Source of the DNA: Actinomyces sp. oral taxon 897
GTDB taxonomy: Bacteria > Actinomycetota > Actinomycetes > Actinomycetales > Actinomycetaceae
NCBI RefSeq assembly: GCF_002999235.1
Contig: NZ_CP027236.1
Location: 2,170,001-2,234,000 of the forward strand
Length of the DNA: 64,000 nt
Reading direction: 5' to 3'
Shown here in pieces: positions 1 to 64,000 of the stretch. Numbering within the stretch: position 1 is the first letter of the stretch; each line of letters begins with the position of its first letter. The notes under the pieces are model-generated. The model saw only the letters and a list, made by a program, of their open reading frames with translations. It searched no databases and was not told where the DNA came from. The position numbers and the translations under genes were made by a program.

Positions 1-763
1 CCGCCCTCTCGACGACGGTGAAGGCCCAGGCGGTGACAATGACGCCGATGACGCCGCCCAGTCCGGGGGCGAGGTTGCCGAAGAGCGGGATGGTCAGGGG
101 CTGGGCGGCGGTGGTCACGGCGCGGTCGGCCCCCTTGACGGCGGGGATGCCGGCCAGGGAGGCCATGTAGGGCAGGCCGCCGGCGACCAGGCCGAGGACG
201 GGGGTGCCGCCGAGCTCCTTGGCGGTGTTGTGCCCGACGATAAGGTTCAGGGCCCCGCCGAGGATGCCGCCGATCCCCACCAGGACGCCGAACCAGGGGT
301 GGGTCGTGACCGTGGGGTCGAGCATCTTCCACACGTTGGCGATCGCCGCCACGAGGCCGCAGGCGATAAAGCCGGGGATAATGGGGATGAAGATATTGCC
401 CACGTGGCGGAAGAGGCGCTGGACGGGGCTGGTCTGGCGGGCCTTGACCCTGGCGCGGGCTGCGGCGGCCGGGTCGAGGTCGGGGTCGACGTTGACGTGG
501 AGGGCGCTGGACCCGGTGCTGCCCGAGACGGCGTCGTAGGCGGCGCGCAGGCGCTCGGCGTGCCCGGGGCCGACGACGATCTGCATCTGCTCGCCCTCGA
601 CGACGCCGAGGACGCCGTCCAGGGCCTTAATGGCCGCCACGTCCGCCTTGGACGGGTCGGCGAGGTCCAGGCGCAGGCGCGTCATGCAGTTGGTGTGGGA
701 CACGACGTTGCCGGGCCCCCCGGCGAGCCGCTGGATATCACGGCTGAGGTCGTCGTAGTTCAA
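1..763 (-). CDS. murP: PTS EIIBC component, probably MurNAc-specific (5' part; runs off the window)
   Basis: Membrane permease of a phosphotransferase system that imports and phosphorylates a sugar, by context N-acetylmuramic acid, whose 6-phosphate is the MurQ substrate. About 254 residues are visible. Residues 1-90 are an EIIB domain with the phosphorylated cysteine at C26 in the motif HTNCMTRLRL. After a short linker, the start of the membrane EIIC domain follows from about residue 120, and no EIIA domain is seen at the N terminus. The start is TTG at 761-763, chosen because AAGGAG lies just upstream inside the end of murQ and the protein then begins exactly where EIIB domains do. It lies 4 bases after the murQ stop, so the two are cotranscribed. 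A sucrose or trehalose EIIBC would look similar; the substrate is inferred from the neighbour. Confidence 0.85.
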   Translation of the reverse strand, partial: MNYDDLSRDIQRLAGGPGNVVSHTNCMTRLRLDLADPSKADVAAIKALDGVLGVVEGEQMQIVVGPGHAERLRAAYDAVSGSTGSSALHVNVDPDLDPAAAARARVKARQTSPVQRLFRHVGNIFIPIIPGFIACGLVAAIANVWKMLDPTVTTHPWFGVLVGIGGILGGALNLIVGHNTAKELGGTPVLGLVAGGLPYMASLAGIPAVKGADRAVTTAAQPLTIPLFGNLAPGLGGVIGVIVTAWAFTVVERA

Positions 764-767
764 TTCG

Positions 768-1706
768 CTACTCCTTCGCGGATGGGGACGGGATCGGGGC
801 TGGGGGAGCGCCGACGGCGGCGCGCACGAAGCCGCCGGCCGCGGCCAGGCGGCGGCGGGCCGCGTCGGCGTCGATGCCGCAGGCGACCATGACAATGGCG
901 GTCTTGGCGTGCCCGTCGGCGGCGGCCAGGGCGGCGGCGGCCCGCTCGTTATCGCAGCCGGTGGCGGCGGACACGATCCGGCGGGCGCGGTCGATGAGCT
1001 TGGTGTTGGTGGGGGCGACGTCGACCATGAGGTTGCCGTAGACCTTGCCGAGCCGCACCATGGCGGCGGTGGAAATCATATTGAGGACGAGCTTCTGGGC
1101 GGTGCCGGCCTTGAGGCGGCTGGAGCCCGTGAGGACCTCGGGGCCGGGGACGACCTCGATGGCGACGTCGGCGTTCTCGCACACGCTAGCCCGGGCGGTG
1201 CAGGCCAGGGCGATGGTGGCGGCGCCGCGCTCGCGGGCGCGGTCCAGGCCGCCGATGACGTAGGGGGTGCGGCCGGAGGCCGCGACGCCCACGACGGTGT
1301 CGTGCTCGCCGACGCCCAGGCCGTCGATGTCGGCGGCGCCCAGGCCGGCGTCGTCCTCGGCGCCCTCGACGGCGGTGAACACGGCCTCCCTGCCGCCGGC
1401 GATGAGGCCGACGACGAGGTCGGCAGGGGTGCGGAAGGTGGGGGGGCACTCGGCGGCGTCGAGGACGCCGAGGCGCCCGGAGGTGCCGGCGCCGATGTAG
1501 ATGAGGCGTCCGCCGGCCCGCATGCCCGCTACGACGACGTCGACGGCACGGGCGATCTGCGGCAGGGCGGCTCCGACGGCGTCGGCGACCCGGTGGTCCT
1601 CCGTGTTCATGACGGAGACGATGTCGAGGCTGCTCATGGTGTCCAGGGAGGCCGAGGCCGGGTTGCGCTGCTCCGTGGTGGCCAGTGTGGACGGGGGCAT
1701 AGTCAC
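768..1706 (-). CDS. murQ: N-acetylmuramic acid 6-phosphate etherase
   Basis: Cytoplasmic lyase that cleaves the lactyl ether of MurNAc-6-phosphate to give GlcNAc-6-phosphate and D-lactate, in cell-wall sugar salvage. The 312-residue length is usual for MurQ. The protein carries a SIS fold with the sugar-phosphate motif GAGTSGRLG near residue 73, the DAAECPPTF block that holds a conserved glutamate, EGAEDD near residue 115, and the family-typical [11 protein letters not shown] near residue 232. The ATG has AAGGAG seven bases upstream. It is the first gene of a murQ-PTS operon and is divergent from the RpiR regulator at 1773, a common arrangement for catabolic SIS enzymes. I see no oddity in it. 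Confidence 0.93.
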
Positions 1707-1772
1707 TCCTTGCTGGGGCGGCGGTGCCCCGTGGATGAAATGATACTACACCTTGGACCGTTTTGGAGGAAC
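1707..1772. promoter_or_regulatory. divergent murQ / rpiR promoter region
   Basis: This 66-base gap separates the divergent murQ and rpiR starts. It holds an AT-richer stretch, ATGAAATGATACTACACC around 1735-1752, unlike the surrounding coding DNA. This is the likely place for both promoters and for binding of the RpiR product. I do not see a clear full palindrome, so the operator itself is inferred. Confidence 0.4.
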
Positions 1773-2801
1773 ATGACTTCGCCCAAGGCCCGGCCGGGCG
1801 CGGGCAGTGCGACGGCGCCACGCCCCGCCGTCGGAAATCGTCCACGAGCCGCGCTGATCGGGGACGATGAGGCCATGAGCGAGGCCATGAGCAACGAGGT
1901 CGGCGACACCGACGACGACCCGAGCGGCGACGACCCGAGCGGGGTCGTGGAGCGCATTCGCCGGTCCCGCGCGGGCTTCAGCCCCACGGAGGCGGCCATC
2001 GCCGAGACGGTACTGGCCGACCCCCAGGCCGCCCTCATGGCGACCACGGGCTCCCTGGCCGAGGGCGCAGGCGTGTCGCAGGCGAGCGTGGTCCGCTTCT
2101 GCCGTGCGCTGGGGTACACGGGCCTGCCCGACCTGCGCCTGGCGCTCGCCCAGGAGCTGAGCCGGCGCGACCTGGAGCACGAGCGCTCCGGCGTCGCCCA
2201 CGGGCGGATCGACGCCTCGGACTCGCTGGCCGACCTGGCCGCCAAGATCGCCTTCCACGAGGCCCGCTCGATCGAGCAGACGGCGCGGCAGCTCGACCTG
2301 GACGCCCTGGAGGAGACGGCTCGGGCCATTGCCGTCCCGCGTCCGGTCACCGTCTTCGGCGTCGGCGCCTCGGGGCTGGTGGCCGCCGACCTCACCCAGA
2401 AGCTCCAGCGGATCGGCCAGCCCTGCCAGTTCCACGCCGACACCCACGTCCAGCTCGTCCACGCGGCGCTGCTGGACGCGGACGACGTCGCCGTCGGGTT
2501 CTCCTTCTCGGGGCGAACCCGTGACGTCGGCGACTGCCTGCGCCTGGCGCGCGAGGGGGGCGCGCTCACGGTCGCCGTCACGGGGGACCCCCGCTCCCCC
2601 ACGGCCCGCGGGGCCGCCCGCGTCCTGCTCACCGCCGCCCGCGAGGACGAGCTGCGGGCCGCGGCCCTGGCCAGCCGCATGGCCCAGCTCGCCGTCGTCG
2701 ACATCCTGTTCGCGCGGGTGGCCCAGCTGCGCTTCGACGACCTCGACGCCGCCCTGGCCACGACGCGCGCCGCCGTGGACAGGCTGCGCCTGAGACCCTG
2801 A
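1773..2801 (+). CDS. RpiR-family transcriptional regulator with SIS domain (MurR-like)
   Basis: Predicted DNA-binding regulator that senses a phosphosugar. It has 342 residues. After a poorly conserved 50-residue lead, the RpiR-type helix-turn-helix covers about residues 52-125, with the recognition segment GVSQASVVRFCRALG. A SIS domain follows (about 175-310) with VFGVGASGLVA and GFSFSGRTRD. The start ATG at 1773 was chosen because GGAGGA lies just before it; later ATGs at 1875 and 1887 would also keep the whole domain set. The reading frame remains open upstream to about 909, but that part is antisense to murQ and is not a gene. The divergent position next to murQ suggests it controls MurNAc catabolism in response to MurNAc-6-phosphate, which is inference. 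Confidence 0.88.
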   Translation: MTSPKARPGAGSATAPRPAVGNRPRAALIGDDEAMSEAMSNEVGDTDDDPSGDDPSGVVERIRRSRAGFSPTEAAIAETVLADPQAALMATTGSLAEGAGVSQASVVRFCRALGYTGLPDLRLALAQELSRRDLEHERSGVAHGRIDASDSLADLAAKIAFHEARSIEQTARQLDLDALEETARAIAVPRPVTVFGVGASGLVAADLTQKLQRIGQPCQFHADTHVQLVHAALLDADDVAVGFSFSGRTRDVGDCLRLAREGGALTVAVTGDPRSPTARGAARVLLTAAREDELRAAALASRMAQLAVVDILFARVAQLRFDDLDAALATTRAAVDRLRLRP

Positions 2802-2817
2802 CAAGGCGCAGCCCCAC

Positions 2818-2844
2818 CCCGGGCCCCACCTGGTGCGGCCCGGG
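2818..2844. terminator. hairpin between convergent rpiR and lacI-type genes
   Basis: CCCGGGCC (2818-2825) and GGCCCGGG (2837-2844) form a perfect 8-bp stem around an 11-base loop in the 89-base gap between two convergent genes. There is no T-run on either side, so bidirectional termination is plausible but not certain. Confidence 0.4.
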
Positions 2845-2890
2845 CCCCACCCTGGGCGGGCCTACGGGAGCACCGGCGGGCGCGGGGCCG

Positions 2891-3916
2891 CTACCTGCCC
2901 GCCGACGTCGTGCTGCCGCGCAGCACCAGCTCGGTGGGGATGACGACGCTGCGCGACCCGTCGGCCGGACCGGAGGCCACCTGCTCCAGCACCAGGGCCA
3001 CCATCTCGCGGCCGTGGCGCCTGAAGTCCTGGCGCACGGTGGTCAGCGGCGGGAAGCTGAACTCGCCCAGGGCCAGGCCGTCGAAGCCCACCACGGAGAC
3101 GTCGCCCGGTACGCTCCTGCCCCGCTCGTGCATGGCCCGGATGAGGCCGAGCGCCAGCTCGTCGTTGCCGCAGAACACGGCCGTCACCCCCGGGTCGTCG
3201 GCCAGGCGCAGGCCGGCCCGGTAGCCCGCGGCCGCGCTCCAGTCACCTGGTACCGGCTCGGGGACCGGGGCGCCGGCCTCCCTCAGGCACGCCGCCCACG
3301 TGGCCCTGCGGATGAGCGCCGACTGCGAGCCCTCGGGCCCGGTGACGTGGTGGACGGTGCGGTGCCCCAGGCCCAGGAGGTGGCCGACGGCGTCGCGCAC
3401 CCCCTGCACCTGGTCGGCGCTGGCCGAGGGGTAGTAGCCCACGAGCGCGGAGTCCGAGACCGCCACCGGCAGGGTCGGCGGCAGGGAGAGGTGCTCGGGC
3501 CCGGCCCGGCCCGCCTGGACCACCACGAGACCGTCCACGGCCTGGTGGGAGAGGCGGTAGACGGCCTGGCGCAGGTCCTCGGACTCGGGGCGCTCCACCT
3601 GGACGAGGTTGACGGTGTAGTCGGCCCGCGTGGCGGCCTCCAGCACGCCCGCCGTGGTCAGCGCCTCCCCGGTGCGCTGGATCTGCTGGGTCAGCACGCC
3701 GATCGCCCTGAAGGAGCCGCGGCGCAGGGCCTGGGCCGCCCGGTTGGGGGAGTAGCCCAGCTGGTTCATTGCCTTGAGCACCTTCTCCCGGGTGGCCGGG
3801 CGGACGTTGCCGGCCCCCATTGAGACGCGCGAGACCGTCTGCGCGGAGACCCCGGCCAGGCGAGCCACGTCGCTCAACGACGGCGCCCCCTGGGTACCCC
3901 TGCGCTGACCGGCCAT
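2891..3916 (-). CDS. LacI-family repressor of the beta-galactosidase operon
   Basis: Transcriptional repressor of 341 residues. The N-terminal LacI helix-turn-helix lies at about residues 14-60, with SLSDVARLAGVSAQTVSRV and the hinge helix region PNRAAQALRR. A periplasmic-binding-protein-like sensor domain fills the rest, including AVFCGNDELALGLIRAM and VVGFDGLALGEFSFPPLTTV near the C terminus. It is divergent from lacZ, and the 222-base gap holds two copies of a LacI-type palindrome, one near each gene. It probably represses both itself and the lacZ-transporter operon, with a beta-galactoside as inducer. The ligand is inferred from the neighbours. No strong ribosome-binding site is seen before the ATG. 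Confidence 0.9.
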   Translation of the reverse strand: MAGQRRGTQGAPSLSDVARLAGVSAQTVSRVSMGAGNVRPATREKVLKAMNQLGYSPNRAAQALRRGSFRAIGVLTQQIQRTGEALTTAGVLEAATRADYTVNLVQVERPESEDLRQAVYRLSHQAVDGLVVVQAGRAGPEHLSLPPTLPVAVSDSALVGYYPSASADQVQGVRDAVGHLLGLGHRTVHHVTGPEGSQSALIRRATWAACLREAGAPVPEPVPGDWSAAAGYRAGLRLADDPGVTAVFCGNDELALGLIRAMHERGRSVPGDVSVVGFDGLALGEFSFPPLTTVRQDFRRHGREMVALVLEQVASGPADGSRSVVIPTELVLRGSTTSAGR

Positions 3917-3975
3917 GGCGGGAGGCTATCAGGGGCCTGGGCAGGGCAGTGACAGGGGCCTTCCGGCATCCCTAC

Positions 3976-3989
3976 TGATGACGTTATCA
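3976..3989. promoter_or_regulatory. LacI-type operator 1
   Basis: TGATGACGTTATCA differs at one base from the perfect 14-bp palindrome TGATAACGTTATCA, with the central CG step typical of LacI-family sites. It lies 60 bases upstream of the repressor start. Confidence 0.75.
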
Positions 3990-4039
3990 TAACAGCTCCC
4001 AACTTTGACGATCGGTTCCAGGTAAGTGTTGGTAGTTAG

Positions 4040-9009
<4,970 letters not shown>

Positions 9010-9030
9010 CCGGACCCGGGTCGGGTCCGG
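9010..9030. terminator. hairpin at the end of the lac operon
   Basis: CCGGACCCG / CGGGTCCGG forms a perfect 9-bp stem with a 3-base loop directly after the transporter stop codon. There is no clear T-run, so it may terminate transcription or protect the 3' end. Confidence 0.5.
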
Positions 9031-9153
9031 GTTCCACTGGTGTGGCGGGGAAGCGTCCGCGTGTGGCCTCGGACCCGGGGTCCGGGGCCACCCGGGTCCC
9101 GGGCCCGGGTCCGGAGTGCCCGGGTCCCGAGCCACCCGGGCACCAGAGGCAGC

Positions 9154-9348
9154 GTGACACGCGACATCCGCGCCGTCGCCAGCTGCGACGGCCTGGGCTC
9201 CCTGGGGCTGTCCACCGGGAGCGTGTCCAGCCGCACCAGCGTGGCAACCTACGCCTGCACCGCCTCCGGGCTGGCCGTCACCCGGCAGTCCGACCGCAGG
9301 GCCGACCCCGTCCTGGCCCAGACGCTGCTCGACGCCGCCCGCAACTAG
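9154..9348 (+). CDS. possible small protein of unknown function
   Basis: A 64-codon frame from GTG, with AGAGG six bases upstream, ending at a TAG just before a repeat pair. The predicted product is Ser/Thr/Ala-rich with two cysteines and ends in PVLAQTLLDAARN. Codon third positions are mostly G or C, as in neighbouring real genes. I do not recognise it. It could be a real small gene, the remnant 3' end of a larger one, or chance in GC-rich DNA. The sequence before it (9030-9150) is a run of GGACCCGGG-like repeats without coding appearance. Confidence 0.3.
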   Translation: MTRDIRAVASCDGLGSLGLSTGSVSSRTSVATYACTASGLAVTRQSDRRADPVLAQTLLDAARN

Positions 9349-9351
9349 CAG

Positions 9352-9442
9352 GGAGCGTGCCGCCCCGAGGCGGGCTCCCCACGACGGCGCAGGCGGGCCC
9401 GGGCGTGCGGGTCGGAGCGTGCCGCCCCGAGGCGGGCTCCCC
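9352..9442. repeat. paired 29-bp direct repeat with internal dyad
   Basis: The same 29-base sequence (starting GGAGCGTGCCGCC, ending GGCGGGCTCCCC) occurs at 9352-9380 and 9414-9442, separated by 33 unrelated bases. Each copy folds on itself (GGAG...CCGCC / GGCGG...CTCC). It sits just before the LssY_C gene. It could be a tandem terminator or a local duplication. Confidence 0.7.
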
Positions 9443-9456
9443 GCTACGGTGGCGAC

Positions 9457-10842
9457 ATGAGTGACCCTGTGGCGACCCGGCCGCGCCCCACCACGGCACC
9501 CACCTACCGCTCGCACGACGACAAGCTCTCCGAGGCGCGCGCCCGCTCCTGGGGCCTGGACGACGTCGTGGACGCCGTCTTCTTCGCCGTGGCCGCCCTG
9601 GCCACCGTGTGGCTGGCGTGGGCCGTCATCGGTGCGGGCTGGCACGTGTCCCCCTGGTCCGTCCTGGCACTCGTCCTGTTCTGGGTGCTCCTGGCCTACC
9701 TGGCCATCCCCCGCCTCCACCAGGTCCTCACCTGGCTGTACGTGCCCGACTACTTCATCGGCCGCACCCGCACCACCGACGGCGTCCTGGGGGACCCGGT
9801 CAACCTGGCCGTCCTGGGGGACGAGGACGACATCCACGAGGCCATGACGCGCGCCGGCTGGGCGCGCGCCGACCCCATCACGCCCGCCTCCTCCTGGAGG
9901 ATCGTCGTCTCCTCCCTGACACGCCGCTCCTACCCGGCGGCCCCGGTCTCCACACTCACCCTGTTCGGGCGGGGTCAGGACTTCGCCTACCAGAAGGAGG
10001 TGGAGGGCAACCCCGCCCAGCGCCACCACGTGCGCTTCTGGCACACCCCTGCCGGGTGGGTCCTGCCCGGGGGCCGCGTCGTGGACTGGCTCGGGGGCGC
10101 CACCTACGACCGCTCTGTGGGCCTGAGCACCCTGACCGGCCAGGTCACCCACAAGATCGACGCGAACATCGACATTGAGCGCAACTACGTGGTCGACGAC
10201 GTCATGTGGGCCAGCCAGGAGGCCTCCACCGAGGTGTGGCCGGACTTCTTCACCGCCTACCACGACAGGAACGGCGGGGGCGACCGTATTGAGACCGACG
10301 GCGACCTCTACGTGCTGAACCTGCACGACGTCGTCGTGGACGACGTCCGCTCCGTGGACCTGGCCCGCGCCCGCGCCCTGGACGCCCGGGCCAGCCGGCA
10401 GCGCCCCGGCGGGCTGCTGGTCGGCCTGGCCCTGGTGGGGCTGGCGGTGCTGGCTGACGCGGTGCGCCTGCTCAGCGACTCCACCATCCTCCTGACCGCG
10501 CAGGCCCTGCGTGACGAGGGCGTGGCCGACCCCGAGGCGGTCGCCTACTGGGTGGTCATAGGCCTGAGCAGCTTTATGACGACCCTCCTGGCCGTCCTGG
10601 CCTGGGCCTCCTGGGTCGGGCACCCCAGGTCCCGCACCGCGCTGCTGACGGTCCTGACCCTGTCGGCCCTGACCACGGCCGGGCACATCACCACCCTGGG
10701 GGTGCGTCACGCGACCCTGGTCTCCATCGCGGGCCTGGCGCTGGAGGTCCTGGCCCTGCTGGCGCTGACGGAACGCCCCGTCCAGCGCTGGCAGCGCCAC
10801 CGCAAGGCCGAGCGGCGCAGGCACCGGGCCCAGCAGCGGTAA
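9457..10842 (+). CDS. membrane protein with LssY C-terminal-like domain
   Basis: Integral membrane protein of 461 residues, function unknown. Two helices lie near residues 35-62 and 65-84. A cytoplasmic or extracellular domain of about 150 residues (105-255) follows and resembles LssY_C: it has GDPVNLAVLGDEDDIHEAM, AGWARADP, then LFGRGQDFAYQKEV and RHHVRFWHTP. Four more helices lie near 319-340, 362-387, 394-416 and 418-438, and the tail is Arg-rich. LssY was named from a Legionella secretion locus, but the domain's activity is not established as far as I know. The gene appears monocistronic; the ATG lies 15 bases after the repeat pair, without a strong ribosome-binding site. Confidence 0.72.
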   Translation: MSDPVATRPRPTTAPTYRSHDDKLSEARARSWGLDDVVDAVFFAVAALATVWLAWAVIGAGWHVSPWSVLALVLFWVLLAYLAIPRLHQVLTWLYVPDYFIGRTRTTDGVLGDPVNLAVLGDEDDIHEAMTRAGWARADPITPASSWRIVVSSLTRRSYPAAPVSTLTLFGRGQDFAYQKEVEGNPAQRHHVRFWHTPAGWVLPGGRVVDWLGGATYDRSVGLSTLTGQVTHKIDANIDIERNYVVDDVMWASQEASTEVWPDFFTAYHDRNGGGDRIETDGDLYVLNLHDVVVDDVRSVDLARARALDARASRQRPGGLLVGLALVGLAVLADAVRLLSDSTILLTAQALRDEGVADPEAVAYWVVIGLSSFMTTLLAVLAWASWVGHPRSRTALLTVLTLSALTTAGHITTLGVRHATLVSIAGLALEVLALLALTERPVQRWQRHRKAERRRHRAQQR

Positions 10843-11056
10843 GCGGGGCGGGCCGGGCAGGGTCGGGGCCCACACGGGTGCCCTCACCCCGGCCAACCGC
10901 GCCGGGGCGCCCCGGGCGCGGGGTCAGGCAGCAGGGAGACCGCCCGCGAGCGCAGTCCCCAAGCGGGGCGGCCGGGCGGAGGGCCGAGCGCGGGACCACC
11001 AAGCAGGACGGCCCACCTCCCGCCTCATGGCACATGTGTGACATGCCCACCGACTA

Positions 11057-11087
11057 CTTTTCACACAAGTGCCCGTTGTGTGAAAAG
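11057..11087. promoter_or_regulatory. 12-bp perfect inverted repeat upstream of the Fic gene (probable operator)
   Basis: CTTTTCACACAA (11057-11068) and TTGTGTGAAAAG (11076-11087) are perfect complements around a 7-base spacer, within AT-richer DNA 40 bases before the Fic start. A smaller palindrome TGTCAGACA (11101-11109) and a TAGTAT hexamer (11118-11123) follow. This looks like an operator and promoter. The winged-helix end of the Fic protein itself is the obvious candidate ligand, which is inference. Confidence 0.65.
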
Positions 11088-11126
11088 CTGATCTTACCCA
11101 TGTCAGACAAGGGCCGTTAGTATGAC

Positions 11127-12332
11127 ATGGTGGATGTGAGCATGTTCAGGAACCCGGCTATGGGGGAGCTGGTCGAGATCACCGGGTCGGACCCGTACCT
11201 GGGCGACTGGCGCCACCACGCCTTCGTACCGGTCCCCCTGGGACCTGACGAGCCGGTGCTGGCGGGCTCTACCTACCGGGCCGTCGCGGCAGCCGGGCGG
11301 GCGCTGGCGGCCCTGGACGCCACGGCGCGGCGCCTGCCCAACCCCTACCTGCTGCGGACGCCCTCACTGCGTCGGGAGGCCCAGTCCACCTCCGCGCTGG
11401 AGGGGACCTACGCCCCGCTGGAGGAGGTGCTCACGGCCGACGCCGACGCCCCCACCTCCGCCCAGATGACTGAGATCCTCAACTACGTCAGCATGGCCCA
11501 GCTGGGCTTCGACTGGATAGGCGAGGGGCGCCCTCTGACCCTGGGACTCATTGAGGACCTCCAGGTCCGCCTCATGCGCGCCACGCCGCTGGAGGGGGAG
11601 TCCGGACGGCTGCGCCAGGGGCAGGTGGTCGTCGGCCGCCGCGACGTCGCCGGGCCCGAGGTCACACCGGTCGAGGCCAGCAGGTTCGTCCCGGTACCAC
11701 CGGGGGACCAGCTGCGTGCCGGGGTGACGGCCCTCCTGGACTGGCTGGGGACGGACCACCACGGACGTATAGACCCCGTCGTCGTGGCCGGGATGGTGCA
11801 CTACCAGTTCGAGACGCTCCACCCCTTCCGGGACGGCAACGGACGGCTCGGACGCTACCTCATTGTGCTCACGCTCATGCGCACCGGGCTGCTCTCCGAG
11901 CCCACCCTGACGGTCTCCCCCTGGTTCGAGGCCCGCCGCACCGAGTACTACGACGCGCTCCTGGGGGTGAGCACCGACGGTGACTGGGACTCCTTCCTGT
12001 CCTTCTTCGCACACGGCCTGGCCGACGCCGCCACCGCCACCAGGGAGCAGATGCTGGCACTGGTGGAGGTGCAGGGGGCCCTGCGGGACCGGGTCCGGGC
12101 CTCCTCGCTGCGCTCGGCACGCGCGCCAGACCTGGTGGACCTCGCCGTGGCCAACCCGTCCTTCACCGTGCGCCAGGTCCAGAGGGAGCTGGGCCTGTCC
12201 TACGGGCGCGCCAACAGCCTGGTGGGTCAGCTGGTCGACCTCGGCGTCCTGGAGACCGTCAACCCCGGCTCCCAGCCGCGCCGCTACTCGGCCCCGGAGG
12301 TGCTCCGGATCCTCCTGCGCGGTGGACGCTGA
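11127..12332 (+). CDS. Fic-domain protein (class II AMP-transferase) with C-terminal winged helix
   Basis: Predicted enzyme that attaches AMP or a similar group to protein hydroxyls, 401 residues. The Fic core has the active-site motif HPFRDGNGRLGR near residue 232. Upstream of it TSALEG near residue 90 fits the inhibitory-helix pattern (S/T)xxxE(G/N), which makes this a class II, self-inhibited Fic. A Fic_N segment precedes it (NPYLLRTPSLRREAQ). From about residue 340 there is a winged-helix region (FTVRQVQRELGLSYGRANSLVGQLVDLGVL), which could bind the palindrome upstream. The start is uncertain: ATG 11127, GTG 11130, GTG 11136 or ATG 11142. There is no ribosome-binding site and a TAGTAT hexamer ends only three bases before 11127, so a leaderless message is possible. 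No separate antitoxin gene is adjacent. Confidence 0.88.
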   Translation: MVDVSMFRNPAMGELVEITGSDPYLGDWRHHAFVPVPLGPDEPVLAGSTYRAVAAAGRALAALDATARRLPNPYLLRTPSLRREAQSTSALEGTYAPLEEVLTADADAPTSAQMTEILNYVSMAQLGFDWIGEGRPLTLGLIEDLQVRLMRATPLEGESGRLRQGQVVVGRRDVAGPEVTPVEASRFVPVPPGDQLRAGVTALLDWLGTDHHGRIDPVVVAGMVHYQFETLHPFRDGNGRLGRYLIVLTLMRTGLLSEPTLTVSPWFEARRTEYYDALLGVSTDGDWDSFLSFFAHGLADAATATREQMLALVEVQGALRDRVRASSLRSARAPDLVDLAVANPSFTVRQVQRELGLSYGRANSLVGQLVDLGVLETVNPGSQPRRYSAPEVLRILLRGGR

Positions 12333-12440
12333 GCCGGGGCGGGTCGTGGTGGCAGGGCGGGAAGGTGGATCCGCAGGCGTTGCGGGCCTCCGCCCCAGGG
12401 CGGGACCGGTGGCGTACCGGCTGCACGCACCTAGCAGACC

Positions 12441-12521
12441 CGCCCCGGGGCGAGTGCCTCAAGGCCCCGCTACGCCACGGGCTGGCTCCTGACGACCGCC
12501 CTGGGGCGAGTGCCTCAGGCC
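12441..12521. repeat. paired direct repeat between convergent genes
   Basis: CGCCCCGGGGCGAGTGCCTC with its continuation (12441-12466) recurs with few changes at 12497-12521; the period is 56 bases. The first copy contains a CGGGGC / GCCCCG stem, and the second reaches the last codons of the downstream minus-strand gene. The pair lies in the 182-base gap between the convergent Fic and symporter genes, so termination for both is possible. Confidence 0.6.
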
Positions 12522-13573
12522 TCGGCGCCCGCGGGCTCCAGGGCGGCGTCGCGCCCTTTCCGCTCCCACAGCCGGCGGACGGGGGCCTGCGGGTCCTCGC
12601 CCGCGGGGAAGCCGCGCAGACGCCAGTACATGGCCAGCAGGGAGCCGCTGATCGTGTGCCAGAAGGTAGCCACCGCGCAGGGGGCGGCCACTGCCGCGCT
12701 GAGGTAGTGGGCGGCCAGGGTGGAGCCGAGCCCGGCGTTCTGGAGCCCCACCTCGATGGAGATGGTGCGCCGGTCGGCGCGTGAGACGCCGAAGGCCCGG
12801 GCGGCGGCGTAGCCGAGCGCGTACCCGACGGCGTTCTCCAGGGCGATGGCCGCGAACATGAGGAACCCAGCGGTGGCAATGAGCGCCTGGCTCTTGGCCG
12901 CCACGGCGGCGACCACCCCGGCGATCGCGACCACCGAGACCCACGGCATGGCGGGCTGGATGCGGGCGACCTGGCGGTGGAGGAACACGTTGCACGCCAG
13001 CCCGAAGCCGACCGGCAGGAGCACGATCTGGACAATGGACAGCGCCATCTGCCCGGCGGGCACCTCCATGTAGGTCCCTGCCAGCCACAGGGTCAGCGCC
13101 GGGGTGACAACCGGTGCGAGCATGGTGGAGAAGGCGGTCATGGACACGCTCAGGGCGGTGTTTCCCTTGGCCAGGAAGGTGCACACGTTCGACGTCGTCC
13201 CGCCGGGGACGCAGCCAATGAGGATAATGCCGACCTTGAGCTCGTCGGGCAGCGGCAGCAGACTCGCCACGCCCCAGCCCACCAGCGGCATAATGGCGTA
13301 CTGGCTGCACACACCCAGCACGACCGGCCCGGGGTGGCGGACGATCATGGTGAAGTCGGGGACGGACAGGGTCATGCCCATGCCCAGCATGGTGACGGCC
13401 AGCAGCGGCGTCATGTAACCGGCCAGAGGCACGAAGGTGGCGGGCCAGAAGAACGCGGCGAGGAAGGCCGCGAGCATAATGAGCGGGAAGACCGTGACCG
13501 CGATGCGGGCGCTGCGCTCCTGTCGGGCGGCGTCCGGGTCGGTGGGCACGGCTGGTCGGGACGGGTGGGCCAC
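12515..13573 (-). CDS. bile acid:sodium symporter (BASS) family transporter
   Basis: Polytopic membrane transporter of 352 residues with about ten helices. BASS-family signs are MTPLLAVTMLGMGMTLSVPDF near residue 55, the crossover motif GCVPGGTTSNVCTFLAKGN near residue 118, and EVGLQNAGLGSTLA near residue 273. Bacterial members move organic anions such as keto acids, pantoate or other carboxylates with sodium. The actual substrate here is unknown. The start ATG has AGGAG about eight bases upstream. A terminator-like stem and short leader frame precede the gene, so expression may be set by attenuation. The tail (from about residue 325) is charged and variable. Confidence 0.87.
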   Translation of the reverse strand: MAHPSRPAVPTDPDAARQERSARIAVTVFPLIMLAAFLAAFFWPATFVPLAGYMTPLLAVTMLGMGMTLSVPDFTMIVRHPGPVVLGVCSQYAIMPLVGWGVASLLPLPDELKVGIILIGCVPGGTTSNVCTFLAKGNTALSVSMTAFSTMLAPVVTPALTLWLAGTYMEVPAGQMALSIVQIVLLPVGFGLACNVFLHRQVARIQPAMPWVSVVAIAGVVAAVAAKSQALIATAGFLMFAAIALENAVGYALGYAAARAFGVSRADRRTISIEVGLQNAGLGSTLAAHYLSAAVAAPCAVATFWHTISGSLLAMYWRLRGFPAGEDPQAPVRRLWERKGRDAALEPAGAEA

Positions 13574-13586
13574 TGGTGACTCCTGT

Positions 13587-13712
13587 GTTTTCGGTGGTGC
13601 AGAGGCAACGAAAACGCCCCCCGAACCGGTGGTCCAGAGGGCGCGCGGGCAGTGCCGGGGCGACGGTCTACATCGCGCGCCGGCTGGTAATCAGGCCGCT
13701 GGTGCTGCTCAC
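13587..13712 (-). promoter_or_regulatory. possible transcription attenuator upstream of the BASS transporter
   Basis: Reading the minus strand toward the transporter, a 14-codon frame runs from GTG at 13712 to TAG at 13668. It is followed by a terminator-like stem at 13643-13615 (CGCCCTCT with GGGGGGCG) and TTTT at 13614-13611. The T-run segment GTTTTCG (13615-13609) can instead pair with CGAAAAC (13593-13587) just before the ribosome-binding site. Two alternative folds plus a short leader frame resemble an attenuator. The leader codons (Ser, Thr, Ile, Arg, Met) are not obviously biased to one amino acid, so the signal is unknown. Confidence 0.35.
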
Positions 13713-14119
13713 GGGCACGAGACTACACCACGTACCAGGACGGGACACACCAGCCACATACTGGACGCCTGGTAGGGGCCGCAGCGGGAAGGGCCTGGGC
13801 GGGGCCGGGCGAGCACTGGGGCAGGTAAGGGCCAGGCAGGACGGCGGGAGGGGCGGGTTAGGAGTCTGGAGTAGGTAGGGACCCCGAGCCGGGCGGGGCC
13901 TGAGATAGGCGGGGCCGGCATCGGCCTGTCTGCTAGCGCCGCCTACGGCAGGATCCGGGCCGGACCGGGGGCAGTCCAGGCCGAGCGCCCCTGCCCCTGG
14001 GGCAACAAGCAGGATGCCCCCACCTCCGTAGTCTTCTGGCAGCTTAACCAGCGGGCCCTGGACCGGGGCCCAGGTCGAGGCCGGAGGCGGGACAGCAGGG
14101 CGAGCATCCCGGACACGAG

Positions 14120-14253
14120 TTCTTGCAGACAGCACCACTTCTTGCAGGTTGCACGAGTTCTTGTAGGAGGCTGACACAGGGCCCACGGAATCATGCGGAT
14201 ATGTCCGGGTCAGGAGGAGGGCCGACGCAAGAACTACTGAGATCTGCAAGAAC
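14120..14253. promoter_or_regulatory. 19-bp-phased iterons TTCTTGCAG in both orientations
   Basis: TTCTTGCAG or TTCTTGTAG starts at 14120, 14139 and 14158, exactly 19 bases apart. On the other strand the same core (GCAAGAA) occurs at 14227 and 14246, again 19 bases apart. The cluster ends 17 bases before the stop codon of the PIN toxin. Regular phasing in two facing blocks suggests cooperative protein binding. The rest of the 13713-14269 interval shows no convincing gene. Confidence 0.65.
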
Positions 14254-14269
14254 CCTTGCAGTCTGTGCG

Positions 14270-14860
14270 CTACCGATACACGCCTCTCTCGTACCTCACC
14301 ATTGTGACGAACCCATGCAAGCCCTCGACTTCAAGCCTCTCAAGAAGATCGTCCACACTCCACCTGGGACCCTTCCGCCCCGTTCTTGCCACAATAGTGT
14401 CAAGGGCGTCGAGGACAAGACGCGGATACAGCCCGACAAGATCGATCAGGAAGTCGTCCGGAGATTGCGAGAAAAGAGCACCCGGAAGACGTTCATCCTC
14501 GAAATCCTTGAGATTGAAAGTAACAATCACGTCCGTCCGCCCGACGAGGGCCGCTGCGACAACGTGACCATCATTTGCGTCACGCATTCGCGGGACAAAC
14601 TGCAGAGCGCCCTCCCACCCTCGTACCCGCGCGTCAGGAAGTGCCTCGTTCATCTGACGTCGGAGCCGGGTGACATAACCGCGCAACTCCTCCTGATCGC
14701 GACCACGCTCGTCACGCAGACGGAGGACCGCCCGCTCCATCTCCTCCTCAATCATCTCGCTCCACAACGGCCTGAAAGCCTGTGTGGTACCGATCTCGAG
14801 CAATACATCACGCAAGGTACTGGGTACCAGCACGCAGGCGTCAAGCATTACAGAGAACAT
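14270..14860 (-). CDS. PIN-domain toxin (VapC-like ribonuclease)
   Basis: Predicted ribonuclease toxin of 196 residues. The PIN fold is visible from the first acidic residue D7 in MLDACVLVP, through WSEMIEEEM, to DANDGHVVAAA near residue 93 and IVTFNLKDF near residue 112, giving the usual cluster of acidic metal ligands. It is longer than classic VapC (about 130 residues), with a C-terminal extension of some 80 residues, matching the PIN_3 type of toxin. It starts 5 bases after the antitoxin stop, with GAGGG upstream, so the two are one transcript. Toxicity and RNA target cannot be read from the sequence. Confidence 0.82.
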   Translation of the reverse strand: MFSVMLDACVLVPSTLRDVLLEIGTTQAFRPLWSEMIEEEMERAVLRLRDERGRDQEELRGYVTRLRRQMNEALPDARVRGWEGALQFVPRMRDANDGHVVAAALVGRTDVIVTFNLKDFEDERLPGALFSQSPDDFLIDLVGLYPRLVLDALDTIVARTGRKGPRWSVDDLLERLEVEGLHGFVTMVRYERGVYR

Positions 14861-14865
14861 TGTCG

Positions 14866-15354
14866 TCAGCCCTCTGAGCGCACAGCCGCAAGCACCTCAC
14901 GCAGTCGTGCAGGATCGTCGTCATACCCTCCCATAGCCTGCGTATCCGCCACCATGTCACCCAGCGCCTCGTCCGCTGCACGCCGCTGGCGCCGCTGAAA
15001 CTCAAGCACGTCAGACAGACAGAGCCGACGGTGCCGACGGACTCTCTCGAAGGGAATCTCCCCCGCCTCCAGCATCCTGACCAGGGTAGAGCGGGAGATG
15101 CCGAGCATGTCGGCCGCCTCCTGCGTCGTCAGCCGGGTGCCGTGCGGGGCGATCGTCACCGCGAGCCCCTGACGCATCGCCCGAGCGACCTGGACCAGAA
15201 GGTCTGCCATGGACTGGCTCAGCTCGATCGTCTCACCACCAGCCACCAGGTGCGCGGACGCCCCGTGCGAGGACAGCATCTCCACGATCTCACCGAACCG
15301 CCCAGCAACCTCCTCCTCGGGCAGATAGGTCCTGCTCTCCGCCGCTGTAGTCAT
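14866..15354 (-). CDS. helix-turn-helix antitoxin paired with the PIN toxin
   Basis: Predicted DNA-binding antitoxin of 162 residues. An excisionase/MerR-like helix-turn-helix covers about residues 73-122, with LTTQEAADMLGISRSTLVRML and GEIPFERVRRHRRLCLSDVL. The acidic C terminus (EALGDMVADTQAMGGYDDDPA) is the likely toxin-neutralising part. The ATG at 15354 was chosen because AGGAGG sits five bases before it; the frame extends to 15381 without a better start. It is the first gene of the pair. The transcript begins close to the degenerate end of the CRISPR array, and this pair probably arrived independently of it. Confidence 0.8.
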   Translation of the reverse strand: MTTAAESRTYLPEEEVAGRFGEIVEMLSSHGASAHLVAGGETIELSQSMADLLVQVARAMRQGLAVTIAPHGTRLTTQEAADMLGISRSTLVRMLEAGEIPFERVRRHRRLCLSDVLEFQRRQRRAADEALGDMVADTQAMGGYDDDPARLREVLAAVRSEG

Positions 15355-15446
15355 CAGACCTCCTGCCAACCGGTGGCGCACACGCTCTGCGCACTATGCT
15401 CATCTTGCGCGAATTGAGCGTATCTCCGCCTTCCTCATCCTGACAA

Positions 15447-16240
15447 GCTGGGCAGTCCCCCTGGTAGACTCCTCGACAGGCTCCGCACCGCCATCGACCT
15501 GCTGGGAATCAGTCCTCAGTCCCCCTGGTAGACTCCCGAGGGCGTCGGACTCCACTGGGGCGGGGCTGGGAATCAGTCCTCAGTCCCCCTGGTAGACTCC
15601 TCACGGTGACCGACCATGACGGGTACACGCTGGGAATCAGTCCTCAGTCCCCCTGGTAGACTCCTCATACTGCTGCCCGCACGCCCGTTCGGGCTGGGAA
15701 TCAGTCCTCAGTCCCCCTGGTAGACTCCGCCGGTGGCCTCGGGGAGACCGACGCCTGCTGGGAATCAGTCCTCAGTCCCCCTGGTAGACTCCTCCTGCCC
15801 GAGGCCGAACGCCACCTGGTGCTGGGAATCAGTCCTCAGTCCCCCTGGTAGACTCCGGCGGTGGCGGGGCCTCTGGCTCAGGCCGCTGGGAATCAGTCCT
15901 CAATCCCCCTGGTAGACTCCCTATCGCGATCCTGTCGATGGAGACGGTGCTGGGAATCAGTCCTCAGTCCCCCTGGTAGACTCCGACGCCATCACCGCCC
16001 TCGTCCGCTCCAGCTGGGAATCAGTCCTCAGTCCCCCTGGTAGACTCCTGCACGCCGGCCTTGAGGAGCCAGCACAGCTGGGAATCAGTCCTCAGTCCCC
16101 CTGGTAGACTCCCCAGGTCGAGGCTTCCGTTGATGATCCGGCTGGGAATCAGTCCTCAGTCCCCCTGGTAGACTCCAGGTACGCCACCAGGTTACGGCCG
16201 AACAGCTGGGAATCAGTCCTCAGTCCCCCTGGTAGACTCC
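15447..16240 (+). CRISPR. type II-C CRISPR array, 12 full repeats plus one truncated repeat, 12 spacers
   Basis: Twelve 36-base repeats begin at 15501, 15565, 15629, 15693, 15757, 15821, 15885, 15949, 16013, 16077, 16141 and 16205, a strict 64-base period with 28-base spacers. Each starts GCTGGGAATCAG and ends CTGGTAGACTCC. The repeat at 15885 has one change (CAATCC for CAGTCC). A further copy at 15447-15472 lacks ten internal bases and is the decayed terminal repeat. The tracrRNA anti-repeat on the minus strand shows that the plus strand is the crRNA strand. The end of each repeat holds TGGTAGACT, an extended -10 form, so each unit may carry its own promoter as known for Neisseria type II-C arrays. 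No spacer matches other DNA in this window by eye. Confidence 0.97.
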
Positions 16241-16290
16241 TCATGAGCCTGCCAGGGGGTTCTGACCTGCGCATACGCAGTTCTCCGTGA

Positions 16291-16611
16291 CTAGAAAATC
16301 GTGAGCTGCTGGGGTGCGGGATCCGGGGCAAGAGGAGCCTCCTCGCGAAAACAGAGCATGGTCGACCACTCGCGATCTGTGACATAGAGCACTCTAACCT
16401 CGCCGCCGTCTGGCAGCGCAGCCTTGATGGCCCGGATTCTGCGAACCTCGCCGGACATGGTCGGAGAGTACCTCACGTACACACTGTACTGCGCCATCCA
16501 AAATCCCTCGTCAAGAAGAAGGTGCCGAAACTGGTTGGCCTCACGACGTTGCTTCGCAGTCAGGACCGGAAGATCGAACATGACAATGGACCACATCGGG
16601 TCATCTGCCAT
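16291..16611 (-). CDS. cas2: CRISPR-associated endonuclease Cas2
   Basis: Adaptation protein of 106 residues, normal for Cas2. It has the ferredoxin-like start WSIVMFDLPVLTAKQRREAN with the conserved aspartate after the first strand, FRHLLLDEGFWMAQYSVYVRY, and the C-terminal strand VRVLYVTDREW. The ATG at 16611 overlaps the last 11 bases of cas1 and has AGAAGG seven bases before it; the frame is open upstream to 16647 inside cas1. With Cas1 it would form the spacer integrase, but cas1 here is split by an insertion element, so Cas2 probably has no working partner unless one is encoded elsewhere. It ends 50 bases before the last CRISPR repeat. Confidence 0.95.
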   Translation of the reverse strand: MADDPMWSIVMFDLPVLTAKQRREANQFRHLLLDEGFWMAQYSVYVRYSPTMSGEVRRIRAIKAALPDGGEVRVLYVTDREWSTMLCFREEAPLAPDPAPQQLTIF

Positions 16612-17485
16612 TAGAAACCTTCTGAGGTCCAGCCCACGAAGGAACATCTAAACGGTCACGATCACCTTCACAGTACTGCCCCAGATGCTGAGCCAGACGT
16701 TCGAGGACGGTGGGAAGCGTGGAGCCCGTGGAATCGAACGCCTGCTGCACGGTCGCCACAAGCTTCTGCTTGACGCTTCGATTCTCAAGAGAGTCATCCG
16801 GAGCAAGAGATAGAACGGTATCGTCTACGACAGGACGAAAAGGCTCAATAAGATCGTCAACGAGATTGAAGGCATTGCTACGACCACGATGGAACAGGCC
16901 GATAGCGGGGCTGAGCCCGGCGCTCACCACCGCACGTATACCGTGTGCCCTCAGGACACCGTACCCGTAGTTGAGGCAGCTATTCCTATTATCCTCGGCA
17001 TCAGGCTCCCGAAAGAACCGACCCTCGTCAGGGAACATCCTCGACCAGTACAGACGGGCCGCATGGGCCTCAATGTTCTCCGGGTCGCCAGAACGGACCT
17101 TTCGGGCCATCTCCCGCAACCGCTCGGAGGCACTCGCGTCCACGCCGCTCAGTACCGCCGCCTGCCCCAGGACCTTGGCCTTGACGATCCTACCCCACGC
17201 ATTCTTCCTCCGCGGCAGGGACAACTGGGACTGGGCCAGTTGTCGCGCACCAATCCGAGTGTGCTCGTGCCACGGGTACGCTGCTCCTTCAGGTACCCCG
17301 CGCCAGTCGCAGAACATCACCACCACGTCCGCCCCAAGAAGTCGGTGCAACACCGCGGAGGAGAAGGCCGTGTGAGGGCCGACAAGGAACACCGCCACAT
17401 CGGCTACCGGTACCCGTACCTGCTCCCCAGCACTGGGGTGCACCAGGACGGCCCCTCGTTCCGAGGTGAGCTGACCGTCCAGTGA
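16601..17485 (-). pseudogene. cas1: cas1, 3' part (interrupted by an IS630-family element)
   Basis: This holds about 293 of an estimated 305 codons of the CRISPR integrase Cas1. After the insertion, the frame resumes with LDGQLTSERGAVLVHPSAG and runs to the normal end. The catalytic region is intact (IEAHAARLYW, then GLFHRGRSNAFNLVDDLIEPF). The open frame visible today starts only at a GTG at 17443, 13 codons further in, and has no ribosome-binding site. The missing first 12 codons, ATG included, lie on the far side of the element at 18652-18686, and joining the pieces restores the frame exactly. Loss of the start and first beta strand probably inactivates the gene. Confidence 0.9.
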
Positions 17486-18651
17486 TGGCCGGAATTAAAC
17501 AAAATGGTATTCTGGGGTGGCTTCTGCGGGGTTCCTGGTTGACGTCTTCGGAGTATCTCGTGTAGGATTGTCTCGTGCAGATCGACATGACGAACGAGGA
17601 GCGGGACATCCTCATCAGGTGGAAGAAGCGCTCGGACACCCACAAGCTGGTTCGGATGAAGGCGGAGGCGATTGTGTACGCCGCCCGTGGCGTCGGCCTG
17701 GACATTATCGCGGAGATGGTCGAGCGGACCGAGAAGACGGTACGCGAGTGGCTCTCGGAATGGCGGAGATACAGGCTGGGATCCGTGGTGACCGGGCATG
17801 CTGGCAACGAGAACGCGGCGAAGCTCAGGAGGGCACAGAAGGAGGAGCTGGAGGAGATTCTCAGTAAGCCACCATCGGAGTCGGGAGTCAAGGCCGCCTT
17901 CTGGGACGTCCCGGCCCTCAGGGACGTCGTGCAGATAAGATTCGGAGTCGAGTACAGGTCGGACTCCTCCTACCGGCTGCTCATGCGCTTCCTGGGAATG
18001 AGCTTCAAGCTCCCAGACCCCTTCGACAAGCGCCGCGACGAGGAGGCCATCACCAGGCGGATGACCGAGATCCGGCACCAGGTCAACGACCTGCTCCAGG
18101 AGGGCTGGGAGGTCTACACCGTCGACGAGGTCCGCGTCGAGCACGAGGCCGAGACAAGACGCATGTGGCTCCCCAGAGGAAGGAGGACAAAACTGTACGT
18201 GGACCGCGAGAAGGCGAGCCAGTCGTTCTTCGGAGCACTGAGCCTGACGACCAGGAAGATGAGGATCTACCCCATCGAGGGAAACCAGAACACCGAGCAG
18301 ACCATCCTCATGATGGAACGCCTCCAACGAGAGACCGATGAGGGAAAGAAGATCGCCGTCGTCCTGGACAACGCCAGGTTCCACCACGCCAGGGCCCTGA
18401 CCGACCTCTACGCCCCCGGCCAGGCCCTGGAACGCATAACACCCATCTACCTGCCACCCTACGCCCCCGACCACAACCCCACGGAACACGTGTGGAACGC
18501 CGCCAAGAACAACATCGCCAACCTCCAACGCGACACCCCGGAGAAAACCTTCACGGCCTTCACCACCTACATCACCAACCGCACCTTCGACTACGACCTC
18601 GAGCACCTCCCAACCACACCACCACACACCGATCTTGTTTAATTCCAGCCA
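17486..18651. mobile_element. IS630-family insertion sequence inside cas1
   Basis: A 1166-base element bounded by 20-base inverted repeats (TGGCCGGAATTAAACAAAAT at the left; TGGCTGGAATTAAACAAGAT at the right, read inward), differing at two positions. The dinucleotide GA flanks both sides (17484-17485 and 18652-18653) and is present once in the reconstructed cas1, as expected for a 2-base target duplication. IS630 elements usually choose TA, so GA is atypical. The single transposase frame runs on the plus strand, opposite to cas1. The right inverted repeat contains the transposase stop codon. Confidence 0.9.
17575..18642 (+). CDS. IS630-family DDE transposase
   Basis: Transposase of 355 residues moving the surrounding element. 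The N-terminal half has a helix-turn-helix (about residues 35-65, IIAEMVERTEKTVREWLSEW). The C-terminal DDE_3 catalytic core shows the first Asp in VYTVDEVRVEHE near residue 182, the second in IAVVLDNARFHHA near residue 264, and the Glu in YAPDHNPTEHVWN near residue 306. The GTG at 17575 has AGGA seven bases upstream; an in-frame ATG follows at 17587. The frame is complete with no frameshift, so the element may still be active. Transcription opposes cas1 and cas9. Confidence 0.92.
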   Translation: MQIDMTNEERDILIRWKKRSDTHKLVRMKAEAIVYAARGVGLDIIAEMVERTEKTVREWLSEWRRYRLGSVVTGHAGNENAAKLRRAQKEELEEILSKPPSESGVKAAFWDVPALRDVVQIRFGVEYRSDSSYRLLMRFLGMSFKLPDPFDKRRDEEAITRRMTEIRHQVNDLLQEGWEVYTVDEVRVEHEAETRRMWLPRGRRTKLYVDREKASQSFFGALSLTTRKMRIYPIEGNQNTEQTILMMERLQRETDEGKKIAVVLDNARFHHARALTDLYAPGQALERITPIYLPPYAPDHNPTEHVWNAAKNNIANLQRDTPEKTFTAFTTYITNRTFDYDLEHLPTTPPHTDLV

Positions 18652-18686
18652 GAGGAGCAGTCAATAATACGCCAAGCTGTATCCAT
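18652..18686 (-). pseudogene. cas1: cas1, 5' fragment (first 12 codons)
   Basis: The minus strand from ATG at 18686 reads MDTAWRIIDCSS and then stops abruptly at the inverted repeat of the insertion element. This is the expected start of a type II Cas1 and joins in frame to the 3' part at 17483. An AGGTAGGT ribosome-binding sequence precedes it, and it begins 9 bases after the cas9 stop, the normal cas9-cas1-cas2 operon order. Confidence 0.88.
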
Positions 18687-18695
18687 CAGAACGAC

Positions 18696-21600
18696 CTACC
18701 TAACCGTCCAGGTGGTCGGCAGACCGGCTGCACTGGAGTGGCGGACACGTCCCAACGCATCACGCCTGACTACCGTAGGGTGGGTGGAGAAGAGAACGTT
18801 GACGGACATCCGCCACCCTCTTCCCACTATTTTCGCAACGTCACCAACGGACTCGGTAAGACCTTCTGCCGCGAGCACGTTAGGACGCAACTTGACGACA
18901 GTAGCGCTCTCAAACCCCCTGATCCTCCATCGTGTAATATTAGGGAACTCCTTGCGGAACCCACCGATGTATCCGCCTGTAAAACTCTCCATGGGAACCT
19001 CGAGCTCGTCGCCCACGACCACCCAGCCGAGGTAGGTAGCAGCCTCCTCAGCCAAGGCCGCCCTCAGCTTGGGCCAAGCACACCTGACGCTGATAGTCTG
19101 GAGAGCCAGGGGCACTGAGAACAAGTCGTCACGACGGTACGGAAGAAGGTCGTGGCTAAAGACCCGCAGCATGGCATAGACGGGCTTTCTCCCCTCGATC
19201 CGGTAGAGACGTGCATGGTGGATCGTCAAACCAATCGTAGCGAATCCTCCTCGGACTGCGATCGCCGCAAACGGCTTCTCAGCCGCGTCGTCACCCGGTT
19301 TCTGTGAGAAGACCGTGATATTGTCGTCGGCGGTCACCCGCCTCCCGTGGACCTTGATAACACGGTTCTCCGATGGGGGCAGACCTCCCCGGGGAGTAAA
19401 ATCGGGCTGCCGCGTCAGTGCGCACCACAGAGCTGGCGAGGATGCCCGATCAACCTGCACGGCAGTCAGCCCGTCTCCCAGACGGTGTCGAGCCAGAGGA
19501 CGTACAATTTCATGGTGGGCGTTCCCGCTACCGAGTCGGAGCCGTAGGTTCTCTGTGACACAGACACGATCTTCTGCCAGTGCCGCATTGAGCAACTCGG
19601 TAAGCCGGAGCATATGGTCACGCCAGGAGTCAAACCTGTCCCGCGCACCAGGGGTTGCGCCGGTGAAGGACTTCCAGGTCTCCTCCTGACCGGACAGCCG
19701 CTGCGCCCAGCGTTGGCTGGACCGCTCAGCCAAGGTCTTGGCAACACTGGGGTTCATTAGCGCAATGACGGCCGCATCCACGGCATGATGCCTGCGATCA
19801 AGCCGGTCCTTCTTCCCGCGCTCCCCCAGCAGGTTGACGCGCGAGTCAATTCCTGCCGCACGCCTGGCCCCGGCCGTCAACGACCCGCGGTACACGGCGA
19901 CCTCTGCCGACGGATACGCTGACTGCACCCGGTGATGGAGCTCATTAGCCATCCAGGCCACTGACTCCATACTTCGTGCGTCAATTTCTGGATCCTCATC
20001 GGTGCGACGCAATCGTGCGATCACGTTCTTCTGAAGTCTTCGCAGCTGTGCAGACTGCGCGCGACCGTCCTGGATATTCCTCCAACGCCTCACCCGGGCC
20101 ACGGCCTCCTCTACGCTGACACCCGAGATACCGCAGTCCTGGGCCCACGTGGCGAACGGGGTGTTCGACTTGCTGCGGTTACACCGCTCGCACACTGCGA
20201 CGAGGTTCTCGCGACGGTTGTTGGAACCGGGCCCTGCCTGCGGGACAATGTGGTCGAGCTGGCACGTCAGATACCCGATAGTACCGCCGCAGTAGACGCA
20301 CACACTGTCCTGAACCATTACGGCAGTGTATCGCACGACGTCGCTGTGGCGGACCTCGCCCTGGATACCGTACGCCTTCTTGATATCGTCCACAGCCGTT
20401 TGGTTCTGCCGGAACCGGCGATTATTGTCGTGGTCAAGCTCCCTGGCGGTCCGCTCGCTTGAGAAGCCTGCGCGTACATGCTCGATCTGGATAGCCTCAG
20501 GAGTTCCCCAGACGTCCGCGACACCGTTGAGGAAACGTGCCACCGCCTTGACCGTGCGGTCCACGGAGGGATTGCCCACTGGGGCGCCCACAGGTTCCGC
20601 GGGCGGCTTCCAGGAGTCGTCCACGTGAAAGACGTGCTTACGGGCCGCATGCAGGTCGTCGTCGGTGGCCAGCATCTGCTCGCTGAGGAGTGCCAGGGAC
20701 TCACGCGAGTAGGCGGCGCGCCCAGCTGGCAGGTGGATGGAGTCCAGCTTTCCCTGCTCCTCCTCTGACAGGCTCCCCAGGAACTCCGCGCACTCCGAGT
20801 CGTCAGCACCCTCGTAGAGGTAGCGGACCATGGCACCACGGCGCTCCGCGTCCGCATCCGCCCACCACAGTCTGAGCGGCTTAATACGGCAGCTGCCCAT
20901 GACCTGATTGGTGACGTCCACCGGGGGCTGCGCACTGGCTCGCTCACCATCGGCTGTCATTGAAGCCGTCCCGCGCAGGTTCTGGCGTCGGACACCGAGT
21001 CGCTCAGCAACGTCCCCCCACGCCAGATCCTCCGACATGGACTCAAGCAGGAAAGTCACAACCTTCTTACGCTCGCGAGGCAGCAGAGGGCGCTGCGCCC
21101 CGTCTCGTCCCGCGATCCTGAGATTCGCCACGATCGAGATGACCCTGAAGCGCTGGAACTCAGGATCACACTTCGGTGCCCGCAGGAAATCGCCTTGCCC
21201 AGGCAGAGGGTCGCTGGCAACCCTGCTCCTGCTCGATCCTCGCGGGGACTCGGAGGCGAAGACAGCCAGAATGAGCTCCCTGCACTCCTGCTCGGACACT
21301 CCCTGCGTCTTGCAGATCCTCCTGATCTCGTTTGCATTATCTGTCTGGTGCAACTTCCCCAGGACGCCATCAGGGCCCCTCATAGCGACCCTATTATTCA
21401 GGGCCACGACGGCCATCGCCTGCCCCGGCGTGAACCCCTCGTCCAGAACCTCACCGGTAGTATTCATTACCCGCTTACGCATCGCCCTCATAAAGTCTGA
21501 CTCGGGAGCGGGAGCCAGCAGCGACTCCGTTCTGGCGTAGGGGTTACGCCAGCCCCGGTGCCGCGCAATATGCCGCAGAGCCATTGAGATCGCATACCTG

Positions 21601-21959
21601 CGGGTCTTCTCAGGAAACACCTCCTGCACCAGCTGGGCGCGCACCCGCCACACCAGGTAAGGATCCTTTTGCTCGGCAAAATCCACGATCGGGTACCCGA
21701 GCCTGACCAGAAGGGTGTCAAGCTGCTGCAGGCGCTTGCGACGACGACGGAGCAGACGCCGCGCACGCCGGGCGACGCCCGCAAGCTCACGTCGGCTGGT
21801 GGCCTTCTCCTTGCCGTCCTCACCGATACCGGCGTCATGGATCAGGGACAGTGCGGACAGGATCCTTACCGGGGCTCCTGCCGGATCGACTGCGATCGCG
21901 CAGCAGCCGACAGAGTGTGTCCCGACGTCCACGCCGACACGGATACGCATTGCAGCCAT
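18696..21959 (-). CDS. cas9: type II-C CRISPR nuclease Cas9
   Basis: RNA-guided DNA endonuclease of 1087 residues, close to the 1101 of the A. naeslundii enzyme. RuvC-I has the catalytic aspartate D11 in VGVDVGTHSVG. The Arg-rich bridge helix follows (ARRARRLLRRRRKRL). The recognition lobe contains GQGDFLRAPKCDPEFQRFR. RuvC-II is near IQIEHVRAGF, and the HNH domain has H570 in QLDHIVPQAG plus two CxxC zinc pairs (CVYCGG; CERCNRSK). RuvC-III has RRHHAVDAAVIAL, and the end is PTVVRRDALGR. No catalytic residue is missing. ATG 21959 is chosen; GTG 21965 and ATG 21950 are alternatives. No ribosome-binding site is seen, and TAATAG ends five bases before 21959, which suggests a leaderless message. 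Confidence 0.98.
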   Translation of the reverse strand: MAAMRIRVGVDVGTHSVGCCAIAVDPAGAPVRILSALSLIHDAGIGEDGKEKATSRRELAGVARRARRLLRRRRKRLQQLDTLLVRLGYPIVDFAEQKDPYLVWRVRAQLVQEVFPEKTRRYAISMALRHIARHRGWRNPYARTESLLAPAPESDFMRAMRKRVMNTTGEVLDEGFTPGQAMAVVALNNRVAMRGPDGVLGKLHQTDNANEIRRICKTQGVSEQECRELILAVFASESPRGSSRSRVASDPLPGQGDFLRAPKCDPEFQRFRVISIVANLRIAGRDGAQRPLLPRERKKVVTFLLESMSEDLAWGDVAERLGVRRQNLRGTASMTADGERASAQPPVDVTNQVMGSCRIKPLRLWWADADAERRGAMVRYLYEGADDSECAEFLGSLSEEEQGKLDSIHLPAGRAAYSRESLALLSEQMLATDDDLHAARKHVFHVDDSWKPPAEPVGAPVGNPSVDRTVKAVARFLNGVADVWGTPEAIQIEHVRAGFSSERTARELDHDNNRRFRQNQTAVDDIKKAYGIQGEVRHSDVVRYTAVMVQDSVCVYCGGTIGYLTCQLDHIVPQAGPGSNNRRENLVAVCERCNRSKSNTPFATWAQDCGISGVSVEEAVARVRRWRNIQDGRAQSAQLRRLQKNVIARLRRTDEDPEIDARSMESVAWMANELHHRVQSAYPSAEVAVYRGSLTAGARRAAGIDSRVNLLGERGKKDRLDRRHHAVDAAVIALMNPSVAKTLAERSSQRWAQRLSGQEETWKSFTGATPGARDRFDSWRDHMLRLTELLNAALAEDRVCVTENLRLRLGSGNAHHEIVRPLARHRLGDGLTAVQVDRASSPALWCALTRQPDFTPRGGLPPSENRVIKVHGRRVTADDNITVFSQKPGDDAAEKPFAAIAVRGGFATIGLTIHHARLYRIEGRKPVYAMLRVFSHDLLPYRRDDLFSVPLALQTISVRCAWPKLRAALAEEAATYLGWVVVGDELEVPMESFTGGYIGGFRKEFPNITRWRIRGFESATVVKLRPNVLAAEGLTESVGDVAKIVGRGWRMSVNVLFSTHPTVVRRDALGRVRHSSAAGLPTTWTVR

Positions 21960-21999
21960 GGACACTATTAGATCACATCCATGACGGACGAGGTAGTCA

Positions 22000-22103
22000 C
22001 AAAATTATAACTGCCTGGCCCCTCAGGACCAGGCAGTCAGACCGGCGAACCGGTGGAGCATTCAGCACTCACAAACACGGTGAGGCTTACTGGGAATCAG
22101 TCG
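22000..22103 (-). ncRNA. tracrRNA of the type II-C system
   Basis: On the minus strand a 13-base anti-repeat (GACTGATTCCCAG, 22102-22090) is perfectly complementary to CTGGGAATCAGTC of the CRISPR repeat. It is followed by a CTCAC/GTGAG hairpin, the nexus-like segment GCTCCACCGGTTCGCCGG, and a terminator stem ACTGCCTGG / CCAGGCAGT (22037-22010) leading into TAATTTT. The order and spacing match the tracrRNA of Corynebacterium diphtheriae as I recall it. It is transcribed toward cas9, ending about 40 bases before it. The 5' end is inferred from the promoter position and may vary by a few bases. Confidence 0.92.
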
Positions 22104-22109
22104 AGAGTC

Positions 22110-22138
22110 AGTATAACCCGTACGGCACGACGGTGCAA
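22110..22138 (-). promoter_or_regulatory. tracrRNA promoter
   Basis: On the minus strand TTGCAC (22138-22133) and TATACT (22115-22110) are separated by exactly 17 bases, a good housekeeping-sigma promoter. The predicted start is 6 to 8 bases downstream, at the first bases of the anti-repeat. Confidence 0.85.
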
Positions 22139-22297
22139 GCGATCTCCTTCCAGGCACCCGGCCACCAGGAGCAGCTCCGTCCGCGCCCAGGCCGACCACA
22201 TCCGGGCCGACCACGCCCGCTTCCGGCTGCTCCCACGCCCGTCGTCCCACCGCGCGCCCCCGGCCGCTGCCGGGGACCGCCCCGTAGGCTTGGCCCC

Positions 22298-23023
22298 ATG
22301 ACTGAGACCGTGCGCTTTGGCCTACCGTTCAACGGCGTCGTCCCCCTGTGGCACGAGGGCACCACGATCACCTGGCACCGGCCGGGCACGGATCTCACCG
22401 ACGTCCTGGGCATGGGCCTCCTGCGCACCCAGGACGGCCCCGCGAGCTCAGGCCGCTGGCAGGAGAAGGTGGAGGTCGCCACCCTGGAGAACGACGGCTC
22501 CCTGCGCCTGCACGCCGCCACCCCCACCGGCAGGCGGGCGGTCAAGGACGCCGGGGCGGGCGCGCTCGTGCCCCTCTCGCGCTCCCTGAGCGTGCAGGAG
22601 GTCATGGCCACCAGCCTCAACGAGCACGCCTTCACGGTGTACCTGGGGCGCCTCATGCTGCGGGCCGCCCGCGACGGGGCGATCCTCCTGTTCACCCTGC
22701 GGGCCCCGGAGGATCCTGAGGCCCACCACCTCCTGAGCGTCCCCAGCGAGCTGGACGAGAACCAGGTCATGCACTTCCACCTGGGCACGCTCATGGAGAT
22801 GAGGACGAGGACCTGGCGGAAGGCGGTACGCCGCGACGGGATGACGTTCCTGGACCTCGAGGTCCCCTACCAGCGCATCCTGGCCCCCGGCTCCCTGTCC
22901 GGCCCTGCTGACGAGATGCTCGACGGCGTCGCCCTGGCCTCCATGGCCCGTCCCGTCGCCCAGTGCGTCCTGCGCCCCGGGTTCCCCTTCGCCCTGGGAA
23001 TGAGCGTCATGCTGCCCCGCTGA
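22298..23023 (+). CDS. conserved hypothetical protein
   Basis: Soluble protein of 241 residues that I do not recognise. It begins MTETVRFGLPFNGVVPLWH, has no signal peptide and no membrane helix, and ends with an even mix of short hydrophobic strands, as in a beta-rich globular domain. The ATG at 22298 was chosen because the start context is AT-poor but the preceding in-frame sequence overlaps the tracrRNA promoter; no strong ribosome-binding site is present. Codon third positions are strongly G/C, supporting a real gene. It is divergent from the tracrRNA and cas9 and probably unrelated to them. A 22-bp repeat array follows its stop by about 130 bases. Confidence 0.65.
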   Translation: MTETVRFGLPFNGVVPLWHEGTTITWHRPGTDLTDVLGMGLLRTQDGPASSGRWQEKVEVATLENDGSLRLHAATPTGRRAVKDAGAGALVPLSRSLSVQEVMATSLNEHAFTVYLGRLMLRAARDGAILLFTLRAPEDPEAHHLLSVPSELDENQVMHFHLGTLMEMRTRTWRKAVRRDGMTFLDLEVPYQRILAPGSLSGPADEMLDGVALASMARPVAQCVLRPGFPFALGMSVMLPR

Positions 23024-23156
23024 GGGCCGGGTCGCACTTAGGTGGCCCGCGGTTGGCCAGCCCGCAGCTGGGCGGCCGGGCGGCCAACCCGCGGCCGGGC
23101 ACCTCGCCCGGTCGCGCAAGCAGTAAGCGCCCAACCGTCCCCCGCGAACAGCCCAT

Positions 23157-23238
23157 CCGTTCTCACGAGCAATAAGTACCGTTCTCACGACAAACAAGTA
23201 CCGTTCTCACGGCGAATAAGTACCGTTCTCGCGGAGAG
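23157..23238 (+). repeat. 22-bp tandem repeat element, locus A
   Basis: Three full 22-base units (23157-23178, 23179-23200, 23201-23222) and a fourth partial one (to 23238), each starting CCGTTCTCACG or CCGTTCTCGCG and ending AAGTA, with a few variable bases between. A purine-rich tract (GGAGAGG runs) follows to about 23280 and reaches the stop codon of the minus-strand gene that ends at 23286. Four more copies of this composite element occur in the window. Confidence 0.85.
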
Positions 23239-23285
23239 GGCGGAGAGGAGAGGGGACGAGGTGGGAACGAGGTAAGGAGGCTCCT

Positions 23286-24155
23286 CTAAAGGCTGACCTG
23301 CCTCGAGATAATTCCGGCCTTGGCGCGACGGGCGTCGGCGTCCAGCGGGCCGGTGACGGCCAGCGCCTCCTCCAGCCGCTCCCCCATGGCCTTCATGGGC
23401 TCGGTCAGCTCCTCGGCCTCGGTGCCGGCCACCAGCTCCCACACGGGGACGGCCAGGCCGCAGGCACGGAAGGCGCCAATGAAGCGGGCCCCCTCCTCCA
23501 GGGCGGACCGGCGCGCGGCGTGCACCCGGGCCAGGGCGTTAAAGAAGTCGTCCTCGTCCTCCCCGCGCACCCAGCGCACGAACTCCTTGCCGTTCATACG
23601 GCACCAGTAGGCGTGCTCGACGCCGGGCACCGGGCGGGTGGGGGCCATCTCCTTCCTGGCGTTCTCCAGGGCCTCCAGGGCCTTGGGGTCGGCGGAGTCC
23701 TTCTCGGTCAGCCAGAAGTCAAAGGTCTCGCTCACACGGATCCGGGGCGTGACGGACAGGTCCAGGACGTCCTGAAGGCGTTCACCGGGCTCGGGCAGGC
23801 CCTTCATCCTCAGGGCCGCCCCGTTGCCCAGCTCCAGGGTGGCCAGCAGCGCGGCGGCGACGTCGCGGGAGGCGTCACCGGAGTGGATGGAGGTCTGGAG
23901 GGCAACCAGGACCTCGCCGTCTGTGCGCCTGAGCCCCTGGGCGAGCTCGGGCAGGACGGTGACGAGCGTGACCTCGCCCCCACCGTGGGCCTCGTTGAGG
24001 CGCACGCCCATGGAGGCGGCCGGGATGATCTGCATCATCGCCACCAGGTCCTCCTCCGCGGGCAGGCCCTCGAAGGGACGGACAACGAACGGGATCCTCT
24101 GGGGCCTGGGGGCAGAGACGGCGGCCTTACGCACCTGACGCTTCTTCTTCGACAT
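23286..24155 (-). CDS. DUF5926 family protein
   Basis: Cytoplasmic protein of 289 residues in a family that I know only from actinobacteria. It begins with a basic lead (MSKKKRQVRKAAV), then the typical IPFVVRPFEGLPAEEDLVAM and IIPAASMGVRLN. Further family-like segments are VLDLSVTPRIRVSETFDFWL and the acidic GEDEDDFFNALARVHA. No catalytic motif is recognisable and no function is known to me. The ATG is well supported by the conserved N terminus. The gene stands alone, and a 22-bp repeat element lies just beyond its stop. Confidence 0.82.
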   Translation of the reverse strand: MSKKKRQVRKAAVSAPRPQRIPFVVRPFEGLPAEEDLVAMMQIIPAASMGVRLNEAHGGGEVTLVTVLPELAQGLRRTDGEVLVALQTSIHSGDASRDVAAALLATLELGNGAALRMKGLPEPGERLQDVLDLSVTPRIRVSETFDFWLTEKDSADPKALEALENARKEMAPTRPVPGVEHAYWCRMNGKEFVRWVRGEDEDDFFNALARVHAARRSALEEGARFIGAFRACGLAVPVWELVAGTEAEELTEPMKAMGERLEEALAVTGPLDADARRAKAGIISRQVSL

Positions 24156-24489
24156 GCGGTCAGACTACCGGCGACGCCGCCCCGTCCCCGGCGTCCTCGC
24201 CGCGACCCGCCGCGGACGGCCAGCCCCGGCACCCGGGCCCCGGCCACGGCAGTCCTACCGGCCCCCGCTCAGGTCCCTGGGGCTCGCGTCTCCGGCGGCC
24301 CGTGCCACCGGCCCCGCATCGAGTCCTGGAGACCTGGTCTGAGCGCCACCAGTCACCGTCCCCGGCGTCCTCGCCGACCCGCCGGGGTCCTGCCAGGACC
24401 CGGGGCCCGCCAAGCGCCGGAATCCCGCCAGGCCCCAGAGGCCCGCCAGGACCCGAAGCCCTCCCAGGCGCCGCGCTGGCGGCCCACGG
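24156..24489. other. gene-free interval with short GC-rich repeats
   Basis: This 334-base stretch holds no convincing gene. CGCCAGG(A)CCC-like words recur at irregular 20-30 base steps between about 24380 and 24480, giving it a degenerate tandem look. It separates the DUF5926 start from the end of the response-regulator gene. Confidence 0.4.
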
Positions 24490-24960
24490 TCAGCGCAGGG
24501 CCTCCAGGGCGCGGACGGCGTCCAGCGCGGGCAGGTGCGGGAGCGGGTCCAGCCCCTGGTCCAGGACGAAGCCGGTGAGCTGGTCGCGCACGACCTCGCA
24601 CAGCTCCTCCGCCCTCCACGGCTTGGCAATGTAGTGGTCCAGGCCCGCCTCGTTGACGGCCCGGATGGTGTCGGCCTGGTTGGCCTGGCCGGTGACCAGC
24701 ACCTTGCGCGCGGCGGCGGTACGAGGATCCCCCATCATCTCCACGAGCATGTCCACGCCGCTGCGCCCGGGCAGGCGGTGGTCGGACAGGACCAGGGCGA
24801 GCTCGTCCCCGTCCTCCTCGACCTCCTCGACGACCGCCCAGGCGTCATCGACGTCCTGAGCCGCCTCCAGGCGCACCGTGGCGCCCAGGTGCTCCAGGTC
24901 CCCCAGCACCGCCTCACGGACCGGGGGCTCGTCCTCCACCACCAGCACGACCAGCTTCAT
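24490..24960 (-). CDS. stand-alone response regulator receiver protein
   Basis: A 156-residue receiver domain without an output domain. The phospho-acceptor is D60 in LVLSDHRLPGRSG, the acidic pocket is VVEDEPP at residues 7-13, and the conserved Thr and Lys are in VLVTGQANQ and HYIAKPW. After the receiver only a short tail (GLDPLPHLPALDAVRALEALR region) remains. Its ATG overlaps the stop of the upstream sensor kinase as ATGA, so it is coupled to and presumably phosphorylated by that kinase. Without a DNA-binding domain it may act by protein contact or feed back on the kinase. Confidence 0.88.
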   Translation of the reverse strand: MKLVVLVVEDEPPVREAVLGDLEHLGATVRLEAAQDVDDAWAVVEEVEEDGDELALVLSDHRLPGRSGVDMLVEMMGDPRTAAARKVLVTGQANQADTIRAVNEAGLDHYIAKPWRAEELCEVVRDQLTGFVLDQGLDPLPHLPALDAVRALEALR

Positions 24961-27353
24961 GACTCCTCCTTGGGGTTGGCGGGAGCCGCTGCCAGCGCCC
25001 CCGGAATCTGAGGGGGCAGGGTGACGCTCACCCGCGTCCGCCCCGGGCGGGAGACCACCGTAATGGTGCCGCCGTGCGCGTCCACGACCGACTTGGCCAG
25101 GCCCATGCCCAGTCCCAGGCCGTAGCGCACCTGCCCGTGGTTGGTAGTGAAACGCGGCTCGAAGATCCGGTCCAGGTGCTCGCGGGCAATACCCGGCCCG
25201 TTGTCGACCACGTCAACGCGCACGCCCCCGTCCTGGGGCCGCACGGACAGGGTGAGGGTGGGTGGCCCCAGGGGGGCGTCGGGGGTGCTCCCAGCCACCA
25301 CGGGAGTGCTCCCGGCCACCGCGGGGGCGCTCCCGGCCAGGGCCGTCGCCCCCCGGGCCAGGGCGTCGGCCGCGTTGGAGATGAGGTTCGTCCACACCTG
25401 GACGAGCTCACCGGCCCGGGCAGGTACCAGCGGCACCTGGGAGTAGTCACGGACCACCTCCACGTGATCGAGCCGGTGGGCCACCAGCCGCAGGGCGTCC
25501 TCGACGCTCTCGCGCACGTCAACACGCTCCTGGGCTCCGCCCTCGGGGCGCACGTAGGCGGACAGGGCGGCCACCAGGGAGCGGATGCGGGCGGTGGCCA
25601 GGACCGTGTTGCGCTCCCCGCGCCCCACCCCGGCCGCCGCCTCCACCAGGGCGAGATCCGCCGTCGAGCGTGCCAGACGAGCCGCCTCGCCGGGATCCTC
25701 CACCCCGGCCGCCACCAGGCGTCGTGCGGTCTCCCGGTCCCTCACAGCCTTCTCCAGGCGACGGCGCAGGGCCCGCTCGTCCGCCGTGGAGCGGGCAGGC
25801 AGGTTCCGGGCCCGTTCCAGGGCGGCACGCGCGAGGTCCCCACGGGGGTGGGAGGCCAGGAGGGTGGCCACCGCCGCCCCCTCGTGCGCGCTCGCCCGCT
25901 CCAGGGCGGCCACCGGGTTGTTGAGCTCGTGGGCCACGCCCGCCGCCAGCTCGCCCAGCGTCGCGAACCGCTCCTGCGCCAGGAGCTCCAGGCGGGCCTG
26001 CTCCAGGGCGTCCAGGGCCTCGGCGAGCCGGGCCCGCTCCTTCTCCAGGCGTGAGCGCTCGGCGTCCAGGGCGGCGTGGAGCTCGATCTTCTCCACCTGG
26101 AGGATCTCGCTGCGCTCCAGGCGCCCCACCAGGGAGCGGATGAGCAGGGCCGCGAGCGCCTCCCCGGTCATGGGGTCCCCTCGCAGGGCCCGGTCGAGCT
26201 GCTCCACGGACAGCAGGATGAGCTCGACCTCGCTGGTGGTCGTGGCCGTCACGAAGGCGCTGCCCTGGGAGGCCAGGGAGAGGATGCCGATAATGCGGCC
26301 GGTCGTGGCGTGGTGGAGGGTGACCTTCCCGGCGTGGGTGACCCGGGTCAGGGCGACCGTCCCGTGCTCCAGGATGTAGACGGCGTCCACCGGCATGCCC
26401 TCGCGGGTGACGCGCACCCCCCTGGGCAGGTGGAGGCGGGGGCGGGGTCCCAGCACTCGCTCGCAGGCGGCCACGAGCTCGGCCACGAGCTCGTCGTCGT
26501 CCCCGGCGAACTTGGACAGGAGGCTGGCCTGAGGCAGGTCCGGGGGGGTGTCGGCGTCGAGGTGGGCCAGGCGGGGGTCGTCGGGGAGGGTCTCGCGCAG
26601 CCAGCGGGTGACGTGGGCGCCCGCCCGGTGCCCCAGGGCGCCGGGGGTCCAGGGAACGGAGACGACCTCGTGGACCCAGTCCTCGTCCAGGGCGCGTCCC
26701 AGGTGGGTGAGCTCGTCGCGCCTGGTGAGCAGCAGCAGCCGGGTGGTGCGCAGGGCGGGACGGTCCTGGAGCTGGCCCGCCAGCACGTCGAGGCTGCCGA
26801 CCTCGTCGCTGACCATCATGAGGGGGACGACGGCGTCGGGCCGGGTGGCCACGAAGGCCAGCATCTCCTCGACGCTGTGCTGGTAGGCCACCTCGCAGTA
26901 GTGGAGCTGGCGCCCGACCTCGTGGGCCGCCCGGGCGCCTGTGTCCGTCGGGGAGACGACGAGGACGAGGAGGGTCGGGGGCCCCGTCCCAGGACGTGTC
27001 CTGGGGCGTGTCCCGGGGGACCCCGGGCCCTGGCCCTGGATGCCGTCCCGACCGCTGACCTGGGTACCGGGGAAGAGCTCCTGTCCCCTGGGCTGGCCTC
27101 TGGTCTGGCCGTCGGTGCTGGTCTGGGCATCGGCACGGCTCTCAGACACCTCTCGGCCCGGTCCCTGGATGCCAGCCTGACCGCTGAACCGGCCGCCGTC
27201 CTGGCCCGGGCCCTGGATGCCGTCCTGGCCCAGCGTCCGGCGAGGCGCCGGGGTGTCCTGGCCGCCGTCAGGCGCCCGCCAGCCGCCGTCCCGGGGGACT
27301 GACAGCGCCTGGCCGGGGTCGCCCGCCGGCCGCCGTCCGGTCACCCGGCTCAT
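24957..27353 (-). CDS. sensor histidine kinase with receiver-like and cyclic-nucleotide-binding-like domains
   Basis: Cytoplasmic kinase of 798 residues with no membrane helix. Residues 1-125 are Gly/Gln/Pro-rich with DGIQGPG-type repeats. A receiver-like region follows (about 127-240, LLVLVVSPTDTG to VHEVVSVPWTP) but has no clear phospho-Asp. A CRP/cNMP-binding-like domain covers about 300-400 (PVDAVYILEHGTVALTRV). A coiled coil is likely at 405-455, then HisKA with H475 in AAGVAHELNNPVAA, and the ATPase part has the N-box NLISNAADA, DNGPGI and GLGMGLAKSVV. A Pro/Ala repeat (TPVVAGSTP) interrupts the ATPase domain. The ATG overlaps the transporter stop (ATGA) and its own stop overlaps the response regulator. 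An ATP-binding-cyclic-nucleotide or redox cue is possible but unproven. Confidence 0.85.
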   Translation of the reverse strand: MSRVTGRRPAGDPGQALSVPRDGGWRAPDGGQDTPAPRRTLGQDGIQGPGQDGGRFSGQAGIQGPGREVSESRADAQTSTDGQTRGQPRGQELFPGTQVSGRDGIQGQGPGSPGTRPRTRPGTGPPTLLVLVVSPTDTGARAAHEVGRQLHYCEVAYQHSVEEMLAFVATRPDAVVPLMMVSDEVGSLDVLAGQLQDRPALRTTRLLLLTRRDELTHLGRALDEDWVHEVVSVPWTPGALGHRAGAHVTRWLRETLPDDPRLAHLDADTPPDLPQASLLSKFAGDDDELVAELVAACERVLGPRPRLHLPRGVRVTREGMPVDAVYILEHGTVALTRVTHAGKVTLHHATTGRIIGILSLASQGSAFVTATTTSEVELILLSVEQLDRALRGDPMTGEALAALLIRSLVGRLERSEILQVEKIELHAALDAERSRLEKERARLAEALDALEQARLELLAQERFATLGELAAGVAHELNNPVAALERASAHEGAAVATLLASHPRGDLARAALERARNLPARSTADERALRRRLEKAVRDRETARRLVAAGVEDPGEAARLARSTADLALVEAAAGVGRGERNTVLATARIRSLVAALSAYVRPEGGAQERVDVRESVEDALRLVAHRLDHVEVVRDYSQVPLVPARAGELVQVWTNLISNAADALARGATALAGSAPAVAGSTPVVAGSTPDAPLGPPTLTLSVRPQDGGVRVDVVDNGPGIAREHLDRIFEPRFTTNHGQVRYGLGLGMGLAKSVVDAHGGTITVVSRPGRTRVSVTLPPQIPGALAAAPANPKEES

Positions 27354-28792
27354 CCCAGCAGCCCCAGGGCGGACCACAGCGGGGGCATGAGGAGGACGAG
27401 GAGCACAGTGCCCACCACTCCGACGACCACCCCGACCCTGGCCATGTCCGGCGTGGTCACCGCCCCCGTGGCGTAGGCGATGGCGTTGGGCGGCGTGGAG
27501 ATGGGCAGGCTCATGCCCAGGGAGCAGGCCAGGGCCAGGACCACGGCAATGACCACGGGGTCCAGGCCGTCGATGCCCGTGGCCAGGCCCATGGCCAGGG
27601 GGATGAGGAGGTTGGAGGCGGCCGAGTGGCTGATGACGTTGCTCATGGCCAGCCCCAGCAGGCCCATGCACACGACCACACCGGTGGCGCTCATGGCGCC
27701 CCAGTCCACCAGCCCCAGGATCCAGGTGTCCAGGCCCGTGGTCCCCACGCCGTGCCCCAGGGCGATGCCCCCGGCCACGAGCCACAGCACCGGCCAGGAC
27801 AGGGCGGCCAGGTCCTTGCCGTCCATGACCTGGGTGACCATGAGGGCCACCACCGCCAGGAAGCCGATGACGTTGGCGTTGAGGCCGTGGAGCGCCTCGG
27901 TCATCCAGGCCAGGACGGTCAGGGCGGCGATGACGTAGAAGGTGACGGCCTGGCGGTCGGTGTGCCAGGTGGCCTCCATGTCGAGCTCCAGGCCCAGGCC
28001 CCGGGGCACGAACAGGGCCACCAGGAGCAGCCAGGCCCCCAGGAGGACGATAAGCATGAGCGGGACCGCCATGAGCATCCAGGTGCCGAAGGAGACGTGG
28101 TAGCCGGCGTCCTCCAGCGCCCCCAGGGCGATGGCGTTGGGTGGCGTGCCCACGGGCGTGCCGATGCCGCCGACGTTGGCCGCCACCGGGATGGCCAGGG
28201 CCAGGCCCGCGCGCGGCCGTCCCTCAGGCAGCGCCCCCAGGACGGGGACGATGACCGCGAACATGGTGGCGGTGGTGGCCGTGTTGGACATGAACATGCT
28301 CAGCAGGGCGGTAATGACCATGAGACCCAGGACGGTCCGGCGCGCCGACCCGGTAAAGGGCCTGATGAGGACGGCCGCGAGGTTCTTGTCCAGGTGGTAC
28401 TTGGCGGCGCCGTCGGCAATGAGGAACCCGCCCAGGAACAGGATAATGACGGGGTTGGCCAGGGCCCCCAGGTACAGGGAGTAGGGGACGGCGTCCCCGG
28501 GCACGGGCAGGACGGCCTGGTTGGAGACCAGGAGGACCTCCAGGGCGATGACCAGGACGGCGGTGGCCATGAGGGGGATGGCCTCAAGGACCCAGAAGAC
28601 GATGGCCAGGAGGAAGACCGAGAGCATGCGCTCGCCCTGCTCACCCAGGTCGGGCACGTCGACGACGAAGGGGACCAGGAAGGCCAGGACGCCCAGGACC
28701 AGGCCGGTGACCTGCCTGCGGCCCAGGGTGGGGGGCCTGCGGGTGCGAGCGACAGGACGGCGGGTGCGGTGGGGCGTCGTGGCTGGGGTCAT
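27350..28792 (-). CDS. DASS (SLC13) family anion:sodium symporter
   Basis: Membrane carrier of 480 residues with about eleven helices, of the type that imports dicarboxylates, sulfate or phosphate with sodium. The paired substrate motifs are present: MFMSNTATTATM near residue 155 with GIGTPVGTPPNAIALG after it, and AMSNVISHSAASN near residue 385 with SLPISTPPNAIAYATG near residue 428. The ATG at 28792 has AGGAG upstream; the frame opens further back through repeat-containing DNA that is not coding. It is the first gene of a three-gene overlapping operon (carrier, kinase, response regulator), so the kinase may sense transport or availability of the same anion. Confidence 0.88.
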   Translation of the reverse strand: MTPATTPHRTRRPVARTRRPPTLGRRQVTGLVLGVLAFLVPFVVDVPDLGEQGERMLSVFLLAIVFWVLEAIPLMATAVLVIALEVLLVSNQAVLPVPGDAVPYSLYLGALANPVIILFLGGFLIADGAAKYHLDKNLAAVLIRPFTGSARRTVLGLMVITALLSMFMSNTATTATMFAVIVPVLGALPEGRPRAGLALAIPVAANVGGIGTPVGTPPNAIALGALEDAGYHVSFGTWMLMAVPLMLIVLLGAWLLLVALFVPRGLGLELDMEATWHTDRQAVTFYVIAALTVLAWMTEALHGLNANVIGFLAVVALMVTQVMDGKDLAALSWPVLWLVAGGIALGHGVGTTGLDTWILGLVDWGAMSATGVVVCMGLLGLAMSNVISHSAASNLLIPLAMGLATGIDGLDPVVIAVVLALACSLGMSLPISTPPNAIAYATGAVTTPDMARVGVVVGVVGTVLLVLLMPPLWSALGLLG

Positions 28793-28926
28793 CGAGTGCT
28801 CCTGCGGTCGGGCCAGCGTCATCGCTGGGAGTGCTCTGGGGCACTCTATCTGACACGCTGCCACCTGGGTCGGCCTATGGTCCCTGGGCCCCCTGTCGGA
28901 AGACGCGACGGGCCTCCCGGACCCAC

Positions 28927-28985
28927 CCGTTCTCACGACGAACAAGTACCGTTCTCACGAGCAACAAGTACCGTTCTCGCGGAGG
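28927..28985 (+). repeat. 22-bp tandem repeat element, locus B
   Basis: Two full units (28927-28948, 28949-28970) and a partial third (28971-28985), followed by a short GGAGGGGG tract pointing toward the stop of the minus-strand hydrolase gene at 29073. It lies in the 280-base gap before the DASS gene's start; no other feature is visible there. Confidence 0.83.
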
Positions 28986-29072
28986 GGGTGTGGCTGGCGC
29001 CGACACCGCACCGGTGTCGGAGGCCGGAGTACCGCCCAGTTGCGTTCACGACCTCCCCGGGAGGTCCCAGGC

Positions 29073-30779
29073 CTAACGGAGCCCGGCCAGCCAGGTGTCG
29101 ACGGCGTCGTAGAAGGCCTGGGGGGCGTCACGGCGGATCTGGTGCCCGGCCCCGGGGACCAGGACGGTCCGCAGCCAGGGGCTGCCCAGGGCGTCGACCT
29201 CAGCAAGCCCCTGGGCCCCGACACGGGCCGAGCCCGGGCGGTCGCCGCTGAGCAGCAGCGTGGGCACGCGCAGGGCCGCGAGCGCCTCCAGCCACGGCAC
29301 CTGGGGCGCGGTGACGCCTGTACGCAGTAGGGCGGGGTCGGTGCGCTGGTCCGCCCACACCCCGGGCAGGGCCTCGACGGCGGGGGTGGACGGGGTGTCC
29401 AGGGCGCGGGACACGGCCCCGACCGGGTCGGCGCACACCCTCTCCTGGGCGCGCTCGCGCCCGGCGCCCCGGCGCAGGAGCTCTGCGGGGCTGCGGGTGC
29501 CGTAGCGGGCGGGATCCTCCAGGACGACGCCAGCCACGAGGTCGGGTCGGCGTGCGGCGGCGACCATGGCCGTGGCCGCGCCCATGGAGTGGCCGACCAC
29601 GACCGGGCGGGCCCCGCCCCGGCCCCCTCCGTGAGAACGGTACTTATTCGTCGCGAGAACGGTACTTGTTGCTCGCGAGAACGGTACTTGTTCGTCGTGA
29701 GAACGGGCTCTGTGCCGCCTGGCGACGCGGCCTGCGGGCTCGGGGGCGTCCGGACCACGCACGGCGCCAGCGGCCTTGTGCACGACGCCAGCCGCGTCGC
29801 GCACGAGGCCAGCAGCGTGGCACACGAAGTCGGCGGCCGCCGCACCGCGCCGGGAGCGTCCGGTCGCGACACGACGCAGAATGTCAGCGACGTTGTACAT
29901 GGCACCGGTGGTGCCGCGCACGGCACCAGCCATACTGCGGACGACGTCGGCGCTGGCCCGGCCAGCTGCACGGGGCCCGGCCCCGGGGCCGGCAGGGGCA
30001 AGCAGGCGCGCACCAGCTGGCACGCCCCCGGCCCCGGGGCCATCGGAGTGGGACCCGGCGGCCAGCTCCTCCAGGACGTCAATGAGGTCCTGGACCAGCA
30101 CCTCACCGGCCCGCTCCAGCTCCTCGGGCTCCCAGCGCGGGGACAGCCCGTGCCCGCGGGCGTCCAGGGCCACCACGCGGTAGCCGCGTGCTGCCCAGTG
30201 GAGCACGGCGTCGGCCTGGGACAGGGCGCTGCCGCCAATGCCGTGGAGGAGGACCAGGGCGGGGGCGTCCTGCGGACCGACGACGAGGCGGGCCAGGGGC
30301 ATGGCGGGCGGGCGGGAGGCCGGGGTCGCGGACGGCGGGGAACCGGCTGGGGACGTCGCCCCTCCCGCAGCCGGACCGGACGCAGCCGGACCGGACGCCG
30401 GGGCGCCCGTAGGACCAACCACTGAGCCAGTCGCAGGGTCAGCTGCGGGGGAGGCGGCCGCGGCCTGGGCGGGCGGGTCGTCCGTCTCCCGGCCTGCACG
30501 GGCCGGGGCGTCGGCGAGGCCATCCTCCCGGGCAACGCGGTCTGCCGTGCAGGCCGGGGTGCCGGCCTCCGCGGTGGAGCCGGACCTGGCGGCAGGGTCG
30601 CCTACCTCCCAGAGGGCGGGCCTGGCCACGCACGAGCCAGCCACCGACGACGTCCCGCCCGAGCTCCCCACGTTCCCGGCGGGCCTGGCCACGCACGGGC
30701 CAGCCTCTGAGGCGGGGGCAGCGGCCGCCTCCACCCGTCGGTCTGCCGGGCGGTCGGGGAGGCTGGGTGCGGAGGTCAC
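29073..30779 (-). CDS. alpha/beta-hydrolase with a large Ala-rich insert
   Basis: Predicted esterase- or lipase-like hydrolase of 568 residues, of which about 270 form the fold. The core starts near residue 160 (ARLVVGPQDAPALVLLHGIGG), continues with ALDARGHGLSPRW, then has the nucleophile elbow VVGHSMG with S398, the acid region LLLSGDRPG and the catalytic His in VPGAGHQIR. Between EVLVQDLIDVLEELAAG (to about 243) and ARPVVVGHSMG (from about 387) lies an insert of some 144 residues not expected in the fold; its end is encoded by the 22-bp repeat at 29627-29706. Residues 1-159 are Ala/Pro-rich low complexity. GTG 30779 is chosen for AGGA seven bases upstream; ATG 30302 would give a protein without the lead. 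Substrate unknown. Confidence 0.68.
   Translation of the reverse strand: MTSAPSLPDRPADRRVEAAAAPASEAGPCVARPAGNVGSSGGTSSVAGSCVARPALWEVGDPAARSGSTAEAGTPACTADRVAREDGLADAPARAGRETDDPPAQAAAASPAADPATGSVVGPTGAPASGPAASGPAAGGATSPAGSPPSATPASRPPAMPLARLVVGPQDAPALVLLHGIGGSALSQADAVLHWAARGYRVVALDARGHGLSPRWEPEELERAGEVLVQDLIDVLEELAAGSHSDGPGAGGVPAGARLLAPAGPGAGPRAAGRASADVVRSMAGAVRGTTGAMYNVADILRRVATGRSRRGAAAADFVCHAAGLVRDAAGVVHKAAGAVRGPDAPEPAGRVARRHRARSHDEQVPFSRATSTVLATNKYRSHGGGRGGARPVVVGHSMGAATAMVAAARRPDLVAGVVLEDPARYGTRSPAELLRRGAGRERAQERVCADPVGAVSRALDTPSTPAVEALPGVWADQRTDPALLRTGVTAPQVPWLEALAALRVPTLLLSGDRPGSARVGAQGLAEVDALGSPWLRTVLVPGAGHQIRRDAPQAFYDAVDTWLAGLR
29627..29706 (-). repeat. 22-bp tandem repeat element, locus C (inside the hydrolase gene)
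   Basis: Three full units (29641-29662, 29663-29684, 29685-29706) plus a partial one from 29627, in reverse orientation to loci A and B, with a short CCCCCTCC tract on the left. Three units make 66 bases, so the hydrolase frame stays open. In the protein they encode SHDEQVPFSRATSTVL and NKYRSHGGG. Confidence 0.83.
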
Positions 30780-31452
30780 GTCCCTATCCTCGCCCACAGA
30801 CGCCGTACCGGGCGACGCCGCCCGGGCCTGGAGGACGGCACGGCACCCAACCACCAGAGTCTGGAGGACGACACGGCACTCAACCACCCGTACTGACACG
30901 ACACCACCACCTGAGTCCCACCCACGGAGCAGGCGTCGGACGGCAGGCGCCGGGTGATGGCGCAGGCGCCGGACGGCGGTAGCCCAGGCGGTGGCGCAGA
31001 CCATGGCGGCCTGCGCCTGAACCGCTTGCAGGACGGGTGCGCAAAATACTTTGTGCGGGTCGTAACATTCTGCACGCAGAATAACGTTATAGACAACACT
31101 GTGTGTGCGGGGCAACCGTCTCAGGCCGCCGTGCACACGTGGCGTTACCTCGTACACAGAATATCCCTCGTACAGGACGGCCCGGGCTCCTCGTACCCAC
31201 GGGAACGGGTGGGTCTGCTGTTCTGGGTGAGCATGTGGCGGACCGGGCTCCGTAGCCGCAGGACGGGCAGCGGGGCCATGAGCCGGTAGGGCTGGCGGCA
31301 CCGCCCCTCCTCGCCCCCGCACCTGCGGGAGCGGGCCCGACGTCGTGAGGCGCGCAGCACCCCACCCGCGGGGACGCGGCGCGGCGGCCCGCCCGGCGGC
31401 GTCGGCGCCCCGGAACCGAAGTGCCGCCACCAGGCGGTACAGCCGTCAGCTC
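30780..31452. other. gene-free interval with palindrome and 18-bp repeat
   Basis: No convincing gene lies here. An AT-richer patch holds a 7-bp inverted repeat ATTCTGC/GCAGAAT (31067-31082) followed by TAACGTTA, and a direct repeat CCTCGTACA at 31148-31156 and 31166-31174, 18 bases apart. These are candidate operator or promoter parts for the hydrolase gene, though they lie 290-390 bases before its chosen start. The long open frame through this region has poor coding character. Confidence 0.4.
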
Positions 31453-31614
31453 CTAGGCCGTGGAGGCCAGGACAGGGGCCGCGGTGCCCAGGACGATGAC
31501 GGGCAGCGACCAGGCCGCGCCGGCGGCCAGAGCCCGACGCGAGCCCGACGAGGGCAGGGGCACCGGGGCGGAAGCGGCCGTCTGGGTGGTCCCCGCAGCG
31601 GGGGTGGATGTCAT
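31453..31614 (-). CDS. small protein consisting almost only of a signal-like sequence
   Basis: A 53-residue frame from ATG to TAG. It starts MTSTPAAGTTQTAASAP, then has twin arginines and a hydrophobic stretch (SRRALAAGAAWSLPVIVLG), and ends TAAPVLASTA. This is exactly the look of the leader found on some actinobacterial surface proteins, with an A-x-A-like cleavage region, but the stop codon follows immediately. It may be the remnant of a secreted protein gene cut short, or a real small membrane peptide. The 31615-31780 DNA upstream on its strand is AT-richer and could hold the promoter. No ribosome-binding site is obvious. Confidence 0.4.
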   Translation of the reverse strand: MTSTPAAGTTQTAASAPVPLPSSGSRRALAAGAAWSLPVIVLGTAAPVLASTA

Positions 31615-31860
31615 GATGGAAGGCACGGATGTCTCCAGGTAGGGAACGGACGGGTATTCAGGGCGGAGGTGACCTTAGCAGTAACAAGACATTCTACCCA
31701 ACAGGATCTACGGAACACGAGGAGGTAGACCAAAAGGGTTATCAAACTGTTATTCCTATTGTGTGCGGGGACACGAGGAGGAGCTGTCGCCGGGGTGCCG
31801 CAGGGGGGTATAACCCTTAAATCCCACCGCCTCCCACCCGCTGCCGCCCGCCCTCGCTAA

Positions 31861-32205
31861 GGGAGAACAGGCGTCGCACCGGCCCAGGGTGGCGGCCAGG
31901 CCACCCACCTCCACCGAGGGAGAACCGGGGGCCGAGGCGGAGGCCGCCGCCAACCTGGCCACCCACGCCTCCCCGCCCAGGGAGAACCGGGCTCGTTGCG
32001 CAGGTCGGCGTCGGGGATCAGGACCACACCTCCCCGCCCAGGGAGAACCGGGGAGCCTCCAAGGCCACCCACCCCCGAGGAAGAGCCGTGAGGCCTCAGC
32101 AGCCGCCTCCGCCGCCACACCGTCCACCCCGCCGGGGGAGAGCTCGACCCCCTGGCGAGCGCGGTCCTGGCCCTGGACACCACCCCCACCGGGGGAGAAC
32201 CGGGG
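31861..32205. repeat. degenerate array with about 60-bp period
   Basis: The word GGGAGAAC (with CCGGG usually after it and CCCCGCCCA before the best copies) occurs at 31861, 31918, 31980, 32041 and 32193, with weaker copies near 32078 and 32137. Steps are 57, 62, 61, about 37, 59 and 56 bases. The two best copies share over 20 bases. The segments between copies are not related to each other. The period is not a multiple of three and the frames are not conserved, so this is not a protein repeat. It fills the space before the AlbA_2 gene. Confidence 0.55.
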
Positions 32206-32289
32206 AGCCCCTCCGCCACGGCGCAGCAGCCCGGGGCGAGCGGGGCAGTCGAGCACGTAATGGAGACAAGGGGCAGGGAGAATGGGGTC

Positions 32290-33195
32290 ATGGACCCGCA
32301 CAACCCCGACCTCGTCGCCGTCGTCGTCTCCCAGCAGGCGATGCTCCTCCTGGCCTACCTCGTGGGCCGGGTCACCCGGTGGCTCCTGGCCGGGCGCATT
32401 ACGATCTCCACCTCCGCCGCCACGCTGACCACGCTCGTCGGCCTGTGGATCGGCCTGCTCATCGCGGGCTTCCTGTTCGACGACGACCGGCTGTGGACCG
32501 TGCGCTCCCTGTCCGCGGCCGCCCTGGTCGCGGCCCTCATCCTGACGGTCACGGCCCTGGTCCTGGCCCGCCTCCAGCGCGTGGTCCCCCTGGAGCCCAT
32601 CGCCCAGGTGGCCAGGGCGGGCGAGAGCGAGAGCCTGGAGTTCAAGTCCTCGGCCCGCTGGAACATGCGCACCGGCAGGCGCGACGAGGCCATGGAGAAC
32701 GTCGTGGTCAAGACCGTGGCCGCCTTCCTCAACTCCTTCGGCGGCACCCTCCTGCTCGGGGTGGACGACGCGGGCACCCTCATCGGTCTGGCCCCGGACT
32801 TCTCCACCCTCAAGCAGCCTGATGCCGACCGCTACGAGCTGTGGCTGCGCGACCTGTGGCGCACCCGCCTGGGCACGACCGCCGCCGCCCTGCCCGGCGT
32901 GGACTTCGCCCCGACCCCCGACGGCACCGCCCAGGTGTGCCGTGTGACGGTACCGCCCTCCCCGCGCCCCGTCTACGCCTCGGCCAAGGGGCAGGGGACC
33001 GAGCTGTGGGTGCGGGTAGGCAACTCGACCCGCCGCCTGGAGGTGGACGACGCCGTTGCCTACGTCACGCACCGGTGGCCGGGAGCCGCCCGGGTGACGT
33101 GGCGCAACCGCCTGGGCGCCTACCTGCTCTACCGCAGCCGCCGGGCCGGGCAGGCGGCCCTGGCCCGGGTCACCGGCGCCGACGGCACCCGGTAG
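32290..33195 (+). CDS. membrane-anchored AlbA_2 (Schlafen-type) domain protein
   Basis: Protein of 301 residues joining a membrane part to a putative nucleotide- or nucleic-acid-binding domain. Three hydrophobic helices lie within residues 8-105 (LLLAYLVGRVTRWLLAGRI; TLVGLWIGLLIAGFLF; ALVAALILTVTALVLA). From about 110 the AlbA_2 domain appears: GESESLEFKSSARWN, AMENVVVKTVAAFLNSFGG, TLLLGVDDAGTLIGL, and near the end ELWVRVGNSTRRLE. These are the expected landmarks of the family. The ATG at 32290 has GGGAGA upstream; 32260 is possible. It stands alone in front of a toxin/antitoxin remnant. The role is unknown; such domains occur in stress and defence proteins, so that is only a hint. Confidence 0.78.
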   Translation: MDPHNPDLVAVVVSQQAMLLLAYLVGRVTRWLLAGRITISTSAATLTTLVGLWIGLLIAGFLFDDDRLWTVRSLSAAALVAALILTVTALVLARLQRVVPLEPIAQVARAGESESLEFKSSARWNMRTGRRDEAMENVVVKTVAAFLNSFGGTLLLGVDDAGTLIGLAPDFSTLKQPDADRYELWLRDLWRTRLGTTAAALPGVDFAPTPDGTAQVCRVTVPPSPRPVYASAKGQGTELWVRVGNSTRRLEVDDAVAYVTHRWPGAARVTWRNRLGAYLLYRSRRAGQAALARVTGADGTR

Positions 33196-33260
33196 AGTGC
33201 CCAGTAGGCAGGCACCAAGGCTCTAGGCCCCGAGCCCCCTGTTACATGTAGCATTTGGTC

Positions 33261-33482
33261 ATGAGCGCAGCGACGTCACGGGCCCGTGCCGCCCGGTATC
33301 GTCAGTCCATGCGCGACCAGGGCTACCGGCTCATCCAGGCCTGGGTACCCGACGTCCGTACCGACGCGTTCGCCGATGCCGCCCACGCCCAGTCGGCAGC
33401 CGTGGCCTCATCCCCCTCGGCCCAGGAGGACCAGGACCTCATTGAAGCGGTCTCGGCCCCCTGGGACTCCTGGGAGGAGTAG
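33261..33482 (+). CDS. MazE-family (DUF3018-type) antitoxin
   Basis: A 73-residue protein fitting the antitoxins paired with PemK/MazF toxins. It has the family pattern RARAARYRQSMRDQGYRLIQ, then AWVPDVRTDAFADAAHAQS and an acidic end EDQDLIEAVSAPWDSWEE. The ATG at 33261 has no ribosome-binding site; TAGCAT ends six bases before it, so the message may be leaderless. TACATGTA (33243-33250) is a palindrome in the promoter and a natural autoregulatory site. The toxin gene directly downstream is truncated, leaving this antitoxin without a local partner. Confidence 0.78.
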   Translation: MSAATSRARAARYRQSMRDQGYRLIQAWVPDVRTDAFADAAHAQSAAVASSPSAQEDQDLIEAVSAPWDSWEE

Positions 33483-33485
33483 GCC

Positions 33486-33566
33486 GTGCACCGCGGGGAG
33501 CTGTGGACCGTGGCCGGAGGCGTGTACGCCACCAAGCCCCGGCCCGCGCCCGGCAGACGGAAATGA
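33486..33566 (+). pseudogene. truncated MazF/PemK-type toxin gene
   Basis: A 26-codon frame starts with GTG three bases after the antitoxin stop, with GGAGGAG upstream. It reads MHRGELWTVAGGVYATKPRP and then diverges and stops after APGRRK. The first 20 residues are the conserved start of PemK/MazF toxins, which normally continue PAVIVQ and run to about 110 residues. No remainder is visible in any frame up to the iron-box at 33607, so the rest was deleted rather than frameshifted. Confidence 0.75.
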
Positions 33567-33606
33567 CACGGCGTCAACGTGGGGCACTGCACCGTACGGC
33601 CTATTG

Positions 33607-33625
33607 TTAGGGGAGCCTTTCCTCC
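33607..33625. promoter_or_regulatory. DtxR/IdeR-type iron box
   Basis: TTAGGGGAGCCTTTCCTCC resembles the DtxR consensus (TTAGGTTAGSCTAACCTAA), matching about 13 of 19 positions including the TTAGG and the GCCT core. It lies 70 bases upstream of a siderophore-binding lipoprotein, where iron repression is expected. Confidence 0.65.
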
Positions 33626-33694
33626 ACTAGCGTCTTCAGTGCTCACCCGGTCATTGACCAACCTCGTTTAGTGAACACCCAGAGAAGAGGCCCT

Positions 33695-34735
33695 GTGTCC
33701 GTCTCCCGCAAGTCCTTCCTCATCGGCACCGCGGCGCTGTCCACCACCGCCCTCCTGGCCGCCTGCGGCTCCTCCAAGAACTCCTCTAAGAGCTCCTCCG
33801 GCCAGGGTGACGGCAAGACCATCCAGGTCAAGCACGTCTTCGGCACCACCGACGTGCCCGAGGGCGTCACCAGGATCGCGACAATCGCCTGGGCCAACCA
33901 GGACGTCGTCCTGGCCCTGGGCACCATGCCCGTGGGCTTCTACAAGCAGACCTGGGGCGTCGAGGACGGCTCCGGCATGCTGCCCTGGACCAAGCAGAAG
34001 GTCGACGAGCTCGTGGCCAAGGGCGAGACCGCGCCCACCCTCTTCGACGACACCTCCGGCACCCCCTTCGAGGCCATCAACGCCACCAAGCCCGAGGTCA
34101 TCCTGGCCGCCTACTCGGGCCTGGAGAAGGAGGACTACGAGAAGCTGAGCAAGATCGCCCCCACGGTGGCCTACCCGCAGATCCCCTGGGGCACGCCCTG
34201 GCGTGAGACGATCACCATGGACGCCACCGCCATCGGCAAGAAGGACGAGGGCGACAAGCTCGTGGCCGACCTGGAGAAGCAGGTCGCCGACACCGTGGCC
34301 GCCTACCCGCAGATCGCGGGCAAGGCCGCCGCGTTCTGCTACACGGCGGACGGGGACGCCTCCAAGTTCGGCTTCTACACCACCGCCGACCCGCGCACCG
34401 CCTTCCTGAGCGACCTGGGGATGAAGGTGCCCGCCTCCGTGGAGAAGGCCTCGAAGGAGAAGCCCGACGCCTTCAACGTGGACATTGCCTCGGAGAACGT
34501 GGACATGCTCTCCGACTTCGACCTCATTGTCATGTACGGCGAGGAGGGCGACCTGGCGGGCCTCCAGGCCAGCACCCTGCTCAGCCAGGTCCCCGCCATT
34601 AGCAAGGGCGCCATCGCCTTCGTCGGCAACAACAACGCCCAGGCCGCCTCCACCAACCCCGGCCCGCTGTCGATCCCGTGGGGCATTGCGAACTACGTCA
34701 AGCTCATTGCCGCGGCCGCCGACAAGGCCAAGTGA
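33695..34735 (+). CDS. ferric-siderophore substrate-binding lipoprotein
   Basis: Extracellular lipid-anchored receptor of 346 residues that would deliver a ferric siderophore to the permease encoded next. The signal peptide has KSFLIGTAAL and the lipobox LLAAC at about residues 22-26, followed by a Ser-rich linker. The mature part is a class III binding protein (IQVKHVFGTTDVPEGVTRIATIA, PEVILAAYSGLEKEDYEKL, WGIANYVKLIAAAADKAK end), FecB/FhuD type. GTG 33695 is chosen because AAGAGG lies just upstream and the signal peptide then starts correctly; GTG 33671 lacks such a site. It heads a four-gene transport operon with a SIP reductase after it, and an iron box lies upstream. Confidence 0.88.
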   Translation: MSVSRKSFLIGTAALSTTALLAACGSSKNSSKSSSGQGDGKTIQVKHVFGTTDVPEGVTRIATIAWANQDVVLALGTMPVGFYKQTWGVEDGSGMLPWTKQKVDELVAKGETAPTLFDDTSGTPFEAINATKPEVILAAYSGLEKEDYEKLSKIAPTVAYPQIPWGTPWRETITMDATAIGKKDEGDKLVADLEKQVADTVAAYPQIAGKAAAFCYTADGDASKFGFYTTADPRTAFLSDLGMKVPASVEKASKEKPDAFNVDIASENVDMLSDFDLIVMYGEEGDLAGLQASTLLSQVPAISKGAIAFVGNNNAQAASTNPGPLSIPWGIANYVKLIAAAADKAK

Positions 34736-34742
34736 GCCGGGC

Positions 34743-35966
34743 GTGAGCGAGCAGACGGCACCCGGCGACGCCCCGGCGCCCGGCCTGCCGGACGCACCGT
34801 CACCGTCCGGGCCACCACCTGGACCAGCGGCGACCCCGGCACCGGCCGCCCCGGCGGGCTCGCAGGCCCCGGCGGACTCGGCACCGGCTGCCCCGGCGAA
34901 CGCTGCCCCGGCTGGCTCGCAGGCCGCCCCGGCTGGCTCGCAGGCCCCGCGGACGCTGGGCGCCAGCAGCCAGCTGCGGCGCTGCCTGCTGGCCCTGGCG
35001 GTCCTGACGGCGCTGGTGGCCGTCGCCGCCGTCTGCTCCATCGCCTTCGGCTCGCGGACCGTGGGCCTCGGTGAGATCATCGGCGGCCTGACCGGCTCGC
35101 GCAGCGACATAGGCGCCCTGGCGGTCTCCGAGCGCGTGCCCCGCACCGCCGTGGCCCTGGCGGCGGGCGCGGCCCTCGGCGTCTCGGGCGCCCTCATGCA
35201 GGCCGTCACCCGCAACCCGATCGCCGACCCCGGCATCCTGGGCGTCAACACCGGCGCCTCGCTGGCGATCCTCGTCGGCGTCGCCTTCGTGGGCATTAGC
35301 TCGGCCGGGCAGTACCTGTGGTTCGCCCTGGCCGGGGCGGTGGTCACCGCGGTCTTCGTCTACGGCGTCGGGTCGCTGGGGCCGGGCGGGCCGACGCCGG
35401 TCAAGCTCGCCCTGGCGGGCGTGGCCACGAGCGCCGCCCTGTCCTGCGTCATAAGCGCCGTCATGCTGCCGCGCGCCCAGGGGCTGGACGACTACCGCTT
35501 CTGGCAGGTCGGCTCGCTGGGCCGGGGCACCTGGGACTCCCTGACCACGATCGCCCCCTTCCTCGTCGTGGCCGCCGTCCTGGCCGTCCTCGTGGCCAGC
35601 CCCCTGAACTCCCTGGCGCTGGGCGAGGAGATGGCGATCGGGCTGGGCGTCAACGTCACCCTCACGCGCGTGGCCGCGGCGGGCGCCGGCGTGCTCCTGT
35701 GCTCGGCGGTCACCGCCATCGCCGGGCCCATCGGCTTCGTGGGCCTCATGGTCCCCCACACCGTGCGCATGCTCTGCGGATCCGACCACCGCTGGCTGCT
35801 GCCGCTGTCCGCCCTGTGCGGCTCCGGCCTGCTGACCCTGTCCGACGTGCTGGGGCGGGTCGTCTCCCGGCCGTCGGCGGCCCTGCCGGTGGGCGTGGTC
35901 ACGGCCTTCGTGGGCGCCCCCATCCTCATTATGATCGCCCGCGGCGCAAAGGTGCGTGAGCTGTGA
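34743..35966 (+). CDS. FecCD-family siderophore permease (first)
   Basis: Membrane subunit of the ferric-siderophore ABC importer, 407 residues. The first 75 residues are a Pro/Ala-rich lead with AAPAGSQAP repeats, not part of the fold. The permease domain then shows about nine or ten helices and the family motifs RVPRTAVALAAGAALGVSGALMQ, NPIADPGILGVNTGAS and GPIGFVGLMVPH. The GTG start at 34743 lies 7 bases after the binding-protein stop, and the GTGA overlap with the second permease (35963) couples translation. The long Ala/Pro lead is unusual for FecCD proteins, so a later start is possible, but none has a good ribosome-binding site. Confidence 0.87.
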   Translation: MSEQTAPGDAPAPGLPDAPSPSGPPPGPAATPAPAAPAGSQAPADSAPAAPANAAPAGSQAAPAGSQAPRTLGASSQLRRCLLALAVLTALVAVAAVCSIAFGSRTVGLGEIIGGLTGSRSDIGALAVSERVPRTAVALAAGAALGVSGALMQAVTRNPIADPGILGVNTGASLAILVGVAFVGISSAGQYLWFALAGAVVTAVFVYGVGSLGPGGPTPVKLALAGVATSAALSCVISAVMLPRAQGLDDYRFWQVGSLGRGTWDSLTTIAPFLVVAAVLAVLVASPLNSLALGEEMAIGLGVNVTLTRVAAAGAGVLLCSAVTAIAGPIGFVGLMVPHTVRMLCGSDHRWLLPLSALCGSGLLTLSDVLGRVVSRPSAALPVGVVTAFVGAPILIMIARGAKVREL

Positions 35967-37117
35967 GCAGTACCGTGAGCACCGGAAACAGCACCCCGGG
36001 CGCCCCGGGCGCCGCGAGCGCTGTGGGAGCCGTGGGCACCACCAGCACCGCGAGTGCTACCGGCACCATAGGCGCCTCCGGCCCGGAGCCCGGCTTTACC
36101 GTTCCCGGCCGCCGACGCCGCACCCTGCGGTTCTGGGCCGTCACGCTCGTCCTGGCCGCCCTGGCGGCGGCCCTGTGGTGGACCACGGTCATGACCGGCG
36201 GGACCCACCACACAGTGGAAGAGGTCCTGCGCGTGATCGCCGGTGAGACCGTCCCGGGCGCCTCCTTCGACGTCGGGGAGGTGCGCCTGCCCAAGGCGGT
36301 CATCGGGCTGCTGTCCGGGATGGCCTTCGGGATGGCCGGGACCACCTCCCAGACCATGCTGCGCAACCAGCTCGCCAGCCCCGACGTCATTGGCATTACC
36401 TCGGGGGCCTCGGCATCCGCGGTCTTCGCCATTATGGTGCTGGGCTGGTCGAGCTCCGGCGCGGGCGTCAATATCCTGGCCGTGGCCTGCGGCCTGGCCA
36501 CGGCCCTGGTCATCTACCTGCTGTCGGGTTCGGGGCGCACGCAGGGCGGGCGGCTCATCCTCATTGGCATCGGCGTCTCGGCCATGTTCACCTCGGTCAT
36601 CTCCTACCTGCAGCTGCAGGGCAACGTGTACAAGGCCGTGGACGCCATGCGCTGGCTGAGCGGCTCCCTGAACTCCGCCGACTGGCGCCAGGTGCCGGTC
36701 CTGGCCGGGGCGCTGGGCGTGTGCGGCATCCTGCTGCTCGTCGTCGGGCGGGACCTGGGGCCTCTGACCCTGGGTGAGGAGGCGGCCACCGGGCTCGGCG
36801 TCCCCGTGGAGCGCACCCGCCTGACGCTGGTGATCACAATGGTGGCCCTGTCCGCCTTCGCCACGGCCGCCACTGGCCCCATCGCCTTCGTCTCCTTCCT
36901 GGCCGGGCCGGTCGCGGCCCGCCTCATCGGGCAGACCGACCGCACCCTGCTGGTACCGGCCGCCCTGACCGGCGCGGTCATCGTGCTCGGCTGTGACCTG
37001 CTGGCCCAGCACGTCTTCCCCACCGTCCTGCCGGTGGGCGTGGTCACCGGGCTCATGGGTGCCCCCTACCTCATTGGCCAGCTCACCCGCGTCAACAGAC
37101 AGGGCGCCTCCGCATGA
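35963..37117 (+). CDS. FecCD-family siderophore permease (second)
   Basis: Second membrane subunit, 384 residues, forming a heterodimer with the preceding permease. The first 50 residues are a Gly/Ala/Thr-rich variable lead. The domain includes VRLPKAVIGLLSGMAFGMAG, NQLASPDVIGITSGASASAV, the amphipathic GEEAATGLGVPVERTR, and GPIAFVSFLAGPVAARL. GTG 35963 overlaps the previous stop by GTGA, and its own stop is shared with the ATPase start as ATGA. The tight overlaps on both sides show one operon and fixed stoichiometry. Confidence 0.9.
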   Translation: MSSTVSTGNSTPGAPGAASAVGAVGTTSTASATGTIGASGPEPGFTVPGRRRRTLRFWAVTLVLAALAAALWWTTVMTGGTHHTVEEVLRVIAGETVPGASFDVGEVRLPKAVIGLLSGMAFGMAGTTSQTMLRNQLASPDVIGITSGASASAVFAIMVLGWSSSGAGVNILAVACGLATALVIYLLSGSGRTQGGRLILIGIGVSAMFTSVISYLQLQGNVYKAVDAMRWLSGSLNSADWRQVPVLAGALGVCGILLLVVGRDLGPLTLGEEAATGLGVPVERTRLTLVITMVALSAFATAATGPIAFVSFLAGPVAARLIGQTDRTLLVPAALTGAVIVLGCDLLAQHVFPTVLPVGVVTGLMGAPYLIGQLTRVNRQGASA

Positions 37118-37929
37118 ACCCCACCCCCCAGCTCAGCACCAGGGCCCTGCGCTCCGGATACGGCAAGCGCGTCGTCGTTGACGGCGTGGACGTGACCATC
37201 CCCAGCGGGAGGATCACCGTGATCGTGGGCGCCAACGCCTGCGGGAAGTCCACGCTGCTGAAAACCATGGCCCGGATCCTGGCCCCGCAGTCCGGGCAGG
37301 TGCTGCTCGACGGGACCCCGGTGGGCTCGATCCCCACCAGGACCCTGGCCACCCGGCTGGGCCTGCTGCCCCAGCAGCCCATCGCCCCCGAGGGCATTGC
37401 CGTGGCGGACCTGGTGGGGCGCGGGCGCCACCCGCACCAGTCCGTGTTCCGCTCCACCGGCGCCCAGGACCGGCGCATTGTGGAGGAGTCCCTGCTGGCC
37501 ACGCGCACCGCCGAGCTCGCCGACCGCAGCATTGACGAGCTCTCCGGCGGGCAGCGCCAGCGCGTGTGGATCGCCATGGCCCTGGCGCAGCGCACGGACG
37601 TGCTGCTGCTGGACGAGCCCACCACCTTCCTGGACCTGACCCACCAGGTGGAGGTGCTGGACCTGCTGACCGACCTCAACCGCGAGCGCGGCACCACCGT
37701 GGTCATGGTACTGCACGACGTCAACCTCTCGGCCCGCTACGCCGACCACATTATCGCAATGCGTCGGGGCAGGGTGGTGGCGGCCGGGGCACCGCGCGAC
37801 GTGGTGGACGCGGACCTGGTGGCCAAGGTCTTCGACCTGGAGGCCGACGTCATTACCGACCCCGTCTCGGGCACGCCGCTCATTGTCCCCAGGGGCCGCC
37901 ACCACGTGCTCACCGACGCCGGGGCGTGA
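37114..37929 (+). CDS. siderophore ABC transporter ATP-binding protein
   Basis: Cytoplasmic ATPase of 271 residues powering the importer (FecE/FhuC type). Walker A is GANACGKST at residues 39-47, the Q-loop is in LLPQQPIAPEG, the signature is LSGGQRQR near residue 141, Walker B is VLLLDEPTTFLDL near residue 164, and the H-loop is VLHDVN near residue 196. In Walker A the third position is Asn-Ala-Cys rather than the more usual Asn-Gly-Cys, a minor change. ATG 37114 overlaps the permease stop. Confidence 0.95.
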   Translation: MNPTPQLSTRALRSGYGKRVVVDGVDVTIPSGRITVIVGANACGKSTLLKTMARILAPQSGQVLLDGTPVGSIPTRTLATRLGLLPQQPIAPEGIAVADLVGRGRHPHQSVFRSTGAQDRRIVEESLLATRTAELADRSIDELSGGQRQRVWIAMALAQRTDVLLLDEPTTFLDLTHQVEVLDLLTDLNRERGTTVVMVLHDVNLSARYADHIIAMRRGRVVAAGAPRDVVDADLVAKVFDLEADVITDPVSGTPLIVPRGRHHVLTDAGA

Positions 37930-37968
37930 GAGGGGCGCCGGTCCCACGCCCCCAAGAAGGAAGACACC

Positions 37969-38892
37969 ATGAACTCAGCCCCTGCGACGTCGTCCCCGTT
38001 CCGGTTCTTCCACGTGACGGTGGCATCGATCCGGGACATCACCCCGTCAATGCGGCGCTTCACCTTTACGGGCGGCGACCTGGACCGCTTCGGCGACCCG
38101 GGCTGGGACCAGCGCATTAAGCTGGTGCTGCCCGCGCCGTCGTCGGGCTACGAGCGCCTGCCCGTCGGGGAGGACTGGTACAGCCGGTGGCGCGGGCTGG
38201 GCGACGAGCACCGCCCGCCGATCCGCACCTACACCACGCGGGCGGTGCGCCGTGGGCGGGAGGGGACCGAGGTGGACGTGGACACGGTGGTCCACGAGCC
38301 CATCGGCCCGGCGTCGCGGTGGATCGCGGACGCCGTCGTGGGGACCGAGGCGGTCCTGCTGGGGCCGGACCGCGACTGGGCGGACGAGGCCGGGGGCGTG
38401 GACTTCGTGCCGCCGGCCGTCACCGGGTCCTACCTGCTGGGCGGGGACGAGACGGCCGCACCCGCGATCGCGCGGATCCTCCAGGACCTGCCCGCGGACG
38501 CCCGGGGCGTCGCCGTCGTCGAGATGCCGTGCAGCGCCGACGCCGCCTACCTGCCGGCCCACCCGGGCCTCGAGGTGCGGGTGACCGGCCGCGACGGGCG
38601 CGCGCACGGCCAGGCCCTGGTCGAGGGCGTGCGGGAGGCGGCGGCGCGGCTGTGCCCGGCGGGGGCGCCCCAGGAGGTCGAGGAGATCGACGTCGACCAC
38701 GAGCTGCTGTGGGAGGTGCCGCGCACGGCCAGGGGCGGGGCGGCGCTCAGGCGCGCCACGCTGTACGCCTGGCTGGCCGGGGAGGCGGCCGCGGTGCGCG
38801 CCATGCGCCGCCACCTGGTGGGTGAGCGCGGCATCGACCGGCGCGCGGTGGCCTTCATGGGCTACTGGCGCCTGGGACGCGCCGAGTGCTGA
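37969..38892 (+). CDS. siderophore-interacting protein (ferric-siderophore reductase)
   Basis: Flavin enzyme of 307 residues, expected to reduce the imported ferric siderophore with NAD(P)H and release ferrous iron. An FAD-binding_9 domain comes first, with IRTYTTRAVRR near residue 85 and GPASRWI marking flavin contacts. The SIP domain follows with YLLGGDETAAPAIARIL near residue 150, LYAWLAGEAAAVRAMRRHL near residue 262, and AVAFMGYWRLG at the end. These are the family's standard motifs. AAGAAGG lies just before the ATG, and the gene follows the ATPase by 39 bases, so it belongs to the same iron-regulated operon. Confidence 0.93.
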   Translation: MNSAPATSSPFRFFHVTVASIRDITPSMRRFTFTGGDLDRFGDPGWDQRIKLVLPAPSSGYERLPVGEDWYSRWRGLGDEHRPPIRTYTTRAVRRGREGTEVDVDTVVHEPIGPASRWIADAVVGTEAVLLGPDRDWADEAGGVDFVPPAVTGSYLLGGDETAAPAIARILQDLPADARGVAVVEMPCSADAAYLPAHPGLEVRVTGRDGRAHGQALVEGVREAAARLCPAGAPQEVEEIDVDHELLWEVPRTARGGAALRRATLYAWLAGEAAAVRAMRRHLVGERGIDRRAVAFMGYWRLGRAEC

Positions 38893-38976
38893 GGGGCCCT
38901 GAAGGAGGGCCTGTGCTGCGGGAGCAGACCGTGCGGGGGTACGGGAGGGTGAGGGGCCGTGCAGGAGGGCCCGTGC
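38890..38976. repeat. paired direct repeat with 60-bp period
   Basis: TGAGGGGCCCTGAAGGAGGG and seven more bases (38890-38916) recur with three changes at 38950-38976, exactly 60 bases apart, in the 110-base gap before luxS. The first copy includes the stop codon of the SIP gene. Confidence 0.65.
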
Positions 38977-39002
38977 CCCTGTCCTGACCCTAGGCTGAGG
39001 GC

Positions 39003-39497
39003 ATGAGTGAGCAGAGCACGCCCCGGATGAACGTCGAGTCCTTCAACCTGGACCACACGCGGGTGGTGGCGCCCTTCGTGCGTGTGGCCGACCGCAAGAC
39101 CCTGCCCGGCGGGGACACGCTCATTAAGTACGACGTGCGCTTCTGCCAGCCCAACCGCGAGCACCTGGAGATGAAGGCGGTGCACTCCATCGAGCACCTG
39201 ACGGCCGAGCTCATGCGCAACCACACCGACCGCCTCATTGACTTCTCCCCCATGGGCTGCCAGACCGGCTTCTACGCCCTGACCCTGGGGGTGGAGCAGG
39301 AGGACTTCCTGGAGCTGCTGGAGGCCACCTTCCGTGACGTGCTGGAGGCGACCGAGGTCCCGGCGGCCAATGAGGTGCAGTGCGGCTGGGGCGCCAACCA
39401 CTGCCTGCCCGCCGCCCAGGAGGCGGTGGGCGCGTTCCTGGCGGCCCGCAGCCAGTGGGAGCAGGTCATGCGCCAGGAGGCCGGGACCCGCCCCTGA
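39003..39497 (+). CDS. luxS: S-ribosylhomocysteine lyase
   Basis: Metalloenzyme of 164 residues that splits S-ribosylhomocysteine into homocysteine and DPD, the precursor of autoinducer-2. The metal-binding motif is H61-S-I-E-H65 in KAVHSIEHL, the catalytic cysteine is C86 in [10 protein letters not shown], and a third metal ligand is the Cys in [11 protein letters not shown]. The length matches LuxS. The matching upstream step, an MTA/SAH nucleosidase, is encoded at 43654-44418. The gene is preceded by a repeat pair and appears monocistronic. I see nothing missing. Confidence 0.97.
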
Positions 39498-39553
39498 GGA
39501 CCCCCGGCGCCGGAGCCGGCTCGGCCCCTCAGCAGACCTGCGGCCCTCGGGGC

Positions 39554-39653
39554 CCCGGCGCCGAGCGGCAACGCCCCCTCCCCGGCGTCGAGCCCGGCAA
39601 CGCCTCCTCCCCGGCGCCGAGCAGGCCGGCCAGGACCGCTCCCGGCGCCGAGC
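39554..39653. repeat. GC-rich word repeated four times
   Basis: CCCGGCGCCGAGC or a one-base variant occurs at 39554, 39581, 39610 and 39641, steps of 27 to 31 bases, in the 282-base gap between luxS and the next gene. CCCGGCAAC follows two of the copies. No gene is visible in this gap. Confidence 0.55.
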
Positions 39654-39779
39654 CCGGCAAGGAGCCGGGTGCCGGACCGGGCCCAGGTCGCGAGACTGCG
39701 ACAGGTGTGCCACCGTCCTGCCACACGTCCCCCGTTAGGCTGGTCCCATCACACGGAACGCAACTCATAGAAGATCCCC

Positions 39780-40382
39780 ATGCGACCCGCCACCGCCCTG
39801 ACCGTCTCGGCAGCCGCCCTGGCCCTGGCCCTGAGCGGCTGCTCGATCAGCGTCGGCAGCTCCCCGGACCAGACCTCGGCCTCCCCGGCGGTCCCGGCCC
39901 CCGCTCAGACGGCGCCCCAGGCCGCCCCCACCCAGGCCGCCACCTCCCAGAGCACCACCTCCCAGAGCCAGACGGCTCCCGCCCAGGGCGCCCCGGCCCC
40001 CGCCCAGGGCGGCGGGCAGGCGTCCCGGCAGCCCGACCCCGCCGAGGCCTCCGGCGTGACCAACCCCGACTGGCAGGCAATTATCTCAGGCGGCTCCCAG
40101 ACCCGCCCGGACGCCAGCGGCAACCTGTCGGTTGACGACGCCGTGTCCACGGTCAACGTCACCGGCGACGTCAGGGCCCTCACCATCAGCGGCGCCATGT
40201 CCGACGTGGCGGCGCAGAAGGTCGAGAAGCTGGTGGTCACGGCCTCCACGGTCAACGTCTACGTCGAGAGCGTCAAGGAGGTCGAGATCCAGGGCGCCGA
40301 CGTCAACGTCTACTGGGTCTCCGGCAACCCCACGGTCACCGGCGACGGCGCCAACCACAACGTCACCCAGATCACCAGGTAG
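39780..40382 (+). CDS. DUF3060-like lipoprotein
   Basis: Secreted lipoprotein of 200 residues. The signal peptide ends in the lipobox LSGC (Cys at residue 21). Residues 25-95 are a Gln/Pro/Ala/Ser-rich linker typical of cell-wall-spanning proteins. The C-terminal 95 residues form short alternating strands (VNVTGDVRALTISGAMSDV, VEKLVVTASTVNVYVESV, VEIQGADVNVYWVSGNPTV), the pattern of DUF3060 beta-helix-like domains. It lies 15 bases upstream of a two-component system and near an OmpA-domain lipoprotein with similar strand repeats, so it may be part of the same envelope system. Function unknown. Confidence 0.7.
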   Translation: MRPATALTVSAAALALALSGCSISVGSSPDQTSASPAVPAPAQTAPQAAPTQAATSQSTTSQSQTAPAQGAPAPAQGGGQASRQPDPAEASGVTNPDWQAIISGGSQTRPDASGNLSVDDAVSTVNVTGDVRALTISGAMSDVAAQKVEKLVVTASTVNVYVESVKEVEIQGADVNVYWVSGNPTVTGDGANHNVTQITR

Positions 40383-40396
40383 GACCGCCCCGGCCC

Positions 40397-41131
40397 ATGC
40401 GAGCTGCACCCTCCCTGCCCTCCTCCAACCGCGCCACCGTCCTGCTCGTGGACGACGAGGCCCCTATCCGCCGCTCCCTGGGCCCCTACCTGGAGCGCAG
40501 CGGCTACCGGGTCCACCTGGCCTCCGACGGCGTCGAGGCCCTGGAGGTCCTGGGCAGGCACCGGATCGACATTGTCGTCACCGACGTCCTCATGCCCCGC
40601 CTGGACGGCCGGGAGCTGGTGCGCCGCGTGCGGTCCGGCGGCACCTGGACGCCCATTATCCTGCTGACCCAGGTGGACGCCCCCTACGAGCGGGTCTCCG
40701 CCCTGGACGACGGCGCGGACGACTACCTGTCCAAGCCCTTCGACCCCGCCGAGCTCGCCTCCCGGATCCGGGCGGTCCTGCGCCGCACCCAGGGCAGCAC
40801 CCAGCCCCTGACAGCGGCCCCGCGCCTGGTGGCCGGCGACCTGGTCCTGGACCGGGCCGCCCGCCGGGTGGAGCACCGGGGGCGCGAGGTGGCCCTGACC
40901 CCCAAGGCCACCATGCTCCTGGAGTACCTCATGAGCCACCCCGGGGAGCTCTTCTCCCGCGAGTCGCTCCTGGCCTCCCTGTGGGGCATCGACTTCACCA
41001 CCACCACCCGGGCTGTGGACCACCGGGTGCGTGAGATCCGCCAGGTCCTGGGGGAGGACGCCGCCAGGCCGCTCTACATCGAGACGGTCCCCTCCATGGG
41101 CTACCGCTTCCGTGCCGAGGTGCACGCGTGA
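40397..41131 (+). CDS. OmpR-family response regulator
   Basis: Two-component regulator of 244 residues. The receiver holds the acidic pair in VLLVDDEAPIR, the phospho-acceptor D63 in VVTDVLMPRLDG, the Thr of ILLTQVDAP, and the Lys of DDYLSKPF. A winged-helix trans_reg_C domain follows from about residue 140 (LVLDRAARRVEHRGREVALTPKA in parts, ending YIETVPSMGYRF). The next gene's GTG start overlaps its stop (GTGA), pairing it with the kinase. It follows a DUF3060-like lipoprotein and precedes an OmpA-type lipoprotein, both plausible targets. Confidence 0.93.
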   Translation: MRAAPSLPSSNRATVLLVDDEAPIRRSLGPYLERSGYRVHLASDGVEALEVLGRHRIDIVVTDVLMPRLDGRELVRRVRSGGTWTPIILLTQVDAPYERVSALDDGADDYLSKPFDPAELASRIRAVLRRTQGSTQPLTAAPRLVAGDLVLDRAARRVEHRGREVALTPKATMLLEYLMSHPGELFSRESLLASLWGIDFTTTTRAVDHRVREIRQVLGEDAARPLYIETVPSMGYRFRAEVHA

Positions 41132-42090
41132 GCCCCGGCCCTCGGGCCCCGCGTCCCTGGTGGCGCCGACCGCGCTGGTGGGACGCGGTCGGCGTCGCCG
41201 TGGTCCTGGCGGCCACCGCCCTGGCCTGGTCCCTGGCCCGCTCCACCACCGTCGCCCTGGTGACCACCGTGCCCGTGGTGGTGGGCGCCGGTGGCCTGGG
41301 CGTGCTGGGGGCGGCGGCCGGGTGGTCCCTGGTGCGGCGACGCCACCACCGCGCCCTGGACCGGGCCCGTCAGGAGGCCCAGGACCAGGCCCTGTGGCGC
41401 CACCAGCAGTTCCTGCGCCGACTGGACCACGAGCTCAAGAACCCCCTGACGGCGATCCGGGCGGCCGTGGCGGGTATAGAGCCCGCCACGGCGTCGGGCA
41501 CGGAGCAGCGCTCCCGCCTGGACGTCATTGACGCCCAGGCCCGCCGCATGGGGCGCCTCCTGACGGACCTGCGCAAGCTCGCCCTCCTGGAGACCGCGCC
41601 CCTGAGCCTGGAGGAGGTCAATATCGCCGAGACGGTCCGCGACGCCGTCGAGGCCGTCCTGGAGGAGGCCCCCGCGCGCCAGGGGGTGGCCCGGCTGCGG
41701 CTCGACCTGCCCCAGGTGCCCTGGCCGCTGCCGCCGGTGCGCGGCGACGGCGACCTGCTGTACTCAGCGGTCTACAACCTCGTCTCCAACGCCGCCAAGT
41801 ACACCCCGTCCACCGGCAGCATCGAGGTGCGCGGCCGGGAGGAGGCCGGGGTGGTCACGGTGGAGGTCGCCGACACCGGCATCGGCATCCCCGACGCCGA
41901 CCTTCCCGGCGTGTTCAACGAGCTGGCACGCGCCTCCAACGCCCGCGGCCTGCCCGGCAGCGGCCTGGGCCTGGCCCTGGTGTCCACCATCGTGCGGCGG
42001 CACGAGGGCGCCGTCCAGGTCACCTCCCGCGAGGGCGTGGGGACCCGGGCCTGGCTCTCGGTGCCTGTCGCAGGACCGCGACACGGTTGA
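41128..42090 (+). CDS. sensor histidine kinase
   Basis: Membrane kinase of 320 residues partnered with the overlapping response regulator. Two helices lie near residues 20-70 (VGVAVVLAATALAWSLA; VVVGAGGLGVLGAAAGWSLV) with almost no external loop between them, so the signal is probably sensed inside the membrane or via partners. HisKA has H101 in LRRLDHELKNPLTAIRAAV. The ATPase domain shows the N-box VYNLVSNAAKYT, VADTGIGIPDADL and GSGLGLALVSTIVRRH. The start is GTG with a GTGA overlap. Confidence 0.92.
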   Translation: MSPGPRAPRPWWRRPRWWDAVGVAVVLAATALAWSLARSTTVALVTTVPVVVGAGGLGVLGAAAGWSLVRRRHHRALDRARQEAQDQALWRHQQFLRRLDHELKNPLTAIRAAVAGIEPATASGTEQRSRLDVIDAQARRMGRLLTDLRKLALLETAPLSLEEVNIAETVRDAVEAVLEEAPARQGVARLRLDLPQVPWPLPPVRGDGDLLYSAVYNLVSNAAKYTPSTGSIEVRGREEAGVVTVEVADTGIGIPDADLPGVFNELARASNARGLPGSGLGLALVSTIVRRHEGAVQVTSREGVGTRAWLSVPVAGPRHG

Positions 42091-42127
42091 GACGGCCCTG
42101 CGGCGGCGCCTGTGACACGGTATCCCC

Positions 42128-43336
42128 ATGGCACGTAACCGCTACCTCCCCCGCCACCTGGCCACCGCCTGCGCGCTCATGACCACCCTGGCCGTCTCCG
42201 CCTGCGGCGGGGGCGACGCCGGGTCCGCCCCCACGCCGGCACCGGCCCCCGCCTCCTCCTCGGCCCCGGCACCGGCGGCCTCCCAGGCCGGGAGCGGCGC
42301 CTCGGCGTCGGCGGGCGGCCCCTCGGCGACAGCCTCGACCAGCTCGGTGCCGACGGTCCCCGGGTACCAGCCCGGGGAGATCCCCCCGATCCCCCTGTTC
42401 ACCGTCCCCGACCTCAGCCTGCTGACCGCCACCTCCGTCTTCACCCCCGACATGACCCGCTCCATCACCTCCGTGCCCGGCGTGACCGTCTCCCCGGCCC
42501 GCTGTGACGACGGGGGCACGCTCAACGGCGGCAACACCATTCTGTACGGGGACGGTTCAGGCACCCACAGCGATGGGAACAGCGTCGTCAATAACTACGG
42601 TGATGGCTCAGGCAGCTACAGTGACGACCGCGTCACCATCAATGTCTATGGTGACGGGTCCGGAAACTATATGGACGACCACCTGCTGGTCAATATCTAC
42701 GATGACGGATCCGGCAGCTACACGAACTCCCTGACCAACGAGAACATTAACGTCTACGCTGACGGGGCCGGAAACTACACCAGGGGCAATATCACGGTCA
42801 ACAACTACGGTGACGGGTCGGGGAACTACACGGACGGCAAGCTCACCATCAACAACTACGGTGACGGGACGGCGGACGTCAACGGCACCACCGTCAAGGC
42901 CGACCCGCTGCCCAAGGTCGGCACCCTGAGCCGGTTCCCCAGCCTGGAGACCCTCCCCTCCGCCACCTCCTGCGGCACGGTCATCACCCTGGAGGACAGC
43001 GTCCTGTTCGACTTCGGCTCCTCTGAGGTGCGGGCCGACGCCGCTGGCACCCTGAGGTCGCTGGCCACGGTCCTGACCAGCTCCGGGGCGCCCAGGCTCG
43101 TGGTCAACGGGCACACCGACTCCGTGTCCGATGACGCCTTCAACCAGACCCTGTCCGAGAAGCGCGCCCAGGCGGTGGTCCAGGCCCTGAGGGGCGACGG
43201 CGTCACCGCCTCCATGGAGGCCGTGGGCTACGGGGAGAGCCGGCCTGTGGCCCCCAACACCAACCCGGACGGGTCGGACAACCCCGCCGGGCGCCAGCTC
43301 AACCGCCGTGTGGAGATCTTTGTCCCCACCTTCTAG
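42128..43336 (+). CDS. OmpA-domain lipoprotein with 17-residue tandem repeats
   Basis: Secreted protein of 402 residues. The lipobox is AVSAC with Cys near residue 26, followed by a Pro/Ala/Ser linker. Residues 138-255 hold seven copies of a repeat of about 17 residues, consensus YGDGSGNYTDGKLTINN, whose YGDGSG turns and alternating strands suggest a beta-roll or beta-helix. From about residue 285 there is an OmpA/MotB-type peptidoglycan-binding domain (SVLFDFGSSEVRADA, VNGHTDSVSDDAFN, LSEKRAQAVVQALR, GRQLNRRVEIFV). It would be tethered to membrane and wall. Such domains are common in Gram-negatives and less usual here. It follows the two-component system by 37 bases. Confidence 0.85.
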   Translation: MARNRYLPRHLATACALMTTLAVSACGGGDAGSAPTPAPAPASSSAPAPAASQAGSGASASAGGPSATASTSSVPTVPGYQPGEIPPIPLFTVPDLSLLTATSVFTPDMTRSITSVPGVTVSPARCDDGGTLNGGNTILYGDGSGTHSDGNSVVNNYGDGSGSYSDDRVTINVYGDGSGNYMDDHLLVNIYDDGSGSYTNSLTNENINVYADGAGNYTRGNITVNNYGDGSGNYTDGKLTINNYGDGTADVNGTTVKADPLPKVGTLSRFPSLETLPSATSCGTVITLEDSVLFDFGSSEVRADAAGTLRSLATVLTSSGAPRLVVNGHTDSVSDDAFNQTLSEKRAQAVVQALRGDGVTASMEAVGYGESRPVAPNTNPDGSDNPAGRQLNRRVEIFVPTF

Positions 43337-43353
43337 AGGCACCTCGCCGGGCC

Positions 43354-43443
43354 GGGGTGAGCTGGCGCGGCTGACGCAGTGCGGCCGGTGGGCGCGGTGC
43401 GGCTGGTAGGCTGGGGTGAGCTGGCGCGGCTGACGGAGCGCGG
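43354..43443. repeat. paired 31-bp direct repeat, with a third weaker copy
   Basis: GGGGTGAGCTGGCGCGGCTG and eleven more bases (43354-43384) recur with few changes at 43413-43443, 59 bases on. A related GGGGCTGACGCAGCGCGGC copy lies near 43547. These fill most of the 317-base gap between the OmpA-domain and nucleosidase genes; I see no gene there. Confidence 0.65.
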
Positions 43444-43653
43444 CGCCGAGGGCCTGCCATCCACCGCCGGCGCGCCCCGGCGTGCTGGCGATCTTTGAAA
43501 GCCTTATGCCGAGCGCATGGCGGGCTGGTGGACCGGGGTGGCCGGTGGGGCTGACGCAGCGCGGCTGATGGGCGCGGTGCGCCGTCGGGTACCAGGAGGG
43601 CTCCCCGGGGCGGGCGGGACCGGGCCCGGCCGCCGCCCGGCTAGGCTCGGGAC

Positions 43654-44418
43654 ATGACGCCCTGGCCCGCCACCGTACCCGCCCCCCGCCCCGTCGCCGC
43701 CGTGGTCCTGACCGCCATGGACGTGGAGGCCCAGCCCTTCCTGGACGCCCTGCCCCGCACCCGCGCCCCGCGCCCGGCCCCGGCCTCCGGCACGGCCGAG
43801 TCCTGGAGCCTGCGTCTTCCCGGACCCTCCCGGCGCGAGCTGGTCCTGGTCCGCACCGGGATCGGGCTGGTCAACGCCGCCAGCGCCCTGGCCTCCGTCC
43901 TGGCCGAGGTCTGCCCCGACGTCGTCCTCTCCGCCGGCACCACCGGCGGGCTGGCCCGGGGCGTGGCCGTGGGGGACGTGGTGGCCTCCAGGACGCTGGC
44001 CTACGCCGACGCCGACGCCACCGCGTTCGGCTACCTGCGCGGCCAGGTACCGGGCATGCCCGCGACCTACCAGGGGGACCCGGCCACGCTCGCCCAGGTG
44101 GAGGCCGTGGCCGCCCGGGCCCTGGCGGGCACGGGCGCGCGCCTGCACACCGGGCAGATGCTGGCGGGGAGCTCCTTCGTCACGGCCGACAACGTGGCGG
44201 GTGTCCGGGAGGCCTTCCCGGAGGCGGTGAGCACGGACATGGAGTCCACGGCCCTGGCCCAGGTGTGCGCTAGCCGCGGGCTGCCCTTCGTGTCCGTCCG
44301 GGGGGTGTCGGACCTGTGCGGGCCGCAGGCCGGGGAGGACTTCCACATTGGCGCCGACGTGGCCGCCGCCCGCAGCGCCGCCGTCGTCCTGGCGCTCCTG
44401 GACCAGGAAGGGATCTGA
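43654..44418 (+). CDS. 5'-methylthioadenosine/S-adenosylhomocysteine nucleosidase family protein
   Basis: Nucleoside hydrolase of 254 residues, predicted to remove adenine from SAH and MTA and so make the LuxS substrate. Family motifs are LTAMDVEAQPFLDAL, RTGIGLVNAASALA, the loop SAGTTGGLARGVAVGDVV, the nucleoside-binding STDMESTALAQVC near residue 195, and SVRGVSDLCG with the catalytic Asp. Two or three short insertions relative to the E. coli enzyme make it slightly long. A related futalosine hydrolase cannot be fully excluded, but luxS 4 kb upstream supports this role. The gene is followed by a 22-bp repeat element. Confidence 0.87.
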   Translation: MTPWPATVPAPRPVAAVVLTAMDVEAQPFLDALPRTRAPRPAPASGTAESWSLRLPGPSRRELVLVRTGIGLVNAASALASVLAEVCPDVVLSAGTTGGLARGVAVGDVVASRTLAYADADATAFGYLRGQVPGMPATYQGDPATLAQVEAVAARALAGTGARLHTGQMLAGSSFVTADNVAGVREAFPEAVSTDMESTALAQVCASRGLPFVSVRGVSDLCGPQAGEDFHIGADVAAARSAAVVLALLDQEGI

Positions 44419-44453
44419 CCCGCCCCACCTCCCCGCCTCTCCCCTCTCCGTCT

Positions 44454-44571
44454 CTCCGCGAGAACGGTACTTATTGCTCGTGAGAACGGTACTTGTTTGC
44501 CGTGAGAACGGTACTTGTTCCTCGTGAGAACGGTACTTGTTCCTCGCGAGAACGGTACTTATTTGCTGCGG
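44454..44571 (-). repeat. 22-bp tandem repeat element, locus D
   Basis: The longest copy: four full units (44468-44489, 44490-44511, 44512-44533, 44534-44555) with partial units at both ends, in reverse orientation. The pyrimidine-rich strand tract (CTCCCCTCTCC) on the left reaches back to the nucleosidase stop at 44418. Units vary only at positions such as TTGCTCGT, TTTGCCGT and TTCCTCGC. Confidence 0.87.
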
Positions 44572-45093
44572 GGGGTGTGCTCGGGGTGTCTGTGGGTCTG
44601 GGTTGCTGGCGTGGTTGCCGGTGGGATCTGGGTCGTCTGGTTCCTGGGGCTGTCGGGGGCCTCTGGTCGTCTGCTGGCCTGGGTTCGTGTGCGTGTCGCG
44701 ATCTGAGCCCCAGGGCGGTCGGCTCCCCCGGCTGCGCTGGGGCCCAGGTCGGGCTCGTCGACGGAAAGGGCTGAGTGGCCGGACTCCCTGGTCGCGTCGG
44801 GACCCAGGCACCAGCCCTCTGACCTGCGTGGACATTGAACGCACAAAAGTGCAGGTGGGATGGGCCCGGCCCTGGGTCCCAGACTGCGACAGAACCAGGC
44901 ACCCGGCCCCACCAGGGCCATGCAAGCCTCCGGTCGCGGGGGGGCGTAGTGGCCTGATGCCGACTCAGCACCGCACCACCAGGGCACAAGCCCCGGTCGC
45001 AGAGGGCGGAGCCCGCTCACGCGCACCCCCACCCTGCCTGCCCGCACGCTCCCGCACCACACAGGCCAGAGACGGGCGCTCCGAGCACCTCTC
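44572..45093. other. gene-free interval between two inverted 22-bp repeat arrays
   Basis: About 520 bases lie between locus D (reverse) and locus E (forward). No credible gene, promoter or terminator is visible. The left half is rich in TGGG and TCTGG words, the right half in CCCC and ACCAGG words, but I could not find an extended inverted repeat between them. Confidence 0.4.
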
Positions 45094-45154
45094 CCGTTCT
45101 CGCGACGAACAAGTACCGTTCTCGCGAGCAATAAGTACCGTTCTCGCGGAGAGG
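45094..45154 (+). repeat. 22-bp tandem repeat element, locus E
   Basis: Two full units (45094-45115, 45116-45137) and a partial third (45138-45154), followed by a long GGAGAGGGGAGG tract to about 45185, just before the stop of the minus-strand dhaM gene at 45192. Confidence 0.85.
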
Positions 45155-45191
45155 AGGGGAGAGGGGAGGGAGGGGGAGAGGCGGGGACGGC

Positions 45192-45611
45192 TTACGTAGC
45201 GTCGGCACGCAGGGTCTTGGCGGTCGCGGCCTGCTCGGCCTGGAGCGCCACGGCCTCCAGGTCGCCCCCGGTCCCGGCCACGGCGTAGGCGGCCACCAGC
45301 CCCTCGACCAGCGCGGCCGGCGACAACCGCACCCTCGCGGCCAGGCCGGGATCCAGCAGCTCCAGGGCCGTCTCGGCACTCATGACACCGCTGCCCAGGT
45401 CGGCCAGCACCAGGACCCCCTGGCCGTCGTCAGCCCGCTCAATCGCCCTGGTGATCTCAATGGCGTCAGTCCCCAGCCCCCACCCCCGCACCTCGGGGAC
45501 CCCGGCGGCGACCTCCAGGGGCACGCTCAGACCCGGCACCAGGCCGACCACCAGGTCTACCGCCGCCCGGGCCAGGGGACGGGAGTGGGAGACGACGACA
45601 ATACCGGTCAC
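45192..45611 (-). CDS. dhaM: dihydroxyacetone kinase phosphoryl donor subunit DhaM (EIIA-like)
   Basis: Phosphocarrier of 139 residues that takes phosphate from the PTS and passes it to the ADP bound by DhaL. The mannose-type EIIA fold has the active histidine H9 in VVVSHSRPLARAA. The later motif VLVLADLGSGVMSAETALELL is characteristic. The usual extra HPr and EI-like domains are absent, as in short DhaM proteins. GTG 45611 is chosen because it overlaps the dhaL stop as GTGA; the frame extends to 45635 inside dhaL. No dhaK lies beside it. Confidence 0.9.
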   Translation of the reverse strand: MTGIVVVSHSRPLARAAVDLVVGLVPGLSVPLEVAAGVPEVRGWGLGTDAIEITRAIERADDGQGVLVLADLGSGVMSAETALELLDPGLAARVRLSPAALVEGLVAAYAVAGTGGDLEAVALQAEQAATAKTLRADAT

Positions 45612-46300
45612 CTCACCGCCTGCCCCGGATCGCACCCGGGGTGCCCGTCGTGCACCGTCTGGGCCAGGGCCCTCAGGATGAGGGCGGTGGAGGCGGCGCC
45701 GGGATCCAGGTGCCCCACAGAACGCTCACCCAGGTAGGAGGCACGACCCTTGGTGGCCGTCATGCCCCTGGTGTCCTCCCGGCCCACGGCGGCGGCCTGC
45801 GCGGCGACGGCCGTGGCCTCCTCCAGGGAGCTGGGGTGCTCCCGCAGCGCGCTCAGCGCAGGGCACCAGGCGTCGAGCATGGTCTTCTCCCCGGTCTCCC
45901 CCCTGCCCCGGGCCCTGATCCCGTCGACACCGGCCTCGACGGCGTCGGCCAGGGTGGCGGCGTCCAGCTCGGTGACGCCACCCACGGCGGTGGACATGCG
46001 CAGGAAGAAGGTGCCGTACAGCGGCCCGGAGGCCCCTCCGACCTGGGAGACCAACGTCATAGCGACCTTCTTCAGGACGGCGGCCGGAGTGTCAGGCTCG
46101 CCCTCGTCCAGAGCGGTGACGACGGCGGCCAGGCCCCGCCTCATATTGGTGCCGTGGTCGGCGTCGCCAATGGCGGCGTCGAGCTTGGTGAGCTCCTCGG
46201 TGTGGTCGGTGACGGCCTGGGCGGCTAAACGTATCCAGGAGCCGATGTCAGCGGCGGACAGGACGGTAAGCGGCGTGGTGGCCGAGAGCAGGTCGGTCAT
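45608..46300 (-). CDS. dhaL: dihydroxyacetone kinase ADP-binding subunit DhaL
   Basis: Nucleotide-binding subunit of 230 residues for phosphorylation of dihydroxyacetone. DhaL motifs are LDAAIGDADHGTNMRRG near residue 40 (Mg-binding aspartates), VSQVGGASGPLYGTFFLRM near residue 84, GEKTMLDAWCPAL near residue 136, and TKGRASYLGERSVGHLDPGA near residue 183. AGAGGT precedes the ATG. It is coupled to dhaM. The DhaK subunit that binds the substrate is missing on both sides: the gene upstream on this strand, 76 bases away, is a dehydratase activase. DhaK may be encoded elsewhere, or the pair may serve another ketose. Confidence 0.92.
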   Translation of the reverse strand: MTDLLSATTPLTVLSAADIGSWIRLAAQAVTDHTEELTKLDAAIGDADHGTNMRRGLAAVVTALDEGEPDTPAAVLKKVAMTLVSQVGGASGPLYGTFFLRMSTAVGGVTELDAATLADAVEAGVDGIRARGRGETGEKTMLDAWCPALSALREHPSSLEEATAVAAQAAAVGREDTRGMTATKGRASYLGERSVGHLDPGAASTALILRALAQTVHDGHPGCDPGQAVR

Positions 46301-46376
46301 ACCTCTTACATACCCCAGGTCGGCCCCGGCCGCTCACTGAGACACCCGGGGCCGGGACCGCCCTCCGCGAACCGCG

Positions 46377-49300
46377 TCAGGGCCCTGCCAGGGTCCGGTC
46401 GGGCTCGACGGCGGCCACGTCCGGGGAGACCGGGGTGCCGTCGGGCGCCGGCCCCAGGCCGGCCACGAGCTCGCTCAGGCGCCGCCCGTCACCGTCCTGG
46501 GTCCGGCCAGCACCCCGACTGGCGGTCCTCGCGCCGCCACCCTGGCCGCTACTCCGGCCGCCACCCTGGCTGGTGCCACCCCTGCCAGCGGTCCTCGCGC
46601 CAGCACCATGACTGGCGCCGCCCTGGTCGCTGCCACCCGGGCCAGCGGTCCTCGCGCCGCCACTCCGGCCGGCACCCGGGCTGGCGGCCCCGGCGCCAGT
46701 GCCGGCGTCGGCTCCGGCGCCACCCTGCCCGCCGACCCCGGCGTCCCGGACGGCCGCGCCCCTACCAGCCGCGCCGCCAGCGCCCCCACTGACCGCGCCG
46801 CCAGTACCCCTGCCAGCGCCCCTGTCGGCACCCTCACCAGCCCTGCCGGCGCCAGTCCCGCTGGCACCAGCCCCGTCGCCCTCAGCTCCCTGCATCATAA
46901 AGGCGGTGGAGATCATGAGCTTAATACGGTTGAGCTGGTTGACCTCGCTGGCGCCGGGGTCGTAGTCAATGGCCACGATATTGGCCTGCGGGAAGCGGCG
47001 GCGCACCTCCCGGAACATGCCCTTGCCGACCACGTGGTTGGGCAGGCAGGCAAAGGGCTGGCAGCACACGATATTAGGCACCCCGTGCTCAATGAGCTCG
47101 ACCATCTCGGCGGTGAGCAGCCAGCCCTCACCGGCCTGGTTGCCCAGGGACAGGATCCGGGAGGCCTTGTCCGCCATGACCGCGATGGGGCTCTCGACGT
47201 CGAACTTCCCGCCGCAGGCGCGCAGGGCGGCGCGGGCGGGGGCCTGGACCTGCTCAATGAACCACACGGCGGCCTTCTGCCGGGTCACCGTCTCCCGGCC
47301 GATGCCGTAGGTGTCCGCCTTCCACCCGGCGGTGACCAGCCCGTTGAGGAGGAACCCGAGCAGGCCCGGGACCACCGCCTCACAGCCCTCGGCCTCGATG
47401 ACGTCCACGACGTGGTTGTTGGCGTCGGGCTGGAACTTGACCAGGATCTCACCGACCACACCCACGCGGGGCCGGCGGGGCACGTCGGCCAGCGGCAGGG
47501 CGTCGAACTCCTTGACCATCTCCCGCAGGAGGCGCCGGTAGCCCAGGCGCCCGCCCCAGGTGGGGCAGCGTCCCCGGTGCTCGAAAAACTCCCCGACAAT
47601 GGTGTTCCAGCGCTCCAGGAGCTCCTGGGCGGAGCCGGGGACCGCCTCGTAGGGGCGCACCCGCAGCAGGCAGGTGTTGAGGGTGTCACCGATGACGACG
47701 CCGCGCAGCATGCTCATCCCCATGGTGGGGGTGAGCTCGAACCCGGGGTTGGACTCGATCCCCTGCAGGGAGACGGCCACCACCGGCACCTGCGGGTACC
47801 CGGCCTCGCGCAGGCCCTTGCGCAGCATGGCGGCGTAGTTGGTGGCCCGGCACATGCCACCGGTCTGGGAGATGGCCACCACGCAGCGGTCGGGGTCGTG
47901 GGAGCCGTCGGTGAAGGCACCAATGAGCTGGCCGATCACCATAATCGCCGGGAAGCAGGCGTCGTTGTTGACGTAGCGCAGCCCCACCTCCAGGTCCGCC
48001 CTGGACGCGGACTCCAGGAGCTCGACCCGGTAGCCCAGGCGCCGCATGAGGGGTACCAGTGGCCGGAAGTGGACCGGGCTCATCTGCGGCATGAGGATGG
48101 TGTGGGTGGCACGCATCTCGCGCGTGAAGACGGGGGTGGCGGCCCCCGGCAGGCTGCGGGAGGCCCGTCCCCCGGCGGGCACGACGGCGGAGGTCAGTGC
48201 CTCGGGGGCACCGGCGCCGGTGGTGGCCGCCCCGGGGGTCGTGGTCGCCCCGGCCTCGACCCCGGCCTCGGCGGCAGCCCCAGCAGTGGCCTCAGTAGCG
48301 GCCTCGGCGTCGGCCTCGGGGGTGCGCGCGGCCCGACGCCCCCGGCGCGCCTCGGCGGCGGCCGCCAGGGAGCGCAGGCGGATGGTGGCAGCCCCCAGGT
48401 TGGAGACCTCGTCGATCTTCAGGGCGGTGTAGACGTCGCCAGCCGACTCCAGGATCTCCTGGACCTGGTCGGTGGTCACGGCGTCCACGCCGCAGCCGAA
48501 GGAGTTGAGCTGGACCAGCTCCAGGTCCTTAGAGCGGGTGACCAGCTCGGCGGCCCGGTAGAGGCGGGAGTGGTAGGCCCACTGGTCGCGCACCCGCAGG
48601 CGGGGGGCGACGTCGGCGGTCCTGACCGGGGTCAGCGGGCTGGGCAGGCCCTGGCTGGTGACGTCCGACCAGTCCGCGGGCGCCTGCGGGTCCTCACCCC
48701 GCCTGGTCAGGGGACCGACCAGGGCCCGGGCGCCGCGCCTGAGGTGCCCGACCGCGCGGGCCAGGGCGCCGGTGGCCACGGCCCTCTCGGCGCCGTCGTC
48801 CTGGCCCGCCTCGGGCTCGGGCAGGACGGAGTCCTCGGAGAGGACCACCATGCCCAGGGTGTTAATGACGTCGGGGACCCCGTGGTTGATCTCGGGGTCA
48901 ACGTGGTAGGGGCGCCCGGCCAGGACGATGCCGGTGCGCCCGTGCTCGCGCATCCACGCCAGGGCCCGGCGCCCCTCGGCGCGCACGTCGGCCTTGAAGG
49001 CGGCGTCCTCGGCCAGGCCCGCGGCCACGGCCCGCCGGGCCTCGGGCAGGGTGACGTCCCAGTCGGCGAACACCTCCACGAGGCGCTCGGCGAGCTTGGC
49101 GGGGTCAGCCAGGTTGAGGAAGGGGGAGAGCAGGCGCACCCGCGGGGCGCCCTGCCCGTGGGCCTCCTCGCCCAGGCCGTCACCCGCGCCGGGCCCCGCG
49201 CCAGCGGAAGGGGCCCGGCCCGCCTCCCGTCCCGCCTCCCGTCCCGCGGCACGGCCCGCGGCGCCGTCGGCCCCCTCGGGCGCCGTGCCCTGGAGGGCCT

Positions 49301-52118
49301 CCACATTGGTGCGGATGACCTCGGGGTAGGTGGCCACGATCGGGCAGTTGTAGTGGTTGTCCGCCCCCTCCACGAGGTCGCGCTCGTAGAAGACGCAGGG
49401 GAACCAGATGGTCTGCACCCCCTTGGAGATGAGCCACTCGACGTGCCCGTGGGCGAGCTTGGCGGGGTAGCAGACGTTCTCGCTGGGGATGGAGTCCATG
49501 CCCTTCTCGAACAGCTCGTGGTCCGAGCGCCCCGAGAGCATGACGCGGAACCCCAGCGAGGTGAGCACCGTGAACCACAGGGGGTAGTTCTCGTACATGC
49601 CCAGCACCCGGGGCACGCCGATCTCCCCGCGCGTCTCCTGGCCCTTGCGCAGGCGCCGGTAGGCGAAGGTGCGCCTGAACTTGTAGTCGTAGAGGTTGGG
49701 CAGGTCGGACTTCTTGGCGCGGCGCTCCTGGGTGGCGCCCCGCTCGCAGCGGTTGCCCGAGACGTGGCGCGACCCGTCGGAGAAGGTGGTGATAGTGAGC
49801 TTGCAGTGGTTCTGGCACAGCCTGCAGGTGGCGGTCTCGGTGGTGAGGCTGAAACGGGAGAGCTCGGCCAGGGTCATGAGCCGCCCCGGGGTGCCGTCGT
49901 AGGTCTGGTGGGCGGTCAGGGCCGCACCGAGGGCGCCCATGAGACCGGCGACGTCGGGGCGCACCACCTCACGGCCGGTGAGGATCTCGAAGGCGCGCAG
50001 GACGGCGTCGTTGAGGAAGGTGCCGCCCTGGACGGAGACGCGCTCCCCCAGCTGGGAGGGGTCCTTGAGCTTAATGACCTTGTACAGGGCGTTGCGCACC
50101 ACCGAGTAGGACAGCCCGGCGCTGATCTCCCCCACCGTGGCGGACTCCTTCTGGGCCTGCTTGACCGAGGAGTTCATGAACACGGTGCAGCGCGAGCCCA
50201 GGTCCACCGGGCGGGGGGCCGTCAGGGCGGTGTCGGCGAACTCCTGGACGCTCAGGCCCATGGACTGGGCGAAGGTCTGGAGGAAGGAGCCGCACCCGGC
50301 CGAGCAGGCCTCGTTGACGCTAATGGAGTCAATGGCCTCACCGCGGATACGCAGGTACTTCATGTCCTGCCCGCCAATGTCAATGACGCTGGTCACCCCG
50401 GGGTTGAGGTGGGCGGCGGCCCGGTAGTGGGCCATGGTCTCCACCACTCCCTCGTCCAGGTGGAGGGCGGCCTTGACCAGGGACTCGCCGTAGCCGGTGA
50501 CGCAGGAGCGGGCAATGCGCACGCCCTCGGGCATCTCGACGTGAATGCGGCGCAGGATCTCCACGGCGGCGGTCACGGGGTCGCCCTCGTTACCGGCGTA
50601 GTGCTCCCAGACAATGCGGTCGGCCTCGTCCAGCACGACGGCCTTAATGGTGGTGGACCCGGCGTCAATACCCAGGAAGCAGTCGGCAGGGCGCGGGGCG
50701 TCCTGCGGCCCGCTACCGGCCTCGGCATCCCCAGCGGACCCGGTCTTCCCGCTACCGGTGAGCGGCTCCCCGGCGGGCCCGGCCTCCTCAGCGGACCCGA
50801 TATCCGCCGCGCCAGGTGCGCTCCCAGTACCGGCGCCCGCGGTACCGCCGGGCGTGCCCCCACCGTCCTCGACGGTCTCCGCCCTAGCGGCCGTGCCCTC
50901 AGCCTGGCTGCCAGCGGCACCGGCGCCCGCGTCCTCGGCGGCCCGACCCGTCTCCGCCTCGCCCTCGGCGGAGGCAGCGGCGCTCGCGGCACCCTCAGCC
51001 TGGCTGCCAGCCTCGCCACCAGCGCCCCCGGCCCCCTCACCGCTACCGGGCCGCGGCCAGCTGGCGCGCTCCACAGTGGCCCGGGCGTGGCGACGCCGGA
51101 ACACGGCCAGCTCCTCCTCGGAGGCGAACAGGGGCCGCATGCGGGAGGTGGCCAGGCTCAGGGCGCGCCGGGTGGCCAGGCGCGTGACGAGCTCCCCCAG
51201 GGTGGTGGGGGCGCCGGTGGCGAGGTAGGCGGCGCCCAGGGCCACGTAGAGCTGGGCGTCGGGCGGGCAGCTGAAGGAGTCCACCTGCCCGGACAGGGTG
51301 CGCTCAAAGGCGGCGCGCAGCTGGGGCAGGAAGTGCAGGGGGCCGCCCAGGAACATGACCTCCCCCCGGATGGGGCGGCCGCAGGCCAGGCCGGCGATGG
51401 TCTGGGTGACCACGGCCGCCAGCACGGAGGCGGCCAGGTCCTCGCTGGCGGCCCCCTGGTTGATCAGGGGCTGGAGGTCGGACTTGGCGAACACCCCGCA
51501 GCGCGAGGCAATGGGGTACAGGGTGGTGTAGCGGCTGGCGAGCTCGTCCAGGCCGGGGGCGTCGGTGTGGAGCAGCTGGGCCATCTGGTCGATAAAGGCC
51601 CCGGTGCCTCCCGCGCAGGTACCGTTCATACGCTGCTCGGGGGTGGGGTGGAGGTAGGTGATCTTGGCGTCCTCGCCGCCGAGCTCGATAATGACGTCGG
51701 TCTGCGGGTCCCGACGGCGCACGGTCTCGGTCTCGGCAATGACCTCCTGGACGAACGGCAGGCCCATGAGGGTGGCCAGGCTCAGCCCGGCGCTGCCGGT
51801 GACGGCGCCGCGCACCTGGGCGTCAGGGAACCGCTCGGCCGCCTCGCCCAGGAGGCGGGTGACCTCCCCGCGCACGTCGGCGTTGTGGCGGTGGTACTCG
51901 GCGAGGACGGGCTGGGCGGGGGCCTCGCCCTCACCGGTCCCGACGGCGCCCGGCAGCCCGAGACCACCTGGCAGCCCGGGGCCACCCGGCCCGACCGCCG
52001 TCTCCGGCAGGAGGACCAGCTTGACGGTGGTCGAGCCAATGTCAAGGCCCAGGCGCAGGGCGGGGCCGGGCGGGCGCGCGGGAGCGGGTACTGGTACTGG
52101 TGCCGGGACTGTGGTCAT
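46377..52118 (-). CDS. giant 2-hydroxyacyl-CoA dehydratase activase-related fusion protein
   Basis: Protein of 1913 residues uniting activase and dehydratase-like parts. ATPase domain 1 (about 20-330) starts LRLGLDIGSTTVKLVLL. ATPase domain 2 (about 479-750) has FLGIDAGSTTIKAVVLDE and the cluster-binding NEACSAGCGSFLQ. A DUF2229-type region (about 770-960) has CRLCQNHCKL and ENVCYPAKLAHGHV. An HgdB-like region (about 1330-1740) has YVNNDACFPAIMVIGQL and AISQTGGMCRATNY. The family is normally about 1400-1600 residues; the excess is Ala/Gly-rich spacer at about 348-476, 970-1005 and 1252-1310, and a Gly/Arg tail at about 1741-1876. GAAGAGG precedes the ATG. The true reaction of these single-chain proteins is unknown; oxygen-sensitive iron-sulfur chemistry is inferred. 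It is divergent from a TetR gene. Confidence 0.87.
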   Translation of the reverse strand: MTTVPAPVPVPAPARPPGPALRLGLDIGSTTVKLVLLPETAVGPGGPGLPGGLGLPGAVGTGEGEAPAQPVLAEYHRHNADVRGEVTRLLGEAAERFPDAQVRGAVTGSAGLSLATLMGLPFVQEVIAETETVRRRDPQTDVIIELGGEDAKITYLHPTPEQRMNGTCAGGTGAFIDQMAQLLHTDAPGLDELASRYTTLYPIASRCGVFAKSDLQPLINQGAASEDLAASVLAAVVTQTIAGLACGRPIRGEVMFLGGPLHFLPQLRAAFERTLSGQVDSFSCPPDAQLYVALGAAYLATGAPTTLGELVTRLATRRALSLATSRMRPLFASEEELAVFRRRHARATVERASWPRPGSGEGAGGAGGEAGSQAEGAASAAASAEGEAETGRAAEDAGAGAAGSQAEGTAARAETVEDGGGTPGGTAGAGTGSAPGAADIGSAEEAGPAGEPLTGSGKTGSAGDAEAGSGPQDAPRPADCFLGIDAGSTTIKAVVLDEADRIVWEHYAGNEGDPVTAAVEILRRIHVEMPEGVRIARSCVTGYGESLVKAALHLDEGVVETMAHYRAAAHLNPGVTSVIDIGGQDMKYLRIRGEAIDSISVNEACSAGCGSFLQTFAQSMGLSVQEFADTALTAPRPVDLGSRCTVFMNSSVKQAQKESATVGEISAGLSYSVVRNALYKVIKLKDPSQLGERVSVQGGTFLNDAVLRAFEILTGREVVRPDVAGLMGALGAALTAHQTYDGTPGRLMTLAELSRFSLTTETATCRLCQNHCKLTITTFSDGSRHVSGNRCERGATQERRAKKSDLPNLYDYKFRRTFAYRRLRKGQETRGEIGVPRVLGMYENYPLWFTVLTSLGFRVMLSGRSDHELFEKGMDSIPSENVCYPAKLAHGHVEWLISKGVQTIWFPCVFYERDLVEGADNHYNCPIVATYPEVIRTNVEALQGTAPEGADGAAGRAAGREAGREAGRAPSAGAGPGAGDGLGEEAHGQGAPRVRLLSPFLNLADPAKLAERLVEVFADWDVTLPEARRAVAAGLAEDAAFKADVRAEGRRALAWMREHGRTGIVLAGRPYHVDPEINHGVPDVINTLGMVVLSEDSVLPEPEAGQDDGAERAVATGALARAVGHLRRGARALVGPLTRRGEDPQAPADWSDVTSQGLPSPLTPVRTADVAPRLRVRDQWAYHSRLYRAAELVTRSKDLELVQLNSFGCGVDAVTTDQVQEILESAGDVYTALKIDEVSNLGAATIRLRSLAAAAEARRGRRAARTPEADAEAATEATAGAAAEAGVEAGATTTPGAATTGAGAPEALTSAVVPAGGRASRSLPGAATPVFTREMRATHTILMPQMSPVHFRPLVPLMRRLGYRVELLESASRADLEVGLRYVNNDACFPAIMVIGQLIGAFTDGSHDPDRCVVAISQTGGMCRATNYAAMLRKGLREAGYPQVPVVAVSLQGIESNPGFELTPTMGMSMLRGVVIGDTLNTCLLRVRPYEAVPGSAQELLERWNTIVGEFFEHRGRCPTWGGRLGYRRLLREMVKEFDALPLADVPRRPRVGVVGEILVKFQPDANNHVVDVIEAEGCEAVVPGLLGFLLNGLVTAGWKADTYGIGRETVTRQKAAVWFIEQVQAPARAALRACGGKFDVESPIAVMADKASRILSLGNQAGEGWLLTAEMVELIEHGVPNIVCCQPFACLPNHVVGKGMFREVRRRFPQANIVAIDYDPGASEVNQLNRIKLMISTAFMMQGAEGDGAGASGTGAGRAGEGADRGAGRGTGGAVSGGAGGAAGRGAAVRDAGVGGQGGAGADAGTGAGAASPGAGRSGGARTAGPGGSDQGGASHGAGARTAGRGGTSQGGGRSSGQGGGARTASRGAGRTQDGDGRRLSELVAGLGPAPDGTPVSPDVAAVEPDRTLAGP

Positions 52119-52169
52119 GTCGTCACCTCTTCAGGACGTGAGGCACCGTAACCAGGCCGCCGACCGTGA

Positions 52170-52184
52170 TTCAACAGCGTTGAA
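52170..52184. promoter_or_regulatory. palindrome TTCAACAGCGTTGAA (probable TetR operator)
   Basis: A perfect 6-3-6 inverted repeat 52 bases upstream of the giant activase gene and in the divergent gap with the TetR gene. A related 12-of-15 copy lies at 52278. Confidence 0.7.
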
Positions 52185-52277
52185 ATACTGTTCCCCTCCG
52201 CCCGGCCCCCGACGTGACCTTTTCGTTGCGATCACGCTGGTCGCCAGGACCCCGGCACGCTGCGAGCGCAATATCTA

Positions 52278-52292
52278 CTCGACGGCGTTGAA
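52278..52292. promoter_or_regulatory. second copy of the TetR-type operator
   Basis: CTCGACGGCGTTGAA matches 12 of 15 positions of the palindrome at 52170. It lies just upstream of a TATATT hexamer (52304-52309) facing the TetR gene, so it could mediate autorepression. Confidence 0.55.
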
Positions 52293-52349
52293 TATCGAAC
52301 CATTATATTTTCGTAATATGAGGGCCCCGGATGACCTACCCTCAAGGAC

Positions 52350-53102
52350 ATGACCACCGACCAGGGCAGGGGTGTGCGCGGGACCGCGGACACGGGCGAG
52401 CAGGGGCGGCGTCGGCCCCGGCGGGGACGACGGGCGAGGCCCGAGGGCCCCTCCACCCGCGAGGCCATCCTGGCCGCGGCCCGCGAGTCCTTCCTCACCC
52501 GCGGCTACGCGGGCACCACCATCCGGGCCCTGGCCCGCACGGCCGGCGTCGACCCGGCACTCGTCTCCTACTACTTCGGCTCCAAGGGCGACCTCTTCGC
52601 CGCCGCCATGAACCTGCGGATCCGCGCCAGCGAGGAGATCGACGCCGTCCTGGCCGGTGACCTGCGCACCGCCGGCCCCCGCCTGGTGCGCCTGGCGCTG
52701 ACCGCCTGGGACGACGAGGAGGGCGGGGTCACCTTCCGCGCCCTGCTGCGCTGGATCGCCACCGACGACGGCGCCCCGGAGGCGATCCAGGCCTACGCCA
52801 CCGAGCAGATCGCCGTCCCGGTGGCGCAGGCGCTCGGGCGGGCGGGCGCGGCCCGCTCCGAGGCCCGCGAACGGGCCACGCTGGTCGGCAGCCAGGTGGT
52901 GGGGCTGGCCATGGCGCGCTACGTCCTGCGCCTCGAGCCGCTGGCGAGCGCGAGCATCGACAGGGTCGTGGAGCTCGTGGCGCCGACGCTCCAGCACTAC
53001 CTCACGGGCCCCCTGACCACCCGCTCCTTCGCCGCGCCACCGGTCCCCGCCGCGGCCGGCACCACACCGACCCCGCCCAGGACACACGTCAGTATGAGGT
53101 AG
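52350..53102 (+). CDS. TetR-family transcriptional regulator
   Basis: Regulator of 250 residues. A 35-residue Arg-rich lead precedes the TetR helix-turn-helix at about residues 37-83 (STREAILAAARESFLTRGYAG, TIRALARTAGVDPALVSYYFG). The C-terminal ligand domain resembles the TetR_C group with RATLVGSQVVGLAMARYVLRL. Its neighbour on the divergent side is the giant activase, and two matching palindromes lie between them, so it probably represses that gene and itself. The ATG at 52350 is preceded by AAGGA only one base away; a GTG at 52374 is an alternative. An 11-codon upstream frame overlaps this start, so translational coupling is possible. Confidence 0.88.
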   Translation: MTTDQGRGVRGTADTGEQGRRRPRRGRRARPEGPSTREAILAAARESFLTRGYAGTTIRALARTAGVDPALVSYYFGSKGDLFAAAMNLRIRASEEIDAVLAGDLRTAGPRLVRLALTAWDDEEGGVTFRALLRWIATDDGAPEAIQAYATEQIAVPVAQALGRAGAARSEARERATLVGSQVVGLAMARYVLRLEPLASASIDRVVELVAPTLQHYLTGPLTTRSFAAPPVPAAAGTTPTPPRTHVSMR

Positions 53103-53179
53103 AACACGCATCCCCCCTCTCCCGCTCCACCGGTCTCAACCGATAGCGTTCACAGGGACCACGTTGCCAGGAGATCACA

Positions 53180-53281
53180 ATGACCACACCGTCTCACGGC
53201 GCTCCTGGGCAGCAGCCCGGCGCCCCACCGAGGCCCGCACCGTCACGCCCCGGCGCCCGGCCGCCAGCACGATGTCCTTAG
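53180..53281 (+). pseudogene. decayed fourth copy of the eight-cysteine protein family (5' remnant)
   Basis: CCAGGAGATCACA followed by ATGACCACACCG and GGGCAGCAGCCCGGCGCC closely matches the start and ribosome-binding region of the genes at 53550 and 54800. The frame gives only MTTPSHGAPGQQPGAPPRPA and 13 further residues before a stop. The rest of the gap to 53549 (about 270 bases) has no recognisable continuation, so most of the gene has been lost. Confidence 0.7.
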
Positions 53282-53549
53282 GCCCACGTGGACCGTCCTG
53301 GTCGGCCAAGGACAGCGGTTCCCCCACCGCGTAGGATCGTCTAGCCTTCTGTCCGGGCGACGCCGCCACCCCCCGCGCCCCGCCGAGGAGGACGCGCGGC
53401 ACGCCCACCTCAGTCCAGCCCCCGACCACGGCACCTACCCAGCCCCTGGCCTGCGATGGCGCCACGTCCCTCGCGGCGCGACAATAACGCCGCTAGTCAG
53501 TCTCATCCGATAGCCTGCGGAAGAGTCCTTCCCTGTCAGGAGACCGTTT

Positions 53550-54719
53550 ATGACCACCTCACCGCCCTACGGCTCCTCCGGGCAGCGGCCCGGTGCCGTA
53601 CCCGGCCAGCCCGTGCCTCCCTACGGGGCCACACCGGGCGTCCCCACGAACCAGCCCGCGTACGGTGCCGGCACCCCGGCATACGCGGCAGGTGAAACCG
53701 AGTACAGCGACCAGGCGCCGACCATCCAGGTCCCCATCGGCCAGATGTCAGCCGGGCAGGTGCCCCCTGCGGCCCCGGGCCAGGTGCCGCCGGGTCAGTA
53801 CCCGTCGGATCCGTACCAGTCGGGTCAGTACTCGTCCGGTCAGTACCAGTCGGGTCAGTACTCGTCGGGCCAGTATTCGCCGGGTCAGGTGCCGAACGGC
53901 TTCGCGCCCGGACAGGCGCCCATGGGACAGGTACCCGCCCCCGGTATGGCACCGGCCTACGCCAGTCCGCCCCCTGCCCGCAAGAGCGGCAGCAACGGGC
54001 CGGTCATCGCCGTCATCGCGGTGGTCATGGTGGCGGTCATCGGCGTCCTGGCCTTCTTCCTCATCCAGGGCAAGGACACCAAGCCCGTGGCGGACCCGAC
54101 CACCAGCTCCCCCCAGGAGACCACGTCCACCCCCGAGGTGTCCCCGACCCCGGACACCAAGAGCCCCACCCCCACCCCGGGAGGCAACGGGACCGCGACC
54201 TCACTGAGCAGCGCCTCCAAGGGGGACTGCGTGAGCGGGCTCGTCGAGGGCACGAAGCTCTCGGACGTCAAGGTGACCGACTGCTCAAGCAGCTCGGCCA
54301 CCCACAAGATCCTGGACAAGGTCTCCTCGGAGACCGCCTGCCTCACGGTAGCCAGCGCGGAGGCGGCCGTCCCCGTCAACCCGGTCGTCGCGGTCCAGTA
54401 CCTGTGCATGGGCCCCAAGGACGTTGACCCGTCCCAGGGGGTCAATATCGCCAAGGTGGGCGACTGCCTCATAGACGACTCCTCCCCCAACCTGATCAAC
54501 AAGGTCAAGAAGACGGAGTGCACCACCACCGGCTCCTACCCGATTCAGGTCGTGATAAAGGAGGGCGCCAACACGATCGACAGGGACAACGCCTACGACA
54601 AGTGCACTGCCGCGGGAGCCTCCAACCCGTACACGTTCTACCCGTGGTCCATGACCAGGTACGGAGACGGCAGCACGCTCCCCAACGACATCGTGTTCTG
54701 CCTGGGGAGCCCGAACTGA
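53550..54719 (+). CDS. membrane protein with duplicated four-cysteine module (paralog 1)
   Basis: Protein of 389 residues, first of three tandem paralogs. Residues 1-145 are Pro/Gly/Gln/Tyr-rich, including five-residue repeats of the type GQYSS, probably cytoplasmic. One membrane helix lies at about 150-173 (GPVIAVIAVVMVAVIGVLAF). A Pro/Thr linker follows. The external part holds two similar modules, each with four cysteines: GDC, then (T)DC or (T)EC, then AC or KC, then LC or FC (KGDCVSG ... YLCMG; VGDCLIDD ... VFCLG). The pattern resembles the LppU-type extracellular domain of actinobacteria. AGGAG lies ten bases before the ATG. Function unknown; disulfides are likely if exported. Confidence 0.72.
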   Translation: MTTSPPYGSSGQRPGAVPGQPVPPYGATPGVPTNQPAYGAGTPAYAAGETEYSDQAPTIQVPIGQMSAGQVPPAAPGQVPPGQYPSDPYQSGQYSSGQYQSGQYSSGQYSPGQVPNGFAPGQAPMGQVPAPGMAPAYASPPPARKSGSNGPVIAVIAVVMVAVIGVLAFFLIQGKDTKPVADPTTSSPQETTSTPEVSPTPDTKSPTPTPGGNGTATSLSSASKGDCVSGLVEGTKLSDVKVTDCSSSSATHKILDKVSSETACLTVASAEAAVPVNPVVAVQYLCMGPKDVDPSQGVNIAKVGDCLIDDSSPNLINKVKKTECTTTGSYPIQVVIKEGANTIDRDNAYDKCTAAGASNPYTFYPWSMTRYGDGSTLPNDIVFCLGSPN

Positions 54720-54799
54720 GAAGCGGGCCGCACCGCGCCACCTCGTCGGGTACCCAGCCGACATCCTGTGGAAGACACCTCACCAGTCAGGAGAACACA

Positions 54800-55648
54800 A
54801 TGACCACCTCACCCTACGGCACCCCCGGGCAGCAGCCCGGCGCCGTACCCGGGCAGCCCGGTGCCGCACCCGGGCAGCCCACACCCCCCTACGGGGTCGG
54901 TACACCGGGAGCCCCCACCAATCCGCCCCTGTTCAGCTCCAGCTCCCCGACCTACGGGACACCAGGCCCCGGGGAGTACGGCACCTCGGAGGGCCAGATC
55001 CCTCTCGCCGCAGCCGCCTACGGCACCCCGACCCCCACCACCAGGAAGCCCAGCACGATGAGGATCGTCCTGACGGCCGTGGTACTCGTCATCGCCCTGG
55101 GCGTGGGAGGCTTTGTCATCTTCCAGCAGTCCGGCTCCGCCCTGGGCCGCGCCTCGAAGGGGGACTGCGTGGCCGGGGTCGGGGAGGGCAAGGACCTCGA
55201 CAACGCCAAGCGGGTGGACTGCTCGGACAGCTCGGCCACCTACCAGGTCCTGGACAAGGTATCCTCGGAGACCGACTGCCTCAAGGTAGCCGGCACGGAG
55301 GCCGCCGTCCCCACGACCAAGCGCTCCTCCGCAGACTACCTGTGCCTCATCACCAAGGGATCCGACCCGTCCCAGGGCGCCAACACCATTAAGGCAGGCG
55401 ACTGCCTCAAGGAGGACTCCTCCGCCACGACCGGCGTGAGAAAGTCCGACTGCAGCTCCGGCTCCTACCCGGTCCAGGCCGTTATCACCGACCCCCGTGG
55501 CATTACGGAGGCCAACGCCTACGACAAGTGCACCGCTGCCGGTGCCTCCGACCCGGAGCAGTACTACGAGTGGGCCATGCTCAAGTACAGCAGCGTCAAG
55601 GTCGCGGCCACCGCTGACCTGGTGTTCTGCGTGGGTGCGAAGAACTGA
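54800..55648 (+). CDS. membrane protein with duplicated four-cysteine module (paralog 2)
   Basis: Protein of 282 residues, clearly related to the preceding gene through the promoter-proximal sequence, the N-terminal MTTSPYGTPGQQPGA, the helix (IVLTAVVLVIALGVGGFVIF) and the two external modules. The cysteines are in KGDCVAG, RVDCSDS, TDCLKV, YLCLI, then AGDCLKE, KSDCSSG, YDKCTAA and VFCVG. The cytoplasmic repeat region is much shorter than in paralog 1. AGGAGAACACA precedes the ATG. It is separated from paralog 1 by 80 bases and from paralog 3 by 14, so at least 2 and 3 share a transcript. Confidence 0.75.
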   Translation: MTTSPYGTPGQQPGAVPGQPGAAPGQPTPPYGVGTPGAPTNPPLFSSSSPTYGTPGPGEYGTSEGQIPLAAAAYGTPTPTTRKPSTMRIVLTAVVLVIALGVGGFVIFQQSGSALGRASKGDCVAGVGEGKDLDNAKRVDCSDSSATYQVLDKVSSETDCLKVAGTEAAVPTTKRSSADYLCLITKGSDPSQGANTIKAGDCLKEDSSATTGVRKSDCSSGSYPVQAVITDPRGITEANAYDKCTAAGASDPEQYYEWAMLKYSSVKVAATADLVFCVGAKN

Positions 55649-55662
55649 CGTTGGAGACCGTC

Positions 55663-56319
55663 ATGACCACCGAACCGCCCGCCCAGCAGCCGGAGACGCC
55701 GGCGAGCCTGTCGACCCTCACGCGCAGCACACCACTCCTGGTCACCGTGGTGGTGCTGGTGGTGTCGGTCGTCGGTGCCCTGGCCTTCCTCGCGCTCCAG
55801 AGCCACCGGCCCGCCCTGGGCAGCGCCTCCGTAGGGGACTGCGTGGCCGGGGTGAGCGAGGGCAAGGCGCTCACGGAGGCCAGGAGGGCGGAGTGCTCGG
55901 ACAGCTCGGCCATCTACAGGGTCCTGGACAAGGTCTCCTCGGAGACCGACTGCCTCAAGGTAGCCGGCACGGAGGCCACCGTCCCCACGGACGCAGACGG
56001 TGAGCAGTACCTGTGCCTCATGGCCAAGAACGCGGACGCCTCCCAGGGCGTCAACACCCTCAGGGCCGGGAGCTGTCTCATTGACGACGCCTCCGACCCG
56101 AGCGGTATCAGGAAGTCCGACTGCGTTCCCGGCTCCTACCCGGTCCAGGCCGTCCTGACCAGCAGCAAGGGTCTCACCAGCAGGAACACCCTCGACAAGT
56201 GCGCAGCCGCCGGGGCCTCCAGCCCGGAGAGGTTCTACGAGTGGTCCATGCTGCGCTACGGCGACTCCACCGTGTCCATTACCACCGACATGGTCCTGTG
56301 CCTGGGCGCGGTGAACTGA
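55663..56319 (+). CDS. membrane protein with duplicated four-cysteine module (paralog 3)
   Basis: Protein of 218 residues with almost no cytoplasmic repeat region: a short MTTEPPAQQPETPA lead, a helix (LLVTVVVLVVSVVGALAFLA), and the same two external modules with all eight cysteines (VGDCVAG, RAECSDS, TDCLKV, YLCLM, then GSCLIDD, KSDCVPG, LDKCAAA, VLCLG). The core segment VLDKVSSET is identical in all three paralogs. ATG 55663 has TTGGAG six bases before it; the TTG itself could start the frame at 55651. A strong terminator follows. Confidence 0.75.
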   Translation: MTTEPPAQQPETPASLSTLTRSTPLLVTVVVLVVSVVGALAFLALQSHRPALGSASVGDCVAGVSEGKALTEARRAECSDSSAIYRVLDKVSSETDCLKVAGTEATVPTDADGEQYLCLMAKNADASQGVNTLRAGSCLIDDASDPSGIRKSDCVPGSYPVQAVLTSSKGLTSRNTLDKCAAAGASSPERFYEWSMLRYGDSTVSITTDMVLCLGAVN

Positions 56320-56353
56320 CGCCCGCACACCCGTCCCCGCCGTCCCGCGCGAC

Positions 56354-56398
56354 GGCGGGGACGCGCCGTCTTCTCACGGGGACGCGCCCCGCCTTTTT
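56354..56398 (+). terminator. strong intrinsic terminator after the paralog cluster
   Basis: GGCGGGG-A-CGCG (56354-56365) pairs with CGCGCCCCGCC (56383-56393), followed by TTTTT (56394-56398). It ends the three-gene cluster on the plus strand. Confidence 0.85.
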
Positions 56399-56482
56399 CA
56401 GGGGCAGGCGGCTCCTGTACCGCGTCTCGGCGCGTCCTGTGCGGTCCCCGGATGCGGGCCGCTCGCCCGATAGCATGACCCT

Positions 56483-56953
56483 GTGATTTTCAAGGCTGTG
56501 GGCGACTGCGCCCCCTACCCCAGCCACCAGGAGATGGAACAGCGTGACTGGTCCGCGATACCACCGCGGCAGGTCAGGCTGGACCAGCTCGTCACCACGC
56601 GCTCCACCCTGGACCTACGTGACCTCCTGGACGACGACTCCACCTTCTTCGGGGACCTGTTCGCGCACGTGGTCTCCTGGCGCGGCTCCCTCTACCTGGA
56701 GACAGGCCTGCACCGCGCCCTGCGCGCCGCCCTCCAGGGGCGCACCGCCATCCACGCCCGGGTACTGGACCTTGACGCCACGGGCCAGCAGACCTGCGCG
56801 CCGCCTCCACCCGCCCCGCCTGCTCCGACCGAGCCCACCCGCCCGGTCCGGGCACCCGGCAGGACGTCACGGGACAGCAGGGCACGGGACCGGGCGGCCG
56901 TCTTCCACAGGGTCCGGCGGCGCCGCTCCTCGGGGTCCGACGGCGTCGCGTAG
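56483..56953 (+). CDS. conserved actinobacterial ParB-like-fold hypothetical protein
   Basis: Protein of 156 residues. The conserved part is about residues 25-95: VRLDQLVTTRSTLDLRDLL, DSTFFGDLFAHVVSWRG, LYLETGLHRALRAALQGRT and IHARVLDLD. I recall near-identical proteins across actinobacteria, described only as hypothetical, with the shape of a ParB/Srx-type fold. The C-terminal 55 residues are Pro/Arg-rich and probably disordered. The start is GTG with no strong ribosome-binding site. It converges with the minus-strand membrane gene, their ends 18 bases apart. Confidence 0.65.
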   Translation: MIFKAVGDCAPYPSHQEMEQRDWSAIPPRQVRLDQLVTTRSTLDLRDLLDDDSTFFGDLFAHVVSWRGSLYLETGLHRALRAALQGRTAIHARVLDLDATGQQTCAPPPPAPPAPTEPTRPVRAPGRTSRDSRARDRAAVFHRVRRRRSSGSDGVA

Positions 56954-56971
56954 GAAAGCCCGACGGCCGCC

Positions 56972-57931
56972 TCAGACAATGCGGGCGACGTCCTGCCCGG
57001 TCAGACGCAGGTAGGTGAACATGACCATGAGGATCTCCACGGGCACGAGGACGATCCACCCCAGGAGCGTCACAATACCCACCAGTATCATGAGGTAGCC
57101 CACAATCAGCACGGGTAGGACGGTCCCCACGTTCTCCGTGGCCAGCACGCAGGAGCGCGCAATGGCCTCGAGAGGGCCGACCTCCTCGCACAGGACGACC
57201 GGGACCGTGAAGCACAGGAAGTAGGCGATCACAAAGGACGTGATAAAGATGTAGGGGACCCGGTTGGCGATCTCCATTACCACGGTGCACACTATGACCG
57301 CCAGGGCCGCGCGGGCCTGGCCGGGTACGAGGAAGAAGTCCCGGTAGCGCAGCACCCGCCCCGCAGCCAGGACACGTGCCGCGTTGGTCAGTCCTATCAC
57401 TCCCAGGGAGACCATGAGGACGAGCTCACCGGCGCAGGCGTAGACGGCCACCTGCGAGCGCGTGACCGGCATGTAGACCACTATCCAGGTCAGGACGCCC
57501 AGGGCGGCCAGGACCCAGGTCACCAGGCCGGCCATGACGACGGGAGAGGAGACGAGGGCGGACCACCCCCACCGCCAGGCCTCACCCAGGCTGGGCTGCC
57601 GCGGGTAGTGGGGGGTGTCCCGTCGGGCCCTTAGGGCGCCACGTGCCGGGTGGCGGGTGGCCGACGACCTGGTGCCCGGACGGGAGGCGGTCTCGGCAGG
57701 GGCGCTGGGACAGGCCCGTAGCGCAGCCATATAGGGGTCATCTCCCCCGCCGGGGTCGTCCAGGAGGATCCCCGGCACCAGGTCGGGGTCCACGCCGGGG
57801 CCGGCGGTCCCACCGACCCCACCAGGGGCAGCAGCCCCCGGCCACCCAGGCCCTGCGGTCCCTGAGGAACCGGGCGCGCTGACGCCGTCGTCCTGGGAGA
57901 CGGGCCGCCCGGAGGCCGGGGGCGTGCTCAT
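56972..57931 (-). CDS. integral membrane protein of unknown function
   Basis: Protein of 319 residues. Residues 1-115 are Gly/Pro/Ala-rich and hydrophilic. The rest has five or six helices (LVSSPVVMAGLVTWVLAALG, VYACAGELVLMVSLGVIGL, AALAVIVCTVVMEIA, FITSFVIAYFLCFTVPVVL, VLPVLIVGYLMILVGIVTLL). The pattern resembles DUF-type polytopic proteins of the glycerophosphodiester/YciC kind, but I cannot name a family. ATG 57931 overlaps the stop of the YezG-like gene upstream (ATGA), so the two are coupled. The pair precedes a type VII secretion cluster. Confidence 0.68.
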   Translation of the reverse strand: MSTPPASGRPVSQDDGVSAPGSSGTAGPGWPGAAAPGGVGGTAGPGVDPDLVPGILLDDPGGGDDPYMAALRACPSAPAETASRPGTRSSATRHPARGALRARRDTPHYPRQPSLGEAWRWGWSALVSSPVVMAGLVTWVLAALGVLTWIVVYMPVTRSQVAVYACAGELVLMVSLGVIGLTNAARVLAAGRVLRYRDFFLVPGQARAALAVIVCTVVMEIANRVPYIFITSFVIAYFLCFTVPVVLCEEVGPLEAIARSCVLATENVGTVLPVLIVGYLMILVGIVTLLGWIVLVPVEILMVMFTYLRLTGQDVARIV

Positions 57932-58350
57932 GCGCTCATCCACTCAGGCGTGGCGCTGGGGTCGCGGGGGAAGAACTCCAGCTCGGTAGCGCAGTCCTTG
58001 TGCGTGACGGGGTCGGAGAACTGGGGGAAACGGTTGTAGTCGAAGTCGGAGACGAGACGGTAGTCGGGGGCGCTCATGCCCAGCCTCGCCCACGTCCAGG
58101 CCCCCCCGCCGGGGCGGGCCATGACGGCGCGCAGGTGGGCGGCCTCCTGGACCAGGGGGCCCGGGACGGTGTTCTCCTCGGTAGAGCCCCGCTCGCACTG
58201 AGCGTGGGAGCGGACGCTCGCCCGGCCCCCCAACGCCTCGACCTCGATGACGACCTCGGAGGCGTCCACCGAGCGCATCCACTGAGCCAGGCCGTTCTGA
58301 AGGCTGTCAACTGCCTGCATCTTCGCCTCAAAGGACCACTGGGCACTCAT
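57928..58350 (-). CDS. YezG-like (DUF600) immunity family protein
   Basis: Soluble protein of 140 residues. The C-terminal half has the layout of YezG-type immunity proteins: WARLGMSAPDYRLVSDFDYNRFPQF, then ATELEFFPRDPSATPEWM. In Bacillus such proteins neutralise secreted YeeF/LXG toxins of type VII secretion. Here the neighbouring EccD cluster fits that link, though no toxin gene is visible in the window and the resemblance is moderate. Its stop overlaps the start of the downstream membrane gene. The ATG follows GGAAGTGA, a weak ribosome-binding site. Confidence 0.55.
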   Translation of the reverse strand: MSAQWSFEAKMQAVDSLQNGLAQWMRSVDASEVVIEVEALGGRASVRSHAQCERGSTEENTVPGPLVQEAAHLRAVMARPGGGAWTWARLGMSAPDYRLVSDFDYNRFPQFSDPVTHKDCATELEFFPRDPSATPEWMSA

Positions 58351-59160
58351 TGTGCTTCACTTCCTGTCTCCCAGAATCTCTGGGTGGGGTTGAGGATCAG
58401 TACGGCCATGCTACGAGGGCGACCGTGACAATTGCGAGATCTACGACGGCGGAGAGTCGCGGCGTGTTCCGGGCCAGGACGGGCACACAGGCGACTAGAC
58501 GCGCACGTCAGAGGGGCTGCGCGGAGGTGGACGGGCACGAGGCCACCACGGTGTGCCTAAGATGACAGGTTGAGATCCTGCTCCTACGTGCCCCTTCCTG
58601 GAAGGAGCGGAAGAGGCCGGATCGACGGCGTCCGGGTCTTAGGCCGTCTCTGAGCGAGAGGAGACACCTATTACTCCCAGGGTATTGCCAGGCTATTCCG
58701 ACAAGTCCCCTGACGTACCAGGACGCTGTTCTTAGGGCTAGGGGAATGGTGGTGCCCGAGGTTCTTGCCGTCACCTACCTGGCGGCAGGGCGCGCAGCGG
58801 TCCACCGGGCGCGTCCCAGCCGCCTGCCCCCGGTCGGGCGGGCGGCTGGCCGCTGGTCGGGGCGGACCCGGCTGGGCCTGCCCCGGGTCGGGCGCGCTGG
58901 ACGGCCGCCCGCTGCCCGGCACGCGGGTCGGAGGCGTCCTGCCCAGCGGGCACACAGGGCCGACAATGACGCTCCACACACTTATTTGTCACATGTTAAA
59001 AAACTGTAAACACAATATGTGATAATCAAAAATGAGGAAGAAGCCGGTGGTCCGAACGCCTTGTCGGTCTCCTTCCCGAGCTACACCTCCCGCACAGGGG
59101 CATCCTCCCGTTAGAGTGGAGTGACAAACATGCTGCACTGGCTACGGAGAGGAGGAGACG
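58351..59160. other. gene-free interval with AT-rich promoter patch
   Basis: These 810 bases hold no convincing gene; frames inside it are short and repetitive. Near its right end (58978-59035) an AT-rich stretch contains GTCACATG and, 23 bases on, ATATGTGAT, which are inverted half-sites, plus runs of A. It is the likely promoter region for the type VII cluster starting at 59161. Confidence 0.45.
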
Positions 59161-61287
59161 GTGAGCTCAGCAGCCGTCGGCGCCCAGACCCCCGTGCTCA
59201 CGGTGTGCTCGCAGGCAGACCCCCGCCGGGTGGTCGCCAGTGTCGTCATCGACGTCGTCCTCCTGGCCGCTCCCGGCGTCCTGGCCTACGTCCTGCCCGG
59301 ACCCGCCGTCGTGCGCCTGGCGCTGGTGCTCTGCACGGTGGTCACGGTCGTCATGACCGGCTACGCCCACATGCTGCACGGACGGGCGGCGGGAGGGGCG
59401 ATCCTGGGACTGCGCACGGTGGACCGGTCGGCGGGCCTGCCGACCGGGACCTACGAGGCGCTCATCACCCCCCTGCGCGGCGGCCAGAGCGCCCACGCCA
59501 TCACCCTGAGCACCCGCCCGGGGCCGGATCCGGTTCGCGGGACACTGGCGACGCTGGGCCACACGACCAGCCCGCAAGCGGTCTCCCAGCCCCCGGCCGC
59601 ACCCACCCCCGAGGTAGCCTCCACCCCCCTGTCGGCGTCCTCCGCGCCGCTGCCCCCTGAGGCCCCCGCACCCTCCCCGGGTCCTGGCGCGCGCCTCTCC
59701 TCCGACACCGCCATCCGTCCCTTCTCGGGCCCTGCCGCACGTCCCTCCTCCGACACCGCCATCCGCCCCTTCTCGGGCCCCGCCACACGTCCATCCTCCG
59801 ACACCGCCATCCGCCCCTCCTCCGACTCCGACACCGCCGTGCGCCCCGGTGTCATAAGCCCGGCCCAGCCCGGCCACGCCCCCGCACCGCCTCCGAGCGA
59901 GCTGGCGGGCACCGGGGCAGGCCGTGCGCCCTCCCCGACGGCACCGGCCTCCCCGGCCTCGCCCACCGGCGCACCGGCGTCGGGGGACTCCCCGGCATCA
60001 CCTGCCAGCTCCCCGGCCACGCCGACCACGACCACCCCGGTCGCACCGGCCGGCACCTCCTCGTCCCACCCCCCGGTGACCCTCGTCCGCGCCTCCGCCC
60101 CCACCCGGGTCTCGGTCATGCCCTCGGGCTCGGCGACCAAACGTCCCGGGACGCCCGCGGGCGCCGCGACCATACCCACCCGGACCTCGGTCATGCCCAG
60201 CACGTCCCGGACGTCGGCGCCGCCAGCGGGCCCCACGGCACCCGCCCGCGGTGCCCCGCGGCCCGCCCCGGCACCTCCTCCGGCCCCGGTCCAGGTGACC
60301 ATCACGTCCCTGCCCGTACCGGCCCCTGCCGACGACTCCGCCACCTCCCTGCCCCCCCTGGTGGTCACCGGGGCGGCCATCACGCCCTCGCCGGTGGCAC
60401 CGCCCCCGCCGAGCTCGCCCCCGCCACCGGCCGCGTCGGCGCCGCCCAGCGCGGCCCCGGCGTCGCCCTCCTCCCCGGCGACGTCCTCGCCCTCCGTCCC
60501 CCGGCGCTCCACCCGCGCCCTCCTGTCCGAGGCCGGTCCGCGCGCACGTGCTACCGCGGACGTGGACACGCTGCGCCGCCCGCCCCGGGAGGACCCCGCC
60601 GCGACCTCCGTACGGATGGAGCCGCTGGCCCTGCCCACACCCACGTCGCCCTCCCCGCTCCCGGCGTCGCCCACGACCCGGACCCCCTCACCCACGATGT
60701 CACCGAACGCCCCGGCCCCCTCGCTGTCGTCACCGGCCACCCGCCGGGCGGGCCTGTCCCCCTCGACGGCCTCGCTGCCACGCCAGGACCCGCAGTCCAC
60801 CCTGACGTCGCTACCCGCCCCGACGTCGCCCGCCGCCAACCGGCACGCCCAGCCACCCGCGTCGCGCTCGCGCTCGCGCGCCCAGTCGCCAGCCCGTCAC
60901 GCCGCCACCCCCGAGCCCGCCGAGCCCGTCATGCCGCCAGCCCCCACGCCTGCCGAGTGGAGGATCCGCATGGTCGACGACAACGGCTGGCAGGCGGTCA
61001 TCACGCGCCCCACGATCCTGGGCCGGGCGCTACGGCGACGCTCCGGGGGCGCGGACACCGCGCTGCTCACCGTGCCCGACACCAGCGAGTCGGCCTCCAA
61101 GGAGCACGCGATGCTCAATATCCACAACCACCTGCTCGTGGTCACCGACCTCGGCTCAGCCAAGGGCACCACCATCCGCATGCGCGACGGCAGGACCTAC
61201 CCCTGCACCGCCCACCAGCCCGTAGCCACGCCCCTGCCCAGCGTCATCTCCCTGGGCGGCTACCAGCTCTCCCTGACCGAGGAGTGA
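59161..61287 (+). CDS. membrane protein with C-terminal FHA domain and Pro/Ser-rich linker
   Basis: Protein of 708 residues heading the type VII cluster. Residues 25-85 form two or three helices with an RDD-like layout (VVIDVVLLAAPGVLAYVLPG; GRAAGGAILGLRTVDRS). A linker of about 480 residues is Pro/Ser/Ala/Thr-rich and includes three tandem 16-residue repeats (RPSSDTAIRPFSGPA type, 59698-59830). The last 110 residues are an FHA phosphothreonine-binding domain: TILGRALRRRS, SESASKEHAMLNIHN, LVVTDLGSAKGTTIR. GTG is preceded by GGAGGAGAC. It may recruit phosphorylated partners to the secretion machine, which is inference from FHA biology. Confidence 0.8.
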   Translation: MSSAAVGAQTPVLTVCSQADPRRVVASVVIDVVLLAAPGVLAYVLPGPAVVRLALVLCTVVTVVMTGYAHMLHGRAAGGAILGLRTVDRSAGLPTGTYEALITPLRGGQSAHAITLSTRPGPDPVRGTLATLGHTTSPQAVSQPPAAPTPEVASTPLSASSAPLPPEAPAPSPGPGARLSSDTAIRPFSGPAARPSSDTAIRPFSGPATRPSSDTAIRPSSDSDTAVRPGVISPAQPGHAPAPPPSELAGTGAGRAPSPTAPASPASPTGAPASGDSPASPASSPATPTTTTPVAPAGTSSSHPPVTLVRASAPTRVSVMPSGSATKRPGTPAGAATIPTRTSVMPSTSRTSAPPAGPTAPARGAPRPAPAPPPAPVQVTITSLPVPAPADDSATSLPPLVVTGAAITPSPVAPPPPSSPPPPAASAPPSAAPASPSSPATSSPSVPRRSTRALLSEAGPRARATADVDTLRRPPREDPAATSVRMEPLALPTPTSPSPLPASPTTRTPSPTMSPNAPAPSLSSPATRRAGLSPSTASLPRQDPQSTLTSLPAPTSPAANRHAQPPASRSRSRAQSPARHAATPEPAEPVMPPAPTPAEWRIRMVDDNGWQAVITRPTILGRALRRRSGGADTALLTVPDTSESASKEHAMLNIHNHLLVVTDLGSAKGTTIRMRDGRTYPCTAHQPVATPLPSVISLGGYQLSLTEE

Positions 61288-61408
61288 GGCGTGCCCACCT
61301 ACCCCCTGCGCCACGGGCGGGCCGACGGCGCCCGCCCTGCCGCCAGCACCCCGCGCGCCCTCACGGGCTCCCGGCGCCCCCGCCACGCCCCCGCACCGGG
61401 AGCCCGCC

Positions 61409-61816
61409 GTGCCGCATGAGAACGACTCCGCCGTCCTGGACTCCGCCCGCCTCCACACCAGGCGGCTCATGCAGGCGCTCCAGTACGGCCACCAGCCGGT
61501 ACCGGTCAGGCGCTCCCTGCCGCTCCTGGTCGCCTCCCTGGTCGCCGCCGCCGGGCTGAGCGCGGCCTGCGTGGGCTACTCCTTCATGGCCGCGGACCTG
61601 GACCCGCCGCCCCAGCACCCGGGCACCGCCGAGACGGCCGCCGCGGAGGCGCCCGAGGCGGAGGCACCCGACGCCCCGGCCCAGCCCGCGGCGGAGGCAC
61701 CCCCCACCGCGGCCGCCTCCGCCCTGCCCACGGCCCCAGGCACCGCCTCAGGCGCCCCTACGCCCCGCGCCTCCACCTCCCCGGCACCGGCCGCGGCCCC
61801 CAAGGAGAAGCGATGA
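61409..61816 (+). CDS. small single-pass membrane protein of the type VII cluster
   Basis: Protein of 135 residues. The first 40 are charged (SARLHTRRLMQALQYGHQPV), one helix lies at about 37-58 (LPLLVASLVAAAGLSAACVGY), and the rest is an Ala/Pro/Glu-rich external tail. I do not recognise a family. It starts at GTG with GGGAG upstream and ends overlapping the EccD start (ATGA), so it is part of the operon. In other type VII loci similarly placed small proteins resemble EccB-like or accessory pieces, but no such domain is visible. Confidence 0.62.
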   Translation: MPHENDSAVLDSARLHTRRLMQALQYGHQPVPVRRSLPLLVASLVAAAGLSAACVGYSFMAADLDPPPQHPGTAETAAAEAPEAEAPDAPAQPAAEAPPTAAASALPTAPGTASGAPTPRASTSPAPAAAPKEKR

Positions 61817-63126
61817 TCCACTACACGCGCGTGACCATGGTCACCCCCAGCTCCCGCGCCGAGGCCGTCCTGCCCTCCGACGAGGCCGTCGGCACCTTCC
61901 TCCCTGGGCTCCTGCACCTCCTGGGGGCGGACACCGAGCCGACCGGCGGCCCCCTGTCCCTGGTCCGCTGGGACGGGGACGTCATCGACCTGGAGCAGGA
62001 CCTGGAGACCCAGGACGTCCTGGACGGCGAGGTGATCCGCGTGGTCGCCGACGACGACGTGCCCCCGCCCACCGAGGTGACGGACATCAGCAACGCCCTG
62101 GCCGACGCCTCGGAGTCCCACCCGGGGTGGCGCACCGAGGCCGACCGGATCACCTGCTACAGCCTGGTCACCGCCGTCCTGACCGCCGCCACCGCCTGGA
62201 TGTGCGTCGAGCGGCTGAGCGAGTCCTGGAGCACCCTGGTCCTGGTCCTGCCGGGCCTGGCGGCGGTGGCCCTGGGGGCCGGGGCCCACCGGGCGCTGGG
62301 ACGACGCGCCCAGGGGTTCGCCACCCTGCTGTCGTGGAGCGGCCTGGGGTGGCTGCTGCCCCTGGCCTGGAAGTGCGCCAGCCCGGGGGCCGAGCCCCGG
62401 GACGCCAGGACCGTGCTCGGGGCGCTCCTGGCCGCCGGGGCCGTCTACGCCCTCGGTCGCGGACGTCCCGGGTGGGCCGCCGGGGGCGCGCTCGGGCTGG
62501 GCCTGGAGGTCCTGTGGATCGCGGCCGCCGCCCTGGCCCCCGGCAATATGCTGGCCCGCGGTGTGTTCGGGGTGACGGCGGCCGCCCTGCTCGGGGCGCT
62601 GCCCTGGATGGCCCTGCTCCTGTCGGGGCTCTCCCGCCTGGACCACGACGTCCTGGCGGGCACCCGGCCCCGGCGCGAGCGGGTCCAGCGCAGCCTGGTG
62701 GCCGCCCACGACTCCATGATGGTCGCCTGCGTGCTCCTGACGGTCGCCATCGCCTGGGCCGCCTCCGACCTGGCCTGCCTGCCGAGCACCTGGGCCCGCG
62801 CCCTGGCGGGGACGCTGGCGGCCCTGCTGCTGCTGCGCAGCCGCGCCTTCCCCCTGCGCGTCGAGGTCGCCACCATGTGGGTGTGCGCCATGGCACCCCT
62901 CCTGCTGCTGCTCTCCGCCGTCCCCGCCCTGACCACCCGCGTGCTCGTGCTGGGGGGGCTCGTGGTGCTCCTGGCCCTCTCGGCCCTCTACCGGCCGACG
63001 GCGCGGGTACGGATCCGCATGGGCCAGGGGTGCGACCTCCTGGAGTCCCTGACCATGGTGGCCACCGTCCCGCTGCTGTGCGGCCTGGCAGGGGTCTTCA
63101 CCTACCTCCTGGGCCTGTTCTCATGA
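61813..63126 (+). CDS. eccD: type VII secretion integral membrane protein EccD
   Basis: Channel component of 437 residues. The N-terminal 85-95 residues are ubiquitin-like (YukD fold): YTRVTMVTPSSRAEAVLPSD, then LSLVRWDGDVIDLEQDL. Eleven helices follow, with typical spacing, including YSLVTAVLTAATAWMCVERL and GLAAVALGAGAHRALG, ending LLCGLAGVFTYLLGLFS. This N-terminal fold plus eleven-helix layout defines EccD. It forms the membrane complex with EccB, EccC and EccE, none of which is in view; they probably lie past the window. It overlaps both neighbours by ATGA, giving a tight operon. Confidence 0.85.
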   Translation: MIHYTRVTMVTPSSRAEAVLPSDEAVGTFLPGLLHLLGADTEPTGGPLSLVRWDGDVIDLEQDLETQDVLDGEVIRVVADDDVPPPTEVTDISNALADASESHPGWRTEADRITCYSLVTAVLTAATAWMCVERLSESWSTLVLVLPGLAAVALGAGAHRALGRRAQGFATLLSWSGLGWLLPLAWKCASPGAEPRDARTVLGALLAAGAVYALGRGRPGWAAGGALGLGLEVLWIAAAALAPGNMLARGVFGVTAAALLGALPWMALLLSGLSRLDHDVLAGTRPRRERVQRSLVAAHDSMMVACVLLTVAIAWAASDLACLPSTWARALAGTLAALLLLRSRAFPLRVEVATMWVCAMAPLLLLLSAVPALTTRVLVLGGLVVLLALSALYRPTARVRIRMGQGCDLLESLTMVATVPLLCGLAGVFTYLLGLFS

Positions 63127-64000
63127 GCGGCCTCATTGCCACGTCCAAGGCCTCCGAGCACCCCAGCCTGGCCAGCATCCTGCTGACCGGTGCGGCCCGG
63201 GGACGGCGAGAGGCCCAGCAGGACGCCGTCGCGCTGCGCACCCCCCTGCCCCTGCCGTGCCGGGTCCTGGTGGCCCCCCTGGGGCGGGGCTGCGGGGCCA
63301 CCACCCTGGCGCTCCAGCTGACGGCGATCATCTCACGTGCCCGGGGGCTGCCGGCGCTCCTGCTCTCAGGCTCCTCAGGGCCCCGCAGCGCCGCCGACCG
63401 GGTGAGGGGCTCGCGCACCTGGCCCCCGCCAGGCCCGGGAGCCGCCGGTACGCCCCGGGTGCCGGACCCGGACGACGACCCGCCCGGGGACCCGGACACC
63501 TGGCCCCAGGGCGTACCCCGCGTGGGCACCACCGCCCAGGCGCGCGAGCTGGCCAGCACCGGCCCCGACGGCCTCATGTCCTGCCTGCGCCTGCCGCCGC
63601 TGAACGGCACCGAGACCGCGACGGCGCAGTGGACCGGCGCCCGGCGCGCCCTGGCCCGGTTCTTCGACCTCGTCCTGACCGAGACCGACCCCCTCCCCCT
63701 GGCCACGCTAGGGGCCATGGCCCTGGTCCACGACGTCGTGGTGCTGGTCTGCCCCGCGCGCCGCGAGGACGTCGAGCGCGGGCGGCAGCGTGCCGACGGC
63801 CTGCGCTCCGGGCTGGCGGGCACCCCCTGCCCCGCCCACGTCCTCCACGTGGTGGTGGCCACCACCGCGAACCCGCTCGTCCCGCCGCTGGCGCCCGGGG
63901 AGCACATGATCGCCTTCGACCGGCACCTGGAGGGCGCGGCCACGGGACGCACGACGCCCCCGGGGCTGGTGGGGCCGCGGGCGGCGCGCGACATGACCCA
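63123..64000 (+). CDS. MinD/ParA-like P-loop protein of the type VII cluster (5' part)
   Basis: Open for 292 codons with no stop before the window ends. It starts MSGLIATSKASEHPSLASIL. A deviant P-loop follows (RVLVAPLGRGCGATTLALQL, about residues 53-72), then LPALLLSG. The later AMALVHDVVVLVCPARR and HVLHVVVATTANPLVPPL resemble a MinD/EspI-type nucleotide switch fold. A Pro/Asp-rich stretch (about 100-135) interrupts it. ATG overlaps the eccD stop (ATGA). Together with the FHA and EccD genes it suggests an ESX-type locus. The end lies outside the window. Confidence 0.68.
   Translation, partial: MSGLIATSKASEHPSLASILLTGAARGRREAQQDAVALRTPLPLPCRVLVAPLGRGCGATTLALQLTAIISRARGLPALLLSGSSGPRSAADRVRGSRTWPPPGPGAAGTPRVPDPDDDPPGDPDTWPQGVPRVGTTAQARELASTGPDGLMSCLRLPPLNGTETATAQWTGARRALARFFDLVLTETDPLPLATLGAMALVHDVVVLVCPARREDVERGRQRADGLRSGLAGTPCPAHVLHVVVATTANPLVPPLAPGEHMIAFDRHLEGAATGRTTPPGLVGPRAARDMT

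Follow-up and report, generated by a model that had tools for sequence, protein, structure and literature searches.

The locus analysed here raises the question of what a Cas9-based CRISPR system can still do once its cas1 gene has been split by an insertion sequence, and of whether its host can still gain new immunity. It lies in a window of 64,000 nucleotides (bases 2170001–2234000 of the 3.24-Mb contig of a genome totalling 3,249,416 bases in 2 contigs). Read from position 22125 down to 15437, the order is tracrRNA candidate, cas9, split cas1 and cas2, all on the minus strand, then the CRISPR array. Among named relatives, those nearest to its Cas1 come from Actinomyces oris, A. naeslundii and A. 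johnsonii, a ranking from which records very close to the window's own genome have possibly been left out. The features of the locus are as follows.

15437..16240, plus strand: CRISPR array with 12 full 36-nt repeats and 12 spacers of 28 nt, the degenerate repeat coming first (about 15437–15472)
16291..16611, minus strand: cas2 (PF09827, E 4.6e-12, the match beginning at residue 18 in the open frame; TIGR01573, E 1.2e-14)
16601..17485, minus strand: 3' part of the split type II cas1 (TIGR03639, E 1e-67, 228.4 bits; 97% identical to the intact allele P0001)
17441..17443, minus strand: GTG, first usual start codon in the 3' part of cas1, V26 of the whole protein (from the ORF list, the sequence and the intact allele)
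17484..17485: GA, left copy of the target duplication (flank sequence)
17486..18651, plus strand: IS630-family insertion sequence of 1166 bp (inverted repeats 17486–17505 and 18632–18651)
17575..18642, plus strand: IS630 transposase of 355 aa, frame intact (NF033545 transpos_IS630, E 1.5e-55; PF13358 DDE_3, E 3e-27)
18652..18653: GA, right copy of the target duplication (flank sequence)
18652..18686, minus strand: 5' part of cas1, 35 bases from the ATG at 18686, opening like P0001
18696..21965, minus strand: cas9, about 1087–1089 aa (1558.7 bits to 4ogc; Pfam Cas9 domains)
22001..22125, minus strand: tracrRNA candidate (exact 13-nt anti-repeat at 22090–22102; terminator-like hairpin and T-rich tail at 22001–22037; RNA ends guessed)

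Disruption of cas1 by an IS630-family element

The cas1 frame opens at ATG 18686, nine bases past the cas9 stop codon, as a preliminary description of this DNA had stated. On the minus strand, it reads MDTAWRIIDCSS, with the third base of the twelfth codon supplied by the element, then GWN and a stop codon; it picks up again on the other side at 17485 and ends at 16601. The cas2 frame is open from 16647, with ATG 16611 as its likely start, which gives an 11-nt overlap with the end of cas1. The stop inside the element and the matches to TIGR03639 and NF033545 bear out the earlier claim that cas1 is split at 17486–18651. Since the frame reaches this stop three codons into the element, no full-length Cas1 would be produced from the split type II gene. 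A read-through fusion between the 5' piece of cas1 and the element was considered and rejected, as the stop follows after three further codons.

The preliminary description had stated that removal of the element restores a Cas1 of about 305 residues. Just such a protein exists as an uninterrupted allele, P0001, which has 305 residues, belongs to a cluster of 50 member sequences and is 97% identical to the split gene over the 289 residues compared. The two are identical over residues 1–12, differ at one of the four residues between 12 and 17 (D for E at 14) and show eight differences in the 289 residues from position 17 on. A scan with a short pattern found the start of cas1 uninterrupted across the site in five of the six nearest named loci; the sixth (L049) did not match the short pattern, but P0011, a protein from a contig of equal length and description, is whole. 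Of the 48 other genomes of the genus, 7 encode a close type II Cas1 (E 1.4e-82 or better), the open frames being 293–324 aa long. An internal TGA reported in four of these matches was dismissed: in the printed frames, it is the gene's own terminal stop. The cas1 region had no match when searched against plasmids.

The element has 20-base terminal inverted repeats that are 90% complementary and an intact 355-residue transposase, in agreement with the preliminary description; a score of 188.8 bits against the IS630 transposase model NF033545 (cut-off 100), together with the DDE_3 domain PF13358, places it in the IS630 family. Its transposase lies on the plus strand, opposite to the direction of cas1. 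Six copies are found genome-wide, and the fact that the element recurs at five other places shows that the insertion is not a chance sequence. These five copies are 92–95% identical to the cas1 copy; four are full-length and one extends over 1161 of the 1166 bases. The full transposase frame is kept in two of the six copies only, the one in cas1 and the one at C1:2748585–2749753. The earlier claim that the insertion is recent stands in part: the remainder of cas1 is undecayed, as its eight differences in 289 residues indicate, but the cas1 copy has no near-identical sister among the other five, from each of which it diverges by 5–8%.

IS630 elements usually use TA targets. Yet the two-base duplication reported in the preliminary description, which is indeed present, is GA, a departure from TA that had gone unremarked: read on the plus strand, the cas1 copy has GA at either end (TC on the cas1 strand), whereas TA/TA flanks are found at five of the six copies in the genome. 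A TA target duplication thus characterizes the element as such and is absent at the cas1 copy, so that GA is an exception of this insertion event and not of the element. At this site, the five relatives read have TC on the cas1 strand and therefore GA on the opposite one, which suggests that the target was probably already GA before the insertion. In other genomes, where the best eight candidates of each were scored, 11 full-length matches were listed. Ten of these were examined: six are flanked by TA/TA, three have TA at just one end, and one, a relative of the element at G030:C1:527645–528795, lies between two CA dinucleotides and is thus a second case of a duplication other than TA. Another relative of this IS630 element, likewise outside the window's own genome but within the genus, lies within a repeat of a type I-E-like array (G030:C1:1637000–1641500; 54 repeats in the stretch), at the TA close to the end of that repeat. 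Since the repeat itself contains this TA, such arrays could often be targeted.

The interference parts of the Cas9 locus

The closest solved relative of the window's Cas9 is the protein of entries 4ogc and 4oge (1558.7 bits to 4ogc), which we take to be the Cas9 of Actinomyces naeslundii. Four of five RuvC/HNH motif patterns matched; the place of the unmatched one, the second RuvC motif, reads IEHVR. VEHVR or IEHVR occupies this place in seven of eight relatives checked, and the pattern missed the eighth. The effector thus displays RuvC and HNH motifs. Judged from the ORF list, which leaves room for no further gene besides the element from cas9 to the array, the gene order is cas9–cas1–cas2 without csn2 or cas4; an array and a putative tracrRNA with a matching anti-repeat accompany it, and Cas1 is split by the element. 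The locus is therefore a type II-C system with a broken adaptation gene, not a complete one. With its 13-base anti-repeat and terminator-like hairpin, the stretch upstream of cas9 is a good candidate for the tracrRNA.

The array comprises 12 repeats at 64-nt steps, 11 exact and one with one mismatch, or 13 units when counted by a shared 16-mer, degenerate end included. Related loci, some of them from the same genome, have an array in 13 of 15 cases, with counts from at least 9 to at least 62 repeats by exact 16-mer; the size of the present array is therefore uninformative. For 4 of the 12 spacers, the last 20 bases were searched as exact 20-mers against viral contigs, with no match, and the whole array gave only five weak matches against annotated phages (E 0.3 to 0.9). 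Against 49 genomes of the genus, the matches listed comprised related arrays and many short matches (E about 2e-4 or weaker), one of them a 27-base, 89% match in the host's own genome (E 0.03); the short matches were provisionally taken as chance or GC-rich similarity. Thus, with no virus matched by the four spacers tried, the past function of the array is not evidenced by targets.

Cas9, the tracrRNA candidate, the array and cas2 all look whole, as had been claimed, and because of this, interference is plausibly kept at the Cas9 locus. Near the far end of the array, PIN-domain and helix-turn-helix proteins adjoin in a toxin–antitoxin-like order (14270–15381), and a Fic-domain protein that matches the SoFic defence model (E 1.5e-80) is encoded at 11127–12332.

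Probable loss of adaptation and its alternatives

The Cas1–Cas2 integrase is needed for spacer insertion, and for this reason, the Cas9 locus has very probably ceased to acquire spacers. The II-C array would then be frozen in the one strain and genome read here. The earlier claim that adaptation was probably lost holds for this locus but not genome-wide. The genome contains two cas1 genes besides the type II cas1 of the window, three in all. One belongs to a complete-looking type I-E operon (cas3, cse1, cse2, cas7, cas5, cas6, cas1e and cas2e, each above the cut-off of at least one fitting model), in which the frames of cas1e (312 residues) and cas2e are open. Its array has 216 repeats, with up to five mismatches allowed, and 215 spacers, 206 of which are distinct. 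Among its spacers, seven are found in two copies and one in three, a hint of duplications within the array. The other gene lies in a cas1–cas2 pair accompanied by five repeats (L001:1299–2342, L042:15621–15944); this third cas1 is itself broken, as its first 76 profile positions are absent and its frame shifts, and no cas model matched the 10 neighbouring frames considered, out of a longer list. Of the three cas1 genes, two are thus broken, and judged by gene content, only the I-E locus appears capable of learning; the I-E system could accordingly be the route by which the strain gains new immunity.

The proposed chain of events is thus the following: an IS630-family element transposed into codon 12 of a type II-C cas1, duplicating GA; full-length Cas1 would have been lost with the interruption of the frame; the Cas9 locus would have stopped taking up spacers while Cas9, the tracrRNA and the existing spacers would still be able to act; and new immunity would still be gained through the I-E system, with its own adaptation genes and large array. 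We put the probability of this whole explanation at about 0.88.

The alternatives concern the reality of the insertion and the loss of acquisition. Six copies of the element provide the kind of repeat at which misjoins occur, and one of them could have been misassembled into an intact cas1; this is hardly credible, given that the cas1 copy differs by 5–8% from every other copy, sits in a 3.24-Mb contig and has the same dinucleotide on both flanks. Spacers could also be added to the II-C array in trans, by the I-E Cas1–Cas2 pair, whose frames are open, or by another integrase. We regard such complementation as very unlikely: to our knowledge, the type I-E and type II machineries are not expected to stand in for each other, nor is an I-E integrase expected to serve a type II-C array; the I-E system is of another subtype and has another repeat (28 nt versus 36 nt), and the third cas1 is broken. 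A second intact cas1 elsewhere in the genome had been named beforehand as an argument against loss of adaptation; to the letter, cas1e is such a gene, but in substance, it probably does not refute the loss, because of this difference in subtype and repeat.

Somewhat less improbable, though still unlikely, is internal initiation at GTG 17443, yielding a Cas1 that begins with V26 and could still join Cas2 in integrating spacers, in which case the locus would not be frozen. This codon is in frame, with a weak GAGG 10 nt upstream, and the undecayed state of the cas1 remainder also fits a gene still in use. Against this, the product would be deprived of residues 1–25, among which D9 and G22 are invariant in all 44 sequences of an alignment (chosen from 120 listed), W5 and G15 are found in 43 and R6 in 41. 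In the structure model of intact P0001 (mean pLDDT 89.0), strands are formed by residues 6–10, 15–20 and 23–28, and the short form would therefore lose two predicted strands and part of a third. Transcription would moreover need to cross 1166 bp of opposed element: a sigma-70 consensus scan of 17300–18760, which may miss promoters of a high-GC host, found no minus-strand promoter-like site, and a single plus-strand one ahead of the transposase. The element contains one minus-strand terminator-like site, versus 1.2 expected by chance. Altogether, on conservation and on the predicted structure, a short Cas1 that works seems far less likely than loss of function.

If adaptation at the Cas9 locus has stopped, as we favour, the insertion might even have been kept as useful, the Cas9 locus serving as a fixed, inherited memory unable to acquire self-targeting spacers while the large I-E system does all the learning. 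We consider this quite improbable; if true, the Cas9 and I-E systems would split memory and learning between them.

Comparison with known systems

The locus looks like a clean natural knock-out of adaptation at a Cas9 locus, with the effector retained and a complete-looking I-E system alongside, and near relatives carry intact alleles. Pairs of strains with and without intact alleles would make it possible to ask for what length of time an array that is frozen remains of use, and whether the end of learning is followed by decay of cas9.

In its gene content (cas9, cas1, cas2 and array) and its related Cas9, the locus resembles the Actinomyces type II-C system represented by 4ogc and 4oge, and six of six Actinomyces-type loci (L045–L050) have a repeat that is similar when judged by eye. 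It differs from these II-C relatives in that their cas1 is uninterrupted. As for the target site, non-TA integration is reported for the related Sleeping Beauty transposon (PMC5801840), a Tc1/mariner element, so that a transposase group whose normal target is TA occasionally goes into a different dinucleotide; here, the element is a bacterial IS630 and the target is GA. For the IS630/Tc1/mariner group, the GA target supplies a natural example from bacteria of integration outside TA.

A search of open-access text, narrow in scope, found no article joining insertion sequences or IS630 with cas1. Insertions into cas genes as such were surveyed by Sheng et al. 2023 (PMC10359306), whose text gives two counts that depend on the method, 28 events and 163, spanning 57 genera and 20 IS families; 'IS630' is absent from the main text of this survey, and no cas1 case is named in passages of it, the lists being placed in figures and supplements. 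As described in these passages, the surveyed cases resemble ours in that an insertion sequence with a target duplication breaks a cas gene of an otherwise complete locus; in contrast to them, the effector is whole here and the adaptation gene is struck. Such insertions are thus already catalogued, and the present case is a well-supported, sound further example in an instructive genomic context, with an unusual target dinucleotide.
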